Below are positions 1-64,000 of a DNA stretch of 64,000 nucleotides, piece after piece. Source of the stretch: Pandoraea pnomenusa (lineage in GTDB: Bacteria; Pseudomonadota; Gammaproteobacteria; Burkholderiales; Burkholderiaceae); NCBI RefSeq assembly GCF_000767615.3, contig NZ_CP009553.3, forward strand, positions 1,178,001-1,242,000, read 5' to 3'. A program made the translations under genes and the position numbers. The notes under the pieces are model-generated. The model was not told the DNA's origin, searched no databases, and saw only the letters and a list, made by a program, of their open reading frames with translations. Positions within the stretch are counted from its first letter, which is position 1; every line of letters begins with the position of its first letter.

Positions 1-90
1 TACGCGCGACGTCGCGGCGACCAAAGTTGAGCAAGTCGTTAGCCATGCAAGGCAGTCCGGGCACCCGCTGCAGTGCGTGATGGAGGAAGC

Positions 91-94
<4 letters not shown>
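1..94 (+). CDS. clpS: ClpS adaptor of the ClpAP protease, C-terminal end only
   Basis: Reading from base 2 gives about 30 codons of the ClpS C-terminus, including TKVEQVV and HPLQC and ending MEEA before TGA at 92-94. This matches the last part of the ClpS core, which delivers N-degron substrates to ClpA. The rest of the gene lies before the window. Its stop overlaps the clpA start as ATGA (91-94), so the two are probably translationally coupled, as in the usual clpS-clpA operon. The call rests on the short C-terminal motif plus the partner gene. Confidence 0.85.
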
Positions 95-2388
<2,294 letters not shown>

Positions 2389-2430
2389 CCGTCAGGACCC
2401 GTCAGTCGACTTCAGGGCCTTGCGCCCATG

Positions 2431-2466
2431 AAAAAGCGCCGCTTCAAGCGGCGCTTTTTTTTCGAC
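2431..2466. terminator. Two-way intrinsic terminator between clpA and dut
   Basis: The arms AAAAAGCGCCGCTT (2431-2444) and AAGCGGCGCTTTTT (2446-2459) are perfect complements, with a T run after the plus-strand arm and an A run before the other. It can end clpA on plus and dut on minus, which converge here. Confidence 0.9.
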
Positions 2467-2475
2467 GTCGGTGCG

Positions 2476-2922
2476 TCAGTGCTTGCCGGTGCTGCCGAAG
2501 CCGCCCGCACCGCGATCGCTCTCGGGGAACTCGTCGACGATATTGAACTCGGCCTGCACGACCGGCACGATCACGAGCTGCGCCAGGCGCTCGAAAGGGT
2601 TCAGGACGAACGGCTCGTTGCCGCGGTTCCACGTCGACACCATCAATTGGCCCTGGTAGTCCGAGTCGATCAACCCGACCAGATTGCCCAGCACGATGCC
2701 GTGCTTGTGGCCGAGGCCCGAGCGCGGCAGGATCAACGCGGCGTAGCCCGGGTCTTCCAGATGGATCGCCATCCCGGTGGGGACGAGCACGGTTTGTCCG
2801 GGGGCGATGGTCATGGGCGCATCGAGGCAGGCACGCAGGTCAAGCCCGGCGCTGCCCGGCGTGGCGTAAGCGGGCAACTGCGAGCGCAGGCGTTCGTCGA
2901 GGATCTTGACGTCGAGTTTCAT
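2476..2922 (-). CDS. dut: Deoxyuridine 5'-triphosphate nucleotidohydrolase (dUTPase)
   Basis: Hydrolyses dUTP to dUMP and pyrophosphate, keeping uracil out of DNA and feeding thymidylate synthesis. The 148-residue protein shows all five motifs of the homotrimeric family: GSAGLDLRA (about 23-31), [10 protein letters not shown] (66-75), [10 protein letters not shown] (83-92, with catalytic Asp86), [10 protein letters not shown] (111-120) and the C-terminal [11 protein letters not shown] (136-146) that closes over the substrate. In many bacteria dut directly follows coaBC; here two unrelated genes sit between them. No clear ribosome binding site precedes the ATG. Confidence 0.96.
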
Positions 2923-3081
2923 GGTGTTAGGAGGTGAGTACGTTAGGGCGTGACGACGTTAATGAGGACAGCGGGGCCGGGCAACCCTGTGTGCGAACAC
3001 ATGGGGGCGCAAGGCGCATGGAAACTATGCCGGGACGTGGAGGCGGGGCGCGCCCGTGGTGGCGAGGGCACGCGCACCGGT

Positions 3082-4116
3082 TCAGTCGTCCGCCCGCAAC
3101 GCGAAGGCCTGTGCGAGCAGTTCATGCGAGCGCAGGCGCGCGCGATAACTGCCGGCCACCGTAAGCACGACGATTTCGTCGGCTTCGAACTGCTCCTGCA
3201 ATTCCATGACGCGCTCGGTCACCCGCTCCGGGGTGCCGATGATACTACGCGGTTTCTCGCGCGCGATCACCGACAATTCCCGTTCGCGATACTGCGCCCT
3301 GGCCTGAGCGCCCTGTTCCAGACTCGGGATCGGCTCGTTCATGCCGTAGGCCATTTGCACGCGTCGCAGATCCACGCCGGCTTCGAGTGCTTCGGCCTCG
3401 GCCTGGGTGTCGGCGCAGATGACGAAAAGCGCAACGGCGCAGTACGGCTTGTCCAGTCGTCCCGGCGTGAAGCGTTCCCGATAGGCTTGCGTGACGCGGT
3501 GTCCGTAATGCGCGTTGATGAAGTGCGCAAAGCAGTAGCGCAGACCGAGCTGTGCGGCGAGCAGTCCGCCGAATTCGCTGGAACCCAGCACCCACACCTC
3601 GGGCCGAGTGGCCACGGCCGGTTGCAGCAATACCCCGCGATAGGGATGGTCGTCGGCGAGCGTGCCATCGAACAGCGCCGCGAGTTCCGCGACCTGCTGC
3701 GGGAAGTGCTCGCCGGCGTCGTACGGGCCTTTCGCGACGGCGCGCGCGGTGCGCATGTCGCCGCCCGGCGCGCGTCCCACGCCCAGGTCGATGCGGTTCG
3801 GAAACAGCGCTTCGAGCATCAGGAACTGTTCCGCCAGCTTGAACGGGCTGTAGTAAGGCAGCATCACGCCGCCGGAGCCCACGCGCAGCCGCTTCGTCAC
3901 GCTCGCCAGCCGGGCGATCATGACCTCGGGCGCGGGATTGGCCACGCCGCGCAGGCCGTGATGCTCCGCGCACCAGTAACGCGTGTAGCCGAGGTCGTCG
4001 GCGGCCTGGGCCAGTTCGACGGTCGCCGCAATGGCATCGGCCACGTCATGGCCGTGGATGACGGGTGTCTGGTCGAGGATCGACAGCTTGATGCGGGCAG
4101 TGGCGGGTTGTGTCAT
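3082..4116 (-). CDS. LLM-class (luciferase-like) flavin-dependent oxidoreductase
   Basis: A 344-residue TIM-barrel protein of the bacterial luciferase-like monooxygenase superfamily. It resembles the single-subunit YhbW/MsnO8 type, with an N-terminus ILDQTPV and the conserved WCAEHHG, GVGRAPGGD and VLGSSEFGG segments that line the flavin pocket. Members use reduced FMN or F420; the substrate cannot be read from the sequence. It lies between an MFS transporter and dut on the same strand, so it may be co-transcribed with the transporter. Both look inserted into the usual coaBC-dut neighbourhood. Confidence 0.85.
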   Translation of the reverse strand: MTQPATARIKLSILDQTPVIHGHDVADAIAATVELAQAADDLGYTRYWCAEHHGLRGVANPAPEVMIARLASVTKRLRVGSGGVMLPYYSPFKLAEQFLMLEALFPNRIDLGVGRAPGGDMRTARAVAKGPYDAGEHFPQQVAELAALFDGTLADDHPYRGVLLQPAVATRPEVWVLGSSEFGGLLAAQLGLRYCFAHFINAHYGHRVTQAYRERFTPGRLDKPYCAVALFVICADTQAEAEALEAGVDLRRVQMAYGMNEPIPSLEQGAQARAQYRERELSVIAREKPRSIIGTPERVTERVMELQEQFEADEIVVLTVAGSYRARLRSHELLAQAFALRADD

Positions 4117-4170
4117 GCGTTCGGGCTCCGAGGGGCCGGCGGGCAGGGCGCCGGCGCATCGTCTTGTGAG

Positions 4171-5391
4171 TCAGTGGCCGCTGCCGGCGGACGAATCCAC
4201 CGGTACCGTGCCGGGGCCTGCATGCGGCAGGCGCGCAATCATCAGAATCGCCACGATACCGCCCAGTGCGCCGCACAGGAATATCGAGGCATAACCGAAA
4301 AAGTTGGCGACGAGGCCGGCCATCGGCCCGATCAGGCCGAGGGCCAGGTCGAAGAACGCCGAGTAGGCGGCCAGCGCCGCGCCGCGGTTTTGCGGCGGTA
4401 CCTGGCGCAAGGCTTCCACGCCCAGCGCGGGGAATACCAGCGAGAAGCCCACGCCTGTCAATCCTGCGCCCGCGAGCGCCATGTGCGGGCTCACGGCGCC
4501 CCAAAGCAGGAACTGACCGATCGCGCTGAATACCAGTGAGCACATGGCCACGCGGCGTCCGCCGAAGCGATCGACCGCATGGGCGAGCAGAATCCGCATG
4601 CCGATGAAGCAGGCACTGTACAGCGTGAGCGCGTATGCGGCGCCCGACCAGCCCTGGCTGGCGTAGTAGAGCGTGATGAATGCCGCGATGACCGCGTAGC
4701 CGATGCTGCCGAGCGTCATGGCAAGGCCCGGACGCCAGACCCGTCCGACCACGCGGAAGAACGGCAGGCGGTTGCCCCCCACGGGCGCGGCCGCGGGAAG
4801 ACGCAAGGCGATCGCGAAGGCCACGGCCGGCAGTGCGATGTTCACGAGCGAGACGACGGTGAAGCCTGCCGACTGCAGCAGATATGCCCCGAACGGGGCG
4901 CCGATGGCCAGCGCCGTGTACATCGACACGCCCTGCCACGAAATCGCCTTGCTGGCGTGTGCGGCGCCGAGCAGGCCAATGCCCCACGACATGCCGCCGG
5001 TCAGGATCAGGCTTTCGCCGAAGCCCAGTACAACGCGCCCGGCGATCAGGATACCCAGTGCGAGCGCGGAATTCGGTGCGATGGAGGCGACGAGATAGAG
5101 CACGCCCGCGGCGGCGCATCCGCACAGGCCGGTGAGCACGGCACGGCGCGGACCGCGCGTGTCGACGGTGCGCCCGGCGTACGAGCGCAGCAGCAGCGTG
5201 ACGACGGACTGGATGCCGATCGTCACCCCGACCACGAACGAGCCGTAGCCAAGGGTTTCGTGCACATAGACCGGCAGCACGGGCAGTGGCATGCCGATCG
5301 TCATGAAACCGAAGAACATGATCGCGGCGAGCATGCTCAGCGTCCCGTAGACACTGACATTCGGACGCGCGGACGAAGGAGGTTGCGTCAT
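4171..5391 (-). CDS. MFS transporter (YhhS/AraJ-like drug efflux type)
   Basis: About 406 residues, mostly hydrophobic, consistent with a 12-segment major facilitator in the inner membrane. The N-terminal half contains the loop segment SYAGRTVDTRGPRR after the second segment, matching the MFS motif A region. GFGESLILTGG in segment 5 resembles motif C of efflux-type members. I prefer the ATG at 5391 (MTQPPSS); an in-frame ATG at 5436 would add 15 residues, and neither has a clear ribosome binding site. It ends 54 bases before the flavin oxidoreductase start. Substrate unknown. Confidence 0.85.
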   Translation of the reverse strand: MTQPPSSARPNVSVYGTLSMLAAIMFFGFMTIGMPLPVLPVYVHETLGYGSFVVGVTIGIQSVVTLLLRSYAGRTVDTRGPRRAVLTGLCGCAAAGVLYLVASIAPNSALALGILIAGRVVLGFGESLILTGGMSWGIGLLGAAHASKAISWQGVSMYTALAIGAPFGAYLLQSAGFTVVSLVNIALPAVAFAIALRLPAAAPVGGNRLPFFRVVGRVWRPGLAMTLGSIGYAVIAAFITLYYASQGWSGAAYALTLYSACFIGMRILLAHAVDRFGGRRVAMCSLVFSAIGQFLLWGAVSPHMALAGAGLTGVGFSLVFPALGVEALRQVPPQNRGAALAAYSAFFDLALGLIGPMAGLVANFFGYASIFLCGALGGIVAILMIARLPHAGPGTVPVDSSAGSGH

Positions 5392-5530
5392 TTTCGATTC
5401 GGGTCGTGCGATGGCCCGCAGGCCGCGATCGGCCAATGTCGGGCGGACATTGCGGCGGCCCTCGGGCCACCGGTTTCTACGCGTCTGCCAGCGTTGCCGG
5501 ACAACGACGATGACAGACGATCGGCTCGCG

Positions 5531-6742
5531 TCAGGCCGGGGTGCGCGACGGGAGTCTGGCGGCGATCTCGACGATCAGGCTGCGCGCGAGCGACGCCTTG
5601 TCGGCGCGTGGCAGGCGCTTCTGCCCGGCTTCGTCGAAGAGAATGACTTCGTTGTCGTCCTTGCCGAACGTGGCCGGGCCGAGGTTGCCCACGAGCAGTG
5701 GCACCTGCTTGCGGCGGCGCTTGTCCGCGCCGTGCTTTTCCAGGTCGCCCGATTCGGCGGCGAATCCCACGCAGTAAGGCGCATTGGGCAGTTGCGCCAC
5801 GGCCGCGAGGATGTCGGGGTTCTGCACGAATTCGAGGCTTGGCACGTCCCCCTCGCCGGTCTTCTTGATCTTGTCCTGGGCGACGTCGCGCACTCGCCAG
5901 TCGGCGACCGCGGCCACCGCGATGAAGATGTCGTTGTGCGAGACGTCGGCCATGACCGCATCGAACATCTGGCGGGCGGTCTGGACGTTGGTGCGCGTCA
6001 CGCCGCAGGGCGTCTCGAGCGCGCACGGGCCGGCCACGAGATGCACGTCGGCGCCCGCTTGCGCAGCGGCGCGCGCGAGTGCGAAGCCCATCTTGCCGCT
6101 CGACAGATTGGTCAGCCCGCGCACCGGATCGATCGGCTCGAAGGTCGGCCCGGCGGTGATCAGCACGCGCCGTCCGGCAAGGCGCTTGGGCTGGAAGAAG
6201 GCGGCGAGCGCTTCGTAGAGCGCTTCCGGTTCGAGCATGCGGCCGTCGCCGATTTCGCCGCACGCCTGGTCGCCGCTGTCCGGACCGAGCACCGCGATAC
6301 CGTCGCCACGCAGGGTGGCCGCGTTGCGCTGGGTGGCCGGGTTGGCCCACATCTGGCGGTTCATGGCCGGCGCCACGAGCAGCGGACAGTCGCGCGCCAC
6401 ACACAGCGTGCTGAGCAGATCGTCCGCCATGCCGTGTGCGAGCTTGGCGAGGAAGTCGGTGGAGGCGGGGGCGATCAGAATGGCGTCGGCCTCGCGCGAG
6501 AGGTCGATGTGCGCCATGTTGTTGTCGATGCGGTTGTCCCACTGGCTCGTGAAGACGGGACGCCCGGAGAGGGCCTGCATCGTGAGCGGCGTGATGAATT
6601 GCGTGGCGGCTTCGGTCATCACGACCTGTACCGTGGCGCCTGCCTTGATGAGCAACCGGGTGAGTTCGGCCGACTTGTAGCAGGCAATGCCGCCCGTCAG
6701 GCCGAGAACGATGGTCTTGCCCGCCAGTTCGCCGCGTTCCAT
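5531..6742 (-). CDS. coaBC: Bifunctional phosphopantothenoylcysteine decarboxylase / synthetase
   Basis: Catalyses two steps of coenzyme A synthesis: joining cysteine to 4'-phosphopantothenate, then decarboxylating it to 4'-phosphopantetheine. The 403-residue length matches Dfp proteins. The N-terminal CoaC flavoprotein half shows LTGGIACYK, the conserved His in NNMAHIDLS, the PAMNRQMW motif and the active cysteine in ACGEIGDGRM. The CoaB half begins after about residue 190 with VLITAGPTFEPIDPVR and has NLSSGKMGFALA. A good ribosome site (GGAGG) precedes ATG 6742. It lies downstream of lspA. Confidence 0.97.
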   Translation of the reverse strand: MERGELAGKTIVLGLTGGIACYKSAELTRLLIKAGATVQVVMTEAATQFITPLTMQALSGRPVFTSQWDNRIDNNMAHIDLSREADAILIAPASTDFLAKLAHGMADDLLSTLCVARDCPLLVAPAMNRQMWANPATQRNAATLRGDGIAVLGPDSGDQACGEIGDGRMLEPEALYEALAAFFQPKRLAGRRVLITAGPTFEPIDPVRGLTNLSSGKMGFALARAAAQAGADVHLVAGPCALETPCGVTRTNVQTARQMFDAVMADVSHNDIFIAVAAVADWRVRDVAQDKIKKTGEGDVPSLEFVQNPDILAAVAQLPNAPYCVGFAAESGDLEKHGADKRRRKQVPLLVGNLGPATFGKDDNEVILFDEAGQKRLPRADKASLARSLIVEIAARLPSRTPA

Positions 6743-6870
6743 AGAAATGCTTCCTCCAAAGTGCCGCGCGGCGCCTCCGGGGCGCCGCGACGGTGTGTGT
6801 CGTCCGCTCGCACATGCCGCCGTGCGCGCGGATCGCGCCGCAACTGCCGCGGCGGACCCTGCGATGTGGC

Positions 6871-7437
6871 CTACTTGCCGCGCCGCACGCGCCGCAGCTC
6901 GTCGATCACCAGCAACACGGCGCCCACGCAAATCGCCGAGTCGGCCACGTTGAACGCCGGCCAGTGCCAGCCGCCGACGTGAAAGTCCAGAAAGTCGATC
7001 ACGTGGCCATAGATCACGCGGTCGATCACGTTGCCCAGCGCACCGCCGAGAATCAGCGACAACGACAGGCAGAACATCTTCTGGCCGTTGTGGCGCTTGA
7101 GCAGCACGACGATGACCGTTGCCGCCACCACGCCGAGCAGCGTGAAGAACCAGCGTTGCCACCCACCCGCGGCGGCGAGGAAGCTGAACGCCGCCCCCTT
7201 GTTGTACACCAGCACCAGATTGAAGAACGACGTCAGCGGGTGGAACTCGCCGTACTGGAACGTCTTCAGAATCGTCAGCTTGGTGACCTGGTCGAGCAGG
7301 ATCGCAATGACCGCGATCCCCAGCCAGGGCGCCAGGCCGAACGTGGCGCCACCGCGCGCGCCCCCCCTGCTGCCATTGCTGCCGCTACCGCCGCTTCGTC
7401 GTTGCGCGCCCGAACGCGCGCCTGCTTTGCTTGCCAT
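6871..7437 (-). CDS. lspA: Lipoprotein signal peptidase (signal peptidase II)
   Basis: Inner-membrane aspartyl protease that cleaves the signal peptide of prolipoproteins just before the lipidated cysteine. It has 188 residues, with four membrane segments and the family motifs GNVIDR (catalytic Asp139) and FNVADS (Asp166). The first 32 residues are a Ser/Gly/Arg/Ala-rich extension not found in the E. coli protein. The start ATG overlaps the ileS stop as TAATG, indicating coupled translation. The gene order ileS-lspA is very widely conserved. Confidence 0.96.
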
Positions 7438-10274
7438 TATGCCGCGCTCCGGTGTTCGCCGCTGCCGAAGAGATTCGACACGCAACGCCCGCAAAGGGTC
7501 GGGTGATCCGCGTCGGCACCCACGTCTTCGCGGTAGTGCCAGCAGCGTTCGCACTTCTGATGCGACGACGGCGTGACGACCACGCCTTCGTCGGCTTCCG
7601 CGGCCACCTGCGTGACGGTCGCGGCCGACGTGATCAGCACGAAGCGCAGATCGTCGCCGAGGCTGGCCAGCACGTCGTACTTGCGGCCCGAGACCCGCAC
7701 GTCGACTTCGGCCTGCAGCGACGAGCCGATCTTCTCGGCCGCTCGCGCCTCCTCGAGTGCCTTGGTCACGTCGCCACGCACCGTGCGCAACAGGTGCCAC
7801 TTCTCCAGCAAACGCGTGCCCTGCGCGACTTCCGGATAGGCGTAATACGTTTCCGTGAAGATCGTATCGTTGCCCGGCTGGAACACTTGCCACGCCTCTT
7901 CGGCCGTGAACGACAGGAACGGCGCCATGAGTTTCAGCAGGCCGTGCGTGATGTGATAGAGCGCGTTCTGGGCGGCGCGGCGTGCCATGGCGTCCGGCGC
8001 GCTCGTGTACAGACGGTCCTTCAGGATGTCCAGGTAGAACCCGCCGAGGTCTTCCGAGCAGAACGTCTGCAGCTTGGCCACGACCGGGTGGAACTCGTAG
8101 CGGTCGTAGTGCCCGAGGACTTCGGTCTGTAGCGACTGGGCCAGCGCCACGGCGTAGCGATCGATCTCGAGCCATTGCTCCGGCGGCAGCGCATGCTTCG
8201 CATGGTCGTAGTCGGCCAGGTTCGCGAGCAGGAAGCGCAGCGTGTTGCGGATACGGCGATAGCTCTCGACCACGCGCTTGAGAATTTCGTCGGAGATCGA
8301 CAGTTCGCCCGAATAGTCGGTCGACGCGACCCACAGTCGGATGATTTCCGCGCCGAGCTTGCCGGCGACTTCCTGCGGCACGATGGTGTTGCCGATCGAC
8401 TTCGACATCTTGCGGCCCTGGCCGTCGACGGTGAAGCCGTGCGTGAGCAGCGCCTTGTAGGGCGGACGGCCGTCCATCATCGACGCGGTGAGCAGCGACG
8501 AGTGGAACCAGCCACGATGCTGGTCTGAGCCTTCCAGATACAGGTCGGCGGGAAAGCCGAGCTCGTGCGCGTGCGAGCCGCGCAGCACATGCCAGTGCGT
8601 GGTACCCGAGTCGAACCACACGTCGAGCGTGTCACGGTTCTTCACGTAATCCTTGGCGTCGTCGCCGAGCAGTTCGACCGGATCGAGCGTCTGCCACGCT
8701 TCGATGCCTTCGGTCTCCACGCGCTTGGCCACGGCTTCGAGCAGTTCCGGCGTGCGCGGGTGCAAGGCACCGGTTTCCTTGTGCACGAAGAATGCCATCG
8801 GCACGCCCCATTGGCGCTGGCGCGAGAGCGTCCAGTCCGGGCGGTGCGCGATCATGTTGTGCAGGCGCTGCTTGCCCCACGACGGGAAAAATTCCGTGGC
8901 CTCGATGCCGGCCAGGGCGATCTCGCGCAGCGTCTTGCCGTCGCCCGGCGCACCGTCGACCGGCTTCACGTCCATGCCCGCGAACCACTGGTTGGTGGCG
9001 CGATAGATGATCGGCGACTTGTGGCGCCAGCAGTGCATGTAGCTGTGCGTGTACTTGAACGAGTGGAACAGCGTACCCGCCTCGCGCAGCGCCTCGACGA
9101 TCTGCGCATTGGCGTCCCAGATCGACAGGCCGCCGAACAACGGCAGGCTGTCCTGATAGCGTCCGTCGCCGAGCACCGGCATGCGGATTTCCGAGTCCGG
9201 CATGCCGTGTGCCTTGCACGACATGAAGTCTTCCACACCGTAGGCGGGCGCCGAGTGCACCACGCCCGTGCCCGTGTCGGTCGTCACGTAGTCGCCGAGG
9301 TAGATCGGCGAGGTGCGGTCGTAGCCGGCGTCCGCCGTGGCGAGCGGGTGGCGGAAACGGATCAGCGAGAGCGCTTCACCCTTCGCGTGGGCGAGGACCT
9401 CGCCGTGCAGGCCATAGGTCTTGAGGCTCTCCTCGACGCGCTCCGTGGCCAGGATCAGCAGGCCGCGTTCGGTCGACACGAGCGCGTACTCGATCTCGGG
9501 ATTGACATTCAGGGCCTGATTCGACGGGATCGTCCACGGGGTGGTCGTCCAGATCACGATGAAGCCGTCGTTGCGCGGCAGCTTGGGCAGACCGAAGGCC
9601 TTGGCGACCTTTTCCGGCTCGGCGAACGGGAAGCCCACGTCGATCGACAGGTCGGTCTTGTCCTTGTATTCCACTTCGGCCTCGGCCAGCGCGGAGCCGC
9701 AGTCGAAGCACCAGTTCACCGGCTTGAGGCCACGATAGACGTAGCCGTTTTCCATGATCTTCGCGAGGGCACGCAGTTCGTCCGCCTCGTTCGAGAAGTT
9801 CATGGTCTTGTACGGATTTTCCCAGTCGCCGAGCACGCCCAGGCGCTCGAAGTCCGCCTTCTGGCGCTCGATCTGCACCGCCGCGTAGGCACGCGCCTTT
9901 TCCTGCACTTCACGCACGGGCAGGTGCTTGCCGAACTGCTTTTCGATCTGGATCTCGATGGGCATGCCGTGGCAGTCCCAGCCCGGCACGTAGGCCGCGT
10001 CGAAGCCCGCGAGGCTGCGCGCCTTGACGATCATGTCCTTGAGGATCTTGTTGACCGCATGGCCGATGTGGATGTCGCCATTGGCATACGGCGGGCCGTC
10101 GTGCAGGATGAATTTCGGACGGCCTTTGCTGGCGCGGCGGATCTTGTCGTAGATCTTCTTTTCCTGCCACTGCTTGACCCACAGCGGCTCGCGCCTGGGC
10201 AGGTCGCCGCGCATCGGGAACGGCGTGTCCAGCAGATTGACGGGGTACTTGCTCGGGGCTTTCTTATCGCTCAT
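7437..10274 (-). CDS. ileS: Isoleucyl-tRNA synthetase
   Basis: Charges tRNA-Ile with isoleucine in the cytoplasm and edits valine. The 945-residue class I enzyme shows the HIGH signature in [14 protein letters not shown] near residue 60, the CP1 editing domain, KMSKS in [10 protein letters not shown] near residue 600, and a C-terminal zinc finger with cysteine pairs CERCWH and CGRC. It lies between ribF and lspA, the standard order in this group. Its stop overlaps the lspA start. Confidence 0.98.
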
Positions 10275-10433
10275 GGTGCTTCGCTACGAATTTTGGATGT
10301 CGGGTGTGCGGCGCTCGCGCCGATGACGTTGCGTTCGGCCCCAGCGGGCCGGGAAATGCAACGCCCGGGCAGGTGCCAGTGGCGGCGGCAGGCCGCGCGC
10401 GCGGCGCGGGGCGCCGGCGCACGCGGGCGAAGA

Positions 10434-11426
10434 TCAACTAATTCGGTCGGTCGCCGAGGTGGCGAAATCGCGTCGCGCGCTCGGGCCGTTGGCGTCGAGC
10501 GCATGGGCGAAATAGGCGCGGGCCTCGCGCGTGTCCTGTGCGATGGCGGCTTCGAGTTCGGTCAGTCCGTCGAATTTCGCCTCGTCGCGCAGCTTCTGCA
10601 GGAATTCCACGCGTACGAGCTTGCCATAGCAGTCGCCCGCGAAGTCGAGCAGATGCACCTCGAGCAGTACACGGCCCGAGTCGTCGACGGTCGGACGCAG
10701 TCCCAGGCTCGCCACGGCGGGCAGCGGCCGCTCGGCCAGTCCGTGCACCTGCACGACGAAGATGCCCGACAGGGCAGGGTGCTTGTGGGCGATGCGAAGA
10801 TTGAGTGTCGGGTAGCCCAGCTTGCGGCCGAGCTTCATGCCGTGCACCACGTGGCCGGTGATGGCGTACGGACGGCCGAGCAGCGCGTGGGCGCGCTCGA
10901 AATTGCCGTCGGCAAGCGCCGCGCGGACTTCCGAACTGGAGATGCGCACGCCGTCATGCGCGATGGTCGGCATCTGCTCGACGACGAAGTCGAAGCGGCG
11001 CCCGGCGTCGCGCAGATATTCGATGTCGCCGGCGCGCCTGGCGCCGAAGCGGAAGTCATCGCCCACGAGCAGCCAGCGGGTGTGCAGGCCGTCGACGATG
11101 ATGTTGCGCACGAAGTCCTCCGGCGACTGTCCGGCGAAATGGGCGTTGAAGTGTTCCACCACCAGCCGGTCGACCCCCTGCGCGCGCAGGGCCTCGAACT
11201 TGTCGCGCAGGTTGGAGATACGCGCCGGCGCCCGGTCGGGCGTGAAGTATTCGCGGGGATGCGGCTCGAACGTCATTACACACACCGGCAGGCCGCGCGC
11301 GGCCGCGGCGGCGCGCACACGTGCGAGCAGTGCCTGGTGGCCCAGGTGCACGCCGTCGAAATTGCCGATCGTCAGCACGCAGGGCGCTTTGCTTTGCGCG
11401 TTGGGTAGACCCCGGAAGACTCGCAC
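10434..11426 (-). CDS. ribF: Bifunctional riboflavin kinase / FAD synthetase
   Basis: Phosphorylates riboflavin to FMN and adenylates FMN to FAD. The 330-residue protein has the N-terminal nucleotidyltransferase domain with GNFDGVHLGHQ (the HxGH-type site, near residue 22) and MTFEPHPREYF, and a C-terminal kinase domain with GRKLGYPTLNL. The start is GTG at 11426, which gives the family N-terminus VRVFRGLPNA; no strong ribosome site is visible. It is the first gene of the ribF-ileS-lspA-coaBC run, with a 159-base gap before ileS that shows nothing notable. Confidence 0.96.
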   Translation of the reverse strand: MRVFRGLPNAQSKAPCVLTIGNFDGVHLGHQALLARVRAAAAARGLPVCVMTFEPHPREYFTPDRAPARISNLRDKFEALRAQGVDRLVVEHFNAHFAGQSPEDFVRNIIVDGLHTRWLLVGDDFRFGARRAGDIEYLRDAGRRFDFVVEQMPTIAHDGVRISSSEVRAALADGNFERAHALLGRPYAITGHVVHGMKLGRKLGYPTLNLRIAHKHPALSGIFVVQVHGLAERPLPAVASLGLRPTVDDSGRVLLEVHLLDFAGDCYGKLVRVEFLQKLRDEAKFDGLTELEAAIAQDTREARAYFAHALDANGPSARRDFATSATDRIS

Positions 11427-11635
11427 GATAAGGAAGCGTCAGTACAGGACGTTGATTGAGCGTTGGTGGATGGACTGCGCGGCACGGCTGCGTGGGCCCG
11501 GCGGTCTGCGCGGGCCGTACCCGGCCCGTTTCCCGCAGAACGGCCAGACCGACATTGCGGCGCCGCAGAACGTTGAATTATAAACGCTTCGGGGCCATCG
11601 CGGCGTGCATCGCGCTGTCTGGTGCGCCGCGCCAA

Positions 11636-11644
11636 TGATAAAAT
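11636..11644 (+). promoter_or_regulatory. Possible extended -10 element of purN
   Basis: TGATAAAAT fits the TGn plus TAAAAT form of an extended -10. It ends six bases before the purN ATG, so transcription would begin at about the start codon and the message would be leaderless. No good -35 is visible. Inference only. Confidence 0.3.
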
Positions 11645-11650
11645 CCGGCG

Positions 11651-12301
11651 ATGAAGAACATTGTCATCCTGATTTCCGGACGAGGCAGCAACATGCAGGC
11701 CATCGTCCGGGCCTGTACCGCAGAAGGCTGGCCGGCCCGCGTGGCCGCTGTCATCGCCAATCGTGCCGAGGCCGAAGGCCTGGCGTTCGCCACCGAAAAC
11801 GGCATCCCGGCAGCCATGGTGCCGAGCCGCGGCAAGACCCGCGAGGCGTTCGACGCCGAACTCGCCGCCGAAATCGATCGCCATCAGCCCGATCTGGTCG
11901 TACTCGCCGGGTTCATGCGCATTCTCACACCGGCATTCACCGAGCGCTACGCCGGCCGCCTCATCAACATCCATCCGTCGCTGCTTCCGGCCTTTCCCGG
12001 GTTGCAAACGCACGCCCGCGCGCTCGACGCCGGGTGCAAGATCGTGGGCGCCACGGTGCATTTCGTGACGTCCGAGCTCGATCACGGCCCATACGTGCTG
12101 CAGGCCGCCGTGCCGGTGCGCCCGGGCGATACCCCGCAAGCGCTGGCCGAGCGCATCCTGCCGCTCGAACACATCATTTATCCGCGCGCCGTGCGCTGGT
12201 TCGTGGAAGACCGTCTGGTCGTGGCCGATGGCCGCGTGACGGTCCTGCCCGCCGCCGACGGCACGCCCGACTCGCAATGGCTCTTTGGTGAGGACGCATG
12301 A
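11651..12301 (+). CDS. purN: Phosphoribosylglycinamide formyltransferase 1
   Basis: Transfers a formyl group from 10-formyltetrahydrofolate to GAR in the third step of purine synthesis. The 216-residue protein has the phosphate-binding SGRGSNMQAI near the N-terminus, the folate site INIHPSLLPAFPG with the catalytic Asn and His, and DHGP with the catalytic Asp. No ribosome binding site precedes the ATG. The stop overlaps the next gene's start as ATGA (12298-12301). It is transcribed away from ribF. Confidence 0.96.
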   Translation: MKNIVILISGRGSNMQAIVRACTAEGWPARVAAVIANRAEAEGLAFATENGIPAAMVPSRGKTREAFDAELAAEIDRHQPDLVVLAGFMRILTPAFTERYAGRLINIHPSLLPAFPGLQTHARALDAGCKIVGATVHFVTSELDHGPYVLQAAVPVRPGDTPQALAERILPLEHIIYPRAVRWFVEDRLVVADGRVTVLPAADGTPDSQWLFGEDA

Positions 12302-13737
12302 GCACACGCCCGACCCAGCGCCGCAATGGCGCAAATCACGCCGGTGGCCGCACCGGCGGTAAATCGTTCGATTCCCGTTCGTCGTATGGCAGCAAGGGAG
12401 GCCGAAGCACCCGCGACGGCGACCGCCGGCACGACGCCGCGCCGGTGGACAGCGCCCGCATGCGCGGCGAACACCTGTCGCCCGCGCTTTTCGAGCGCAC
12501 GCAGGAATTGCTCGGCACCGTGCTGACGTTCACCGGTCCGGCCGATACGCTCGTGAGCACCTACTTCCGCGCTCACGACCGCCTGGGGCACCGCGAGCGC
12601 GGCGTGCTGGCCGAAACGGTATTCGCCATCCTGCGTCGCAAGCTCGAATTCGGGCAGCACGCAGAGAGCGGTTCCGGCCCGCTGGAGCGCCGTCTCGCGC
12701 TGCTTGGACTGGCGTTCACGCGCGGTATCGCGTCGGTCAAGCTCGTGGCGTCCGCGGAGGAAGTCGACTGGCTCGAGCGCGTAGGACAGATCGATCCGGC
12801 GACGCTCAAGCCGAGAGTGCGTACTAACTTGCCGGAGTGGCTTTACGAACGGCTGGCCGCGCGTTTCGACGCCGCCGAGCTCGAAAACCTGGCCGCCGCG
12901 CTCAATCAACCGGCGCCGCTCGACTGCCGCGTGAACGTCGTCAAGGCCAGCCGCGACGATGTGCTCGCGACGCTTCGCGAAGACGGGTTTTCGGCCGAGC
13001 CCACGCCTTACGCGCCCAACGGCATTCGCCTGGCCGGCAAGCCGGCGCTGCAGAAGCACCCGCTGTTCGTGTCCGGCGCGATCGAGGTGCAGGACGAGGG
13101 TAGCCAGTTGCTGTGCCAGCTGGTGGCGCCGCGCCGCGGTGAGATGATTGTCGACTTCTGCGCCGGTGCCGGGGGCAAGACGCTCGCGATCGGCGCGCAG
13201 ATGCGCTCGACGGGGCGGCTCTATGCGTTCGACGTCTCCGAGAAGCGTCTCGCCAAGCTCAAGCCGCGTCTGGCGCGCAGCGGTTTGTCGAACGTCTATC
13301 CTGTGATGATCGACAGCGAGAACGACAGCAAGATCAAACGTCTGGCGGGCAAGATCGACCGGGTGCTGGTCGACGCGCCGTGCAGCGGGCTGGGCACGCT
13401 GCGCCGCAATCCGGACCTGAAGTGGCGGCAGACACCGCAGTCGGTCGACGAGCTCACGCAGAAACAGGCGTCGATCCTCGCGAGTGCCGCGCGCCTGGTC
13501 AAGCCGGGCGGTCGTCTCGTGTATGCCACATGCAGTCTGCTCAACGAAGAGAACGCGGCTATCGCCGAAGCGTTCGCGGCCGCGCATCCCGACTTCGTGC
13601 TGCTGCCGGCGAACACATTGCTCGCATCGCAGAAGATCGGGCTCGATACCGGCAAGTACCTCGAGCTGCTGCCGAACCGCCACGCCACCGACGGTTTCTT
13701 TGCCGCGGTGTTCGAGCGCCGGGCGGCCCAGGCTTGA
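12298..13737 (+). CDS. RsmB/NOP-family SAM-dependent rRNA cytosine-C5 methyltransferase
   Basis: Predicted RNA m5C methyltransferase of 479 residues. A basic, low-complexity N-terminus (about 60 residues) precedes a NusB-like helical part and a Rossmann methyltransferase domain. The SAM site is DFCAGAGGKTLA, and the two catalytic cysteines are in VDAPCSGLG and YATCSLL. It overlaps purN by four bases and is probably co-translated with it. The family includes RsmB and RsmF; the exact target base cannot be told from sequence. Confidence 0.9.
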   Translation: MSTRPTQRRNGANHAGGRTGGKSFDSRSSYGSKGGRSTRDGDRRHDAAPVDSARMRGEHLSPALFERTQELLGTVLTFTGPADTLVSTYFRAHDRLGHRERGVLAETVFAILRRKLEFGQHAESGSGPLERRLALLGLAFTRGIASVKLVASAEEVDWLERVGQIDPATLKPRVRTNLPEWLYERLAARFDAAELENLAAALNQPAPLDCRVNVVKASRDDVLATLREDGFSAEPTPYAPNGIRLAGKPALQKHPLFVSGAIEVQDEGSQLLCQLVAPRRGEMIVDFCAGAGGKTLAIGAQMRSTGRLYAFDVSEKRLAKLKPRLARSGLSNVYPVMIDSENDSKIKRLAGKIDRVLVDAPCSGLGTLRRNPDLKWRQTPQSVDELTQKQASILASAARLVKPGGRLVYATCSLLNEENAAIAEAFAAAHPDFVLLPANTLLASQKIGLDTGKYLELLPNRHATDGFFAAVFERRAAQA

Positions 13738-13858
13738 TGGATGGGGGTGGGGATAGGGTGGGGCGATGAACGGCGCCGATCTCGCCTTGCCCGGCCGGGG
13801 TCGATGCCCCGGGCCGGCGGCGCCAAATGATGTCGGCTGACAACAAGAGATAAAAGAG

Positions 13859-15259
13859 ATGGCGATGCAGGAAAGTCCGGCTTTCGCGAGACTGGTGCGC
13901 GACGTCGTTCGCGACTTCGGCGACACGCAGATCATCTGGCAAATCGTGGCGCTGGTGGTTGCGCTCGCCGCCGCGTTCGTCCTGCGGCGCTGGATGATCG
14001 GGCGCCTCGACCGCCATTTCGACCGGGTGGCGCCGTCGCGCCGCGCCGGGTCGTCGAGTCTGCGCCGCGCGTTCTTCCCGATGTTCGGCTGGATGTGCGT
14101 CGCACTCACGCGCGTGGTGCTCCAGGAGCACACCCGCGTCTCGCTGCTGATGCTCGCCGAGGTGCCGCTCTTTGGCACGGCGCTGATCTATCTGGCGTTC
14201 TATTTCGCCCGTCGACTGTTTGCGACGTCGCCGCACGCATCGGGCCTGCTCAAAGTCTTCGAGCGCGTGTTCACCACGCTCGCCTGGCTGACGATGATCG
14301 CTTACGTGCTCGGCGTGCACGACGACATCCTCAAGTGGATGGGCAGCGTGCGCTTCGCGGTCGGCGCGAGCCATCTCACATTGCTCTCGATTCTCTCCGG
14401 CCTGCTCTGGGTCGGGGTGACGCTGATGCTCGCGATGTGGGTCGGCTCGCTGATCGAAGACCGGATCATGCGCACGACCACGCTCGACGGCAACCTGAAG
14501 GTCGTGCTTTCGCGCACCGTCAAGGGGCTGCTCACGCTGATTGCGGTACTCGTTACGCTTTCGTTCGTCGGCATCGACATTACGGTGCTCGGGGTATTCG
14601 GCGGCGCGCTCGGCGTGGGGCTGGGCTTTGGCCTGCAGAAGATCGCATCGAACCTCGTGTCGGGCTTCATCATTCTGCTCGACCGGTCGGTGCGTATCGG
14701 CGATCTGATCACGGTCAGCCCGTATCACGGCACGGTGTCGCAGATCAATACGCGCTACACCGTGGTGCGCGGCCTCGACGGCGTGGAGGCGCTCGTGCCG
14801 AACGAGCAACTGGTCACGAACGTCGTGCAGAACCATTCGTTTACCGAGACGCGCGGCCGCGCCAAGGTCAACGTGCAGGTCGCCTACAGCGCGGACGTGG
14901 AGCTGGCGATGTCGCTGATGCTCAAGGCGGCACAGGACATCCCCCGTGTGCTGGCCGATCCGCCGCCGTCGGCGTTGCTGCTGAATTTCGGCGCAGACGG
15001 GATGGATCTGGAAATGGGGTTCTGGGTGCAAGATCCGGCGCAAGGCAGCGGCGCGATCCGCTCGGAAATCAATTTGCGGATTTGGCGCACATTTCGCGAA
15101 CATGGTATTGAAATTCCGTATGCCCAGCGCGAAATACGCATTCTGAATGATTGGCCGGACGGTATTCCTTCCCATCATGTCAATCAACCCGATCCTTCAT
15201 CGGCGTCGGCCCGGCGGGCTTTGCCACCGGAAGATGACGGCGTAAAGACGACCTCGTAG
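13859..15259 (+). CDS. Mechanosensitive ion channel, MscS family
   Basis: Inner-membrane channel predicted to open under membrane tension and protect against osmotic downshock. The 466-residue protein has about five or six hydrophobic segments before the family's pore region, VFGGALGVGLGFGLQKIASN (near residues 244-263), followed by the beta domain with LLDRSVRIGDLI and the YTVVRGLDGVEALVPNE segment. It is longer than E. coli MscS (286 residues), with extra N-terminal membrane segments like the YnaI/YbiO group. The start ATG 13859 follows an AAGAGA ribosome site. Confidence 0.92.
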   Translation: MAMQESPAFARLVRDVVRDFGDTQIIWQIVALVVALAAAFVLRRWMIGRLDRHFDRVAPSRRAGSSSLRRAFFPMFGWMCVALTRVVLQEHTRVSLLMLAEVPLFGTALIYLAFYFARRLFATSPHASGLLKVFERVFTTLAWLTMIAYVLGVHDDILKWMGSVRFAVGASHLTLLSILSGLLWVGVTLMLAMWVGSLIEDRIMRTTTLDGNLKVVLSRTVKGLLTLIAVLVTLSFVGIDITVLGVFGGALGVGLGFGLQKIASNLVSGFIILLDRSVRIGDLITVSPYHGTVSQINTRYTVVRGLDGVEALVPNEQLVTNVVQNHSFTETRGRAKVNVQVAYSADVELAMSLMLKAAQDIPRVLADPPPSALLLNFGADGMDLEMGFWVQDPAQGSGAIRSEINLRIWRTFREHGIEIPYAQREIRILNDWPDGIPSHHVNQPDPSSASARRALPPEDDGVKTTS

Positions 15260-15567
15260 CGGGTTTCGTCCGGGCGACGGGATTGACCTGCGACAAAATG
15301 CGTGGCGGGCAGGCGACACACGGGCGACAGTCCGTCAGGTAAAATGCCTCCCAAACCATAACAACAGACGTTCACTGGCACGTTTTCCGCCCATATCGCC
15401 CCGGCATGCCGCAACTTGCCGACCTCCAGCGAATCCAAGCGTCAAGCGAGCGAAAGAACGAGACCTTGACGCGACGGCCATCGATGCCGATTCGGCCCGA
15501 CAAGACACGACACGGCATGGAGAACTTGCCGTGATGGCTACCGTATTGATCAGTTTGGAGTGATATT
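15260..15567. other. Intergenic region before the desaturase
   Basis: This 308-base gap holds the desaturase ribosome site (GGAG, 15557-15560) and presumably its promoter. I found no convincing -35/-10 pair, terminator or small gene. Confidence 0.5.
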
Positions 15568-16764
15568 TTGCTGGACAGTCTTCTTGGATTTCTCTCGACC
15601 GGCCTGCTCGACTGGAGCGGCTGGGAGATCACGTTGTTCACGCTGGCCGTTACCCATGTAACGATTGCCGCCGTGACGATCTACCTGCACCGTTGCCAGG
15701 CGCACCGCGCGCTCGACGTGCATCCGATCGTCTCCCATTTCTTCCGTTTCTGGCTGTGGATGACCACCGGGATGGTCACCAGCGAGTGGGCGGCGATTCA
15801 CCGCAAGCACCACGCCAAGTGCGAGACGCCTGAAGATCCGCACAGCCCGCAAACGCGTGGTCTGTGGAAGGTGCTGGCCGAAGGCGCCGAGCTCTATCGC
15901 GCCGAAGCGAAGAACGAGGAAACGCTGCGCAAGTTCAGCCACGGCACGCCGAACGACTGGATCGAGAACCATGTCTACAAGCGCTATCCGATCCTGGGCA
16001 TCAGCTTCATGATGATCATCGACATTGCGCTGTTCGGTGCCATCGGTCTGACCGTGTGGGCCGTGCAGATGGTGTGGATCCCGTTCTGGGCCGCCGGTGT
16101 CGTCAATGGTCTGGGCCACTACTGGGGCTACCGCAACTTCAACTGCGCCGACGCGTCGACGAACCTGCTCCCGTGGGGCATCATCATCGGCGGTGAGGAA
16201 CTGCACAACAATCACCACACCTACGCCACGTCGGCCAAGCTGTCGAACAAGTGGTACGAGTTCGATATCGGCTGGATGTACATCCGCATGATGCAGGCGG
16301 TGGGGCTGGCCAAGGTGAAGAAGATCGCGCCGACGCCCAAGCTCGCGAAGAACAAGGCGGCGTGCGACGACGACACGCTGCAGGCCGTGCTCTCGAACCG
16401 CTATGAAGTGATGGCGCGCTATGCCAAGACCTTCAAGCGGGCCTACGGAGAGGAGCTGGCGCGCTTCAAGGAGAAGCGCCAGCACGGCGAGTACCAGTTG
16501 TTCCGCGGTGCACGCAAGTGGCTGCATCACGACGAAGCCTCGCTGCAGGAGCCGCAGAAGCAGCAACTCGGCGAGATCTTCGCGCACAGCAATGCGGTGA
16601 AGACGTACTACGAACTGCGCAATGAACTGGCCGGTATCTGGGAGCGTTCGAACGCATCGCGCGAGCAGTTGCTGAGCCAGCTGCAGAACTGGTGCCAACG
16701 CGCCGAGCAAAGCGGAATTCATGCGTTGCAGGAATTCGCTTCGCGCCTGCGTCGCTACGCCTGA
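15568..16764 (+). CDS. Membrane fatty-acid desaturase (acyl-CoA delta-9 type)
   Basis: Di-iron membrane desaturase predicted to add a cis double bond to fatty acyl chains. The 398-residue protein shows the three histidine boxes: HRCQAH (41-46), HRKHH (78-82) and HNNHH (213-217), with membrane segments around them. The last 100 or so residues form a charged helical tail. The start is TTG at 15568, seven bases after GGAG; no ATG fits upstream. This form is common in Burkholderiales. It is followed by its own terminator. Confidence 0.92.
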   Translation: MLDSLLGFLSTGLLDWSGWEITLFTLAVTHVTIAAVTIYLHRCQAHRALDVHPIVSHFFRFWLWMTTGMVTSEWAAIHRKHHAKCETPEDPHSPQTRGLWKVLAEGAELYRAEAKNEETLRKFSHGTPNDWIENHVYKRYPILGISFMMIIDIALFGAIGLTVWAVQMVWIPFWAAGVVNGLGHYWGYRNFNCADASTNLLPWGIIIGGEELHNNHHTYATSAKLSNKWYEFDIGWMYIRMMQAVGLAKVKKIAPTPKLAKNKAACDDDTLQAVLSNRYEVMARYAKTFKRAYGEELARFKEKRQHGEYQLFRGARKWLHHDEASLQEPQKQQLGEIFAHSNAVKTYYELRNELAGIWERSNASREQLLSQLQNWCQRAEQSGIHALQEFASRLRRYA

Positions 16765-16803
16765 ACGGACTTGCGCCTGAAATTCGTTTTTGACGCATAA
16801 TCG

Positions 16804-16828
16804 AAACCCCGCCACGGCGGGGTTTTGT
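16804..16828 (+). terminator. Intrinsic terminator after the desaturase gene
   Basis: AAACCCCGCC (16804-16813) pairs with GGCGGGGTTT (16816-16825) and is followed by a short T run. It lies only 31 bases before nadA, so nadA needs its own start or some read-through. Confidence 0.8.
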
Positions 16829-16859
16829 CATTCCCGGTCCCGCCACGGGACAAGTGAAC

Positions 16860-17993
16860 ATGAACGCCTCACTGAAATCCGTAGAATTCGAGCGCCCCGC
16901 ACCGAGCGGCGCCACTTGCGTCGCCCATGCGTGGGCGCGTGTCCCGGAGGCGCCGTCGCAGGAGGAACGCGCGGCCCTCAAGGCCAGAATCAAGCGTTTG
17001 CTCGTCGAGCAGAATGCCGTGCTGGTGGCGCATTACTACGTCGACGCCGACTTGCAGGACCTCGCCGAGGAGACCGGCGGCTGCGTGGCCGACTCGCTGG
17101 AGATGGCCCGTTTCGGCCGCCATCATTCGGCCAGTACGTTGGTCGTGGCCGGTGTGCGGTTCATGGGCGAGACCTCGAAGATTCTCAGCCCCGAAAAGCG
17201 CATTCTGATGCCGGACCTGGACGCGACCTGCTCGCTGGACCTGGGGTGCCCGGCCGACGAGTTCGCTGCTTTTTGCGACGCGCATCCCGATCGCACGGTC
17301 GTCGTCTACGCGAACACGAGCGCGGCGGTAAAGGCGCGGGCCGACTGGATGGTCACGTCGTCCATCGGGCTGGAAATCGTGGCGCACCTGCATGCGCAGG
17401 GCAAGAAGATCCTGTGGGCGCCGGATCGCCATCTGGGCAGCTATGTCCAGAAGCAGACGGGGGCCGACATGCTGTTGTGGCAGGGCGCGTGCCTCGTTCA
17501 TGACGAGTTCAAGGGCACCGAACTGGAATTGCTGCGTCGTGAATATCCGAACGCGAAGGTGCTGGTGCATCCGGAGTCGCCCGCAGCGGTGGTGGCGCAG
17601 GCCGATGTGGTCGGCTCGACCTCGCAGATGATCACCGCCGCACAGACGATGGATGCCACCGAGTTCATCGTGGCCACCGACAACGGCATTCTGCACAAGA
17701 TGCGCGCCGCGGCGCCGGGCAAGCACTTCATCGAGGCGCCGACGGCAGGCAACAGCGCGACGTGCAAGAGTTGTGCGCACTGCCCGTGGATGGCCATGAA
17801 CAGTCTGCAAAATCTGGCCGATGTGCTGGAATCTGGCCGCAACGAGATTCACGTCGATCCGGAGATTGGCCGCCGGGCGCATACCTGTATCGACCGTATG
17901 TTGAAGTTCGCCGAGGCGCGCAAGCAGAGTGTGCGTGCGAGCGGCGATTTCGCGCGCGACGGCGCGCTGTTCTCCGGTGTGGGCCCTGCATGA
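16860..17993 (+). CDS. nadA: Quinolinate synthase
   Basis: 4Fe-4S enzyme that condenses iminoaspartate from NadB with dihydroxyacetone phosphate to give quinolinate, the NAD precursor. The 377-residue protein keeps the cluster cysteines in the GGCVADS, DLGCPAD and [10 protein letters not shown] regions and the substrate segment [21 protein letters not shown] chose ATG 16860, nine bases after GGGA; a GTG at 16854 is only three bases from it. The stop overlaps the nadC start, so the two are coupled. Confidence 0.96.
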
Positions 17994-18895
17994 TGACATC
18001 ATCGAAAACGCTGAGTACCGAAGCGGCTTTGTCCCCGCATTTTGCGACTTTCGGCGAGCCGCTCGAAGCGGCACTCGCGCGCAATGTGCGCGACGCGCTT
18101 GCCGAGGACGTCGGGGCCGGCGATCTGACAGGCCTGCTCGTGCCGTCGGAGGAAATGGCGCACGCACGCATCATTGTGCGCGAATCGGCGGTGCTGTGCG
18201 GGGTGCGCTGGTTCGAGCAATGCATGCGAGGCGTCGACGCCTCGGTGCGCGTGCAATGGCATTACCGCGAGGGCGAGCGCATGACGCCCGACTCCGTGGT
18301 ATGCGACATTCACGGCCCGGCGCGCGCGCTGCTGACGGGCGAGCGCACGTCGATGAACTTCCTTCAGATGCTCTCCGGGGTGGCCACGGCGGTCCGCCGA
18401 TACGCCGACATCGTGGAAGGCACGAAGGCGCGGGTGCTCGATACGCGCAAGACGTTGCCGGGGCTGCGCCTCGCGCAAAAATTTGCCGTGCTTGTGGGGG
18501 GCGGGGCCAATCAGCGGCTGGCGTTGTACGACGGCATTCTCATCAAGGAAAATCACATTGCCGCCGCGGGCGGCATTCGTCAGGTGCTGGCGAACGCCGA
18601 TCGTCTGGCGGACGGCGCGCCCGTGCAGATCGAGGTCGAGTCGCTCGAGGAACTCGAGACGGCGCTGGAATGCGGAGCGAAGTCGATCCTGCTCGACAAT
18701 TTCACGTTGGAGATGATGCGGGAAGCGGCGAGAGTGTCCGACGGGCGCGCGGTGCTCGAAGCCTCGGGTGGCATCAATCTCGAAACGCTGCGCGCGATTG
18801 CGGAGACGGGCGTCGATCGTATCTCGGTCGGCAGTCTGACCAAGGACATTCGCGCAACCGATTACTCCATGCGCATCGTTGAGACGGTCGGGTAA
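17990..18895 (+). CDS. nadC: Nicotinate-nucleotide pyrophosphorylase (quinolinate phosphoribosyltransferase)
   Basis: Converts quinolinate and PRPP to nicotinate mononucleotide. The 301-residue protein has the expected N-terminal [14 protein letters not shown], the catalytic region with [26 protein letters not shown] and IKENHI, and the barrel end [11 protein letters not shown]. The gene begins with two ATG codons (17990 and 17993) inside the nadA stop region, with no space between the genes. It converges on nadB across a shared terminator. Confidence 0.97.
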
Positions 18896-18946
18896 CGCGT
18901 CTGGGGGGGGAGGCGGTGCCGACGGCGCTCTTGTTCTCCCGAGTGC

Positions 18947-18980
18947 AAAACGGCCACAGGTACACCTGTGGCCGTTTTTT
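18947..18980. terminator. Two-way intrinsic terminator between nadC and nadB
   Basis: AAAACGGCCACAGGT (18947-18961) pairs perfectly with ACCTGTGGCCGTTTT (18964-18978), with T runs on both strands. It can stop nadC on plus and nadB on minus. Confidence 0.92.
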
Positions 18981-19044
18981 GTTGCCCGCTCGAATGCGCG
19001 CGAGCGCGGCACGTGAGGCTTTCCAGGCCTCGGCGAGTGTGACG

Positions 19045-20649
19045 TCAGCGCACGCGGCGAGGGAGCGCGGGGGAGAGCACGGTCGGTAGTGCCTTCGGCA
19101 GGGTGTCGGGGAAGTCACGCGAGAAATGCAGGCCGCGGCTCTCGTGACGCGATAGCGCGCTGTCGACGATGAGCGACGCCACGTCGACCAGATTGCGCAG
19201 CTCAAGCAGATCGCGCGTGACTCGGAAGTTCGCGTAATACTCGGCGATTTCCTCGCGAAGCAGGGCAATACGATGCTGGGCGCGTTCCAGGCGCTTGGTC
19301 GTGCGCACGATACCGACGTAGTTCCACATCATGCGACGCAGTTCGTCCCAGTTGTGTGCCACCACGACTTCCTCATCGGCGTCCGAGACGCGGCTTTCGT
19401 CCCAGGCGGGGACATTGGTGGTCGCGGGGGCCGTTGTCCCGCAGCGCTCGATGTCCTGCGCCGCCGCCTTGCCGAGCACGAGACATTCCAGCAGCGAATT
19501 GCTCGCCAGGCGGTTGGCGCCATGCAGGCCGGTGTAAGTCGCTTCGCCCACGGCATAGAGTCCCGGCAGGTCGGTGCGCCCGTGCATGTCGGTGACGATA
19601 CCGCCACACGTGTAGTGGGCGGCCGGCACGACCGGGATCGGTTGCTTAGTGATATCGATGCCCAGCTCCGCGCAACGCGCCAGAATCGTGGGAAAGTGTT
19701 CCTGCAGGAATTCCGGGCTCTGGTGACTGATATCGAGATAGACGCAATCCAACCCGTGCTTCTTCATCTCGAAGTCGATGGCTCGGGCGACGATGTCGCG
19801 CGGCGCCAGTTCGGCGCGCGGGTCGTGCTGCAGCATGAAGCGGGTACCGTCCGGCAACACGAGACGGCCGCCTTCGCCGCGCACGGCCTCGGTGATCAGG
19901 AACGACTTCGCGTACGGGTGGTAAAGACATGTCGGATGGAATTGGATGAATTCCATGTTGGCGATGCGGCACCCCGCCCGCCATGCCATGGCAATGCCGT
20001 CGCCGGTGGCCGTATCGGGGTTGGTCGTGTACAGATAGACCTTGCCGGCGCCGCCGGTGGCGAGCACCGTGTGGCGCGCGGTCATCGCGTGAACTTCGCC
20101 CGTCGCGAGATCCTGTACGTAGAGGCCCTGGCAATGGCGACCGGCGGTCGGTGCGCTATGCGCGCGGTCCGACGTGATCAGGTCTACGGCGAAGTGATTC
20201 TCGAAGAGCGTGATGTTCGGATGTTGGCGTACGCGTTCCGTGAGCGTGGCGATCACGGCGTGGCCGGTAGCATCGGCCGCGTGAATGATGCGCCGATGGC
20301 TGTGACCGCCTTCGCGCGTCAGGTGAAAGCCCAGCTCGGCGGCGTCGTCGCGGGTGAACGGCACGCCCTGCGCGATCAGCCATTCGATGGCTTCGCGGCT
20401 GTGCTCGACAATGCAGCGCGTGGCAGCCTCGTCGCACAGACCGGCGCCGGCGATCAGGGTGTCGGCCACATGCTCATCGACACTGTCGGTCGAGTCGAGG
20501 ACGGCGGCGATGCCGCCCTGTGCCCAGTCGCTTGCGCCCTCGGGCATGGGACGTTTGGCGACCAGTGCCACTCGGCAAGTATCGGCCAGATGCAGGGCGA
20601 CGGATTGGCCGGCCAGTCCACTGCCGACAATGACGACATCGAAATTCAT
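19045..20649 (-). CDS. nadB: L-aspartate oxidase
   Basis: FAD enzyme that oxidises L-aspartate to iminoaspartate, the NadA substrate. The 534-residue protein opens with the FAD dinucleotide fold VIVGSGLAGQSVAL and has SDWAQGGIAA, REGGHSHRRI with the active-site Arg and His, and the late FAD contact GANRLASNSLLECLV, as in the succinate dehydrogenase flavoprotein family. It is encoded opposite nadA-nadC, so the de novo quinolinate pathway is complete here. Minus TATACT (20714-20719) may be its -10, without a clear -35. Confidence 0.97.
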   Translation of the reverse strand: MNFDVVIVGSGLAGQSVALHLADTCRVALVAKRPMPEGASDWAQGGIAAVLDSTDSVDEHVADTLIAGAGLCDEAATRCIVEHSREAIEWLIAQGVPFTRDDAAELGFHLTREGGHSHRRIIHAADATGHAVIATLTERVRQHPNITLFENHFAVDLITSDRAHSAPTAGRHCQGLYVQDLATGEVHAMTARHTVLATGGAGKVYLYTTNPDTATGDGIAMAWRAGCRIANMEFIQFHPTCLYHPYAKSFLITEAVRGEGGRLVLPDGTRFMLQHDPRAELAPRDIVARAIDFEMKKHGLDCVYLDISHQSPEFLQEHFPTILARCAELGIDITKQPIPVVPAAHYTCGGIVTDMHGRTDLPGLYAVGEATYTGLHGANRLASNSLLECLVLGKAAAQDIERCGTTAPATTNVPAWDESRVSDADEEVVVAHNWDELRRMMWNYVGIVRTTKRLERAQHRIALLREEIAEYYANFRVTRDLLELRNLVDVASLIVDSALSRHESRGLHFSRDFPDTLPKALPTVLSPALPRRVR

Positions 20650-20825
20650 GATTCGCGCGGTGTCTGGGACCGGCGCGACAAGCGTGGCGCGATCCCGGGG
20701 TGAAAGATGAGCCAGTATAGCGAGTCAATACGCGCTTGACACATCGCCCTATGCGCACATCGTAGAAATTGTGCGCGGAGTCACTACGCATAGCGTAGCG
20801 TTGCGAATTTCGGGACGTCCAAATG

Positions 20826-20847
20826 AAAAACCCCGCCAGAGGCGGGG
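20826..20847 (-). terminator. Intrinsic terminator of the rpmB-rpmG operon
   Basis: Read on minus, CCCCGCC and GGCGGGG arms (20841-20847 and 20831-20837) with a three-base loop are followed by five T residues. It lies about 45 bases after the rpmG stop. Confidence 0.85.
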
Positions 20848-20890
20848 TATCGAACGCAGCAGCGAACTGCTGCGAGAAAACCTGTTGATC

Positions 20891-21058
20891 TTATTTGATC
20901 TTGGTTTCCTTGTAGGGCACGTGCTTACGAGCCACCGGATCGAACTTGCTGATTTCCATCTTTTCCGGATGGGTACGCTTGTTCTTGGTGGTCGTGTAGA
21001 AATGACCCGTGCCTGCGGTCGATTCCAGTTTGATCTTGTCGCGAGCGCCTTTTGCCAT
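20891..21058 (-). CDS. rpmG: 50S ribosomal protein L33
   Basis: Small ribosomal protein of the large subunit. The 55-codon frame begins [14 protein letters not shown] and ends KETKIK. It has the L33 core FYTTTKNKR and [10 protein letters not shown], and lacks the zinc-binding cysteines, so it is the zinc-free form. It lies 16 bases downstream of rpmB in the usual rpmB-rpmG pair. AGGAGC before the start serves as ribosome site. Confidence 0.97.
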
Positions 21059-21074
21059 GATGAGCTCCTAAAAC

Positions 21075-21308
21075 TTAGATGGCGTTGCGCGAACGCAGGT
21101 CGGCCAGAACGGAGTCGATACCGTTCTTGTCGATCAGGCGCAGGCCCGCATTCGAAATGCGAAGGCGCACCCAACGGTTTTCGCTCTCAACCCAGAACCG
21201 GCGATTTTGCAAGTTCGGGAGAAAACGGCGCTTGGTTTTGTTGTTGGCGTGGGAAACGTTGTTGCCGACCATCGGCGCTTTCCCGGTCACTTGACATACG
21301 CGTGCCAT
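21075..21308 (-). CDS. rpmB: 50S ribosomal protein L28
   Basis: Large-subunit ribosomal protein of 77 residues. It starts [20 protein letters not shown] and contains [12 protein letters not shown] and [13 protein letters not shown], typical of proteobacterial L28. An AGGAG ribosome site precedes the ATG. It is first in the rpmB-rpmG operon, with a promoter about 60 bases upstream and a terminator after rpmG. Confidence 0.98.
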
Positions 21309-21368
21309 GAAGCACTCCTAACCCAGAATTCTGTGTAAAAAAATGGTGAGTCGAAAAGACAGACCGCG

Positions 21369-21398
21369 ATGATACCACAAAAATCCCAGACAAATCAA
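21369..21398 (-). promoter_or_regulatory. Sigma-70 promoter of rpmB-rpmG
   Basis: On minus, TTGATT (21398-21393) and TATCAT (21374-21369) are 18 bases apart, and the -10 is preceded by TGG, giving an extended -10. The start would be near 21362, leaving a leader of about 54 bases. A second, perfect TATAAT lies farther upstream (21473-21468) without a -35. Confidence 0.55.
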
Positions 21399-21533
21399 TC
21401 GCTTTAGTCGATTTAGGATGCGAGTCCCTGGCGGGAAACGTCTGTCGGAGATTCGGGGAAGGGACGGATTATAGCGCAAGCGCGGCGTGAACGCGACTCG
21501 GCTGCCAAATTTCCGTGCAAGTGTTGTAGTGCG

Positions 21534-22208
21534 TCACCATCCGCCATGCTCCGCGAGCGAACAGACGGTGTCGCCGGCCACGATGAAATGGTCGAGCAAC
21601 CGGATCTCCAGCAAGGCCAGGGCCTCGCCCAGCTGCCGTGTGAGCGCGAGATCGGCAGCGCTCGGCAGGGCCACGCCCGACGGGTGGTTGTGGGCAACAA
21701 TGACCGACGCGGCATGCACTTCCAGCGCGGCCCGAACGATTTCGCGCGGGTAGGCGCACGTTTGCGTGAGGGTACCTTCGAACATGACCCGTGTACTCAC
21801 GAGCCGGTGAGACGCATCGAGAAACAGACAGGCGAAACGTTCGCGCGAGCGGTCCTGCAGCGTGAGCCGCAGGTAGTCGCGCACCCGCGTGGGGGAATCG
21901 AGCAGACTGCCCGACGCCATGCCCTCGCCCAGCATGCGTCGCGCCACTTCGACGGCCGCCTGGAACTGTAGGGATTTCGCCTGGCCGAGGCCCGGAATCT
22001 GCCGCAGGGTCTCGAACGGCGTGACGAGCAGCCGCGCCAAAGAACCGCTGCGTGCGAGCAACTCGCGTCCGAGGTCGACGGCGTTGCGTCCCTGCGAACC
22101 GGTGCGCAGCAGGATGGCGAGCAACTCGGCGTCGGACAGGGCGCCAGGCCCTCGGGCCAGCATTTTTTCTCGGGGACGCTCGGCGAGCGGCCATTGGGCG
22201 ATGGACAT
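21534..22208 (-). CDS. radC: RadC family JAMM-domain protein
   Basis: A 224-residue member of the RadC/YicR family, named for an old DNA-repair allele but with no settled function. It has an N-terminal helix-hairpin-helix part (LLVTPFETLRQIPGLGQAK) and a C-terminal JAMM/MPN-like domain with the metal-site pattern AHNHPSG followed by a downstream Asp in PSAADLALT. The ATG at 22208 follows GGAG by eight bases and gives the usual MSIAQWPLAERPREK start. It lies upstream of rpmB on the same strand but has separate signals. Confidence 0.9.
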   Translation of the reverse strand: MSIAQWPLAERPREKMLARGPGALSDAELLAILLRTGSQGRNAVDLGRELLARSGSLARLLVTPFETLRQIPGLGQAKSLQFQAAVEVARRMLGEGMASGSLLDSPTRVRDYLRLTLQDRSRERFACLFLDASHRLVSTRVMFEGTLTQTCAYPREIVRAALEVHAASVIVAHNHPSGVALPSAADLALTRQLGEALALLEIRLLDHFIVAGDTVCSLAEHGGW

Positions 22209-22392
22209 GACAACGACTCCACAGGCGGTCGCGCCGCGCGCATGATCGCGGCTGCCGCAGCGGTCACGTGGGCGGTGACCGGTTACGGGGACGCTGCACC
22301 GGCAGACAAAAATCGGGGCAGCTTTGATGGGGAGCCGGACGCGCAACGCGTCGTCATTTACAATAATAGCTTGACCCTGCATTGAGATCCCC

Positions 22393-22848
22393 ATGAGTTC
22401 TGTCGCATCCCCCGTGGTTCAAGACGATTCCTATCTGACGCTCCACTATCGGATTGCCGCGCCGGACGGCGCGGACATTGTCAACACTTTCGAAGGCACA
22501 CCGGCCACGCTGCAGCTCGGCGGCGGTCAGATGGCGCCGACACTGGAGCAGGCGCTGCTGGGAATGACGGTGGGGGAGCGGCGCAGCATCGAGCTGGCGC
22601 CCGAGCAGGCCTTCGGTCCGCGCAACCCGGAACTGCTGCAGCGCGTCTCGATGAAGACGCTCCAGGAAAACAGCAATTTCGGCGAGGAGTACAGCGTGGG
22701 CGATCTGGTCGAGTTCAACGCGCCGAGCGGTGGCCGCTATGCGGGCATCCTGCGCGAACTGGGCGACGGCTGGGCCTTGTTCGACTTCAACCATCCGCTG
22801 GCCGGCCAGCCGATCGTGTTCGAAGTCCAGATTATCGGCATTCTGTAG
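22393..22848 (+). CDS. fkpB: FKBP-type peptidyl-prolyl isomerase, SlpA/FkpB type
   Basis: A 151-residue FKBP with the inserted-flap chaperone domain of the SlyD/SlpA group, predicted to speed proline isomerisation and aid folding in the cytoplasm. Motifs include [26 protein letters not shown] and [14 protein letters not shown], and the C-terminal [10 protein letters not shown] typical of SlpA. It lies eight bases before ispH, the same order as in E. coli, so the two are almost surely co-transcribed. Confidence 0.93.
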
Positions 22849-22856
22849 GAATCGAA

Positions 22857-23831
22857 ATGAGCGCCACCCAAGTCGTTGCACCGACGCTGTCGGATGCGGA
22901 AATCCTGTTGGCTCAGCCGCGCGGTTTTTGCGCGGGCGTCGACCGCGCGATCGAGATCGTCGAGCGCGCCCTCGCCATGTATGGCGCGCCGATCTACGTG
23001 CGTCACGAGATCGTGCACAACGCGTACGTCGTCGAGAATCTGCGCAAGAAAGGCGCGATCTTCGTGGAGGAACTCACGGATGTCCCCCCGGGCAACACGC
23101 TGATCTTCAGCGCCCACGGCGTATCGCAGGCGGTGCGGGCCGAAGCGGAAGCGCGCGGACTGCGCATTTTCGATGCGACGTGCCCGCTCGTCACGAAGGT
23201 GCACGTCGAAGTCGCCAAGATGCGCAGCCAGGGGCTCGAGATCATCATGATCGGCCACAAGGGGCATCCGGAAGTCGAGGGGACGATGGGGCAGTCGGGC
23301 GAGGGCATGTTCCTCGTCGAGACGATCGACGACGTGATGTCGCTCCAGGTCGCCGACGAAAGCAAGCTGGCGTACGTGACGCAGACGACGCTTTCCGTCG
23401 ACGATGCCGCCGAGGTTATCAACGCGCTCAAGCAGCGCTTTCCGTCGATCACCGAGCCGAAGAAGCAGGACATCTGCTACGCCACGCAGAACCGCCAGGA
23501 CGCGGTGAAGTTCATGGCGCCGCAGTGCGACGTGGTGGTGGTCGTGGGCAGCCCGAACAGCTCGAACTCGAATCGTTTGCGCGAAGTGGCCGAGAAGATG
23601 GGGGTGCCGGCCTATATGGTGGATTCGCCGGACCAGTTGCAGGCCGCGTGGTTCGACGGCAAGCGTCGTATCGGTGTGACCGCCGGCGCGTCGGCGCCGG
23701 AAGTGCTGGCGCAGTCGATCGTGTCGCGCTTGCGCGAGTTGGGTGTCAATCAGGTCAAGGTACTCGAGGGCGTTGAGGAGAACATCGCGTTCCCGCTGCC
23801 CAAGGGGCTTACGCCGGTAACGACCGGCTGA
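22857..23831 (+). CDS. ispH: 4-hydroxy-3-methylbut-2-enyl diphosphate reductase
   Basis: Fe-S enzyme of the last step of the MEP pathway, making isopentenyl and dimethylallyl diphosphate. The 324-residue protein has the three cluster cysteines in [18 protein letters not shown] and [10 protein letters not shown], and the substrate site [11 protein letters not shown]. The start ATG follows closely on fkpB with AGGAA upstream. A terminator follows about 107 bases after the stop. Confidence 0.97.
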
Positions 23832-23937
23832 CGCCGGGCAATCCACGGGCGTTGCGCGCCGCCGAAGTCCCACGACAAGCGGCCCGCGCGCGCCCAATCC
23901 GCGGAACCGCTCGGGGCGCTTGCCGCCTGAGCTCACC

Positions 23938-23972
23938 AAACCGGGTGTCACGTTGCGTGCCCCGGTTTTTTT
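23938..23972 (+). terminator. Intrinsic terminator after ispH
   Basis: AAACCGGG (23938-23945) pairs with CCCGGTTT (23961-23968), followed by more T residues to 23972. Confidence 0.75.
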
Positions 23973-24260
23973 GCGCCCGCCGCAAAGCGGTGCGGCGTGC
24001 CATGCCTTGCCCGACTCCCATTCGGCAATGCCCCGCCTTCCCGCGTGAATCTCCCTGCGGAATCTTCGCATTCCCGCGCCATCATTTGCAAAAAATCCGC
24101 GCGACGTATTTATTGGCTTTTGATGTCTCATCAGCCAAAACCGAATGCCATCAGTTTTAATTCAACACATAACGAATTGCGGTGCGTTCATGGATTCCGG
24201 TTTTCCAGAATCTAATTATTTATATATTCCCTTAATTAGAATGAACGCTCCAACTCCGCC

Positions 24261-24276
24261 GGGCACGGTAATTGCA
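24261..24276 (+). promoter_or_regulatory. Sigma-54 type -24/-12 promoter upstream of livK
   Basis: GGGCACGGTAATTGCA matches the sigma-54 consensus TGGCACG-N4-TTGCW at every fixed position but the first. The GG (24262-24263) and GC (24274-24275) are ten bases apart, as required. The start would be near 24287, about 285 bases before livK. The region before it is AT-rich, fitting an IHF or activator zone. This suggests nitrogen control of branched-chain amino acid uptake; inference only. Confidence 0.5.
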
Positions 24277-24308
24277 TATTAGATTGGCGGGCTGCTCAAG
24301 CCCATATA

Positions 24309-24327
24309 TGGTGCATCGGTTGCACCA
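24309..24327. promoter_or_regulatory. Inverted repeat in the livK leader, possible operator
   Basis: TGGTGCA and TGCACCA form a perfect 7-bp inverted repeat with a five-base spacer. It lies 30 bases after the predicted sigma-54 start and before the extended -10 at 24415. It could bind a regulator or fold as a hairpin in the leader. The bound protein is unknown. Confidence 0.35.
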
Positions 24328-24414
24328 CGAAGCCACCCGGGGCAGTGCGGCCGGGTGTGTAAAACCTTTCACAATTCCGGGGTTGCACTTTTGAAAAAAT
24401 AGGGTTGTACAAGT

Positions 24415-24423
24415 TGGTATAAA
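24415..24423 (+). promoter_or_regulatory. Possible extended -10 promoter nearer livK
   Basis: TGGTATAAA has the TGn plus TATAAA form of an extended -10; no good -35 stands at the right distance. It would give a start near 24430 and a leader of about 140 bases. It could serve basal transcription beside the sigma-54 site. Confidence 0.35.
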
Positions 24424-24571
24424 ACCTTAGTCACCGATTATGGAAAACCCTGTGGCGGCGAGCATCGCAGCCGCAAAGAATGGAGTTACAATGCGCGCGT
24501 TTCGCATACGAAACGTCGAATTGGCGTCATTGGCGTTATTCAATATACGCCGACAATCAGGAGATAATCAC

Positions 24572-25780
24572 ATGCACCTCAAGTTCGCGAAGGTACTGCC
24601 CGTAGTCGCCGCAGTGACGCTGTTGGCGGCCTGCGGCCAGAAGGAAGAAAAGCAGGCCGATTCGGGTGCCGCTTCTGCACCCGCCGCGACGACTGCCGCC
24701 AGCGGGGGCGGCGATGCGGTTGTAGTCAAGATTGGCCACGTTGCACCGCTGACGGGCCAGATTGCTCACCTGGGCAAAGATAACGAAAATGGTGCACGCC
24801 TGGCCATCGAAGAGGCCAACAAGGCCGGTCTGACGATCGACGGCAAGCCGGTCAAGCTGGAACTGGTGGCCGAAGACGACGCCGCCGATCCGAAGACCGC
24901 CACGCAGGTTGCCCAGAAGCTCGTCGACGAGAAGGTCGTCGCCGTGGTGGGCCACCTGAACTCGGGCACGACGATTCCGGCCTCGAAGATCTACAGCGAC
25001 GCGGGCATCGTGCAGATCTCCCCGTCGGCCACCAACCCGGCCTACACGCAGCAGGGCTTCAAGACGACCTACCGTGTGGTCGCCACCGACGCCCAGCAGG
25101 GTCCGGCACTGGCCAATTACGCCACCAAGTCGCTCAACGCCAAGTCGGTCGCCATCGTCGACGACGCGACGGCCTACGGCAAGGGGCTGGCCGACGAGTT
25201 CGAGAAGACCGCCAAGGCCAACGGCATGAAGGTTCTCTCGCACGACGCGACCAACGACAAGGCCACGGACTTCCGCGCGATTCTGACGAAGATCAAGGGT
25301 GAGCGTCCGGACATCATCATGTACGGCGGCATGGACGCGACCGGCGGCCCGTTCGCCAAGCAGTCGAAGGAACTGGGCATCGGCGCCAAGGTGCTCGCCG
25401 GCGACGGCGTGTGTACCGACAAGGTGGCCGAGCTGGCCGGCGACGCCATCGACAACATCGTCTGCTCGGAAGCGGGCATGGCGCTGTCGAAGATGGAAAA
25501 CGGCGCGGACTTCGCCAAGCGCTATGAAGCCCGCTTCAACCAGCCGATCCAGATCTACGCCCCGTTCACGTACGACGCCGTCAACGTGATCATCGACGCC
25601 ATGAAGCGTGCCAACTCGGCCGACCCGGCGAAGATCCTGGCCGCCATGCCGGCCACGGACTACAAGGGTGTCATCGGTCACATCGCCTTCGACAGCAAGG
25701 GCGACATGAAGGAGCCGGTGATCACGCTCTACAACTACAAGGACAAGAAGAAGAGCGTGCTCGACGTGGTGAAGATGTAA
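24572..25780 (+). CDS. livK: Branched-chain amino acid ABC transporter, substrate-binding protein (predicted lipoprotein)
   Basis: Binds Leu, Ile or Val outside the inner membrane and delivers it to LivHM. The 402-residue protein is a type I periplasmic binding protein (GHVAPLTGQIAHLGKDNENG, then SPSATNPAY). The N-terminus is a signal peptide ending in the lipobox LLAAC, followed by a charged and Ala/Ser/Gly-rich linker of about 30 residues, so it is probably lipid-anchored rather than free as E. coli LivJ/LivK are. ATG 24572 has AGGAGA seven bases upstream; a longer in-frame ATG at 24440 lacks this. First gene of livKHMGF. Confidence 0.93.
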   Translation: MHLKFAKVLPVVAAVTLLAACGQKEEKQADSGAASAPAATTAASGGGDAVVVKIGHVAPLTGQIAHLGKDNENGARLAIEEANKAGLTIDGKPVKLELVAEDDAADPKTATQVAQKLVDEKVVAVVGHLNSGTTIPASKIYSDAGIVQISPSATNPAYTQQGFKTTYRVVATDAQQGPALANYATKSLNAKSVAIVDDATAYGKGLADEFEKTAKANGMKVLSHDATNDKATDFRAILTKIKGERPDIIMYGGMDATGGPFAKQSKELGIGAKVLAGDGVCTDKVAELAGDAIDNIVCSEAGMALSKMENGADFAKRYEARFNQPIQIYAPFTYDAVNVIIDAMKRANSADPAKILAAMPATDYKGVIGHIAFDSKGDMKEPVITLYNYKDKKKSVLDVVKM

Positions 25781-25800
25781 CTCCCGGGCGCTTGCGCCAT

Positions 25801-25837
25801 GAAACGGCACCGTTGCCTACCCATTCGGTGCCGTTTC
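25801..25837 (+). other. Stable hairpin between livK and livH
   Basis: GAAACGGCACCG (25801-25812) pairs perfectly with CGGTGCCGTTTC (25826-25837) around a 13-base loop. There is no real T run, so it is more likely an mRNA-stabilising or partly terminating element. Such elements often follow the binding-protein gene and keep its message more abundant than the rest of the operon. Confidence 0.6.
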
Positions 25838-25991
25838 TTCATCTGCGGAACGATGCCGTGCCTGCATGACGGGCACGGCCCCTTTCCTGACACAGGATTA
25901 CGCCTCATTACCCGCAGTTCTCTCGACCCCCTCGCGCGCCCTATCGGGCAAGCGTGTCGAGAGCCCGTTTTCGGGACAAGGAGTTAGCTTC

Positions 25992-26942
25992 ATGGATATC
26001 TTTATCCAACAAATCTTGAACGGCCTCGTGCTTGGCAGCGTCTACGCGATCATTGCACTGGGCTATACGATGGTCTATGGCATTCTGGGCATCATCAACT
26101 TTGCCCACGCCGACGTGATGATGATCGGCGCGATGGTCGCGCTGTCCACCATCAACCTGTTGCTGAAGATCGCGCCGGACATGAACCCGGCGCTCATGCT
26201 GGCCATTGCCACACTCGTGTGCATGCCCGTGTGTGCCCTGACCAACTTCGTGATCGAGCGCGTGGCCTACCGGCCGTTGCGCAATGCGCCGCGTCTCGCG
26301 CCGCTGATCACGGCCATCGGCGTGTCGCTGCTTCTGCAGACGATCGCCATGCTGATCTGGTCGCGCAACCCCCTCTCGTTCCCGCAGTTGCTGCCCACCG
26401 ACGCCATGACCGTGATCCCGCAACGCGGCGAGCATGCGGGTGCCGTGACCAATGGCACGGGCATCGTGATCGTCGTGGTCGCCTTCCTCGTCATGTTCGG
26501 TCTCACCCAACTCGTGAACCGCACCAAGCTCGGCCGCGCCATGCGTGCGACGGCGGAAAACCGCAACGTCGCGGGCCTGATGGGCGTGAACCCCAACTTC
26601 GTGATCTCGGCGACCTTCGCGCTCGGTGGCGGCCTCGCGGCGCTCGCGGGCGTGATGATGGCGTCGAACTACGGCAACGTCCACTTCTACATGGGCTTCA
26701 TTCCCGGCATGAAGGCGTTCACGGCGGCAGTGCTCGGCGGCATCGGCAACCTGCAGGGCGCCATGGTCGGCGGCGTGCTGCTCGGCCTCATCGAGGCGTT
26801 GGGCGCCGGCTACATCGGCGATCTGACCGGTGGCGTCTTCGGCAGCAACTACCAGGACGTGTTCGCTTTCGTCGTGCTGATCGTGGTGCTGGTGTTCCGT
26901 CCGAGCGGCCTGCTCGGCGAACGCGTGGCCGATCGTGCTTGA
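25992..26942 (+). CDS. livH: Branched-chain amino acid ABC transporter permease LivH
   Basis: Inner-membrane permease half of the Liv transporter. The 316-residue protein starts MDIFIQQILNGLVLGSVYA and has the family segments YTMVYGILGIINFAHAD, NRTKLGRAMRATAEN and FIPGMKAFTAAVLGGIGN, with about eight hydrophobic stretches. ATG 25992 is eight bases after GGAG. It pairs with LivM in the membrane and is powered by LivG and LivF. livM follows after 18 bases. Confidence 0.95.
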   Translation: MDIFIQQILNGLVLGSVYAIIALGYTMVYGILGIINFAHADVMMIGAMVALSTINLLLKIAPDMNPALMLAIATLVCMPVCALTNFVIERVAYRPLRNAPRLAPLITAIGVSLLLQTIAMLIWSRNPLSFPQLLPTDAMTVIPQRGEHAGAVTNGTGIVIVVVAFLVMFGLTQLVNRTKLGRAMRATAENRNVAGLMGVNPNFVISATFALGGGLAALAGVMMASNYGNVHFYMGFIPGMKAFTAAVLGGIGNLQGAMVGGVLLGLIEALGAGYIGDLTGGVFGSNYQDVFAFVVLIVVLVFRPSGLLGERVADRA

Positions 26943-26960
26943 GCGGGGAGGATCGATACC

Positions 26961-28097
26961 ATGAATCAACCCGTGCAAACCTCCAACGGCGGCGCCACGC
27001 AGATCTCTGCGGCGGCGGCCACGCGCAAGGCCTATCGTGGCCTGGCGTTCTTCCTGATCGCCGCGGTCTTCGCGCCCGTGCTCGTCGGCTATGCCGGTGG
27101 CAACTACTGGGTGCGCGTGCTCGACTTCGCGCTGCTCTACATCATGCTCGCGCTGGGCCTGAATATCGTGGTGGGCTTCGCCGGCCTGCTCGATCTGGGT
27201 TACATCGCGTTCTATGCGGTGGGCGCGTACGTCACGGCGTTCCTCAGTTCGCCGCACCTCACCACGCAGTTCGAATGGATCGCGCATCTGTTCCCGAACG
27301 GACTGCATGTGCCGGTGTGGTTCACGATTCCGATCGGAGCAGCGGTCGCGGCGATATTCGGCATCCTGCTCGGTGCGCCGACGCTGCGCCTGCGCGGCGA
27401 CTATCTGGCCATCGTGACACTGGGCTTCGGCGAGATCATCCGCATCTTCATGAACAACCTCGACCGGCCGGTGAACATCACCAATGGCCCGAAGGGGATC
27501 ACCGGCATCGAGCCCGCGTCGCTGTTCGGCTTCGATTTCTCGAAGGCGCACAGCGTCTTCGGGTTCCAGGTCAGCTCGGTGTACATGTACTACTACCTGT
27601 TCGTGTTCCTTGCGCTGGTCATCGCGTTCATCTGCGTGCGCTTGCAGCATTCGCGCATCGGACGCGCCTGGGTCGCGATTCGTGAAGACGAAATCGCCGC
27701 CAAGGCGATGGGCATCAACACGCGCAACATCAAGTTGCTCGCATTCGCCATGGGCGCGTCGTTCGGCGGTGTTGCCGGCGGCATGTTCTCGGCGTTCCAG
27801 GGCTTCGTCTCGCCCGAGTCGTTCACTTTCTGGGAGTCGATCATCGTGCTCTCGATGGTGGTGCTCGGCGGCATGGGCCACATTCCGGGCGTGATCCTGG
27901 GCGGTGTGCTGCTCTCGGCGTTCCCCGAGGTGCTGCGCTCGACCATGGGCCCGTTGCAGACGCAGTTGTTCGGTAGCGTCATCGTCGATCCCGAAGTGAT
28001 CCGGCAGTTGCTGTACGGTCTGGCCATGATTCTGATCATGCTGTACCGTCCGGCCGGCCTGTGGCCGTCGCCGCGTCCGGAAGAGCGGACACTGTAA
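26961..28097 (+). CDS. livM: Branched-chain amino acid ABC transporter permease LivM
   Basis: Second membrane subunit of the Liv transporter. The 378-residue protein begins with a soluble stretch of about 25 residues and then membrane segments with LALGLNIVVGFAGLLDLGY, LRLRGDYLAIVTLGFGEIIR and SRIGRAWVAIREDEIAAKAM, all typical of LivM. The C-terminus ends MLYRPAGLWPSPR. GGGGAGGA upstream is the ribosome site. Confidence 0.95.
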   Translation: MNQPVQTSNGGATQISAAAATRKAYRGLAFFLIAAVFAPVLVGYAGGNYWVRVLDFALLYIMLALGLNIVVGFAGLLDLGYIAFYAVGAYVTAFLSSPHLTTQFEWIAHLFPNGLHVPVWFTIPIGAAVAAIFGILLGAPTLRLRGDYLAIVTLGFGEIIRIFMNNLDRPVNITNGPKGITGIEPASLFGFDFSKAHSVFGFQVSSVYMYYYLFVFLALVIAFICVRLQHSRIGRAWVAIREDEIAAKAMGINTRNIKLLAFAMGASFGGVAGGMFSAFQGFVSPESFTFWESIIVLSMVVLGGMGHIPGVILGGVLLSAFPEVLRSTMGPLQTQLFGSVIVDPEVIRQLLYGLAMILIMLYRPAGLWPSPRPEERTL

Positions 28098-28118
28098 GTC
28101 GAGGGAGACGATCTGACT

Positions 28119-28891
28119 ATGAGCGAACAAATTCTTCTGTCCGTCAAGGGCGTGAACAAGCGCTTCGGCGGTCTGCAGGCCCTCACCGATGTGGGCCTGG
28201 AGATCCGGCCGGGGCAGATTTACGGGCTGATCGGCCCGAACGGTGCCGGCAAGACCACGTTCTTCAACGTGATCACCGGTCTCTACACGCCCGACTCGGG
28301 CGAATTCCGTCTCGACGGCGCGTCCTACAAACCGACTGCCGTTCATGAAGTGGCGCGCGCGGGCATTGCCCGCACGTTCCAGAACATTCGTCTGTTCGGC
28401 GGCATGACCGTGATCGAGAACGTCATGGTCGGTCGCCACGTGCGCACGAAGATGGGCGTGATCGGTGCCATCCTGCGCCATCCGGGGGCGAAGGCCGAAG
28501 AGCGTGCCATTCGCGATCGTGCGATGGCGCTGCTCGAATACGTGGGCGTGGCGAAGTATGCCAACTACACGGCGGCGAACCTCTCGTATGGCCACCAGCG
28601 CCGTCTGGAGATCGCGCGTGCGCTGGCGACCGATCCGAAGCTGCTCGCGCTCGACGAGCCGGCCGCGGGCATGAACGCGACCGAGAAGGTCGAATTGCGC
28701 GGCCTGCTCGACAAGATCCGCAGCGACGGCAAGACGATTCTGCTCATCGAGCACGACGTGAAGCTGGTGATGGGGTTGTGCAACCGCATGACGGTGCTCG
28801 ATTACGGCAAGGTGATTGCCGAAGGTTTGCCGCAGGATGTGCAGAAAAATCCGGCGGTGATTGAAGCGTATCTGGGTTCGGGAGGCCATTG

Positions 28892-28892
<1 letters not shown>
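28119..28892 (+). CDS. livG: Branched-chain amino acid ABC transporter ATP-binding protein LivG
   Basis: Cytoplasmic ATPase of the Liv importer. The 257-residue protein has Walker A GPNGAGKTT (about 42-50), the family Q-loop segment GIARTFQNIRLF, the ABC signature as LSYGHQRRLEIARAL, Walker B LLALDEPAAGMN and the switch His in LLIEHDV. The usual LSGGQ is replaced by LSYGHQ, which is normal for LivG. The stop overlaps the livF start by one base (TGATG). Confidence 0.96.
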
Positions 28893-29605
<713 letters not shown>

Positions 29606-29660
29606 GTTGGCGGCGATCCGCTGGCGCACGCCGGCGTGATCGCTTGCTTATCCGGGCAAG

Positions 29661-29695
29661 GGGCGCCGAAGGCAACTTCGGCGCCCTTGTTTTTT
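29661..29695 (+). terminator. Intrinsic terminator of the liv operon
   Basis: GGGCGCCGAAG (29661-29671) and CTTCGGCGCCC (29676-29686) pair around a GCAA tetraloop and are followed by TTG and six T residues. Confidence 0.92.
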
Positions 29696-29723
29696 GCGTG
29701 TGCGCGCGCGTCGTCGCGGTGCG

Positions 29724-30203
29724 TCAGTGCGATCGCCAGACGTTCGCGGACGGCATGAGCGGCAGGCGCTTGCCCAGGCTCACGACGTCGTCGGCCGCGT
29801 AGCCATGTGCCGTGTAGAACGCCAGGGCTTCGCGCGATCGGGTGAGCACTTGCAGATTGAGCTTGAGGCAACCACGCTCGGCCAGTGCGGCTTCCGCGTG
29901 GCGCAGCAGGGCGCTCGCCACGCCGCGTCGGCGCAGCGCGCGCGCGACGGCCAGCGAGTACACCCAGCCGCGATGCCCGTCGTAGCCGGCCATCACCGTG
30001 CCGGCGATCTTGCGATCGCGCACGGCAACGAAGAACAGACCGTCGCGCATCGCCACCTTGTTGGCGATCGAGCGACGCGGTTCGCGATGCGGCTTGTCAG
30101 GAGCGTTGTATTCCGGGAACGCGTCGCGCCAAAGCGCCAGCACCGCGTCGGTGTCGGCGTCGTCGAACGCGCGGATATGAATCTCGGCGGGCATGGCGAT
30201 CAT
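29724..30203 (-). CDS. GNAT-family N-acetyltransferase
   Basis: A 159-residue GCN5-related acetyltransferase. The central part has the acetyl-CoA-binding pattern SLAVARALRRRGVASALL with the R/Q-x-x-G-x-G/A-like turn, then LKLNLQVLTRSREALAFYTAHGY. This matches the YpeA group of predicted acetyltransferases. Its start overlaps the stop of the next gene upstream, another GNAT, as ATGA (30203-30200), so the two form an operon. Substrate unknown. Confidence 0.85.
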   Translation of the reverse strand: MIAMPAEIHIRAFDDADTDAVLALWRDAFPEYNAPDKPHREPRRSIANKVAMRDGLFFVAVRDRKIAGTVMAGYDGHRGWVYSLAVARALRRRGVASALLRHAEAALAERGCLKLNLQVLTRSREALAFYTAHGYAADDVVSLGKRLPLMPSANVWRSH

Positions 30204-30697
30204 GGCGCTTCCTGTGGGCCGGTGTAGATATCCGGGCGATGGATCTGCATCATCTTGTTGACCGGTCCGAGCGGTTCGAAGCCATAACGGGCGTAGAGAC
30301 CCGCGGCATCGGTCGTGGCAAGCAGAAAACGACGCAGGCGCTGCAGCGCGGGATGCGCCAGCACATTTTCGCAAAGGCGCTTGCCGATGCCGAGGCCGCG
30401 CATCGACGGATCGACGAACACATCGGCCAGATAGGCAAAGGTGGCGCGGTCGGTGATCACGCGCGCGAAGCCGACCTGACGCGACGGCCCGCCCTCGACC
30501 TGTGTGGCGTAGGCACCGAAACACAGCGAATTCGAGACGGCACGCATGAGCGTGTCCCTGGGAATGTCCTTGGCCCAGTGCGTTTGTGTCGAGAGCGCGT
30601 GATGAATGAAGGCGATGTCCAGCCGTGCCGGGTCGGACGAGATCTCGACGATGGCGTCGGCCGGCGGGGGCGGGTGCCCGTGGCTCAGGTCGTTCAT
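30200..30697 (-). CDS. GNAT-family N-acetyltransferase
   Basis: A 165-residue acetyltransferase. FVDPSMRGLGIGKRLCENVL contains the acetyl-CoA pyrophosphate loop RGLGIG, and YARYGFEPL is the common C-terminal segment. It resembles small single-domain GNATs of unknown substrate. It is upstream of, and overlaps by four bases, a second GNAT, to which it is not obviously closely related. It sits 88 bases after argD on the same strand, so it might be read from the argD transcript. Confidence 0.85.
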   Translation of the reverse strand: MNDLSHGHPPPPADAIVEISSDPARLDIAFIHHALSTQTHWAKDIPRDTLMRAVSNSLCFGAYATQVEGGPSRQVGFARVITDRATFAYLADVFVDPSMRGLGIGKRLCENVLAHPALQRLRRFLLATTDAAGLYARYGFEPLGPVNKMMQIHRPDIYTGPQEAP

Positions 30698-30785
30698 GGA
30701 AGGCGTCTCCGTTGATGTCTTGGGGGTACCGGGCGTCGCATCGCCCCGGGGCGTTCCCGGGGGCGACGACGCCGACGGCCTGAGG

Positions 30786-32045
30786 TCAGGCGTGCCTGGC
30801 GAGCAGCGAATCGAGCATCGAGAGCATCTGATCGATCTCGTCGCGGCTCACGTTCAGCGCGGGCATGAAACGCAGCAGCCCGGGGCGCGGCGAGTTCAGC
30901 AGCAGGCCGTCCGGGGCCATGTCGCGCGCGGCCTCGACCAGTTGCGGACCGATCTCGCGCCCGAGCATCAGCGCGCGCAACAGACCGGCGCCGCGCTCGC
31001 CCTGGCCGCCGTAGCGCGAGGACAGATGTTGCAGCCCGGCGCTCAGATAGTCCGCCTGCGCTCGCACGAATTCGAGAAAACCCGGTGCGGCGACGGTGCG
31101 CATGACCGCGAGGCCGACGGCGCACATGAGCGGGTTGCCGTTGTACGTCCCGCCCTGGTCGCCGGGCTGGAACACCGCGAATGCGTCGCCGCACAGCATG
31201 GCCGCGAGCGGCACGCCGCCGCCGATGCCCTTGCCGAGCGTCATGATGTCGGGCACCACGCCGGCCTGCTGATGCGCGAACATCGTCCCCGTGCGTCCGC
31301 ATCCGGTCTGGACTTCGTCGACGATCAGCAACAGGCCGCGCGCGGTGGTGAGTTCGCGCAGCGCCTTCATGAAGGCGTCGGTCGCCGGCACCACCCCCGC
31401 TTCACCCTGAATGGGTTCGAGCATCACGGCAACGGTGTCGGGGCCGATGAGGGCTTCGACCGAGGCGATATCGTTGAGCTCCGCCTTCGGGAAGCCCGGC
31501 ACCTGCGGCGCGAAGATCGTGTCCCACCCTGGCTTGCCGCTGGCCGACATGGTGGCCAGCGTGCGGCCATGAAAAGCGTTCTTGAACGTGATGATCTCGT
31601 AGCGCGCACCGCCCGCGGCGTTCGGGTGCAGTTGCCCCCACTTGCGCGCGAGCTTGATGGCGCTCTCGTTCGCCTCGGCACCGCTGTTGGCGAAGAACAC
31701 CTTGCCGAGTCCGGAGAGCCGTGCGAGCAGATCGGCCAGTTCGATCATCGGCACGTTGTAATACGCGGGGCTTGGATTGAGCAGCAATGAGCCTTGCGTG
31801 GCGAGCGCGTCGCGCATCACCGGATGGCAGTGACCGAGGCTGTTCACGGCCCAGCCCTGGATGAAATCCAGGTATCGCTTGCCTTCGTGATCGTAAAGCC
31901 AGCCCCCCTTGCCGTGCGTGAACACGAGATCGGGGCGCGTCGTGATGGGGAGCAGCGCGCCGGTGGCGAACTCGGAGAACTTCGCGCTGCGCGCCGGTTT
32001 GGACGTGGCGGGGGCGGGGGTGGCGGACGGGGGGGCAAGCGACAT
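30786..32045 (-). CDS. argD: Acetylornithine transaminase (class III PLP aminotransferase)
   Basis: Predicted to convert N-acetylglutamate semialdehyde to N-acetylornithine in arginine synthesis. The 419-residue class III fold has ANSGAEANESAIKLARKWG for phosphate binding, HGRTLATMSA, Asp in LLIVDEVQTGCGRTG, and the PLP lysine in MTLGKGIGGGVPLA. The first 25 residues are a Pro/Ala-rich extension. ATG 32045 has GGAG seven bases before it. Other class III activities (ornithine or 4-aminobutyrate transamination) cannot be ruled out. A leader with an Arg-rich frame and terminator lies directly upstream. Confidence 0.9.
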   Translation of the reverse strand: MSLAPPSATPAPATSKPARSAKFSEFATGALLPITTRPDLVFTHGKGGWLYDHEGKRYLDFIQGWAVNSLGHCHPVMRDALATQGSLLLNPSPAYYNVPMIELADLLARLSGLGKVFFANSGAEANESAIKLARKWGQLHPNAAGGARYEIITFKNAFHGRTLATMSASGKPGWDTIFAPQVPGFPKAELNDIASVEALIGPDTVAVMLEPIQGEAGVVPATDAFMKALRELTTARGLLLIVDEVQTGCGRTGTMFAHQQAGVVPDIMTLGKGIGGGVPLAAMLCGDAFAVFQPGDQGGTYNGNPLMCAVGLAVMRTVAAPGFLEFVRAQADYLSAGLQHLSSRYGGQGERGAGLLRALMLGREIGPQLVEAARDMAPDGLLLNSPRPGLLRFMPALNVSRDEIDQMLSMLDSLLARHA

Positions 32046-32084
32046 GACGGTCTCCGAAGGGCAAGGTGGAAGAGACGAGGAAAT

Positions 32085-32114
32085 AAAAAAAGCCACGGGG
32101 GTTGCCCGTGGCTT
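32085..32114 (-). terminator. Terminator hairpin in the argD leader
   Basis: On minus, AAGCCACGGG and CCCGTGGCTT form a perfect 10-bp stem with a short loop followed by seven T residues, all within 70 bases upstream of the argD ATG. It is too close to argD, and too far from the next gene, to be only that gene's end. A leader attenuator fits better. Confidence 0.85.
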
Positions 32115-32137
32115 CGCTGTGCTTGAGAACTTGCGTG

Positions 32138-32224
32138 TTATCGCAGTCGATAGCGTGCCGCGCGGCATCCCGGTTGGGGCAGCGTACGGCGACGTCGGAT
32201 CGAGGCGATGGCAATCAGGTTCAT
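32138..32224 (-). CDS. Putative arginine-rich leader peptide of argD
   Basis: A 28-codon frame from ATG 32224 to TAA, with eight arginine codons: four in a row at codons 10-13 (CGA CGT CGC CGT), then codons 21, 24, 26 and 28. It lies between a good promoter and the terminator before argD, with 23 bases between its stop and the hairpin. That is the layout of amino-acid attenuators. There is no ribosome binding site and the predicted transcript starts at about the ATG, so translation would be leaderless. GC-rich random frames are also Arg-rich, so this remains a hypothesis. Confidence 0.45.
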   Translation of the reverse strand: MNLIAIASIRRRRTLPQPGCRAARYRLR

Positions 32225-32231
32225 GTCGGCA

Positions 32232-32261
32232 AGCATAAAGCGCTCAGGCGGCGCTTGTCAA
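32232..32261 (-). promoter_or_regulatory. Sigma-70 promoter of the argD leader
   Basis: On minus, a perfect TTGACA (32261-32256) and TATGCT (32237-32232) are 18 bases apart. The start would be near 32225, giving a leader of about 180 bases before argD. Confidence 0.6.
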
Positions 32262-32322
32262 AGGGTATGCGCGCACTGTGGCGCGCGTGCATCTGCGGGC
32301 CGGCGCCAGGCGGCGCCGCGTG

Positions 32323-33357
32323 TCACTGACCGCCGCCCGGATTGTCGGCCTCGGTGGTGAAGGCGTCGGCGAAGAAGGCGTCTTCCGGCAGCCGGTGGTG
32401 GGCGACGAAGTCGCGGCGTGCCGACTCGACCATCACCGGCGCGCCGCAGGCATATACCTCGTAGCCCGACATATCGGGCAGGTCTTCGGCCACGGCGCGG
32501 TGCACGAAGCCCGTGCGGCCTTGCCACTGGTCTTCTGGCGCGGCCTCGGAGAGCACGGGCACGAACCTGAAACCCGGGATCTCGCGCGCCCACTGCTCGG
32601 CGAGTTCGCGCATGTAGATGTCTTTCAACCGACGCGCGCCCCAGTAGAGCGTCATCGGCCGCGTGAGCCCCTTGTGAACGGCATGCTCGACGATGGCCTT
32701 GATCGGCGCGAAGCCGGTGCCAGAGGCGAGCAGCACGATCGGCTTGTCCGACTCCTCGCGCAGGAAGAATGTCCCCAGCGGGCCTTCGAAGCGCAGGATC
32801 TCGCGCACCTTCATGTGCTCGAACACGTGGTCCGTGAACACCCCGCCGGGCATGTGGCGCAGGTGCAGTTCCATGAAGCCTTCCTCGTGGGGCGCGGTGG
32901 CCATCGAGTAGCTGCGGCGCCTGCCGTCCTTCAGGATGAATTCGATGTACTGGCCGGCAAGGTACTGGAACCGCTCGTTGGCGGGCAGTTGCAGGCGCAT
33001 GACCATCACGTCGTCGGCGCGGCGCTCCAGCGCATTCACGCGGCACGGCAGGCGCTTGACCGGGATATCGCCGATGCCCTTGACCTCGCGCGATTCCACG
33101 ACGAGATCGCTCTTGGCATGCGCGCAGCACAGCAGCGCGAAGCCGCGTGTTTCCTCGTCCTTCGACAAGGCGGAGCTCGAATGCGCACCATGCTCGACGG
33201 CGCCCTCGACGAGCTTGGCCTTGCACGACCCGCAACCGCCGTTCTTGCAGCCGTAAGGCAGCCCGATGCCCTGACGCAGCGCCGCGGAAAGCACGGCCTC
33301 GCCGTCTTCGACCTGGAACTCGCGCCCGCTCGGCACGAGGGTAACGTTGTAAGCCAT
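32323..33357 (-). CDS. Ferredoxin-FAD-NAD(P)H reductase (CDP-6-deoxy-hexulose-dehydrase reductase type)
   Basis: A 344-residue electron-transfer protein. The N-terminal 2Fe-2S domain has the plant-type cysteine pattern CKNGGCGSCKAK plus FALLCC. It is followed by an FAD domain with GQYIEFILKDGRRRSYSMA and an NAD(P)H domain with LLASGTGFAPIKAIVEH. This order is shared by phenol hydroxylase reductase and by AscD/DdhD, which reduces the deoxysugar dehydrase E1; automatic annotation often names it so in Burkholderia. No dideoxysugar genes are here, so its electron acceptor is unknown. It starts 15 bases from a divergent gene. Confidence 0.85.
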   Translation of the reverse strand: MAYNVTLVPSGREFQVEDGEAVLSAALRQGIGLPYGCKNGGCGSCKAKLVEGAVEHGAHSSSALSKDEETRGFALLCCAHAKSDLVVESREVKGIGDIPVKRLPCRVNALERRADDVMVMRLQLPANERFQYLAGQYIEFILKDGRRRSYSMATAPHEEGFMELHLRHMPGGVFTDHVFEHMKVREILRFEGPLGTFFLREESDKPIVLLASGTGFAPIKAIVEHAVHKGLTRPMTLYWGARRLKDIYMRELAEQWAREIPGFRFVPVLSEAAPEDQWQGRTGFVHRAVAEDLPDMSGYEVYACGAPVMVESARRDFVAHHRLPEDAFFADAFTTEADNPGGGQ

Positions 33358-33359
33358 AC

Positions 33360-33365
33360 TACAAT
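33360..33365 (+). promoter_or_regulatory. Possible -10 of the epimerase-like gene
   Basis: TACAAT lies in the 15-base gap between two divergent start codons and ends seven bases before the plus-strand ATG. Transcription from it would give a leaderless message. No -35 is recognisable. Confidence 0.25.
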
Positions 33366-33372
33366 CCGAAAA

Positions 33373-34521
33373 ATGAAAAATTCGTCGAAACTCTTCGGTC
33401 GTCCGCGCCTGCTGGTGGTGGGCTGCGGCGACGTCGGCATGCGTGCGCTGCCGGCCCTCGTCAAACGCTTTCGCGTCTTCGCGGTGACCTCCAGCGATGC
33501 GCGTCACCCGGCCTTGCGCGCGGCGGGTGCCGTACCCGTCGTCGCCAACCTGGACCATGCCGCGAGCCTGCATCGCATCGGACATCTGGCGCCACGGGTG
33601 TTGCATCTGGCGCCGCCCGCCGGGGTGGCAGGCAGCGGCCGGCTGGACCTTCGCACCCGCCGGTTGCGCGCCGCACTGACCCGTGCGCCGAAGCCTGCCA
33701 TTGTACCCGACGGGGGCCATCGGACCGTGCCACGACAGCCACGTCGGGTATTGGTCTACGCGAGCACCAGCGGGGTGTACGGCGACTGTGGCGGCGCCCG
33801 GGTGAACGAGACACGTACGCCATCGCCACGCTCGCCGCGCGGGCAGCGGCGCGTCGACGCGGAGCGCACCGTGCGCATGCTGGGTCGTCCGTCATCGCAC
33901 GCCCGGAACACGCGCCGCACCCTGGCAGCGGGACCCGCGCGGGCCATGAGCCCGGCCGCCGGCGGCGTGCGTGCGACCTGGCGTCGATCGGCGCCAGGTC
34001 GCACGCCATGGCGCACGACGCTGGTGCGCATTCCCGGCATTTACGCGGCCGACCGTCTGCCCGTGGGGCGTCTGCAGCGCGGCACGCCGGCACTGCTGCC
34101 AGCCGACGACGTCTTCACCAATCACATCCACGCCGACGATCTCGCCGCGATCCTGATTCGCGCGATGTGGCGAGGCAAGGCGCAACGCGTGGTTCACGCG
34201 AGCGACGACACGGAATGGCGCATGGGCGAGTACTTCGATCGCGTGGCCGACGCGCTCGGGCTGCCGCGGGCCCCGCGCGTGTCGCGCGCCGAAGCCCAAT
34301 GTGTGCTGGAGCCGACGCTGCTGTCGTTCATGTCGGAATCGCGCCGGCTCGACAATACGCGCCTCAAACGCGAGTTGGGCTACCGGCTGGCATATCCGGA
34401 CGTGGCGGCGCTGCTGGCCACGCTGACCCCTTCGGCCCATCCTGCCCTTCCAGCCCCTTCATCCCCGTCAACCCATATAGCCGCCCCGGCGTTGTCCGCG
34501 CCTTCCGGTGACGACGCCTGA
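33373..34521 (+). CDS. NAD(P)-dependent epimerase / SDR-like protein (YeeZ type)
   Basis: A 382-residue protein with an N-terminal Rossmann site RLLVVGCGDVGMRAL, the segment VLVYASTSGVYGDCGG with the Ser/Thr and Tyr expected in an extended SDR, VRIPGIYAADRLP, and NHIHADDLAAILIRA. It resembles YeeZ but is about 100 residues longer. The extra length is an Arg/Pro/Ala-rich stretch at about 180-215 and a Pro/Ser-rich tail, both of low complexity. Function unknown. It is divergent from the ferredoxin reductase with 15 bases between starts. Confidence 0.75.
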   Translation: MKNSSKLFGRPRLLVVGCGDVGMRALPALVKRFRVFAVTSSDARHPALRAAGAVPVVANLDHAASLHRIGHLAPRVLHLAPPAGVAGSGRLDLRTRRLRAALTRAPKPAIVPDGGHRTVPRQPRRVLVYASTSGVYGDCGGARVNETRTPSPRSPRGQRRVDAERTVRMLGRPSSHARNTRRTLAAGPARAMSPAAGGVRATWRRSAPGRTPWRTTLVRIPGIYAADRLPVGRLQRGTPALLPADDVFTNHIHADDLAAILIRAMWRGKAQRVVHASDDTEWRMGEYFDRVADALGLPRAPRVSRAEAQCVLEPTLLSFMSESRRLDNTRLKRELGYRLAYPDVAALLATLTPSAHPALPAPSSPSTHIAAPALSAPSGDDA

Positions 34522-34671
34522 GCGGCGTGGCGAGCCAATGCCGTGCTGGAGCATGCCTGTGGCGAGCACGGCGTCTTCCGGAATGGCGCGTGTGACGCGG
34601 GCGCTGAGATAGGCCGGCGCGCTCGCGCGCGGCCAGGCCAGCCAAACGACGAGTGCGAACCGCGGCGCCAT
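34468..34671 (-). CDS. Small hypothetical protein coupled to the BON-domain gene
   Basis: A 67-codon frame whose ATG overlaps the stop of the upstream BON-domain gene as TAATG. It begins with a hydrophobic stretch (FALVVWLAW) and then has VTRAIPEDAVLATGML, which faintly resembles the SAF domain of CpaB/FlgA proteins. Its last 54 bases overlap the 3' end of the opposite epimerase-like gene. It may be real, a remnant of a longer gene, or chance. Confidence 0.3.
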   Translation of the reverse strand: MAPRFALVVWLAWPRASAPAYLSARVTRAIPEDAVLATGMLQHGIGSPRRSGVVTGRRGQRRGGYMG

Positions 34672-35303
34672 TACGGCAGCGGGCGCGCGCCGGCCGGCGG
34701 TTCGGGGTGCGCCGGCGTCGGGTAGGTCGGGCGCGGGAGCGGCGTGCCGGGGCGGCGTACGACGATCTGATCGACTACGGCTTCGACGTCGGCCGTCTCG
34801 CCGAGCGCCTTGATGAATTTCGCCACGGGAAAGCCCGGAGCGACGCAGCCCTGCACGACGACGATGCGCCGCTGGAACGTGAGCCAGAGCGATGTTTGCG
34901 TCGCCCACGGCAACGCGACGGCAAGGCTCGAAAGCCGGCGTTGGGCGGACTCGGCGATCTCGGTGTCGTATCGATAACTGTTCGACAGCCGGCAGCGTCC
35001 CTCCAGCCAGCAGTGGTTGCCCTTCTCGATGCGATGATGGGCGTCGGCAAGCCAGTCCGATTCACGCATCGCGGGGCCCAGCGGGGTGGGGCAGTCGGCG
35101 ATGGCCGATGAAATGTGGAGAAACGGATCGTGGCCGAAATTGCGCGGCTCGTCCTGCGCGGCGGGGCCCGCGGACGCTTCGGAAGCCCCCGGCGCGCCGC
35201 CGGACAAGGCGTTCGGCGCGGCCTGCGCGCCGGCGTGCGCAAGACACGCGAGCGCGGCGCACATGGCGATGGGGCCGCACAGTGTGAAGATGGCTCGGCA
35301 CAT
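34671..35303 (-). CDS. Predicted secreted BON-domain protein
   Basis: A 210-residue protein starting with a signal peptide (CRAIFTLCGPIAMCAALACL, cleavage after AHAGAQA). The mature part has SSAIADCP, HCWLEGRCRL and a C-terminal BON-like segment SLWLTFQRRIVVVQGCV followed by ETADVEAVVDQIV. The four or so cysteines could form disulphides in the periplasm. Similar proteins occur across Burkholderia; their function is unknown, though BON domains often bind membranes. ATG 35303 follows GGAGG. It is divergent from a two-component system. Confidence 0.75.
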   Translation of the reverse strand: MCRAIFTLCGPIAMCAALACLAHAGAQAAPNALSGGAPGASEASAGPAAQDEPRNFGHDPFLHISSAIADCPTPLGPAMRESDWLADAHHRIEKGNHCWLEGRCRLSNSYRYDTEIAESAQRRLSSLAVALPWATQTSLWLTFQRRIVVVQGCVAPGFPVAKFIKALGETADVEAVVDQIVVRRPGTPLPRPTYPTPAHPEPPAGARPLP

Positions 35304-35631
35304 GCTGCCTCCGATGCCCGTCTCGGGCGATACGGACAACGCCGTGGTGTCGGCGCGGGTAGGGTGCGAAAGCTATAATTGCGCGTTATGTCGTGCAACG
35401 TCGCCTTATTTCATGCTTTTTTGATCTTTCGCGAGCACGTCGCTTTCGTCGTGGTCCGGAGGCGCCTTTCCAATCCTTTCCGGAACAGGGCTTGAGCGCC
35501 ATTCTATAAGATGCTTCGGCCGACGCCGGAACGGGCGAACGTGCAAACTTCGGTGCATCTCGACATCGAGGGGAGCACGCATCATGTTCAAGGGGACAGG
35601 CGCGCCACGTTTCAATTACCGAGAGAGATCC
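35304..35631. other. Intergenic region between BON gene and response regulator
   Basis: This 328-base gap contains a perfect TATAAT at 35374-35379 on plus but no -35 at a suitable distance, and a GAGAGAG ribosome site near the end. No gene or terminator was seen. Confidence 0.4.
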
Positions 35632-36498
35632 ATGAGTCTGCATGTTCTTCTGGTCGACGACGATCCGGTCGTACGCGACCTGTTGCGCGAATTGTTGCAT
35701 GCCAACGGCATGCAGGTCTCGGTGCTGCACGACGGCGCGTCGTTGCTGCGCCGCCTCGAACTCGAGCGCCCGTCGGTGATTCTGCTCGACATCATGATGC
35801 CGGAGCGCGACGGCCTGCGCGCGCTCCAGGACCTGAGAGCCGCCGGCGAGGACATCCCGGTCATCATGCTGTCCGCGCGCGGCGGGCCGCTCGACCGGGC
35901 GCTCGGGCTCGAGCTGGGGGCCGACGACTATCTGGCCAAGCCGTTCGATCCGCGCGAACTGCTCGCCCGCATTCACGCCGTGCTGCGCCGCCGGGGGCCC
36001 GTGGCGGCGAGCGCACCCGATGCACGCGCGCCGTATCGCTTCGGGCCGTTCGAGCTCGATTACGGGCTGCGCACGTTGCAGCGCGAGGGCGAGCGGCTGC
36101 CGCTGCGCGACACCGAGTTCGCCATGCTCAAGGCATTCACGCACCACCCGATGCAGGTGCTGCCGCGTGTGAAGCTGCACGCCATGCTGTACGGCGACGG
36201 CATTGCGTTTCGCGACCGGAGCCTGGACGTGCCGGTGTGGCGCCTGCGGCGTCTCATCGAAGCCGACCCGTCGGCGCCGCGCTACATCCAGACGATTCGC
36301 GGCAAGGGGTACGTGTTCGTGCCGGGTGGTGAGTTGGCCGAGGACGCGACGTCCGAGGCGGGCGAGCGCTCCGGTGGTGCGCAAGGCACGGGCGGTGCGG
36401 GTGGCGTGGACGATCGCGGTGCCGCCGGCGGCGTGGCGCTTGCGCCAGCCGCGGCGAACCTTGGCGCCATGCGCGCATGGCGGGAGTCGGCGGCGTGA
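35632..36498 (+). CDS. OmpR-family response regulator
   Basis: DNA-binding response regulator of 288 residues. The receiver has the acidic pair DDD near residue 9, the phospho-acceptor Asp in LLDIMMPERDG (about 53), Ser/Thr in MLSARG and Lys in YLAKPFDPREL. The winged-helix domain ends with the wing motif YIQTIRGKGYVFVP. After this comes an unusual 50-residue Gly/Ala-rich tail not normal for OmpR, which overlaps the kinase start. ATG 35632 gives the regular N-terminus; an in-frame upstream ATG at 35584 is less likely. It is paired with the downstream EnvZ-like kinase. Confidence 0.93.
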   Translation: MSLHVLLVDDDPVVRDLLRELLHANGMQVSVLHDGASLLRRLELERPSVILLDIMMPERDGLRALQDLRAAGEDIPVIMLSARGGPLDRALGLELGADDYLAKPFDPRELLARIHAVLRRRGPVAASAPDARAPYRFGPFELDYGLRTLQREGERLPLRDTEFAMLKAFTHHPMQVLPRVKLHAMLYGDGIAFRDRSLDVPVWRLRRLIEADPSAPRYIQTIRGKGYVFVPGGELAEDATSEAGERSGGAQGTGGAGGVDDRGAAGGVALAPAAANLGAMRAWRESAA

Positions 36499-37808
36499 AT
36501 TGGCGGCGGTTGCTGCGCGACTCTTTGTTCGCGCGCATGGCATGGCTGGGTATCGCCGTCTTGCTGGTGATGCATCTGGTGTGGAGCGCACTGGTGTTCT
36601 ACCAGCGTCCTCGCCAGCAGGTCGACGGCTTTGCGCGCGGACTGCTCGTGGCCATTCAGAGCGTGGATCAGCGCGCCGTCGATCCGGGCAGTCTCGCACC
36701 GCCGCACGGCTTGCGCCGCGTGCCGTTGGCCGACGCGCCGGCGTTTGCCGCCGAAGCCGACGACGCGCGTGCCTCGCGGCTGCGGCACGAGTTGCTCTCG
36801 CGTCTTCCAGCGGGCACGCAGTTGCATCTGGTCAACGAGCGCAAGCGGGGCAATCTGTGGGTGCTGTTGCCCGGGCACACGGAATGGATCGTCATCGGAC
36901 TCGATCTGCCCCCCATGCCGCCGTTCGTGCGCGAGACGCTCGGCATTCTGATCGGCGCCGTGCTGCTCGCGCTGCTCGTCGCCTGGCAAATGCAGCGGCC
37001 CATCGCCCGCGTGGCGCAGGCCGCCCGCGTGATCGCGCGCGGGCGGCGCCCGGCGCTGCTGCCCGAGCAGGGGCCGCACGAACTGCGCGACCTCTCGCAC
37101 GCGTTCAACGACATGGCCAAGCGCCTGGCCGAAGCGGAGGACAATCAGGCGATCATGCTCGCCGGCATTGCGCACGACCTGAAGTCGCCGCTCACGCGAC
37201 TGCGTCTGCGCGCCGACCTGATCGACAACGAAGGCTCGCGCGAAGGTTTCGTGCGCGACATCAAGTCCATCGATCACATCGTGCAGCAATTCCTCGCGTA
37301 TGCCCGCGACGAGGCCGACACGAGCCCGCTCGTAAGCGTCGACGCGTTCCTGCGCGAGCAATTCCCGGCGGAGGATTCGCTGTTCGTTTCTCACCTGCGC
37401 GCGGGCGAAGCGTTTCAGCTTCCGCGCACGTTGCTCGATCGCGTGATGTCGAATCTCGTGGACAACGCGCTGGAGCATGGCGAGCCGCCGGTGCGGCTGG
37501 CAACGTGGCGCGACGGCGCGGCGGGGTACATCGAAGTGAGCGACTGCGGCGCGGGGATCGCCGAGGATCAGGTGGCGCTGGCGATGCGGCCGTTCGTGCG
37601 GCTCGATGCGTCGCGCGGCGGCGAGGGACACTGCGGGCTCGGCCTGGCGCTCGTCGGCCGTCTGGTGGAAGGGCGCGGGGGGAGTGTTCGGCTGGACCGG
37701 TCGCCGGGCGGTGGCTTGCGCGTGACGCTGTGCCTGCCCATCCCGCCCGGGCGCTCCGGACTCCCGGTATGCCAGGGGCGGGACGCGGCAGGCGCGCGGG
37801 CCGCCTGA
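36495..37808 (+). CDS. EnvZ-like sensor histidine kinase
   Basis: Inner-membrane sensor of about 437 residues. Two membrane segments flank a periplasmic domain of about 120 residues, then come HAMP (MQRPIARVAQAARVIARG), the phospho-acceptor His near residue 227 in GIAHDLKSPLTRLRLR, and the ATPase domain with N box NLVDNALEHG, DCGAGI and GHCGLGLALV. GTG 36495 overlaps the regulator stop as GTGA and has GGGAG eight bases upstream; an in-frame ATG at 36477 has no ribosome site. The stimulus is unknown. Confidence 0.92.
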   Translation: MNWRRLLRDSLFARMAWLGIAVLLVMHLVWSALVFYQRPRQQVDGFARGLLVAIQSVDQRAVDPGSLAPPHGLRRVPLADAPAFAAEADDARASRLRHELLSRLPAGTQLHLVNERKRGNLWVLLPGHTEWIVIGLDLPPMPPFVRETLGILIGAVLLALLVAWQMQRPIARVAQAARVIARGRRPALLPEQGPHELRDLSHAFNDMAKRLAEAEDNQAIMLAGIAHDLKSPLTRLRLRADLIDNEGSREGFVRDIKSIDHIVQQFLAYARDEADTSPLVSVDAFLREQFPAEDSLFVSHLRAGEAFQLPRTLLDRVMSNLVDNALEHGEPPVRLATWRDGAAGYIEVSDCGAGIAEDQVALAMRPFVRLDASRGGEGHCGLGLALVGRLVEGRGGSVRLDRSPGGGLRVTLCLPIPPGRSGLPVCQGRDAAGARAA

Positions 37809-37857
37809 CCGATGGCATGACGCCGCAAGGGCGGCTTCGCGCCATCGGCGCCGGACG

Positions 37858-38784
37858 TCAATAGATTTCCGGCACGATCATCTCGGGCGGAACGGGGTGA
37901 CGCATGTAGTCGTCGCTGCGTGCGCGCTCGGGCAGCACCACCTGCGAGCGCTCGACGTCGTGATACGGCACCTGAGCGAGCAGGTGGTGAATGCAGTTCA
38001 GCCGGGCGCGCTTCTTGTCGTCGGCCTGCACGACCCACCAGGGGGCTTCGGGAATATGGGTGCGTTCGAGCATCACTTCCTTGGCCACCGTGTATTTCTC
38101 CCAGCGCGTACGGCTCTCGAGATCCATCGGGCTGAGCTTCCATTGCTTGAGCGGGTCCTGAATCCGCGCCATGAAGCGCGCTTCCTGCTCTTCATCGGAA
38201 ATCGAGAACCAGTACTTGACGATCTGGACGCCGCTGCGCACGAGCATCTTCTCGAACTCGGGCACCGAGCGAAAGAACTCCTCGTATTCGTTCTGGGTGC
38301 AGAATCCCATCACGTGCTCCACGCCCGCGCGGTTGTACCAGCTGCGGTCGAACAGCACGATCTCGCCCGCTGCGGGCAGATGCTGCACATAGCGCTGGAA
38401 GTACCACTGCGTGCGCTCCCGGTCGTTGGGGGCGGGCAGGGCGGCCACGCGGCATACCCGCGGATTCAGGCGCTGGGTGATGCGTTTGATCGCGCCGCCC
38501 TTGCCGGCCGCGTCGCGGCCTTCGAAGATCACGACCAGACGGTGTCGGCTGCGGATCACCCAGTCCTGGAGCTTGACGAGCTCGCCCTGCAGTCGGAACA
38601 GTTCGCGGAAATAGTGCAGACGATCGTCTCGCGCGGCATCGGTCAGGTCGTTCAGGCCGGGCAGGCGAAGATCGTCGATCTCCATCTCGATCTCTTCGTC
38701 GTAGCTGTCGATCAGGTCGTCCTGCAGACGGCGCACGAGCCTGTCGTCGGGCGTATGGGCGGCGTCGGAATCGAATTTGGTCAT
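37858..38784 (-). CDS. ppk2: Polyphosphate kinase 2
   Basis: Uses polyphosphate to phosphorylate nucleoside mono- or diphosphates, or the reverse. The 308-residue protein has Walker A GRDAAGKGG (89-97), Walker B LFDRSWYNRAG (144-154), the following VMGFC and the family EEFFRSVPEFEKML and SPMDLESRTRWEKYTVAKE segments. The N-terminal extension with DEEIEMEIDDLRL is typical of one-domain Burkholderiales PPK2. Class I versus II substrate choice cannot be read with certainty. It converges on the EnvZ-like gene. Confidence 0.93.
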   Translation of the reverse strand: MTKFDSDAAHTPDDRLVRRLQDDLIDSYDEEIEMEIDDLRLPGLNDLTDAARDDRLHYFRELFRLQGELVKLQDWVIRSRHRLVVIFEGRDAAGKGGAIKRITQRLNPRVCRVAALPAPNDRERTQWYFQRYVQHLPAAGEIVLFDRSWYNRAGVEHVMGFCTQNEYEEFFRSVPEFEKMLVRSGVQIVKYWFSISDEEQEARFMARIQDPLKQWKLSPMDLESRTRWEKYTVAKEVMLERTHIPEAPWWVVQADDKKRARLNCIHHLLAQVPYHDVERSQVVLPERARSDDYMRHPVPPEMIVPEIY

Positions 38785-39132
38785 GGCGGCGATCTCTTGC
38801 GGGCCGGAAAGACGAAGGACACCCGTAACGTCCGGGTGGTGGCGGGCGGACGGCCTGCGCCGTGGCGCCGGGCGGATGGCCGCGTTTGGCGCGCCCGTGA
38901 GGCAGCACCGAGTATGCGACGATTTTATGACAATCGCATGGCGCTGACGAACGTGACGCCCTCGGCGACCTCGGCCATCGCCTGAAGCACGGGGGCGCCA
39001 GTGTGTCGACGGGCAGGGGTGTCGGCAAAAACGCTGTCATGAAAGCGAAATATGACATTGCCATGATGGTCCCTCCCACCGCCATGCGGTGCGGCGACCG
39101 TCCTTCCCCTCGCTCGTTCAGACACCGCGCGC
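38785..39132. other. Intergenic region between ppk2 and zntB
   Basis: 348 bases that must hold the divergent promoters of ppk2 and zntB. A short inverted repeat CACCCG / CGGGTG lies near 38820-38840. No other structure or small gene was clear. Confidence 0.35.
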
Positions 39133-40149
39133 ATGTTCGCTGACCTGGTTCACAACGCTTACGGCTGCGATCAGGCCGGCCTGATCTATGGCTACCGCTT
39201 CGTCGATGGCGCGTCGCCCGAGCCGATCGATTCGGACGATGCGCTGGCGTGGCTGGCACAGGGCGAGCGCGCGCAAGGGTTTCTATGGCTGCATTTCAAC
39301 TTCGCGCATGTGGCGTGCGAGAAGTGGCTGCAACAGCGCCTGACGCTCCCCGGCGAGTTCTACGACAGCCTGAGCGAGGGGTCGCGCTCCACGCGCATTG
39401 AACATTCCGAGGACTGGCTGCTGGCCGTCATCAACGATGTGATTTTCGCGTTCGATATCGCGCAGTCCGAAATTTCGACGCTACGTGTGGCGGCCAACGC
39501 ACGACTGCTGGTGACCGGACGTGTGAAGCCATTGCGCTCGATCGACAAGCTGCGCGCGTCGGTCAAACGCGGCGATGCCTTCCGTTCGCCGCTTGCGCTG
39601 CTGGTGCACCTGTTGCGCGACCAGGCCGACGTGCTCGAGCGCATCGTGCGCGAGACGAGCCGCCGGGTCGATACGGTCGAAGACCGCCTGTTGCAGCAGC
39701 GCATCGAGAGCAATCGCGCCGATCTGGGCTCGCTGCGCCGGGTGCTCGTTCGGCTGCAACGTCTGCTGGCGCCGGAGCCTGCCGCGCTGTTTCGCCTGCT
39801 CAGCCGCCCGCCAGCCTGGGGGCATGCGGAAGACGTGCAGGAGTTTCGCCAGGCGACGGAGGAGTTCGCGGTGGTGCTCAACGATCTCTGCGCATTGCTC
39901 GAGCGCATCAAGCTGCTACAGGAAGAGATTGCGGCAATGGTGAGCGAGCGCACGGACCGCACCATCTACACGCTCACGGTCGTGACCATGCTGGCGCTCC
40001 CCATCAACATCGTGGCGGGCTTCTTCGGCATGAACGTGGGCGGCATTCCGCTCTCGGATCATCCACACGGCTTCTGGGTGCTCGTGGCGATTGTCGCTAC
40101 CGGCACCGCAGCCGCAGGCTGGTGGGCGTTTCGCCGCCGTCCCGAGTGA
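39133..40149 (+). CDS. zntB: CorA-family metal transporter, ZntB type
   Basis: Pentameric inner-membrane channel-like transporter; ZntB members move Zn2+ with protons. The 338-residue protein has a large soluble N-terminal part, a long helix region rich in Leu/Arg, and two C-terminal membrane segments. The first ends with the signature GMN (299-301) in FFGMNVGGIPL. WLWLHFNFAH-like FLWLHFNFAH and TRIEHSEDWLLAVINDV fit ZntB more than classical CorA. Mg2+ transport cannot be excluded. Confidence 0.88.
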   Translation: MFADLVHNAYGCDQAGLIYGYRFVDGASPEPIDSDDALAWLAQGERAQGFLWLHFNFAHVACEKWLQQRLTLPGEFYDSLSEGSRSTRIEHSEDWLLAVINDVIFAFDIAQSEISTLRVAANARLLVTGRVKPLRSIDKLRASVKRGDAFRSPLALLVHLLRDQADVLERIVRETSRRVDTVEDRLLQQRIESNRADLGSLRRVLVRLQRLLAPEPAALFRLLSRPPAWGHAEDVQEFRQATEEFAVVLNDLCALLERIKLLQEEIAAMVSERTDRTIYTLTVVTMLALPINIVAGFFGMNVGGIPLSDHPHGFWVLVAIVATGTAAAGWWAFRRRPE

Positions 40150-40500
40150 TATCGGTGGCGCAATTGCCACGCCCAGACCGGTCGCAGCCGCGGTGTCGCA
40201 AGCGCCGTGGCGATCGCCGCGCATGCCGGCGTCGCGGGTGGGCGGTCCTTTAAACGACCGTTCAAAACCCGGGTTTGAAATCCCCACCGCCCATTGGGTG
40301 CGGGTTTCGGCGCGTTTCGAACGCGGGCTTGAGGGGGGGCGGCGAAACCGTACCGCCTGTCTTCATCCCGTTATTCAAAATACCATTTGCACGACGAATT
40401 AAAGGGTCTGCGAAAGCGCTTGCCTTCCTCGTATAATTCTTCGAATCAAGGATTGACCAGAGAGAGTCCATTCAACCGCTTTCAGGCGAGGAGACCGACA
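40150..40500. other. Intergenic region upstream of the GGDEF-EAL gene
   Basis: 351 bases. Features seen: a near-palindrome around AACCCGGGTT (40267-40276 region), a perfect TATAAT at 40432-40437 that may be the -10 of the downstream gene, although no -35 matches, and GGAGA just before its start. No small gene was convincing. Confidence 0.4.
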
Positions 40501-42699
40501 ATGAAGTGTCCCCCTGTATCGCCGATGGAAACCGAGAGACTCGCGGCGCTGGCTGAATACGGTCTGGGAAGTGACCGTCCGCTGCCGAGTCTCGATGCCG
40601 TTGTCCAGATCGCCGCGCGCATGTTCGACGTGCCGGTGGCCGCGGTCAACATGGTTGGCGATGATCACGTGTTCTTTGCCGCGGCCACGGGGTTTGGTTG
40701 CGAGAATGTCGACATGAGTCGCGACGCCTCGTTCTGCGCACACGCGATTCTCCAGGACGGCGTGATGGTCGTGCCGGACACGCACGCCGACGAGCGTTTC
40801 CACGACAATCCGCTCGTCACCGGCGCCACGAGCGTTCGGTTTTACGCCGGCGTGCCGCTGCTGTCGGTCGGCGGTCATGCGCTCGGGGCGATCTGCATCC
40901 TGGACACGCAACCGAACCCGCACTTCTCCGGCGTGGATCGCGAGCGCCTGCGCGAACTGGCGAAGATGGCGTCCGATCGTCTCGAACTGCGCCGCGTCGA
41001 ATTGTTCATCGAGCGCGACCGGCACACGTTCGCCGAGCCCGAGCGTTGTTCGCCGACGGCCATGATCCGCTTCAGTGCCACCGGTGAAATCCTCGACTGG
41101 AACCAGGCCGCTGCCTCGCTCTATGGCTACGACGTGGCCGAGGGCCGCGGGCGCGCTGTCCTGTCGCTTGTCTCCGATCAAGGGCGAGGGCCGCTGTACG
41201 ACCACTTCGAACAGGCTGTGCTCGCGGGCACGGTCGACGGCATGACCATGCCGGAAAATCTGTTCGGATTGCGTAAGGACGGTACCGAGTTCCCAATGAG
41301 CGTCTCGCTGTTTTGCTGGCGAGAGAACGGCGTGCCGACGTTCAATGCCCACGTGCACGACCTGGGCGTGGCGCGGCGCAAGGCGGACGCGGACCGGCGT
41401 CTGGCAAGCACCGATGCGCTTACGGGTGTGGCGAATCGCGCGCGCTTCTATCGCGACACGGAGGCGGCATCGGTGTGCCGCAACGGCGCCGCCGTGGTGA
41501 TCCTCGATCTCGACGGCTTCAAGGACGTCAACGACACGCTCGGCCACGCGGTGGGCGACGCTATCCTGCGCGAAGTCGCGCGGCGCCTGTGTCGCAGCGT
41601 TCGGCCGATCGATACGGTCGCGCGCGTGGGCGCCGATGAGTTCGGGCTGTTGTTGCCCGGGGTCAGTACGGCCGTCGAAGCGCGGCGTCTTGCGGACGTG
41701 GCGGCTGCCGCGGTGGCCGAGCCGATGGTCGTCGACGGTTTCGACGTGCGGGTCACGGCATGCTGCGGCATCGCGGTCAAGCCCTTGCATGCCATGGAGG
41801 CGTTGCGCCTGATCAGCAATGCCGACCTGGCACTCTCGGGCGCCAAACGGCACGGCCCGGGCCAGGTCTTCGTCTATGTCGACGCGCTGCGCGCGGAGGC
41901 CGTCGAGCGCCGCGTCTACAACATCGAACTGCACCGCGCGGTCAGCGACGGCGAGTTCGTGTTGTTCTACCAGCCGCAGGTGGATTTGCGCGATGGCTCG
42001 CTCACCGGCGCCGAAGCGTTGATTCGCTGGCGACACCCGCAGCGCGGCCTGCTCTCGCCTGCGGCGTTCCTGCCGGCGCTCGAACGCGGGCCGCTCGCGG
42101 CCACCGTCGGCGCGTGGGTGATCGACGAGGCATGCTCGCAGGCCGCGTTCTGGCGCCGCCAGGGCGCGCCGCAGTTCCGAATGGGGGTGAACCTGTTCGG
42201 CTTGCAGTTTCGCGTGGGGAACATCGTCAACGATGTGATGGCGGCGCTGGACCGGCATGGATTGCCGCCCCACGCACTCGAGCTGGAAGTCACCGAGGGC
42301 ATCGTGCTCGAAGACGATGGGGTGCTTCACGCGTTACAGCGCCTTCGCGGGCACGGCGTGGGGATTGCCTTCGACGACTTCGGAACGGGGTATGCCTCGA
42401 TCAGCCAGCTCAGACGCTATCCGCTCAGCCGAATCAAGATCGACCGGTCGTTCGTGCAGGCCATGATGGACGCCGAGCGCGATGCGTCGGTCGTTCGCGC
42501 CCTCGTGGACATGACGCGCAGCTTCGACCTGCGCACGATCGCCGAAGGCGTGGAAACCGTGGCGCAACGCGACACGTTGCGCCGGCTCGGATGCGACGAG
42601 GGGCAGGGGTACCTGTTCGGCATGCCCATGCCCGCGCGTGAGTTCGGCGAGACGTTCGGCGTCGGACAGGGGCCCGAGCGCCGGTGGAGCTTCGCATGA
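40501..42699 (+). CDS. GAF-PAS-GGDEF-EAL cyclic-di-GMP signalling protein
   Basis: A 732-residue cytoplasmic protein. A GAF domain (about 15-165, FCAHAILQDGVMVVPD) and a PAS domain (about 180-300) precede GGDEF and EAL domains. The GGDEF signature reads GADEF (377-381), with the second Gly replaced, so diguanylate cyclase activity is doubtful. The RxxD inhibitory site RPID (368-371) is kept five residues before it. The EAL domain looks intact: EAL at 505-507, ELEVTEG, FDDFGTGYAS, IKIDRSF and AEGVET. It is thus probably a c-di-GMP phosphodiesterase. ATG 40501 follows GAGGAG. Confidence 0.92.
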   Translation: MKCPPVSPMETERLAALAEYGLGSDRPLPSLDAVVQIAARMFDVPVAAVNMVGDDHVFFAAATGFGCENVDMSRDASFCAHAILQDGVMVVPDTHADERFHDNPLVTGATSVRFYAGVPLLSVGGHALGAICILDTQPNPHFSGVDRERLRELAKMASDRLELRRVELFIERDRHTFAEPERCSPTAMIRFSATGEILDWNQAAASLYGYDVAEGRGRAVLSLVSDQGRGPLYDHFEQAVLAGTVDGMTMPENLFGLRKDGTEFPMSVSLFCWRENGVPTFNAHVHDLGVARRKADADRRLASTDALTGVANRARFYRDTEAASVCRNGAAVVILDLDGFKDVNDTLGHAVGDAILREVARRLCRSVRPIDTVARVGADEFGLLLPGVSTAVEARRLADVAAAAVAEPMVVDGFDVRVTACCGIAVKPLHAMEALRLISNADLALSGAKRHGPGQVFVYVDALRAEAVERRVYNIELHRAVSDGEFVLFYQPQVDLRDGSLTGAEALIRWRHPQRGLLSPAAFLPALERGPLAATVGAWVIDEACSQAAFWRRQGAPQFRMGVNLFGLQFRVGNIVNDVMAALDRHGLPPHALELEVTEGIVLEDDGVLHALQRLRGHGVGIAFDDFGTGYASISQLRRYPLSRIKIDRSFVQAMMDAERDASVVRALVDMTRSFDLRTIAEGVETVAQRDTLRRLGCDEGQGYLFGMPMPAREFGETFGVGQGPERRWSFA

Positions 42700-42723
42700 G
42701 CGCGCGGCGCGGCGCCAGGGTGC

Positions 42724-43140
42724 TCACGCGGCCGATTTCGCCCCCTGGATCATCTTCCAGCCGTTGCCGGCCGGGTCCCGGAAGCCGGCGTCGACGCTGC
42801 CGTATCGGTCGACTGGCGCCTGCGTGAATTCCACGCCGCTCGCCTTCATCCGGTTGTAGCTCTCGCGGCAGTCGTCCACGTACATCACGAGCGGCGGCAT
42901 CGCACCCTTGGCCACCATCGCGTCGAGTGCGCGCGCCGTCGCGTCGTCGTGAATGGGGGGGCCGGGCCGGAACAGCCCGAGCTGGAACGACGGCTGATCC
43001 GGGTGTTGCACCGTCAGCCACCGATAGGGGCCATTGCGCACGTCCGTATGAACGCGAAAGCCGAGTTTGTCGACGTAAAACGCGAGGGCCGTATCCTGAT
43101 CGTCGACGTAAAGTCCCACCACACCGATGCCTGAGTTCAT
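42724..43140 (-). CDS. VOC-family (glyoxalase-like) protein
   Basis: A 138-residue protein of the vicinal oxygen chelate superfamily. It starts GVVGLYVDDQDTALAFYVDK and has FRDPAGNGWKMIQ at the end, the two-module beta-alpha layout seen in glyoxalase and bleomycin-resistance proteins. Substrate unknown. Its start overlaps the stop of the upstream AraC regulator as ATGA (43140-43137) with GGAG before it, so both come from one message and the regulator may control it. Confidence 0.88.
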   Translation of the reverse strand: MNSGIGVVGLYVDDQDTALAFYVDKLGFRVHTDVRNGPYRWLTVQHPDQPSFQLGLFRPGPPIHDDATARALDAMVAKGAMPPLVMYVDDCRESYNRMKASGVEFTQAPVDRYGSVDAGFRDPAGNGWKMIQGAKSAA

Positions 43141-43664
43141 GAGCGCTCCTTGGTTGATGTGTCGACTTTACCGTCGCGCATGCGACGGCGCTTCTCCAAA
43201 ACTGCGATGTTGAGATCGGGGCGTTGCGCCGCTTTCAGCACGCAGGCCGGCACGCGATCGAGTTCGTTTCCCGCCTGCCGCGCCGCCACGCGAGCGCTGC
43301 CGGGCGTGTGCCCGGTAATGGCGCGGAAGATGCGGCCGAACGTGCCCACGCTTTCCCAGCCGGTGGCCAGCGCAATGTCGGTGATGCTCAGGTCGGTGTC
43401 GCGCAGCAGGGTGTTCGCCTGCTCGATGCGGCGCGTGAGCAGGTAGCGATGCGGAGGCAGGCCGAAGGCCTGCTTGAACGAGCGCGCGAAATGCGCCTCG
43501 GACGTGCCGCTCACCGCGGCAAGGCGCCGAACCGGCCAGGCTTCGTGCGAGGCGGCGTCCATGCGGTCCTTCGCGCGCAGGAGGCGGCGCAGCAGGGTCG
43601 GGGCTTGCGCCGGCGCGGCGTCTGCGGGCGCCGTGCCGGTGCGGGGGCGTGCGCGTGAGACCAT
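43137..43664 (-). CDS. AraC-family transcriptional regulator (HTH domain only)
   Basis: A 175-residue regulator made almost wholly of the AraC double helix-turn-helix: LAAVSGTSEAHFARSFKQAFGLPPHRYL for the first, then SITDIALATGWESVGTFGRIFRAITGHTPG for the second, matching the AraC signature. It has no sensor domain. Stand-alone AraC domains of this size are like SoxS/MarA or the small regulators next to VOC genes. It lies 28 bases after the heptosyltransferase gene and overlaps the VOC gene. Confidence 0.9.
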   Translation of the reverse strand: MVSRARPRTGTAPADAAPAQAPTLLRRLLRAKDRMDAASHEAWPVRRLAAVSGTSEAHFARSFKQAFGLPPHRYLLTRRIEQANTLLRDTDLSITDIALATGWESVGTFGRIFRAITGHTPGSARVAARQAGNELDRVPACVLKAAQRPDLNIAVLEKRRRMRDGKVDTSTKERS

Positions 43665-43692
43665 GAGATTCGCGATTCGCGTGGGGGGACGC

Positions 43693-45003
43693 CTAGTTTA
43701 TGCCCAACGCCCGGTCCACGGCCGCGAGCACCCTTTCGGGCGTGATCGCCCGCGTGCATTCGAATGCGCGGGGGGTGTCCTTGTGGCGCGGACACCAGTG
43801 AAAGTCGTCGTGGTCGTAGCGCAGCGCGGGATCGTGCCAGCACCCGGTGCAGACCTGCGGCGCGATGACACGGTACGGCGTGTCGAACTCGTTGTGCGGT
43901 AGCGTGAAGCCGGACACGAGCACCGTTGGCGTGCGCATGGTCCATGCGAGCCATGACAGTCCGCTCGACAGTCCGACAAAGGCGCGCGCGTGGGCGAGCC
44001 ATCGCGCCCGTTCGGTCAGCGGCAGATCGCCCGTGGCGTCGATGGCGCCCTCGGGCACCGTCTGCCAGAAATCGCCCTTGCCGTGCCGCGGCTTCTGATC
44101 GATGCACACCACCTCGAACCCGCGTGCGCGCAAGCCTGCCACGACCGTTTCCCAACCCTGCGGGTGGTTCCAGTACTTGCACTGCGCCGTGCTCTGCACG
44201 GCGATGCACACATAGGGTGCCGCCATCGGGCACGACGTGTCCGGCAAGGCGGTTCGCGCATGCGCCTCGCCGTCGTCCACGCCGAGAATGTGCGCGGCCG
44301 TGCGATGCAGGCCCGTTTCCCGAAAGTCGCGCGGTTGCTGGAGGCGCGCCTTGTCGTCGAAGAACAGGCCGACGTTGTAGGTCGCGTAGTACTTGCGTCG
44401 CTCGACCTGGTCCTGCGCCACGAAGTCGACGTCGGGATACGCATCGCGGAACAGCGCGGCAACCCCCGGCGTGACCACGCAGGCGAGGCGGCATCCGTGG
44501 ACATCGGCAAAACGCAGGGCATACGGCAGCCAGCCGAGCACGTCGCCCAGGGCGGCAAGCGGGAACTGGACAAGCACGTCCTGATGCCGGGCGTCGTAAC
44601 GATGCTCGAAGACCACGACGTCGTTCAGCCAGATCGTGATGCCATACGGCACGTAGTACTTCGCGGGGCTGCGCACCACGCCGGAAGACAGCGGGACGTC
44701 GGCGAGCGTGGCGTCGTTGCGCAGATCGCTGATACGCACCCGCCACGGTAGCGGCTGGCCGAAGTCGGGAATCACCACCCGTGCGCCGTCGTTGAAGTCG
44801 TACCGTAGGCCGGCGGGACCGACTTGCGTCGGCAGCAGCGCCGGCGGCAGGAAAATCTGTCGGGGCGACTGCGCGAATGGCCCGACTGGGGCGATCGGGG
44901 CGCCGGACGTGCCGGGCAGGGGCGAGACATCCGCCGCCGACGACGGCGAAGCATCGAGGGAGGGGGGGCGGCAGGCGGGGGTGGGAGACGCGATGTCGTT
45001 CAT
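43693..45003 (-). CDS. Autotransporter O-heptosyltransferase (BAHT/TibC-like)
   Basis: A 436-residue glycosyltransferase of the bacterial autotransporter heptosyltransferase family, which transfers heptose from ADP-heptose to serines of autotransporter adhesins in the cytoplasm. YVCIAVQSTAQCKYWNHPQGWE and LPLTERARWLAHARAFVGLSSGLSWLAW form the GT9-like nucleotide-sugar site. Four cysteines (385, 388, 404, 416) in CTGCW and further on match the family's iron-finger. ATG 45003 was chosen; the first 60 residues are Pro/Ser-rich. No autotransporter gene is in the window. Confidence 0.82.
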   Translation of the reverse strand: MNDIASPTPACRPPSLDASPSSAADVSPLPGTSGAPIAPVGPFAQSPRQIFLPPALLPTQVGPAGLRYDFNDGARVVIPDFGQPLPWRVRISDLRNDATLADVPLSSGVVRSPAKYYVPYGITIWLNDVVVFEHRYDARHQDVLVQFPLAALGDVLGWLPYALRFADVHGCRLACVVTPGVAALFRDAYPDVDFVAQDQVERRKYYATYNVGLFFDDKARLQQPRDFRETGLHRTAAHILGVDDGEAHARTALPDTSCPMAAPYVCIAVQSTAQCKYWNHPQGWETVVAGLRARGFEVVCIDQKPRHGKGDFWQTVPEGAIDATGDLPLTERARWLAHARAFVGLSSGLSWLAWTMRTPTVLVSGFTLPHNEFDTPYRVIAPQVCTGCWHDPALRYDHDDFHWCPRHKDTPRAFECTRAITPERVLAAVDRALGIN

Positions 45004-45161
45004 GGACAACACCTTACGCCAGTCGCTTGCTCGCCGATTTGGCGGCAAACGAGCGAAAAAGGGCGCATTTCGCGAAATTGGCCGGCGTTGCCTTCAAAAG
45101 ACCCTTCCGCGACTTTGTGCTCCTTCCCTGGCCACGGGCCTGCCCGTGCGCGTACCGTCGC

Positions 45162-46133
45162 TCAGGGCGCCCCGGTCATCGACTGGTACTGAGCGCGCAG
45201 GGCCTGGGTGAACAGTCGATGCGTCTCGCGTGGATTCTCGCGACGGGTGAACATCGCCACTGGCGGCAGCGTCCAGGTGAGCGACCACGGCACGATGGCC
45301 ACACCGGCAATGCGCACGAGCTCTTCCGCGATGTCGGCCGGCAGCAGTGACACTGCGCGCTCGCTGCTGGCCAGGAGCTCGCCGGTCAGGCGCGACGAGA
45401 AGCTCTCGACGATGGGCACCGGCGGTACCACGCCCGCATGCAGGAAAAGATCGGAGAGCTGGTCGCGCATGGGCGTATGGGGGGCGCCCATGACCCAGTC
45501 GAGCTCGGCGAGCTGCGCCCATACCGGTGCGCTGCGTCCGAGCCGTGCAGCCAGGCGGCGGCTGGCGACCACGCGCGGCATCTGGTGATGCAGCACCTCG
45601 AACTGCACCTGAGAGAGATCGACGCTGGCGGCGGCGCGCCCGATCACCACGTCGAGCGTGTGGTCGCGCAGTTGCGCCATCAGCGCCTCACTGGTGCCCT
45701 CGTGGAGGGTGACCGTCAGCCGTTGGGGGATCTGCGCGAGTGTTTGCTGGATGGCCGCCGCGAGCGTCTTGCCGGAGATATAGGGAATCACGCCGACCTG
45801 GAGCCTGGCCGCGTGACCGGCCATCACGGCTTCGATGTCGCGGGTCAGATGGTCCAGGTCATGCACCATCGCCTGCGCGCGGGCCAGAACCACGTCGCCC
45901 AGCGGCGTGGGCGTCATGCCGCGCGGGGTGCGGTCGAAGAGCGGGCCGCCGAGCATGCTCTCGAGCTCGGCCAGTGCGCTGGTGACCGCGGGCTGGCTCG
46001 TCGCCATGTGTTCGGCCACCCGCGTGAGCGACCCGTGCTGCTGAATCTGCAGCAACAGCACGAGATGTCGCATCTTGAGCCGAGTGGTCAAGCGCCGGAC
46101 CACTTCCCCGGTATCGAATGGCACCGCCACCAT
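45162..46133 (-). CDS. LysR-family transcriptional regulator (GbpR-like)
   Basis: A 323-residue regulator. The N-terminal winged helix has KMRHLVLLLQIQQHGSLTRV and ATSQPAVTSALAELESMLG; the start MVAVPFDTGEVVRRLTTRLKMRHL is typical of the GbpR/CbnR-like subgroup. The C-terminal domain is a periplasmic-binding fold for a small inducer. It is divergent from maeB with 196 bases between them, which contain a perfect CTTATAAG palindrome (46170-46177). It may control maeB; the inducer is unknown. Confidence 0.9.
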   Translation of the reverse strand: MVAVPFDTGEVVRRLTTRLKMRHLVLLLQIQQHGSLTRVAEHMATSQPAVTSALAELESMLGGPLFDRTPRGMTPTPLGDVVLARAQAMVHDLDHLTRDIEAVMAGHAARLQVGVIPYISGKTLAAAIQQTLAQIPQRLTVTLHEGTSEALMAQLRDHTLDVVIGRAAASVDLSQVQFEVLHHQMPRVVASRRLAARLGRSAPVWAQLAELDWVMGAPHTPMRDQLSDLFLHAGVVPPVPIVESFSSRLTGELLASSERAVSLLPADIAEELVRIAGVAIVPWSLTWTLPPVAMFTRRENPRETHRLFTQALRAQYQSMTGAP

Positions 46134-46329
46134 CTGTCCTGAATCCCCTGGAACCCCCGATATGCCGGGCTTATAAGAAAACGTGATGCCCCCATAGTAA
46201 TTCAGAATCGCCCCCGGCTGGCGGCTGCCTAGAATGGCCTCACCTCTGATGCGACATCGCCGGAGCCGTCGACAGAACGGTTGTGCAGCGCAAACCAGAG
46301 TCGAGACATTCACCGAGGACGACATTGCC
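46134..46329. promoter_or_regulatory. Divergent promoter region of lysR and maeB
   Basis: The 196-base gap holds the palindrome CTTATAAG at 46170-46177 and AT-rich sequence around 46168-46200. Both genes are probably controlled here; exact promoters were not resolved. Confidence 0.35.
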
Positions 46330-48618
46330 ATGAGCACCAACAACGACCACCAGGCCGCCCTGGAATATCACCAGTTCCCGACCCCGGGCAAGATTTCCGT
46401 CACGGCGAGCAAACCGCTCGTCACGCAGCGCGATCTGGCGCTCGCCTACACCCCGGGCGTGGCTATCCCCTGCCAGGAAATCGCGGCGGACCCGGCGGCG
46501 TCGTTCAAGTACACCGGGCGTGGCAATCTGGTCGGTGTGATCACCAACGGCTCGGCCGTGCTCGGTCTGGGCAATATCGGTGCGCTGGCCTCCAAGCCCG
46601 TGATGGAAGGCAAGGCCGTGCTCTTCAAGAAGTTCGCGGGCATCGACGTCTTCGACATTGAAGTCACGGAAAGCGACCCGGACAAGCTCGTCGAGATCAT
46701 CGCAAGCCTCGAAGCCACGTTCGGCGGCATCAACCTCGAAGACATCAAGGCCCCCGAGTGTTTCACCGTCGAGCGCAAGCTGCGCGAACGGATGAAGATT
46801 CCGGTCTTCCACGACGACCAGCACGGCACCGCGATCACCGTGTGCGCCGCGTTCATCAATGGCCTGAAGGTCGTGGGCAAGGACATCCGCGAGGTGAAGG
46901 TCGTCACGTCCGGCGCCGGCGCCGCCGCGCTTGCCTGTATCGACCTGATGCTCGACCTCGGCCTGCCCATCGAGAACGTCTGGGCGACGGACATCGATGG
47001 CGTCGTGTACGAAGGCCGCACCGTCGGCATGGACCCGGACAAGGCCCGCTTCGCCCAAAAGACCGACAAGCGCACGCTTGCCGAAGTGATCGAGGGTGCC
47101 GACGTCTTTCTCGGCTTGTCCGCCGGCGGCGTGCTCAAGCCGGAAATGCTCGCCACGATGGCCGCGCGCCCGCTGATTCTTGCGCTCGCCAACCCGACCC
47201 CGGAAATCTTCCCGGAAGTCGCGCGCGCCGCCCGCGAGGACGTGGTGCTCGCCACGGGCCGTTCGGATTTCCCGAACCAGGTCAACAACGTGCTGTGCTT
47301 CCCCTACATCTTCCGTGGCGCGCTCGACGTAGGCGCCACGACCATCACGCGCAACATGGAAATCGCGGCGGTGCATGCGATTGCCGGGCTGGCGCAGGAA
47401 GAGCCGAACGATTCCGTCGCGACCGCGTATGGCGCATACGATCTCTCGTTCGGGCCGGAATACCTGATTCCGAAGCCGTTCGATTCGCGACTGATCGTGC
47501 GCATCGCGCCGGCCGTGGCGCGCGCGGCCATGGAAGATGGCGTGGCGACGCGTCCGATCACCGATTTCGACGCGTACGCCGACCAGCTCCAGCAGTTCGT
47601 CTACCACTCGGGTGCGTTCATGAAGCCGATTTTCTCGGCCGCGAAGCAACTGGTGCGCGACGGCGGCAAGGCTCGCATCGTGTTCGCCGAGGGCGAAGAA
47701 GAGCGCGTGCTGCGCGCGGTCCAGGTCATCGTCGACGAGAAGCTGGCGCGTCCGATTCTCGTGGGCCGCCCCGAAGTGCTGCTCGCCCGCATCGAGAAGT
47801 TCGGCCTGCGCCTGCGTCTGGGCGAGGACGTCGAAGTCACGAACCCGTACTACGACGAGCGCTTCCACCAATACTGGACGAGCTATTGGGAGCTGCGCTG
47901 CCGAGACGGCATCACCAAGGAAATGGCGCGTGTGGAAATGCGCCGCCGTCTCACGCTGATCGGCGCGATGATGGTGCGCCTGGGCGACGCCGACGGCATG
48001 ATCTGTGGCACGGTGGGCGCGTATCACGATCACCTGCGCTTCGTCGATGAAGTGATTGGCAAGCAGGCTGGCGCGAACACCTACGCCGCGATGAATATCC
48101 TGCTGCTCGACAAACGCACCGTGGCGCTGGTCGACACGCACGTCAACGACGATCCGACGGCCGAACAGATTGCCGAATTCACGCTGGCGGCGGCGCGGCA
48201 GATGTCGTGGCTGAACCTCAACCCGAAGGTGGCGCTGCTCTCGCGTTCGAACTTCGGGTCGGGTAGTGCGGCGTCGGGCACCAAGATGCGTCGCGTGCTG
48301 GAGATGGTCACGGCACAGGCGCCGGAGCTCGAGATCGACGGCGAAATGCACGGCGATTGCGCCCTGGACGAAGGCCTGCGCAGCCGCATCCTGCCGCAAT
48401 CGCGTCTGAAGGGTGCCGCCAACCTGCTGGTGTGCCCGAACGTCGACTCCGGCAACATCGCCTACAACCTGCTCAAGACGGGCGCCGGCAGCAACGTGGC
48501 CGTGGGACCGTTCCTGTTGGGCGTGGGTGCGCCGGTCAACGTGTTGACGTCGAGCTCGACCGTGCGACGCATCATCAACATGACCGCGCTTACGGTCATT
48601 CAGGCCAATCGCGACTGA
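46330..48618 (+). CDS. maeB: NADP-dependent malic enzyme with C-terminal phosphotransacetylase-like domain
   Basis: Decarboxylates malate to pyruvate and makes NADPH. The 762-residue protein has the malic domain (about 15-430) with YTPGVAIPC, KIPVFHDDQHGTAI with the metal Asp pair and the dinucleotide site TSGAGAAALACIDLM. After about residue 440 comes a Pta-like domain (VFAEGEEERVLRAVQVI and MICGTVGAYHDH), as in E. coli MaeB, where it acts in regulation rather than as an acetyltransferase. ATG 46330 gives the regular start; an earlier ATG at 46234 is unlikely. Confidence 0.96.
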   Translation: MSTNNDHQAALEYHQFPTPGKISVTASKPLVTQRDLALAYTPGVAIPCQEIAADPAASFKYTGRGNLVGVITNGSAVLGLGNIGALASKPVMEGKAVLFKKFAGIDVFDIEVTESDPDKLVEIIASLEATFGGINLEDIKAPECFTVERKLRERMKIPVFHDDQHGTAITVCAAFINGLKVVGKDIREVKVVTSGAGAAALACIDLMLDLGLPIENVWATDIDGVVYEGRTVGMDPDKARFAQKTDKRTLAEVIEGADVFLGLSAGGVLKPEMLATMAARPLILALANPTPEIFPEVARAAREDVVLATGRSDFPNQVNNVLCFPYIFRGALDVGATTITRNMEIAAVHAIAGLAQEEPNDSVATAYGAYDLSFGPEYLIPKPFDSRLIVRIAPAVARAAMEDGVATRPITDFDAYADQLQQFVYHSGAFMKPIFSAAKQLVRDGGKARIVFAEGEEERVLRAVQVIVDEKLARPILVGRPEVLLARIEKFGLRLRLGEDVEVTNPYYDERFHQYWTSYWELRCRDGITKEMARVEMRRRLTLIGAMMVRLGDADGMICGTVGAYHDHLRFVDEVIGKQAGANTYAAMNILLLDKRTVALVDTHVNDDPTAEQIAEFTLAAARQMSWLNLNPKVALLSRSNFGSGSAASGTKMRRVLEMVTAQAPELEIDGEMHGDCALDEGLRSRILPQSRLKGAANLLVCPNVDSGNIAYNLLKTGAGSNVAVGPFLLGVGAPVNVLTSSSTVRRIINMTALTVIQANRD

Positions 48619-48695
48619 CGCGACCGGCGCGACTGACGTGCGCACGGTGCTGGCACCCGGCACGCGCGCGCCGTTTCGTCATCCCCCGAACGCAA

Positions 48696-48723
48696 AACGC
48701 CGACGCTCACGAGCGTCGGCGTT
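48696..48723 (-). terminator. Terminator of the YXWGXW gene
   Basis: A perfect 13-bp stem, AACGCCGACGCTC with GAGCGTCGGCGTT and a two-base loop. Read on minus it is followed by TTTTGCG, so it should stop the minus-strand gene. It also lies about 80 bases after maeB. Confidence 0.75.
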
Positions 48724-48803
48724 CCGGTTACCGCAAGGTTGCGCCGCCATGGGAGGCGACGTCGACGTCACTGAAGTGGCGCAAGCCACCGCCGAGAGAC
48801 GGG

Positions 48804-49202
48804 TCAACCGTGGTAACGGTCGTGGTCCTGTTGGTGATCGTCGTGGCGATCCCGTCCCCAGCCGCGGCGTCCACGGTCATCGCGGCCCCGGTCGTCGTGC
48901 CCCCAGCCGCCGCGATCAAGCTGCCAGCCACGCGGCCCCTGATGCCAGGCTGGGGCGCGATAGGCATAGCCCGGACGCGCACGTTCCCAGTGCCCGCCGC
49001 GCCATTCGTGACGGTGGCCGTCCCAGTCCCAGAAGCCCGGTGCCCACACATAACCGGCGCGAGGCGGCGGCACCGGCTCGTAACGCGGCGGCGGCGGCGC
49101 ACCGATGCTGATCGACACGCCCACCTGAGCGTGGGCCGGTGCGACGGCAATGCCGCCGAGCGTGGCGGCCACGAGTGCGATGGTCAACGTTAGTTTTTTC
49201 AT
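48804..49202 (-). CDS. Secreted YXWGXW-repeat protein
   Basis: A 132-residue small exported protein. The first 25 residues are a signal peptide (MKKLTLTIALVAATLGGIAV ending AHA). The mature part is Pro- and Trp-rich with GYVWAPGFW and a nearby WRGGHW, the repeat type that defines the family, then a His/Asp/Arg/Gly-rich tail. The tail suggests metal or polymer binding, but no role is known. AAAGGGGGC before the ATG acts as ribosome site. Confidence 0.85.
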   Translation of the reverse strand: MKKLTLTIALVAATLGGIAVAPAHAQVGVSISIGAPPPPRYEPVPPPRAGYVWAPGFWDWDGHRHEWRGGHWERARPGYAYRAPAWHQGPRGWQLDRGGWGHDDRGRDDRGRRGWGRDRHDDHQQDHDRYHG

Positions 49203-49539
49203 TTTCGCCCCCTTTGAAAGCGATGTCTTGGTACGCCTTCATCGTACGAGCGAAGGGCGAGGAGGCGAAGCAAATAGTCGTAAGAAAGTGTTGGAATTGT
49301 TTCTTTCCCTTTCCTGAAACGTCGAATTGGCGCGGCTTTCCGGCGTTCGTCCCCCCAGTCGATATTCGGCCTGTCGCTGGGGGCGAAGGGCGCCGCGACA
49401 CGGCGAACGGCACGCTCCGCCGGTGCCGCACGCGCCATCGCCATGGTTCGACATGAGGGGACGGATCGGGATCCGCCGGGAATCCATCGGCGTGCCGGAA
49501 CGCTTGCCGTGGCGCTCATGGACTCGCTGCGCTCGCGCT
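49203..49539. other. Intergenic region upstream of the YXWGXW gene
   Basis: 337 bases containing the minus-strand promoter region of the YXWGXW gene and the space after the tautomerase gene. No terminator, small gene or repeat was found. Confidence 0.35.
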
Positions 49540-49938
49540 TCAGGTCGCCGGGTGCTGATGCCGAAATTCCTGCGTGCGTCCACCGTAGCCGTAGGCCGCG
49601 CCGCGCGCATCGATGACATGGATGTAGGAACACGGATGCACGTTGCCAAGCAGTCCGGACAGCGTCTCGAACACCTGCGCGATGAACTGGGCCTTTTCGG
49701 CCTTCGTGTTCGTCTCGTCCGTCACGCTGATGTCGAGGTGGAACGCATTCCTGCCCTGTTCCGCGAGCGGCGTGCCGGCGATGAACCAGCGCTCGTGAGG
49801 AATGAACTCGACGGTCATTGCAATGACGTCCGGTGCCTTGTGCAAGGTGTCGACCGTCAGTTGCGAGACTTCGCGCACGGCGCGGCGGGCGAGCGTGTCG
49901 TTGGGCGTGCCCGAGAGTTGCAGGACGATGTGCGGCAT
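49540..49938 (-). CDS. Tautomerase family protein
   Basis: A 132-residue member of the tautomerase/MIF superfamily, with Pro next after Met (MPHIVLQLSG), the catalytic base of 4-oxalocrotonate tautomerase. Its length suggests the two-module MIF-like type (such as 5-carboxymethyl-2-hydroxymuconate isomerase-like proteins) rather than the 62-residue type. AGGAG seven bases before ATG 49938 fixes the start. It is divergent from a LysR regulator that may control it. The substrate is unknown. Confidence 0.85.
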   Translation of the reverse strand: MPHIVLQLSGTPNDTLARRAVREVSQLTVDTLHKAPDVIAMTVEFIPHERWFIAGTPLAEQGRNAFHLDISVTDETNTKAEKAQFIAQVFETLSGLLGNVHPCSYIHVIDARGAAYGYGGRTQEFRHQHPAT

Positions 49939-49996
49939 GGTGTGACTCCTGGATCGGAAGGACTGTGGAAACAACGCCTTCAGTCTAGGGGCCGGT

Positions 49997-50025
49997 TTGA
50001 CATCGGAAAAGCGGGAATATACGAT
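49997..50025 (+). promoter_or_regulatory. Sigma-70 promoter of the lysR gene
   Basis: TTGACA (49997-50002) and TACGAT (50020-50025) are 17 bases apart. The -35 is perfect. The -10 overlaps the left arm of the inverted repeat at 50023. The start would be near 50032. Confidence 0.6.
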
Positions 50026-50057
50026 TTCATCCATCGGTTTCTTGAATGGATGAAATC
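50023..50057. promoter_or_regulatory. Perfect 12-bp inverted repeat over the lysR promoter and start
   Basis: GATTTCATCCAT (50023-50034) and ATGGATGAAATC (50046-50057) are exact complements with an 11-base spacer. It overlaps the -10 and the translation start, and lies between lysR and the divergent tautomerase gene. It is very likely an operator for the LysR protein itself; the spacing fits a LysR dimer site (T-N11-A type). Confidence 0.65.
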
Positions 50058-50945
50058 ATGATCCCCGGATTCGATTTCGATCAGCTGCGCACCTTCGTCG
50101 CGGTAGCCGAGGCGGGCAGCCTTTCCGCCGCGGCGCCGCGCGTGTTCCTGTCGCAGTCGTCGGTGAGCGAGCAGATGCGCAAGCTCGAAGAGCGCATCGG
50201 GGTGACCTTGTTCACGCGCGGCAAGCAAGGTGTTGCCACCACGCCCGCCGGCGAGCGCCTGCTCGCCCATGCGCGTCAGTTGCTTGCCCAGTCGGAGCAC
50301 GCCTGGCATGACGTGCGCGGCTATTCGCTGGCGGGAGAGTTGCGACTGGCGATCACCGATTACTTCCGCCCCGGCGATGTGGCGCGCATGCTGCGGCATC
50401 TTGGGGTGGCGTACCCGGCGCTGCGCATTCACGTAACGATTCTCAAAAGCGGCGAGATCGAATCCGGCTACGAGACCGGCGACTTCGATATCGGGCTGTC
50501 GATGCGCATCCTCGGCAAATCGCTCGGGCGCGACACCGTGGCCGGCACCCGCGCGCTGGGGCGCGAGTCGCTTGAATGGGTAGCCGCCGCCGACCTGGCG
50601 CTGTCAGCGGGCGAGCCGTTGCCATTGCTGGTGTTGCCCGACACGTGCGCGTTGCATCGGTTCACTACGCAATGGCTCGACGGGCATCGCGTCCCATACA
50701 CGATCGCGCATGTGGCGTCGGGGGTGGCGGGGTTGAAGCTGGCGTTGAGCGCGGGACTCGGGGTGGCCTGCCTGAATGCCTCGGCGGCGGGACCCGGGCT
50801 CGCACGCATCGAGACGTTGATGCCCGGGCGCCGCCTACCGGCGCTGCCCGACGCCGAGTTTCACCTGCTGCCCGCGCGTCGCGGCGAGCCGACGTGGGTC
50901 ACGCAGGCGCGCGAAGCGTTGGCCGGGCAACTCACAGCACATTGA
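50058..50945 (+). CDS. LysR-family transcriptional regulator
   Basis: A 295-residue regulator with the usual N-terminal helix-turn-helix (FDQLRTFVAVAEAGSLSAAA, then SQSSVSEQMRKLEERIGVTL) and an inducer-binding domain. ATG 50058 gives the normal N-terminus; an in-frame ATG at 50046 lies inside the inverted repeat. It is divergent from the tautomerase gene and probably controls it and itself. Its last 14 bases overlap the end of the MBL-fold gene on the other strand. Confidence 0.9.
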   Translation: MIPGFDFDQLRTFVAVAEAGSLSAAAPRVFLSQSSVSEQMRKLEERIGVTLFTRGKQGVATTPAGERLLAHARQLLAQSEHAWHDVRGYSLAGELRLAITDYFRPGDVARMLRHLGVAYPALRIHVTILKSGEIESGYETGDFDIGLSMRILGKSLGRDTVAGTRALGRESLEWVAAADLALSAGEPLPLLVLPDTCALHRFTTQWLDGHRVPYTIAHVASGVAGLKLALSAGLGVACLNASAAGPGLARIETLMPGRRLPALPDAEFHLLPARRGEPTWVTQAREALAGQLTAH

Positions 50946-51801
50946 GCGGGATCTTCAGGTAACGCGTGCCATTGGCCTCGGGCGCGGGCATGTCCCCGGC
51001 GCGAATGTTGACCTGTACCGCCGGCAGGATCAGTGTGGGCATCTCGAGCGTGCGGTCGCGCGCCTCGCGCATGGCGACGAAGGCGTCTTCATCGATGCCG
51101 TCGTGCACATGAATGTTCGCGCGGCGCTGCTCCGCCACCGTCGTCTGCCAGTTGGGCGCGCGCGTGGCGGGCGGGTAGTCGTGGCACATGAACAGACGTG
51201 TCGCTTCCGGCAGCGACAGCAAACGGCGAATCGAGCGAAACAACGTGTGGGCATTGCCGCCGGGGAAATCGCAGCGCGCGGTGCCCACGTCGGGCATGAA
51301 GAGCGTGTCGCCCACGAAGACGGCGTCGCCCACGCGGTAGGCCATGTCGGCGGGCGTATGGCCCGGCACGAACATCGCCTCGGCCTGCAGCGCGCCGATC
51401 GCGAACGTCTCGCCGTCTTCGAAAAGGTGGTCGAATTGCGAGCCGTCCGGCGGCACGTCCGCGCCCAGATGGAACAGCTTCTTGAACACGTGTTGCACGT
51501 CGCGGATGTGCGCGCCAATGGCAATGCGTCCGCCCACATGCTCCTTGAGCCAGCGCGCCGACGACAAATGATCGGCGTGCGCATGCGTCTCGAGAATCCA
51601 GTCGACGGTGAGTTGCTTGTCCGCCACGAAAGCGAGCACCCGCTCGGCCGACGCCGTATGCGTGCGGCCCGCCTTCGGATCGTAGTCGAGCACGGGGTCG
51701 ATGATCGCCGCCCGGCCGCCCGGGGCATCGAACACGACGTAAGTCACCGTGGCGGTGACGTTGTCGAAGAAGGCTTCGATGTGTGCTGAGGTGGCTGACA
51801 T
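50932..51801 (-). CDS. MBL-fold hydrolase, ETHE1/BLH-like persulfide dioxygenase
   Basis: A 289-residue metallo-beta-lactamase-fold protein with THAHADHLS (His73, His75, Asp77, His78) and later GHTPADMAY and MCHDYPP, as in ETHE1 and the Blh proteins of the bigR operon, which oxidise persulfide sulphur with a mononuclear iron. It resembles Blh in having a C-terminal extension after the core. ATG 51801 follows AGGAG by eight bases. It is divergent from a BigR-like regulator across an AT-rich palindrome, supporting a role in sulfide or persulfide removal. Confidence 0.85.
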   Translation of the reverse strand: MSATSAHIEAFFDNVTATVTYVVFDAPGGRAAIIDPVLDYDPKAGRTHTASAERVLAFVADKQLTVDWILETHAHADHLSSARWLKEHVGGRIAIGAHIRDVQHVFKKLFHLGADVPPDGSQFDHLFEDGETFAIGALQAEAMFVPGHTPADMAYRVGDAVFVGDTLFMPDVGTARCDFPGGNAHTLFRSIRRLLSLPEATRLFMCHDYPPATRAPNWQTTVAEQRRANIHVHDGIDEDAFVAMREARDRTLEMPTLILPAVQVNIRAGDMPAPEANGTRYLKIPLNVL

Positions 51802-51819
51802 GACCGGCTCCTGCAATAA

Positions 51820-51842
51820 TTTATGAATTGATATATTATAAA
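51820..51842. promoter_or_regulatory. AT-rich imperfect palindrome, possible BigR-like operator
   Basis: TTTATGAAT and ATTATAAA are near-complements at the ends of a 23-base AT-rich stretch between the divergent persulfide dioxygenase and ArsR-family genes. BigR proteins bind such sites and repress until oxidised. It stands out against GC-rich surroundings. Confidence 0.5.
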
Positions 51843-51941
51843 CCAGTAAAGTGTACGCGATGCCGGTGACAAATGGAGAACGGCTTGCGAGGGGTGCGAC
51901 ATGGCGTCGCGCCCGACTTTCCCATTTGCTTCGATCCTGCC

Positions 51942-52400
51942 ATGCCCCGAACCAGCACGCTATCCCTCCTGTCGGCCCTGTCCGCCGAATCGACGCCGTC
52001 CGTCGCTCCGACGGGGACGGGGGGAGGTGCGGCCGACACGGACGACACCGACGATAAGGACGCAAAGGGCGCTAAGGGCGCCAAGGCCGTTGCCGGTGCG
52101 CTCGACGTCACGCCGCTGCGCGCGGCCGCGCAGGAAGCTAGCGCCCTGCTGCGGGCGCTGGCCAACGAAGACCGTCTGCTGATCCTGTGCCAATTGACGC
52201 AGGGCGAGCTGTCGGTCGGCGAGCTCGAAGCCCAGCTCGACATTCGTCAGCCCACGCTCTCGCAGCAACTCGCCGTGCTTCGCACCGAAGCGCTCGTGAC
52301 GACCCGTCGCGAGGGCAAGCGCATCTATTACTCGGTGGCCGACGGCGCGGTGCTCGCCGTGCTCGCCTGTCTCTACGCCCAATTCTGTCCGAAAGCCTGA
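51942..52400 (+). CDS. ArsR-family regulator, BigR/SqrR-like persulfide sensor
   Basis: A repressor of about 152 residues. After an unusual 55-residue low-complexity N-terminus (Gly/Ala/Asp/Lys-rich) comes the ArsR winged helix [34 protein letters not shown] and [12 protein letters not shown]. Cys83 and Cys149 are 66 residues apart, the same distance as the persulfide-sensing pair of BigR and SqrR, and in the same structural places. ATG 51942 has no ribosome site; an in-frame ATG at 51873 would add 23 residues. It heads an operon with two YeeE/YedE proteins. Confidence 0.85.
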
Positions 52401-52405
52401 TTGCC

Positions 52406-52852
52406 ATGACACTCGATACTCTGCATTTCACCCCCTGGTCGGCGCTCGCCGGTGGGGCTCTGATCGGCGCCGCAGCCGTCTGGCTGATGCTGTCCGACGG
52501 GCGCATTGCCGGGATCTCCGGCATCGTGGGGGGCCTGCTGCGACCGTATGCCGGCGATGTGGGCTGGCGGATCGCCTTCATCGTCGGCATGCTGCTCGCG
52601 CCCTGGGCGTACCGTCTGGTCGCAGTGGTGCCGGAGGCGCAGATCGATGCCGGCACGGCAATGCTCGTGACGGCGGGACTGCTGGTGGGCTTCGGCACGC
52701 GGCTTGGTTCGGGCTGCACGAGTGGCCACGGCGTGTGTGGTTTGTCGCGGCTGTCGTGGCGCTCGCTCGTCGCCACGCTCTGCTTCATGGCGACCGGCTT
52801 CCTGACGGTCTTTGTCGTGCGCCATGTGCTCAACGTGGGAGGTGCCGCATGA
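52406..52852 (+). CDS. YeeE/YedE-family sulphur transporter half, first
   Basis: A 148-residue membrane protein with about four hydrophobic segments and the Gly/Cys segment [18 protein letters not shown] that marks the YeeE/YedE (TsuA-type) family, thought to move thiosulfate or other sulphur compounds through conserved cysteines. It is half-length, and the next gene encodes the other half, as in the bigR and sqrR clusters. It starts five bases after the regulator stop. Its stop overlaps the next start as ATGA. Confidence 0.85.
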
Positions 52853-53274
52853 AAAAGCTCGCATTCGCGTTCATCGGCGGCCTCGCGTTCGGCGCGGGGC
52901 TGATTCTCGCGGGCATGGCGAACCCCGCGAAAGTGCTTGGATTTCTCGATCTTGCCGGTCGCTGGGACCCGTCGCTCGCCTTCGTGATGGGCGGCGCCAT
53001 CGCGGTCGGGCTCGTCGGCTTCCGTCTGGCTCGCGCAAACCCGCTTGCGTGGTCGGGCGAGCCGCGTGCGTGGCCCGCGCTGCGCCAGCTGGACAAGCGG
53101 CTGGTCGTCGGCGCGTTGGTGTTCGGCGTGGGCTGGGGGATCGCGGGCATCTGCCCGGGGCCGGCGCTGGTATTGCTCGGCGCGGGCTCGGGCAAGGGGT
53201 TGATCTTCGTCGTCGCCATGCTCATCGGGATGGCGATTCACGCGGTCGCGACACGGTCCGGCGCGAAGTCCTGA
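52849..53274 (+). CDS. YeeE/YedE-family sulphur transporter half, second
   Basis: A 141-residue membrane protein with the family segments [21 protein letters not shown] and [17 protein letters not shown], containing the conserved Cys. It overlaps the first half by four bases, so the two are co-translated and likely form one pseudo-symmetrical carrier. With the persulfide dioxygenase and the BigR-like repressor it completes a sulfide-response module. Confidence 0.85.
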
Positions 53275-53294
53275 CGTCGTGCCGGGCCGTGGTT

Positions 53295-54677
53295 TCAGCG
53301 CTTGCGCGCCAGTTCGGTCCCGGCGTTGGCGGGCAACTGGCGGGTAATGGGGATCGAGAGCACCGAGAACAGGCCGATCACGAGAAACGCCGGCAGGAAG
53401 TCGCTGGCGGTGAGTCGGTCGTGACCGGCCAGGCGACTGCTCGCTTGCAGCACCATGCCCGAGATCGTTACGCCGAGCCCCAGCGACAGTTGCTGGACCA
53501 CGCTTGCGAGGCTCGTCGCGCGGCTCGCATCGGCGCTCTTGATGTCGGCGTAGACGATCGAGTTCAGGCACGTGAACTGCAGCGAGGGGAAAAAACCGCC
53601 GAACGCCACCACGGCGAGCATCACAAGGACCGGCGTGTCGTGCGTGAACAGGCCATAAGACGACAGCGCCACGCCGGCGAGCGCGGCGTTGACGATCAGC
53701 ACGCGCCGGAAACCGAATCTCGCCAGCACGCGCTGGGCGATCGCCTTCATGAAGATCGCGCCAAACGCCGAGGCGCACGTGATCATCCCCGATTCGAATG
53801 GGTCCATGTGCAGTCCCTCCTGCAACGCCAGCGGCAACAGGAACGGCACGGCGCCCAGCCCGATGCGAAAGAGCGAGCCGCCCACCACGCTGGCGTGGAA
53901 CGTCGGAATGCGCAGCAGCCGGAAGTCGAGCAGCGGCGCCTGCACCCGATTGGCATGACGCCAGTAGGCAAGGACGCACAGTGCACCCGCGACGCACATC
54001 GCGATCACCACGCCGTTGTCGACCTGGTGCTCGCCGATCAGCGCCAGACCCAGCATGAGCAGGCCGCTGCCGAGCGCCGAGAGAATGAAGCCGAGCGTGT
54101 CGAGGCGTCCCGCGTTGCCGCCCCGTTCGTTGTCGATGTACTTGCCCGCGAGATAGATGCCGAGCAGGCTCACGGGAATGTTGATGAAGAAAATCCAGCG
54201 CCAGTGCAAATAGGCGGTGATCGCGCCACCGAGCGGCGGGCCGATGACCGGGCCGAGGAGCGCTGGCATGGTCAGATACCCGATGGCCTTGACGAGGTCA
54301 TGTTTGGGCACGGTCCGAAAGATCACGAGACGACCGACCGGAACCATCATCGCGCCGCCAACGCCTTGCAGAAAGCGGGCGAACACGAAGGTCGGCAGCG
54401 AAAACGATACCGCGCACAGGATCGAGCCCGCCATGAAGATGCCGATCGCGGTGCGGAATACGTTTCGTGCACCAAACCGATCGGAGACCCAGCCGCAGAC
54501 AGGGATAAAGATCCCCAGCCCGACCACGTAGGCGGTGAGCGCCATCTTGAGCGAGATCGGATCCTGATGGAGATCGCGTGCCATGGCAGGCAGCGATGTG
54601 GTGATCACCGTGGCGTCGATGTTCTCCATGAACAGGGCGCAGGCGATGATGAGCGGAATGATGACGGCGCGCGACAC
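53295..54677 (-). CDS. DHA2-type MFS multidrug transporter
   Basis: A 460-residue transporter with 14-segment character of the DHA2 (EmrB/QacA) group. Early segments read FMENIDATVITTSLPAMARDL, the loop GWVSDRFGARNVFRTA contains motif A, and FLQGVGGAMMVPVGRLVIF and ALLGPVIGPPLGG contain motif C. The start is GTG 54677 with no clear ribosome site; a few residues either way are possible. Substrates unknown. It converges on the YeeE gene with 20 bases between. Confidence 0.88.
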   Translation of the reverse strand: MSRAVIIPLIIACALFMENIDATVITTSLPAMARDLHQDPISLKMALTAYVVGLGIFIPVCGWVSDRFGARNVFRTAIGIFMAGSILCAVSFSLPTFVFARFLQGVGGAMMVPVGRLVIFRTVPKHDLVKAIGYLTMPALLGPVIGPPLGGAITAYLHWRWIFFINIPVSLLGIYLAGKYIDNERGGNAGRLDTLGFILSALGSGLLMLGLALIGEHQVDNGVVIAMCVAGALCVLAYWRHANRVQAPLLDFRLLRIPTFHASVVGGSLFRIGLGAVPFLLPLALQEGLHMDPFESGMITCASAFGAIFMKAIAQRVLARFGFRRVLIVNAALAGVALSSYGLFTHDTPVLVMLAVVAFGGFFPSLQFTCLNSIVYADIKSADASRATSLASVVQQLSLGLGVTISGMVLQASSRLAGHDRLTASDFLPAFLVIGLFSVLSIPITRQLPANAGTELARKR

Positions 54678-54753
54678 GATGGGGGAGGCTGCTGGCGCAA
54701 AGAGCGCAATTCTCCCACGAATTAAACAGGCGCTTCAATCGCGGAGGCGACGC

Positions 54754-55356
54754 CTACCGCGTGCCGCACGCCAGCGCGTCTGCCTCGAGCCGGTACAGCA
54801 CATGACGACGCAGGCGGTGCCCCGGGGGAATCAAAGGGTGCAAGAAGTCCTCGTCGGGACAATGGCGCATGCCGATGCGCTCCATCACCGCGCGCGAGCG
54901 CACGTTCGCCGGCACCGTGAAGGATACGAGCTCGCTTAGCCGCAGCGTGTCGAAGGCGAATTGCGCCGCGGCAATGGCCGCTTCCGTCGCGTACCCTTTC
55001 GACCACCAGGCTTGCGCCAGCCGCCAACCGATCTCGACCGCCGGCGCGAACGGCGCGTCGAAACCGACGCGCATGAGGCCGACGAATCCGGCGAACGGCG
55101 TCACACCGGGAATTTCCAGTGCCCACGGTCCGTAGCCGTGCGTGTGCAGATGCTTCGCCAGCCGAAGCGCGACGGCGTCGCTCTGCGCCCGGTCGAGCGT
55201 TGTCGGGAAGTGCCGCATGACCTCGCGATCGGCGTTGAGCGCGGCGAACGGCGGCAGATCGTCGGCGCGCCAAGCACGCAGGATCGTGCGCTCGGTGCGC
55301 AGGACCGGCGCGTCGGTGTCGAACGGCGAACTCGAAGTGACGGGCGAAGGGCTCAT
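54754..55356 (-). CDS. GNAT-family acetyltransferase, RimJ-like
   Basis: A 200-residue acetyltransferase of the RimJ/RimL-like (Acetyltransf_3) group: TERTILRAWRADDLPPFAAL at the start, VEIGWRLAQAWWSKGYATEA, and NVRSRAVMERIGM near the end, all hallmarks of this group. It might acetylate a protein N-terminus or a small amine; the target is unknown. It lies 76 bases upstream of the DHA2 transporter on the same strand. Confidence 0.88.
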   Translation of the reverse strand: MSPSPVTSSSPFDTDAPVLRTERTILRAWRADDLPPFAALNADREVMRHFPTTLDRAQSDAVALRLAKHLHTHGYGPWALEIPGVTPFAGFVGLMRVGFDAPFAPAVEIGWRLAQAWWSKGYATEAAIAAAQFAFDTLRLSELVSFTVPANVRSRAVMERIGMRHCPDEDFLHPLIPPGHRLRRHVLYRLEADALACGTR

Positions 55357-56224
55357 GCGCGGGCAGTGTCTCCATGGCGTCGGCGCGAGTATTCGCCGAT
55401 TGCGACAAATCAGGAATGGCTTAATTTCGATATTTCCAATCTGGATATACGGGGCAAATCCAGACCTGACAGGCCACAGCGGGCGTTAGGCCCCATCTTA
55501 CGAAAACTCCTGCGTTTAGGGAAATGACATTGCCGCATGAGTTTGACGTATACGTCAATGGATCCGTCATAAGCGCCATTTCTCCGGTGGACCTTGATAA
55601 TACCGACTCGCGAACGCTCATCGTGGACAATTCGATTGCGGATAGCTCCGATATCGAGGAAACGTTCATTAGGATGGACAGGCATGTCGAAATCCGGAGG
55701 CGTCATTAATGTTCGCCGAAAGCCATATGGACGGATTGGCCGGGATTTGTCGTTTGGTATCCGTAGTTTGCGTCGCCCCGATGCGAATCGTCCGAGTGCC
55801 GACGCTGCTTTGGATAACAGACTGATCGGATAGCGATTAAGTATTTGCGATCGTATATTTTCCGCGCCGAATTATCGGGAAAAAGAAGTCGGGACGCTCC
55901 CGCGAGTCGAGGGGGAATGCTTTCCACGTCTTGTTCGATGCGTAGTGAACTAAATTGGCATTGTGGAGTCCTGATGACAGGCCCCTCGGATTCACCGGGA
56001 ATCTCGAAGAAATTGAAGTGGCATGCGCTGGGATTATGATGTGAACAATCCGGCGGTATTCCCGGAATCGTGCCCTGACTTTGTGCATATTCCGAGGTGC
56101 CACTCGGATAATTCATTACTTTTTCGCGTCTCAAACCCCATTTGCCGGAAATGCGGTTTTCAAATAATTAAAACTCGTGTTATTTTAAGTGGCGATCCAT
56201 TTTAACAACGTAAGGACACGCCAG
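55357..56224. other. AT-rich island without clear genes, upstream of the H-NS-like gene
   Basis: 868 bases with distinctly lower GC than the rest. Several short open frames exist on both strands. One of 61 codons at 55524-55709 on plus has an acidic product (DVYVNGSVISAISPVDLD and so on) and AGGGA upstream, but no recognised family. AT-rich stretches near 56100-56200 fit H-NS binding and the hns promoter. It may be a decayed foreign insert or a large regulatory region. Confidence 0.4.
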
Positions 56225-56515
56225 ATGGCAAGCTATAAGGAACTCGTCGCCCAGCGCGAAAAGATCGAAAAGCAGATCGAAGAGGCCCGCGCCCGTGAAG
56301 TGGCTCAGGTCATTGCAGAAGTCAAACAGAAGATCCAGGAATACGAACTGACGGCGAAAGACCTGGGCCTGGTGGCCACGGATGGCCGTCGTCGCGCCGC
56401 TCGTGCGCAGATCGCGCCGAAGTACATGAACCCGGCGACGGGCGAAACGTGGTCGGGTCGCGGCCGCGCGCCGAAATGGGTCGGGAAGAACAAAGAGAAG
56501 TTCCTGATCAAGTAA
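56225..56515 (+). CDS. H-NS-family nucleoid protein
   Basis: A 96-residue DNA-binding protein that silences AT-rich and horizontally acquired genes. The N-terminal half is a coiled-coil oligomerisation region rich in Glu/Lys/Gln. The C-terminal domain has the core motif TWSGRGRAPKW (75-85), where RGR inserts into the minor groove. It is a short Burkholderia-type H-NS. ATG 56225 has AAGGA ten bases upstream; an upstream in-frame ATG at 56189 is unlikely. It stands next to an AT-rich island. Confidence 0.94.
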   Translation: MASYKELVAQREKIEKQIEEARAREVAQVIAEVKQKIQEYELTAKDLGLVATDGRRRAARAQIAPKYMNPATGETWSGRGRAPKWVGKNKEKFLIK

Positions 56516-56563
56516 GCCGCCGGCAAACGTCGGGCCGGCGCTGCCGGTCACATGCCAGGGAGA

Positions 56564-56685
56564 GGTTGGGGGCGGTGCGTCGCGGCAACGCGTGCCAACA
56601 GGCGCCGGCGCAAAGCGGCGGCCATCTTCACCGTGTCCCTGAGAGCAGTAAAGCAGCAGCCCAGTTATCGCATTGCCCCCCAACC
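56564..56685 (+). ncRNA. Candidate structured RNA after the H-NS-like gene
   Basis: GGTTGGGGGCGGTGCG (56564-56579) pairs with the segment 56669-56685 through 16 base pairs with one bulged C and two G-U pairs. The 89-base interior holds a CGCG-GCAA-CGCG hairpin (56581-56592) and another GC-rich stem. It lies 49 bases after the hns stop and 46 bases before its terminator. It could be a 3' UTR-derived small RNA or a protective mRNA end. No family match was recognised. Confidence 0.3.
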
Positions 56686-56730
56686 CGGATCGCCTGGCTG
56701 TGGCTTGATGTGATGCAGCGCCACGCACGA

Positions 56731-56768
56731 AAAAAACCCGCCCTTCGTTGATCGATGGCGGGTTTTTT
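56731..56768. terminator. Two-way terminator between hns and the sensor kinase
   Basis: AAAAAACCCGCC (56731-56742) pairs with GGCGGGTTTTTT (56757-56768) around a 14-base loop. It can end the H-NS-like transcript on plus and the two-component operon on minus. Confidence 0.88.
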
Positions 56769-56788
56769 CATCGTCGGCATCCGGCGCG

Positions 56789-58066
56789 CTAGGCGGCGTT
56801 CGTATCGTCCGGAGGGAACATCAAGGTGACTTGCAAGCCGCCGGCAGGGCGGTTGCTGAACGACACACGGCCGCCGAGTTGCTGCGTGAGCTTGTCGACG
56901 ATGGCGAGTCCCAGCCCGCAGTGTGCATTGCCGCCGCGCGCCGGATCGAGGCGCACGAAGGGCCGCACGATACGGTTGATGTCCTCGTTGGGAATGCCGG
57001 GGCCGCTGTCTTCGATAACAAGACGCCAGCCGCCCGGGTCCTGTGATGTTCGGATCGTGAGCGGCGCGCGCCCGTACGTCACGGCGTTATCGAGCAGATT
57101 GTTCACGATGCGCTCGAGATACGTCTGCTTCAGCTTGAAGCCGGGGCCGGCCTGAAGATCCAGATCGATGGCATAGCCCTGGTCGAGAAACGGTGCGATC
57201 AAGGCTGGGATGCGCGCTTCCACCGGCGACGCCGCGCCCTCCATCTCGACGCCTCGGGCGAACAGCAGGAACTGATCGACGATACGGGTCATCGACTCGG
57301 CGTCGCGCGTGATGCCTTCGCTCATCTGCATGTCTTCGAGCATTTCCGCGCGCAGGCGCAAGCGGGCGAGCGGCGTTTTCAAGTCGTGGGCAATGCCGGC
57401 GAGCATCGTGTTGCGCTCCCGGTCCGTTTGCACGATGTCGTGGCTCATTCGGTTGAAGCGCTCTGTCAACTGCCGCAGTTCTAGCGGGCCGCGCTCCTTG
57501 ACCTGCGTGCGCACGCGATGCGTGGCCAGTTGCTCGGCCGCCGCGGCCATGTCGCGCACGGGGCGCTGCAACTGCCAGGCAGCGAACAGCGCGAAGATGA
57601 CGGTAATGCCCAGCACGGCGGCCAGGCCCGGAAGAATGGTTGCCGTGCCCGGCGGATTTCGCACGGACAACACCGGCGTGGCAATCCAGTAGTCGCGGTT
57701 GGGCAGGCGCGCCCAGATGCGCGGCGGCGGCGTGCGCTCCACGCGCAATTGCGTCCCGGCGGGCAGCCGGCGCGCCAGTTCGGTGGTCAGGCGTGCGCTT
57801 TTGCTCGCGGGCTCGAACACGTCGCCGTGCGCGAACGACACTGGCACGACCTGCACGAGGTCGGGCAGCGTGAGCGCCGAGTTGCCGTCGTGCACCTCGG
57901 CGGCGGCCTTGATGATGAACGCCATCTGCTCGGCGGCGTTCTGAACGCGCGTTTCGTCGTGATCGCTGCGAAGGATCGTCAGATACGAGAAATGGCTGAT
58001 GACCAGCGCCGCAATGATGATCACCGCGAGCCGGCCGAACAGCGTGTCGAAGCGAAGCCCCTTCAT
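56789..58066 (-). CDS. EnvZ-like sensor histidine kinase
   Basis: A 425-residue inner-membrane sensor. The first membrane segment is at about 12-30 and the second at about 145-164, with a periplasmic domain between, then HAMP (LQRPVRDMAAAAEQL), His227 in GIAHDLKTPLARLRLR, and the ATPase domain with NNLLDNAVTYG, EDSGPGI and AHCGLGLAIV. It is strikingly like the kinase at 36495 in layout. It is co-transcribed with its regulator, 109 bases upstream. The signal is unknown. Confidence 0.92.
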   Translation of the reverse strand: MKGLRFDTLFGRLAVIIIAALVISHFSYLTILRSDHDETRVQNAAEQMAFIIKAAAEVHDGNSALTLPDLVQVVPVSFAHGDVFEPASKSARLTTELARRLPAGTQLRVERTPPPRIWARLPNRDYWIATPVLSVRNPPGTATILPGLAAVLGITVIFALFAAWQLQRPVRDMAAAAEQLATHRVRTQVKERGPLELRQLTERFNRMSHDIVQTDRERNTMLAGIAHDLKTPLARLRLRAEMLEDMQMSEGITRDAESMTRIVDQFLLFARGVEMEGAASPVEARIPALIAPFLDQGYAIDLDLQAGPGFKLKQTYLERIVNNLLDNAVTYGRAPLTIRTSQDPGGWRLVIEDSGPGIPNEDINRIVRPFVRLDPARGGNAHCGLGLAIVDKLTQQLGGRVSFSNRPAGGLQVTLMFPPDDTNAA

Positions 58067-58175
58067 GCCATGCTCCGCATGAGGGACGGAATGTCCAAAA
58101 TCGGCCGCATGCCGGAATCCTTGTCAGACCGGGAATATCGGCGCCGGACAGCGTGGCGCCGTGCGTTTCGCTTCA

Positions 58176-58922
58176 TTAACCGGTGGCCATGTCGGCGCGC
58201 TGGCCGTCGGGGACGAAAATGTAGCCGCGCCCGCGCACGGTCTGAATGAAGCGCGGGCTCTGCGCGTCCTCGTCGAGCAGCCGGCGCAGGCGCCAGATCT
58301 GCACGTCGATGCCGCGGTCGTTGACGTCGCTCTCCGCGCCGTAGAGCAATTCGATGATGCGTTCGCGCGAGAGCACCTGCATGGCGTGGTTGACCAGCAG
58401 GCGCAGCAAGCCGTACTCGCCATCCGAGAGCGTGAGCAATTGCGCGTCGCGGGTGAGCGTGCGGCTGCGGAAGTCGAGTACGAACGGACCGAACGTGTAG
58501 TTCTCGCGCTGTTCCGGTACCGCCGCATCGGGCGTCTTGCGTCGGCGCAGCACGGCGTTGATACGCGCGAGGAGCTCGCGCGGGCTGAACGGCTTGCCCA
58601 GGTAGTCGTCGGCGCCGATCTCGAGTCCGACGATGCGATCGATCTCGTCGCTGCGAGCGGTGAGCAGAATCACCGGCACGTCGTCGTTGCGCGCGCGCAG
58701 GTCGCGCAGGGCCGTGAGGCCGTCGACTTTGGGCATCATCAGGTCCAGCACGATCAGGGCGGGGCGCTCACGCTCCAGGCGCGCGGCCAGCCCGTCCCCG
58801 TCGTGCATGACCGCGACGGAGAAGCCGTGACGGCTCAGATACTCTCTGAGCAGGTCGCGCAGGTCGGGATCGTCGTCGACAACAAGAATTTTCATATTCG
58901 ATCGGACAGGGTGTGTCGTCAT
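58176..58922 (-). CDS. OmpR-family response regulator
   Basis: A 248-residue regulator with receiver motifs DDDPDLRDL, the phospho-acceptor Asp in IVLDLMMPKVDG, LLTARS and YLGKPFSPREL, and the winged-helix domain ending FIQTVRGRGYIFVPDG. ATG 58922 follows GAGG by seven bases and gives a nine-residue lead before MKILVVDDD; ATG 58895 is the alternative. It is divergent from mdtA, so it may control that efflux system, and it pairs with the kinase downstream. Confidence 0.92.
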   Translation of the reverse strand: MTTHPVRSNMKILVVDDDPDLRDLLREYLSRHGFSVAVMHDGDGLAARLERERPALIVLDLMMPKVDGLTALRDLRARNDDVPVILLTARSDEIDRIVGLEIGADDYLGKPFSPRELLARINAVLRRRKTPDAAVPEQRENYTFGPFVLDFRSRTLTRDAQLLTLSDGEYGLLRLLVNHAMQVLSRERIIELLYGAESDVNDRGIDVQIWRLRRLLDEDAQSPRFIQTVRGRGYIFVPDGQRADMATG

Positions 58923-59544
58923 GATAGTGGCCTCGGCGCGCGCCCAGACACGCATTTTGTTTCCGGACATTACAGTCTTGGTGGCCTGTAACGATGCGTA
59001 ATAATAGAGCGAGCCCGCGTAACGCGCGATTTTCGCACGCATCACGTAAGCTTCAATCTCACCATTTCCGCATACCCAGTCGCGCATTCCGCATGTTTTC
59101 ATGTGGCGAGAATGGCGCGATCAGGCATTGCACGGCACCGCCGCGGCCGGATGAGGTGACGTTCCGCGATGACGCGCGTCGACAGGCGTGCATCGACGAA
59201 ATGTGCGGATGAATTGCCTCGGTCCGATGCCGCTTCGAAATGCGACGCAAGGATTCGACGCGAACCATCTCGCGTGCCTTCGGTCTTTTCACAGCACTGC
59301 CAATCTTGAGCCGGCGGCACGAAAAAACCAGACAGGTGCGTCGCCCGCGTCACGCCGGCGACGCCCGCATGGGCCGCGCCTGCGCGAAGGCATGTCGGTC
59401 TGCTATGCTGATCGGCCAAATCCGGCTTCAGGCGCGGCCCCGCAAGGTTTTCGGGCATCTTTGCCGCGCCGCAGCAAACCGACCGAAAAAAACGTCGTCC
59501 CCAACGGACGAATCCGCCAACGACTCCGCTGTTACGAGGAAGTT
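58923..59544. promoter_or_regulatory. Divergent control region of the two-component system and mdtAB
   Basis: 622 bases with no convincing gene. Near 58988-59023 are GTAAC (58988), GTAAT (58998) and GTAAC (59019), spaced 10 and 21 bases apart, on one face of the helix, like OmpR-family tandem sites. An inverted TTACAG / CTGTAA pair (58970-58991) overlaps them. A GAGGA ribosome site for mdtA lies at the end. Nothing clear was seen from 59050 to 59530. Confidence 0.4.
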
Positions 59545-60915
59545 ATGACCGAGCACGGTCCCCACGGTTCGGAACCACCGAACGGTTCTGATCGGCCCAC
59601 GTCCCCCAACGGGACGCCACGTACCGCCACGCCCGCGCTTGCCGAATCGCGCCGGCGCCGATGGCTCGTGCCCGGCATCATCGGATTGATCGTCCTGCTC
59701 ATTGCCGGCGGCGTGTATTACCGTTTGCACGCGCCAAAGGCGCAGGGTCCGGGGCAGGCGAGCGGGCGTCGCGGCGGTCCGCCGGGCGGCATGGCCGGCG
59801 CGGGCATGCCGGCCACGCCGGTGACCGCCGTCGAGGCGAAAGCGGGCGATCTGCCGGTCTTCCTCAACGGGCTGGGTACTGTCACGCCGACGCGCAGCGT
59901 CACCGTGCACTCTCGCGTGGACGGCCAGCTCATGAAGGTGCACTTCAAGGAAGGCGACATGGTCAAGGCGGGGCAGTTGCTCGCCGAGATCGATCCGCGT
60001 CCGTTCCAGGTGCAGGTCACGCAAATGGAAGGTCAGTTGGCCCGCGACCAGGCGCTGCTCAGGAACGCGCAACTCGACCTGGCCCGCTATGAAACGCTGC
60101 TCACGCAGGACTCGATCGCCAAGCAGACGGTCGACACCCAGCGCGCGCTCGTCAAGCAGTACGAAGGGACCGTGAAGTCCGACCAGGGGCAACTCGACAA
60201 CGCGCGGCTGCAGCTGAACTATGCGAGCGTCACCGCGCCGGTGTCGGGCCTGGCGGGCCTGCGACAGGTCGATCCGGGCAACATCGTCCACGCCTCGGAC
60301 ACCAACGGTATCGTCATCATCAACGAAGTCACCCCGATCACGGTCGTCTACACGATCCCCGAAGACAATCTGCCGTCGGTGGTCAAGCGATCGCGCGCCG
60401 GCGAAGCGCTGCCGGTCGAAGCGTTCGACCGCGCGAACAGGATCAAGCTCGCCGACGGCAAGCTGGCGTCGATCGACAACCAGATCGATACGACCACCGG
60501 TACCGTCAAGCTCAAGGCAGAGTTCGCGAATCTCGACGGCGTGCTGTTCCCGAACCAGTTCGTCAACGTGAAGATGCTCGTCGACACGCTCAAGGGTGCC
60601 ACGCTCGTGCCGAGCGCCGCGGTGCAGCGCGGCACGCAGGGCAGCTTTGTCTACGCCGTGCAGCCCGACCACACCGTCAAGTTGAAGACGGTGAAGCTCG
60701 GCCCGACGGACGGTGTCAACGTGGCGGTCGAAGCGGGTATCGCGCCGGGCGAGAAGCTCGTGATCGACGGCATGGACAAGCTGCGCGACGGCGCGAAGGT
60801 CGAGGTGATCACCCCCGAGAGCCGGGCGGCAGCCGTCGCCCCGCGCGCCCCGGGCGCCCCGGGCGACAAGCGCGGCGCCGCTGCCAACGGCGGCCATCGC
60901 CGCCAGGCGCAGTGA
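59545..60915 (+). CDS. mdtA: RND efflux periplasmic adaptor, MdtA type
   Basis: Membrane-fusion protein that links the RND pump to an outer-membrane channel. The 456-residue protein has an N-terminal cytoplasmic stretch of about 35 residues, one membrane anchor (WLVPGIIGLIVLLIAGGVYY), the lipoyl-like and hairpin segments (VTVHSRVDGQLMKVHFKEGD, LTQDSIAKQTVDTQRAL), LQLNYASVTAPVSGLAGLRQ and the barrel region typical of MdtA. The C-terminal 30 residues are Ala/Pro/Gly/Arg-rich. ATG 59545 follows GAGGA. mdtB follows after 140 bases of GC-rich sequence. Confidence 0.94.
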   Translation: MTEHGPHGSEPPNGSDRPTSPNGTPRTATPALAESRRRRWLVPGIIGLIVLLIAGGVYYRLHAPKAQGPGQASGRRGGPPGGMAGAGMPATPVTAVEAKAGDLPVFLNGLGTVTPTRSVTVHSRVDGQLMKVHFKEGDMVKAGQLLAEIDPRPFQVQVTQMEGQLARDQALLRNAQLDLARYETLLTQDSIAKQTVDTQRALVKQYEGTVKSDQGQLDNARLQLNYASVTAPVSGLAGLRQVDPGNIVHASDTNGIVIINEVTPITVVYTIPEDNLPSVVKRSRAGEALPVEAFDRANRIKLADGKLASIDNQIDTTTGTVKLKAEFANLDGVLFPNQFVNVKMLVDTLKGATLVPSAAVQRGTQGSFVYAVQPDHTVKLKTVKLGPTDGVNVAVEAGIAPGEKLVIDGMDKLRDGAKVEVITPESRAAAVAPRAPGAPGDKRGAAANGGHRRQAQ

Positions 60916-61055
60916 CGATGCGCCGCGCGATCCCGCGTGAGGCCGGGCCTGGCCCGGCGGCGACGCCGGACGCCGCCGCGCCCGCGATCCCGCGCGAGCA
61001 CGCCGCCCGGCCCGGCGCCGGATGGCAGCCCCAGAGACGCCTTCGAACGTAGCCA

Positions 61056-64000
61056 ATGAATCCGTCACGCCCGTTTATCCTCCGGCCGGTCGCCACATCG
61101 TTGCTGATGCTGGCGATCCTGCTCGCCGGTTTCGTCGCCTACCGGCTGCTGCCGCTGTCGGCATTGCCGGAAGTCGACTATCCGACCATTCAGGTCGTCA
61201 CGCTCTATCCGGGCGCCAGCCCGGATGTGATGACATCGTCGGTGACCGCGCCGCTCGAGCGCCAGTTCGGCCAGATGCCGGGGCTCAACCAGATGTCGTC
61301 GACCAGTTCGGGCGGCGCGTCGGTCATCACGCTGCAGTTCTCGCTCAATCTCGGCCTCGACGTCGCCGAACAGGAGGTGCAGGCCGCCATCAACAGCGCG
61401 AGCAACCTGCTGCCGAGCGATCTGCCGATGCCGCCGATCTACAGCAAGGTGAATCCGGCCGACACGCCGATTCTCACGCTGGCGATCATGTCGAAGACCA
61501 TGCCGCTGCCCAAGCTGGAGGATCTCGTCGACACCCGCGTGGCGCAGAAGATCTCGCAGCTGCCTGGCATCGGTCTGGTGAGCCTCTCGGGCGGGCAACG
61601 CCCCGCGGTGCGTATCCAGGTCAATCCGCGCGCCGTCACGTCGTACGGATTGAACATCGAGGACGTGCGCACGTCGATTGCCGCCGCGAACGTCAACGGC
61701 GCGAAGGGCAGTTTCGACGGACCGCTGCGCGCGTCGACCATCGACGCCAACGACCAGCTCGCCTCGGCCGACGAATACCGTAACCTGATCATCGCCTACA
61801 AGAATGGCGGGCCGATCCGGCTGTCCGACATTGCCGACGTGATCGACGGCGCGGAGAACACCAAGCTCGCGGCGTGGGCCGACACCACGCCCGCCATCGT
61901 GCTCAACGTGCAGCGCCAGCCGGGGGCGAACGTGATCGAGACGGTCAACAAGGTCAAGGCGCTGCTGCCGCAGCTTCAGGCCTCGTTGCCGGGCAGCATC
62001 GACGTCAAGCTGCTGACCGATCGCACCACCACGATTCGCGCCTCGGTCTCCGACGTGCAGTTCGAGCTCGTGCTCGCCGTCGCGCTCGTGGTCATGGTGA
62101 TTTTCGTCTTCCTGCGCAACGTCTCGGCGACCCTGATCCCGAGCGTGGCCGTGCCGCTGTCGCTGGTCGGCACGTTCGGCGTGATGTATCTGTCCGGTTT
62201 CTCGATCAACAACCTCACGCTCATGGCGCTGACCATCGCGACGGGCTTCGTGGTCGACGATGCCATCGTCATGATCGAGAACATCGCGCGCTACATGGAG
62301 CAGGGCGAGAAGCCGCTGCAGGCGGCGCTCAAGGGCGCCGAGCAGATCGGCTTCACGATCATTTCGCTCACGTTCTCGCTGATCGCCGTGCTGATTCCGC
62401 TGTTGTTCATGGGCGACGTGGTGGGCCGGTTGTTCCGGGAGTTCGCGATCACGCTGGCCGTGTCGATCCTGATCTCGGCGGTCGTGTCGCTCACGCTCAC
62501 GCCGATGATGTGCGCCAAGCTGCTGCGTCACGTGCCCGAAGAGAAGCAGGGCAAGTTCTATCGCAAGACCGGCGAAATGTTCGATCGCATCATCGCGAAG
62601 TACGGCGAGTGGCTCACCTGGGTGCTCGACCGTCAGCGGGCCACGCTGCTTGTGGCGCTCGGCACGCTCGTGCTCACGGTGTTGCTGTATCTCTGGGTGC
62701 CCAAGGGCTTCTTCCCGGTGCAGGATACCGGGGTGATCCAGGGCATTTCCGAGGCACCGCAGTCGATTTCGTTCGCCGCGATGAGCGAGCGCCAGCAGGC
62801 GCTGGTGGCCGCGGTGCTCAAGGATCCGGCCGTCGAATCGGTGTCGTCGTTCATCGGCGTCGACGGCGTGAACACCACGCTCAACAGCGGGCGCCTGTTG
62901 ATCAATCTGAAGGACAAGCATACCCGTGGGCTCGACGCCTCCGAGGTCATCCGCCGCATTCAACCCGAGGCGGCGAAGGTGCCGGGCATCGCGCTTTACA
63001 TGCAGCCGGTGCAGGATCTGACGATCGAAGACCGTATCAGCCGCACGCAATACCAGTTCACCCTGCAGGACCCGAGTCTGGACACGCTTGGCGTGTGGGT
63101 GCCCAGGCTGGTCGACAAGCTCCGTGAGGTGCCGGAGCTGGCCGACGTGACGAGCGACCTTCAGGTCAACGGACTGCAGGCGTACGTCGAGATCGATCGC
63201 GATGCCGCGAGCCGACTGGGCGTGACGCCCGCCGCCGTCGACCAGACGCTTTACAGCGCGTTCGGCCAACGCCTGATTTCGACGATCTACACGCAGGCGT
63301 CGCAATACCGCGTGGTGCTGGAAGTCGCCGACGACTTCCGGCGCGGGCCCGATGCGCTCAGGGGCATCTACGTGGCCTCGACCTCGGGCGTGCAGGTGCC
63401 GCTCACGTCGTTCGCGAAGGTCATCGAGAAGCCCACGCCGCTCGCGATCAACCATCAGGCGCAGTTCCCGTCGGCGACGATCTCGTTCAACCTGGCGAAG
63501 GGCGCGTCGCTCGGCCGGGCGGTCAAGGCGATCACCGCGGCGGAGCAGTCGATCGGCCTGCCGGTCAGTACGCAGACCACATTCCAGGGGGCCGCGCAGG
63601 CGTTCCAGGCATCGCTCTCGAATACGCTGTGGCTGATTCTCGCGGCCGTGATCACGATGTACATCGTGTTGGGCGTGCTCTACGAGAGCTACATCCATCC
63701 GATCACGATCCTGTCGACGCTGCCCTCGGCCGGCGTCGGTGCGTTGCTCGCGCTCATGGTCTCGGGCAACGACATCAGCATCATCGCGATCATCGGCATC
63801 ATCCTGCTGATCGGCATTGTGAAGAAGAACGCCATCATGATGATCGACTTCGCCCTCGAGGCGGAGCGTGAGCACGGCATGACGCCGCGCGAGGCGATTT
63901 ATCAGGCGTGCCTGCTGCGTTTTCGCCCGATTCTGATGACGACCATGGCCGCCGTGCTCGGGGCGCTGCCCCTCATGCTCGGCTCGGGCGTGGGTTCGGA
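61056..64000 (+). CDS. mdtB: RND multidrug efflux permease, MdtB type (continues past the window)
   Basis: Inner-membrane proton-driven pump. The first 981 codons are present, out of about 1040. It starts [20 protein letters not shown] and shows [28 protein letters not shown] and, after a first periplasmic loop, the proton-relay helix [22 protein letters not shown] with its Asp pair. The second half has [12 protein letters not shown] and [19 protein letters not shown]. These match MdtB of the MdtABC system, in which MdtB and MdtC make a mixed trimer; mdtC should follow. The ATG 61056 has no strong ribosome site. Confidence 0.95.

Follow-up and report, generated by a model that had tools for sequence, protein, structure and literature searches.

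A predicted leaderless arginine attenuator upstream of argD in Burkholderiaceae and its relation to the small RNA BcKCsr7

The window analysed here, a stretch of 64,000 nts from Pandoraea pnomenusa, carries the argD gene on the minus strand at 30786..32045. The encoded acetylornithine transaminase was recognized by the model NF002985 with 676.8 bits (cut-off 568), and a GGAGA motif is found 5 nts before its ATG (32045). As the next two aminotransferases of the Pandoraea genome are RocD-like (TIGR01885) and AstC-like (TIGR03246, beside AstA), the ArgD of the window is probably the biosynthetic enzyme. Two GNAT acetyltransferase genes lie close behind argD on the same strand (29724-30697, minus) and may be cotranscribed with it, while a reductase-like gene upstream of the argD promoter ends at 32323.

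A promoter of the sigma70 type was read from the sequence on the minus strand at 32232..32261, with a -35 hexamer TTGACA (32261-32256), an 18-nt spacer and a -10 hexamer TATGCT (32237-32232). It matches the consensus at 10 of 12 positions and was the only one found in the interval 31500-33000, for 0.2 expected in shuffled sequences. The -10 hexamer is followed, after seven nts, by the ATG (32224) of a leader ORF of 28 codons, MNLIAIASIRRRRTLPQPGCRAARYRLR, located at 32138..32224 (minus strand, TAA at 32140-32138). This ORF contains eight Arg codons, four of them successive (CGA CGT CGC CGT, RRRR, 32186..32197, minus); these control codons form segment 1 of the leader. Segment 2, GCCGCGCGGC (32157..32166, minus), is predicted to pair either with segment 1, giving an anti-antiterminator, or with segment 3 (32105..32115, minus), giving an antiterminator. 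Segment 3 is the 5' arm of an intrinsic terminator with seven T residues (32085..32115, minus; stem of 10-11 bp, 32115-32089), the stem of which begins 23 nts after the leader stop codon. The terminator sits between the leader ORF and argD, as ribosome-mediated transcription attenuators require, and the gene that follows makes the amino acid that would be sensed, as this class also requires. The argD frame itself is open upstream across the terminator (32045-32168, minus) up to an ATG at 32168, and automatic annotation may therefore add a false N-terminal extension of 41 residues.

An earlier note on this DNA had listed these elements, from the promoter and the 28-codon frame with eight Arg codons to the 23-base gap, the terminator and the argD ribosome site, and all of them were confirmed from the sequence. 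It had also held against the frame that it lacks a ribosome site. This is correct, and the spacing of 6-7 nts between the -10 hexamer and the ATG fits a leaderless start, so that the leader frame is probably leaderless and would need no such site. With the customary distance from promoter to start, the first base of the transcript would be the A of the leader ATG or a neighbour of it.

Arg-rich frames were suspected in that note to be common by chance at high GC content, and they are: the window contains 11 short frames with RRRR, compared to an average of 10.0 in 100 sequences simulated by a first-order Markov model. At this composition, such a frame is nothing out of the ordinary by itself. 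When a -10 hexamer at leaderless spacing was demanded as well, one frame was left in the window compared to 0.16 in simulated sequences, and the further addition of a terminator left one compared to 0 in the 100 simulations. The evidence that goes beyond chance is conservation.

To follow the leader within the genus, 32 genomes were searched and the best 30 ArgD loci were taken by protein similarity alone; the leader frame was present in 30 out of 30. Among 120 distinct Burkholderiaceae leader loci, the caller detected the frame in 117 (118 rows of 121, L001 and L031 being identical). Because a call needed RRR close to the start as well as a TAnnnT hexamer 5-10 nts ahead of the ATG, the first three Arg codons and the presence of the -10 hexamer are given by construction. 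The distance from the -10 hexamer to the ATG was 6 or 7 nts in all 118 called rows, for the 5-10 nts allowed. Among 80 distinct ORFs, 79 open the Arg run with CGA, and 73 have Arg at its fourth codon, one position beyond the RRR required by the search. In the three missed loci, Arg-Arg-Cys-Arg was found in frame (L100), an ACG replaced the leader ATG with the remainder kept (L102, a smaller Burkholderiaceae genome of 4.2 Mb in about 300 contigs), or the bases at the start of the frame were undetermined (L110). The length of the frame varied from 14 to 32 codons across relatives; the stop codon therefore shifts, in contrast to the Arg run and the segment behind it, which stay. In the leader alignment, the conserved parts were the frame, the switching segments and the terminator. 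The frame and its Arg codons are thus kept upstream of argD in relatives, and the core stem of the terminator was present in the full fold of 60 out of 60 aligned leaders.

The predicted pairing allows segment 2 to engage either segment 1 or segment 3, each exclusive of the other. To mimic a ribosome positioned on the Arg codons, segment 1 and the 3' arm of the terminator were left out by design from a stalled fold, and the core of the antiterminator (columns 87-170, 88-169 and 89-168) was then part of the minimum-energy structure in 60 of 60 leaders. Core 1:2 pairs appeared in the full fold of 44 of the 60. Across the alignment, 90.7% of cells fit the antiterminator pairs and 92.8% the 1:2 pairs; with the segments slid, these values drop to 20-39% and 24-59%, respectively. 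No two-sided (compensatory) changes were seen in the antiterminator or in the 1:2 helix of the aligned leaders; because the key columns are invariant, covariation neither supports nor contradicts the alternative helices. The terminator had one pair with two-sided changes, in two cells. In 62 of 67 leaders, the leader's own segments 2 and 3 formed a stronger duplex than shuffled sequences did on average, and swapping segments between groups gave a mixed result, the own-group duplex often not being the strongest. When partners of the terminator 5' arm were searched in a region of 36-84 nts beginning at +15, the best one started 16-36 nts after the beginning of the Arg cluster in 21 out of 21 leaders, among them distant ones that have other terminators; complementarity compared to shuffles was modest (mean z of -1.2, 3 of 21 at p below 0.05, a positive value for L245).

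Two small elements had been put forward in the earlier note as possible partners in alternative folding. The palindrome TGCCGCGCGGCA (32167-32156, minus) is present and, in the pairing model, is the conserved switching segment, a role that predicted pairing supports and covariation does not. The TATCG-ACTG-CGATA hairpin is present in the window; among the aligned leaders, it recurs in some from Pandoraea and in none from other groups.

From the ATG to the Arg run, the length was a multiple of 3 (24, 27 or 33 nts) in 59 out of 60 aligned leaders, and the exception, L101, is an alignment artefact, as the run was in frame when the leader was called directly; this pattern rests on few independent indel events. 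After the Arg run the lengths were not constrained in this way, with 25, 22 and 13 leaders by remainder. The ratio of non-synonymous to synonymous changes was 0.68 over 279 non-independent pairs, a value that is weak as evidence and that might be expected if little but the Arg run matters.

The leader has a counterpart among catalogued RNAs, which the earlier note had missed. The segment 32086..32238 (minus) matched the Rfam family RF02884 (BcKCsr7) over model positions 1-157 of 157 with 46.2 bits (E 3e-8), below the gathering score of 59; judged by sequence, the RNA of the window is a homologue of RF02884 rather than a filed member. RF02884 is filed as "Burkholderia sRNA 7" (type Gene; sRNA), without a function, and its consensus, translated by eye from the -10 hexamer, holds the same frame (MNRFLSALRRRRSPLL...; MNRFLSALRRRR...). 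No Rfam cis-regulator such as a T-box or a riboswitch was found at the window, where only RF02884 and MicL (E 0.45) matched. In the family, RF02884 matches were obtained in 182 of 299 genomes and 9 of 25 genera, and scored above the gathering score in 133 of the 299. Each of the 90 RF02884 loci taken from outside the genus set (L032-L121) contained ArgD, which lay downstream on the same strand every time in the 87 with orientation checked; eight further loci in this synteny test had been chosen because they lie before argD.

A model, R1, was built from 60 aligned leaders and run on 12 chosen genomes, 8 of which matched at E 0.05. It added three genera (g5, g7 and g17), each with the frame before argD, while the match in G046 and the second matches inspected were not argD leaders. 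Second matches to RF02884 itself occur in five listed family genomes. No convincing second copy of the leader was found in the Pandoraea genome, where the next match of R1 had an E of 0.02 and covered part of the model.

In Burkholderia cenocepacia J2315, the RNA is listed as RIT34, nc5U30 or Bc_KC_sr7 at 2,967,641-2,967,787 (147 nts) and is expressed in biofilms according to dRNA-seq; its level goes down in Caenorhabditis elegans infection and up under organic peroxide, and it is assigned no function in the part of that review used here (PMC10987360). Likewise, Bc_KC_sr1-7 are listed, sr7 without a function, in the part of PMC6321483 used here. For genus g11, presumably Burkholderia, 29 distinct leaders were measured: the leader ATG and the end of the terminator stem are 140-149 nts apart, most often 147. 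Compared to the listed 147 nts, and depending on how the table sets the 3' end, this leaves little room for a 5' UTR. In our reading, a leaderless arginine attenuator precedes argD, and BcKCsr7 is the RNA that it yields on termination.

Given this anatomy, its conservation, the synteny with argD and the mutually exclusive pairing potential, we propose, with a probability of about 0.86, that the argD leader is a leaderless transcription attenuator in which the ribosome senses charged arginine tRNA. We infer that transcription would begin on the leader ATG or no more than a few bases away, and that ribosomes would load directly on the 5' AUG. When arginine is ample, the ribosome would pass the Arg codons and reach or cover segment 2; the 3:4 terminator would then form and a terminated RNA of roughly 150 nts, the BcKCsr7 RNA, would be released. 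When Arg-tRNA is short, the ribosome would stall on the Arg codons and cover segment 1, leaving segment 2 to pair with segment 3; this pairing would block the terminator and allow transcription of argD. The layout of his, trp and leu attenuators that the earlier note had recognized upstream of argD is thereby supported by conservation, argD synteny and predicted pairing, including the antiterminator expected in the stalled fold. What counts against the attenuator are the invariant key columns, which yield no compensatory changes in its favour, the modest complementarity of single leaders, the mixed swap result, the weak ratio of non-synonymous to synonymous changes and the small number of independent indel events, as well as the changes of the RNA in C. 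elegans infection and under organic peroxide (PMC10987360), which arginine sensing does not obviously predict.

Other explanations of the same leader were weighed against this one. BcKCsr7 has been catalogued in Rfam and detected as an sRNA (PMC10987360), and attenuator RNAs can act in trans too, as described for rnTrpL of Sinorhizobium meliloti (PMC7298713); it could thus be a free trans-acting small RNA that merely adjoins argD. We consider this improbable. ArgD accompanied every one of the 90 RF02884 loci fetched, what is conserved is the leader frame, the switching segments and the terminator, a single convincing copy was found in the Pandoraea genome, and the Arg codons and the leaderless frame would be left unexplained; as a primary role, action in trans is disfavoured by the synteny with argD. 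A slightly smaller chance is given to attenuation of the arrest-peptide type, in which the nascent Arg-rich peptide or a ligand held by the ribosome (arginine or ornithine) would be sensed instead of a shortage of Arg-tRNA. Arg-rich nascent chains can slow ribosomes, and speFL of E. coli senses ornithine. However, apart from the Arg run, the leader peptide changes greatly from group to group (MNLIAIASI, MNRFLSAL, MNQALHL or MHCTAATAGS), which an arrest peptide could hardly tolerate.

The lowest probability, a very small one, goes to an ordinary 5' UTR in which an Arg-rich frame arose by chance next to a hairpin that is unregulated or related to processing. About ten short RRRR frames are indeed expected per window of the same composition, but the conservation of the leader and its synteny with argD rule this explanation out unless the leader is kept for an unrelated reason at the DNA level, and the arrangement recurs in distant lineages (30 of 96 loci compared to 0.4 expected). 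An argD operon under an E. coli-type ArgR was also considered and rejected, as the C-terminal domain Arg_repressor_C (PF02863) was detected in none of 80 family genomes, the Pandoraea genome included, while the same search found it in 8 of 14 control genomes. Pseudomonas carries an ArgR of the AraC type, which is another type of regulator than the PF02863 one. If the attenuator reading is true, a large family in which no E. coli-type ArgR was found has an end-product sensor for arginine synthesis, the catalogued family BcKCsr7 gains a function, and the attenuators are joined by a leaderless one that is specific for a new amino acid.

The trp, his and leu attenuators of Proteobacteria combine a leader peptide rich in codons of the regulated amino acid with segments pairing as 1:2, 2:3 or 3:4 and an intrinsic terminator. 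The argD leader shares with them the codon run, the alternative pairings (as predicted), the terminator and the biosynthetic gene downstream, and differs by its arginine specificity and its probable leaderless start. The leaderless trpL of S. meliloti comes close in the latter respect: its transcript begins at the AUG of the leader ORF, and the RNA set free by attenuation, rnTrpL, is regarded as an sRNA, but the system concerns tryptophan and trpE(G), has another sequence, and has trans functions that were shown there (PMC7298713; PMC10117765, as far as the parts used here go). In the orf34-speF leader of Salmonella, an ORF with two consecutive Arg codons makes ribosomes pause at low arginine; the target is an ornithine decarboxylase gene and control proceeds via Rho, RNase G and mRNA folding, not an intrinsic terminator (PMC6386406, in part). 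In Pseudomonas, carA, which serves the synthesis of arginine and pyrimidines, is preceded by a leader peptide and may be subject to attenuation. According to the part of PMC4997734 used here, this attenuation is linked to pyrimidines and arginine exerts its effect on transcription; no Arg-codon switch is described there. The earlier note knew of no well-described arginine attenuator of the trp/his/leu type in this group, and in agreement with it our literature searches, which covered mainly the main texts of freely readable papers, found none for argD. Neither argD nor arginine is named in the main text of an attenuator survey (PMC2965389), as far as it was accessible. In the accessible parts of the other sources, a start-site study of B. 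cenocepacia (PMC4603805) mentions leaderless transcripts and neither argD nor nc5U, and PMC4035088 and PMC5719362 contain none of the terms sought.

Beyond the leaders aligned, 30 of 96 further loci had an Arg-cluster frame followed by a terminator ahead of argD, for a mean of 0.4 in 20 simulations; this excess is descriptive because the thresholds of the caller were set after some of these loci had been viewed. Three of the 30 calls (L152, L160 and L251) repeat places seen before. Nine belong to the same family (Cupriavidus, Caballeronia and the like) and 21 lie outside it, including Herbaspirillum (Oxalobacteraceae), MAGs titled Burkholderiales, Oceanospirillum and Amphritea (the latter in Gammaproteobacteria), and MAGs titled Hyphomicrobiales and Rhodoplanes (the latter in Alphaproteobacteria). 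The 21 also include calls in 5 of 6 genomes of one family, the ArgD of which is 72-77% identical to that of Rhodoplanes. The ATG follows closely on a -10-like hexamer in many, not all, of the distant leaders. The remaining 66 of the 96 loci gave no call, among them Polynucleobacter, Zoogloea, Brackiella, Dechloromonas and an Alcaligenaceae locus. At ten further loci, Rfam returned RF02884 only at L141 and L158, below its cut-off; the other matches were chance-like or elsewhere, such as a Leu_leader in L158 that lies 2.5 kb off (E 0.04-0.07).

We lean, by little more than even odds, towards a broader proposal: that the leaderless arginine attenuator of argD is widespread across Beta-, Gamma- and Alphaproteobacteria and stands in for ArgR at least in Burkholderiaceae, that BcKCsr7 is its terminated product, and that the RNA or the Arg-rich peptide may also act in trans.

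When R1 was run at the level of the order, 24 of 399 genomes matched at E 0.001, in 25 places. Among 12 places inspected, argD follows at L207 and L209, which belong to the same family, and at L206 and L211 from other families. L208, L212, L213, L214, L216 and L218 look like unrelated hairpins; four other places are known leaders of the family. L210 and L223 have leaderless-looking short frames containing Arg codons and a similar terminator, at about position 1512 on the match strand, and the genes that follow are, named by eye, transglutaminase-like and permease-like, respectively. A search for ArgD at the level of the class gave 8 of 274 genomes at E 1e-90, with a clear leader in L232 and a doubtful one in L231. 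The argD leaders of Oceanospirillales (L178-L183 and L186) have two Arg clusters, LRR... and, at the C terminus, ...RRR. The two clusters flank a conserved Cys-Leu-Gly stretch, the RNA of which can pair with the terminator arm, as computed for L178, L183 and L186.
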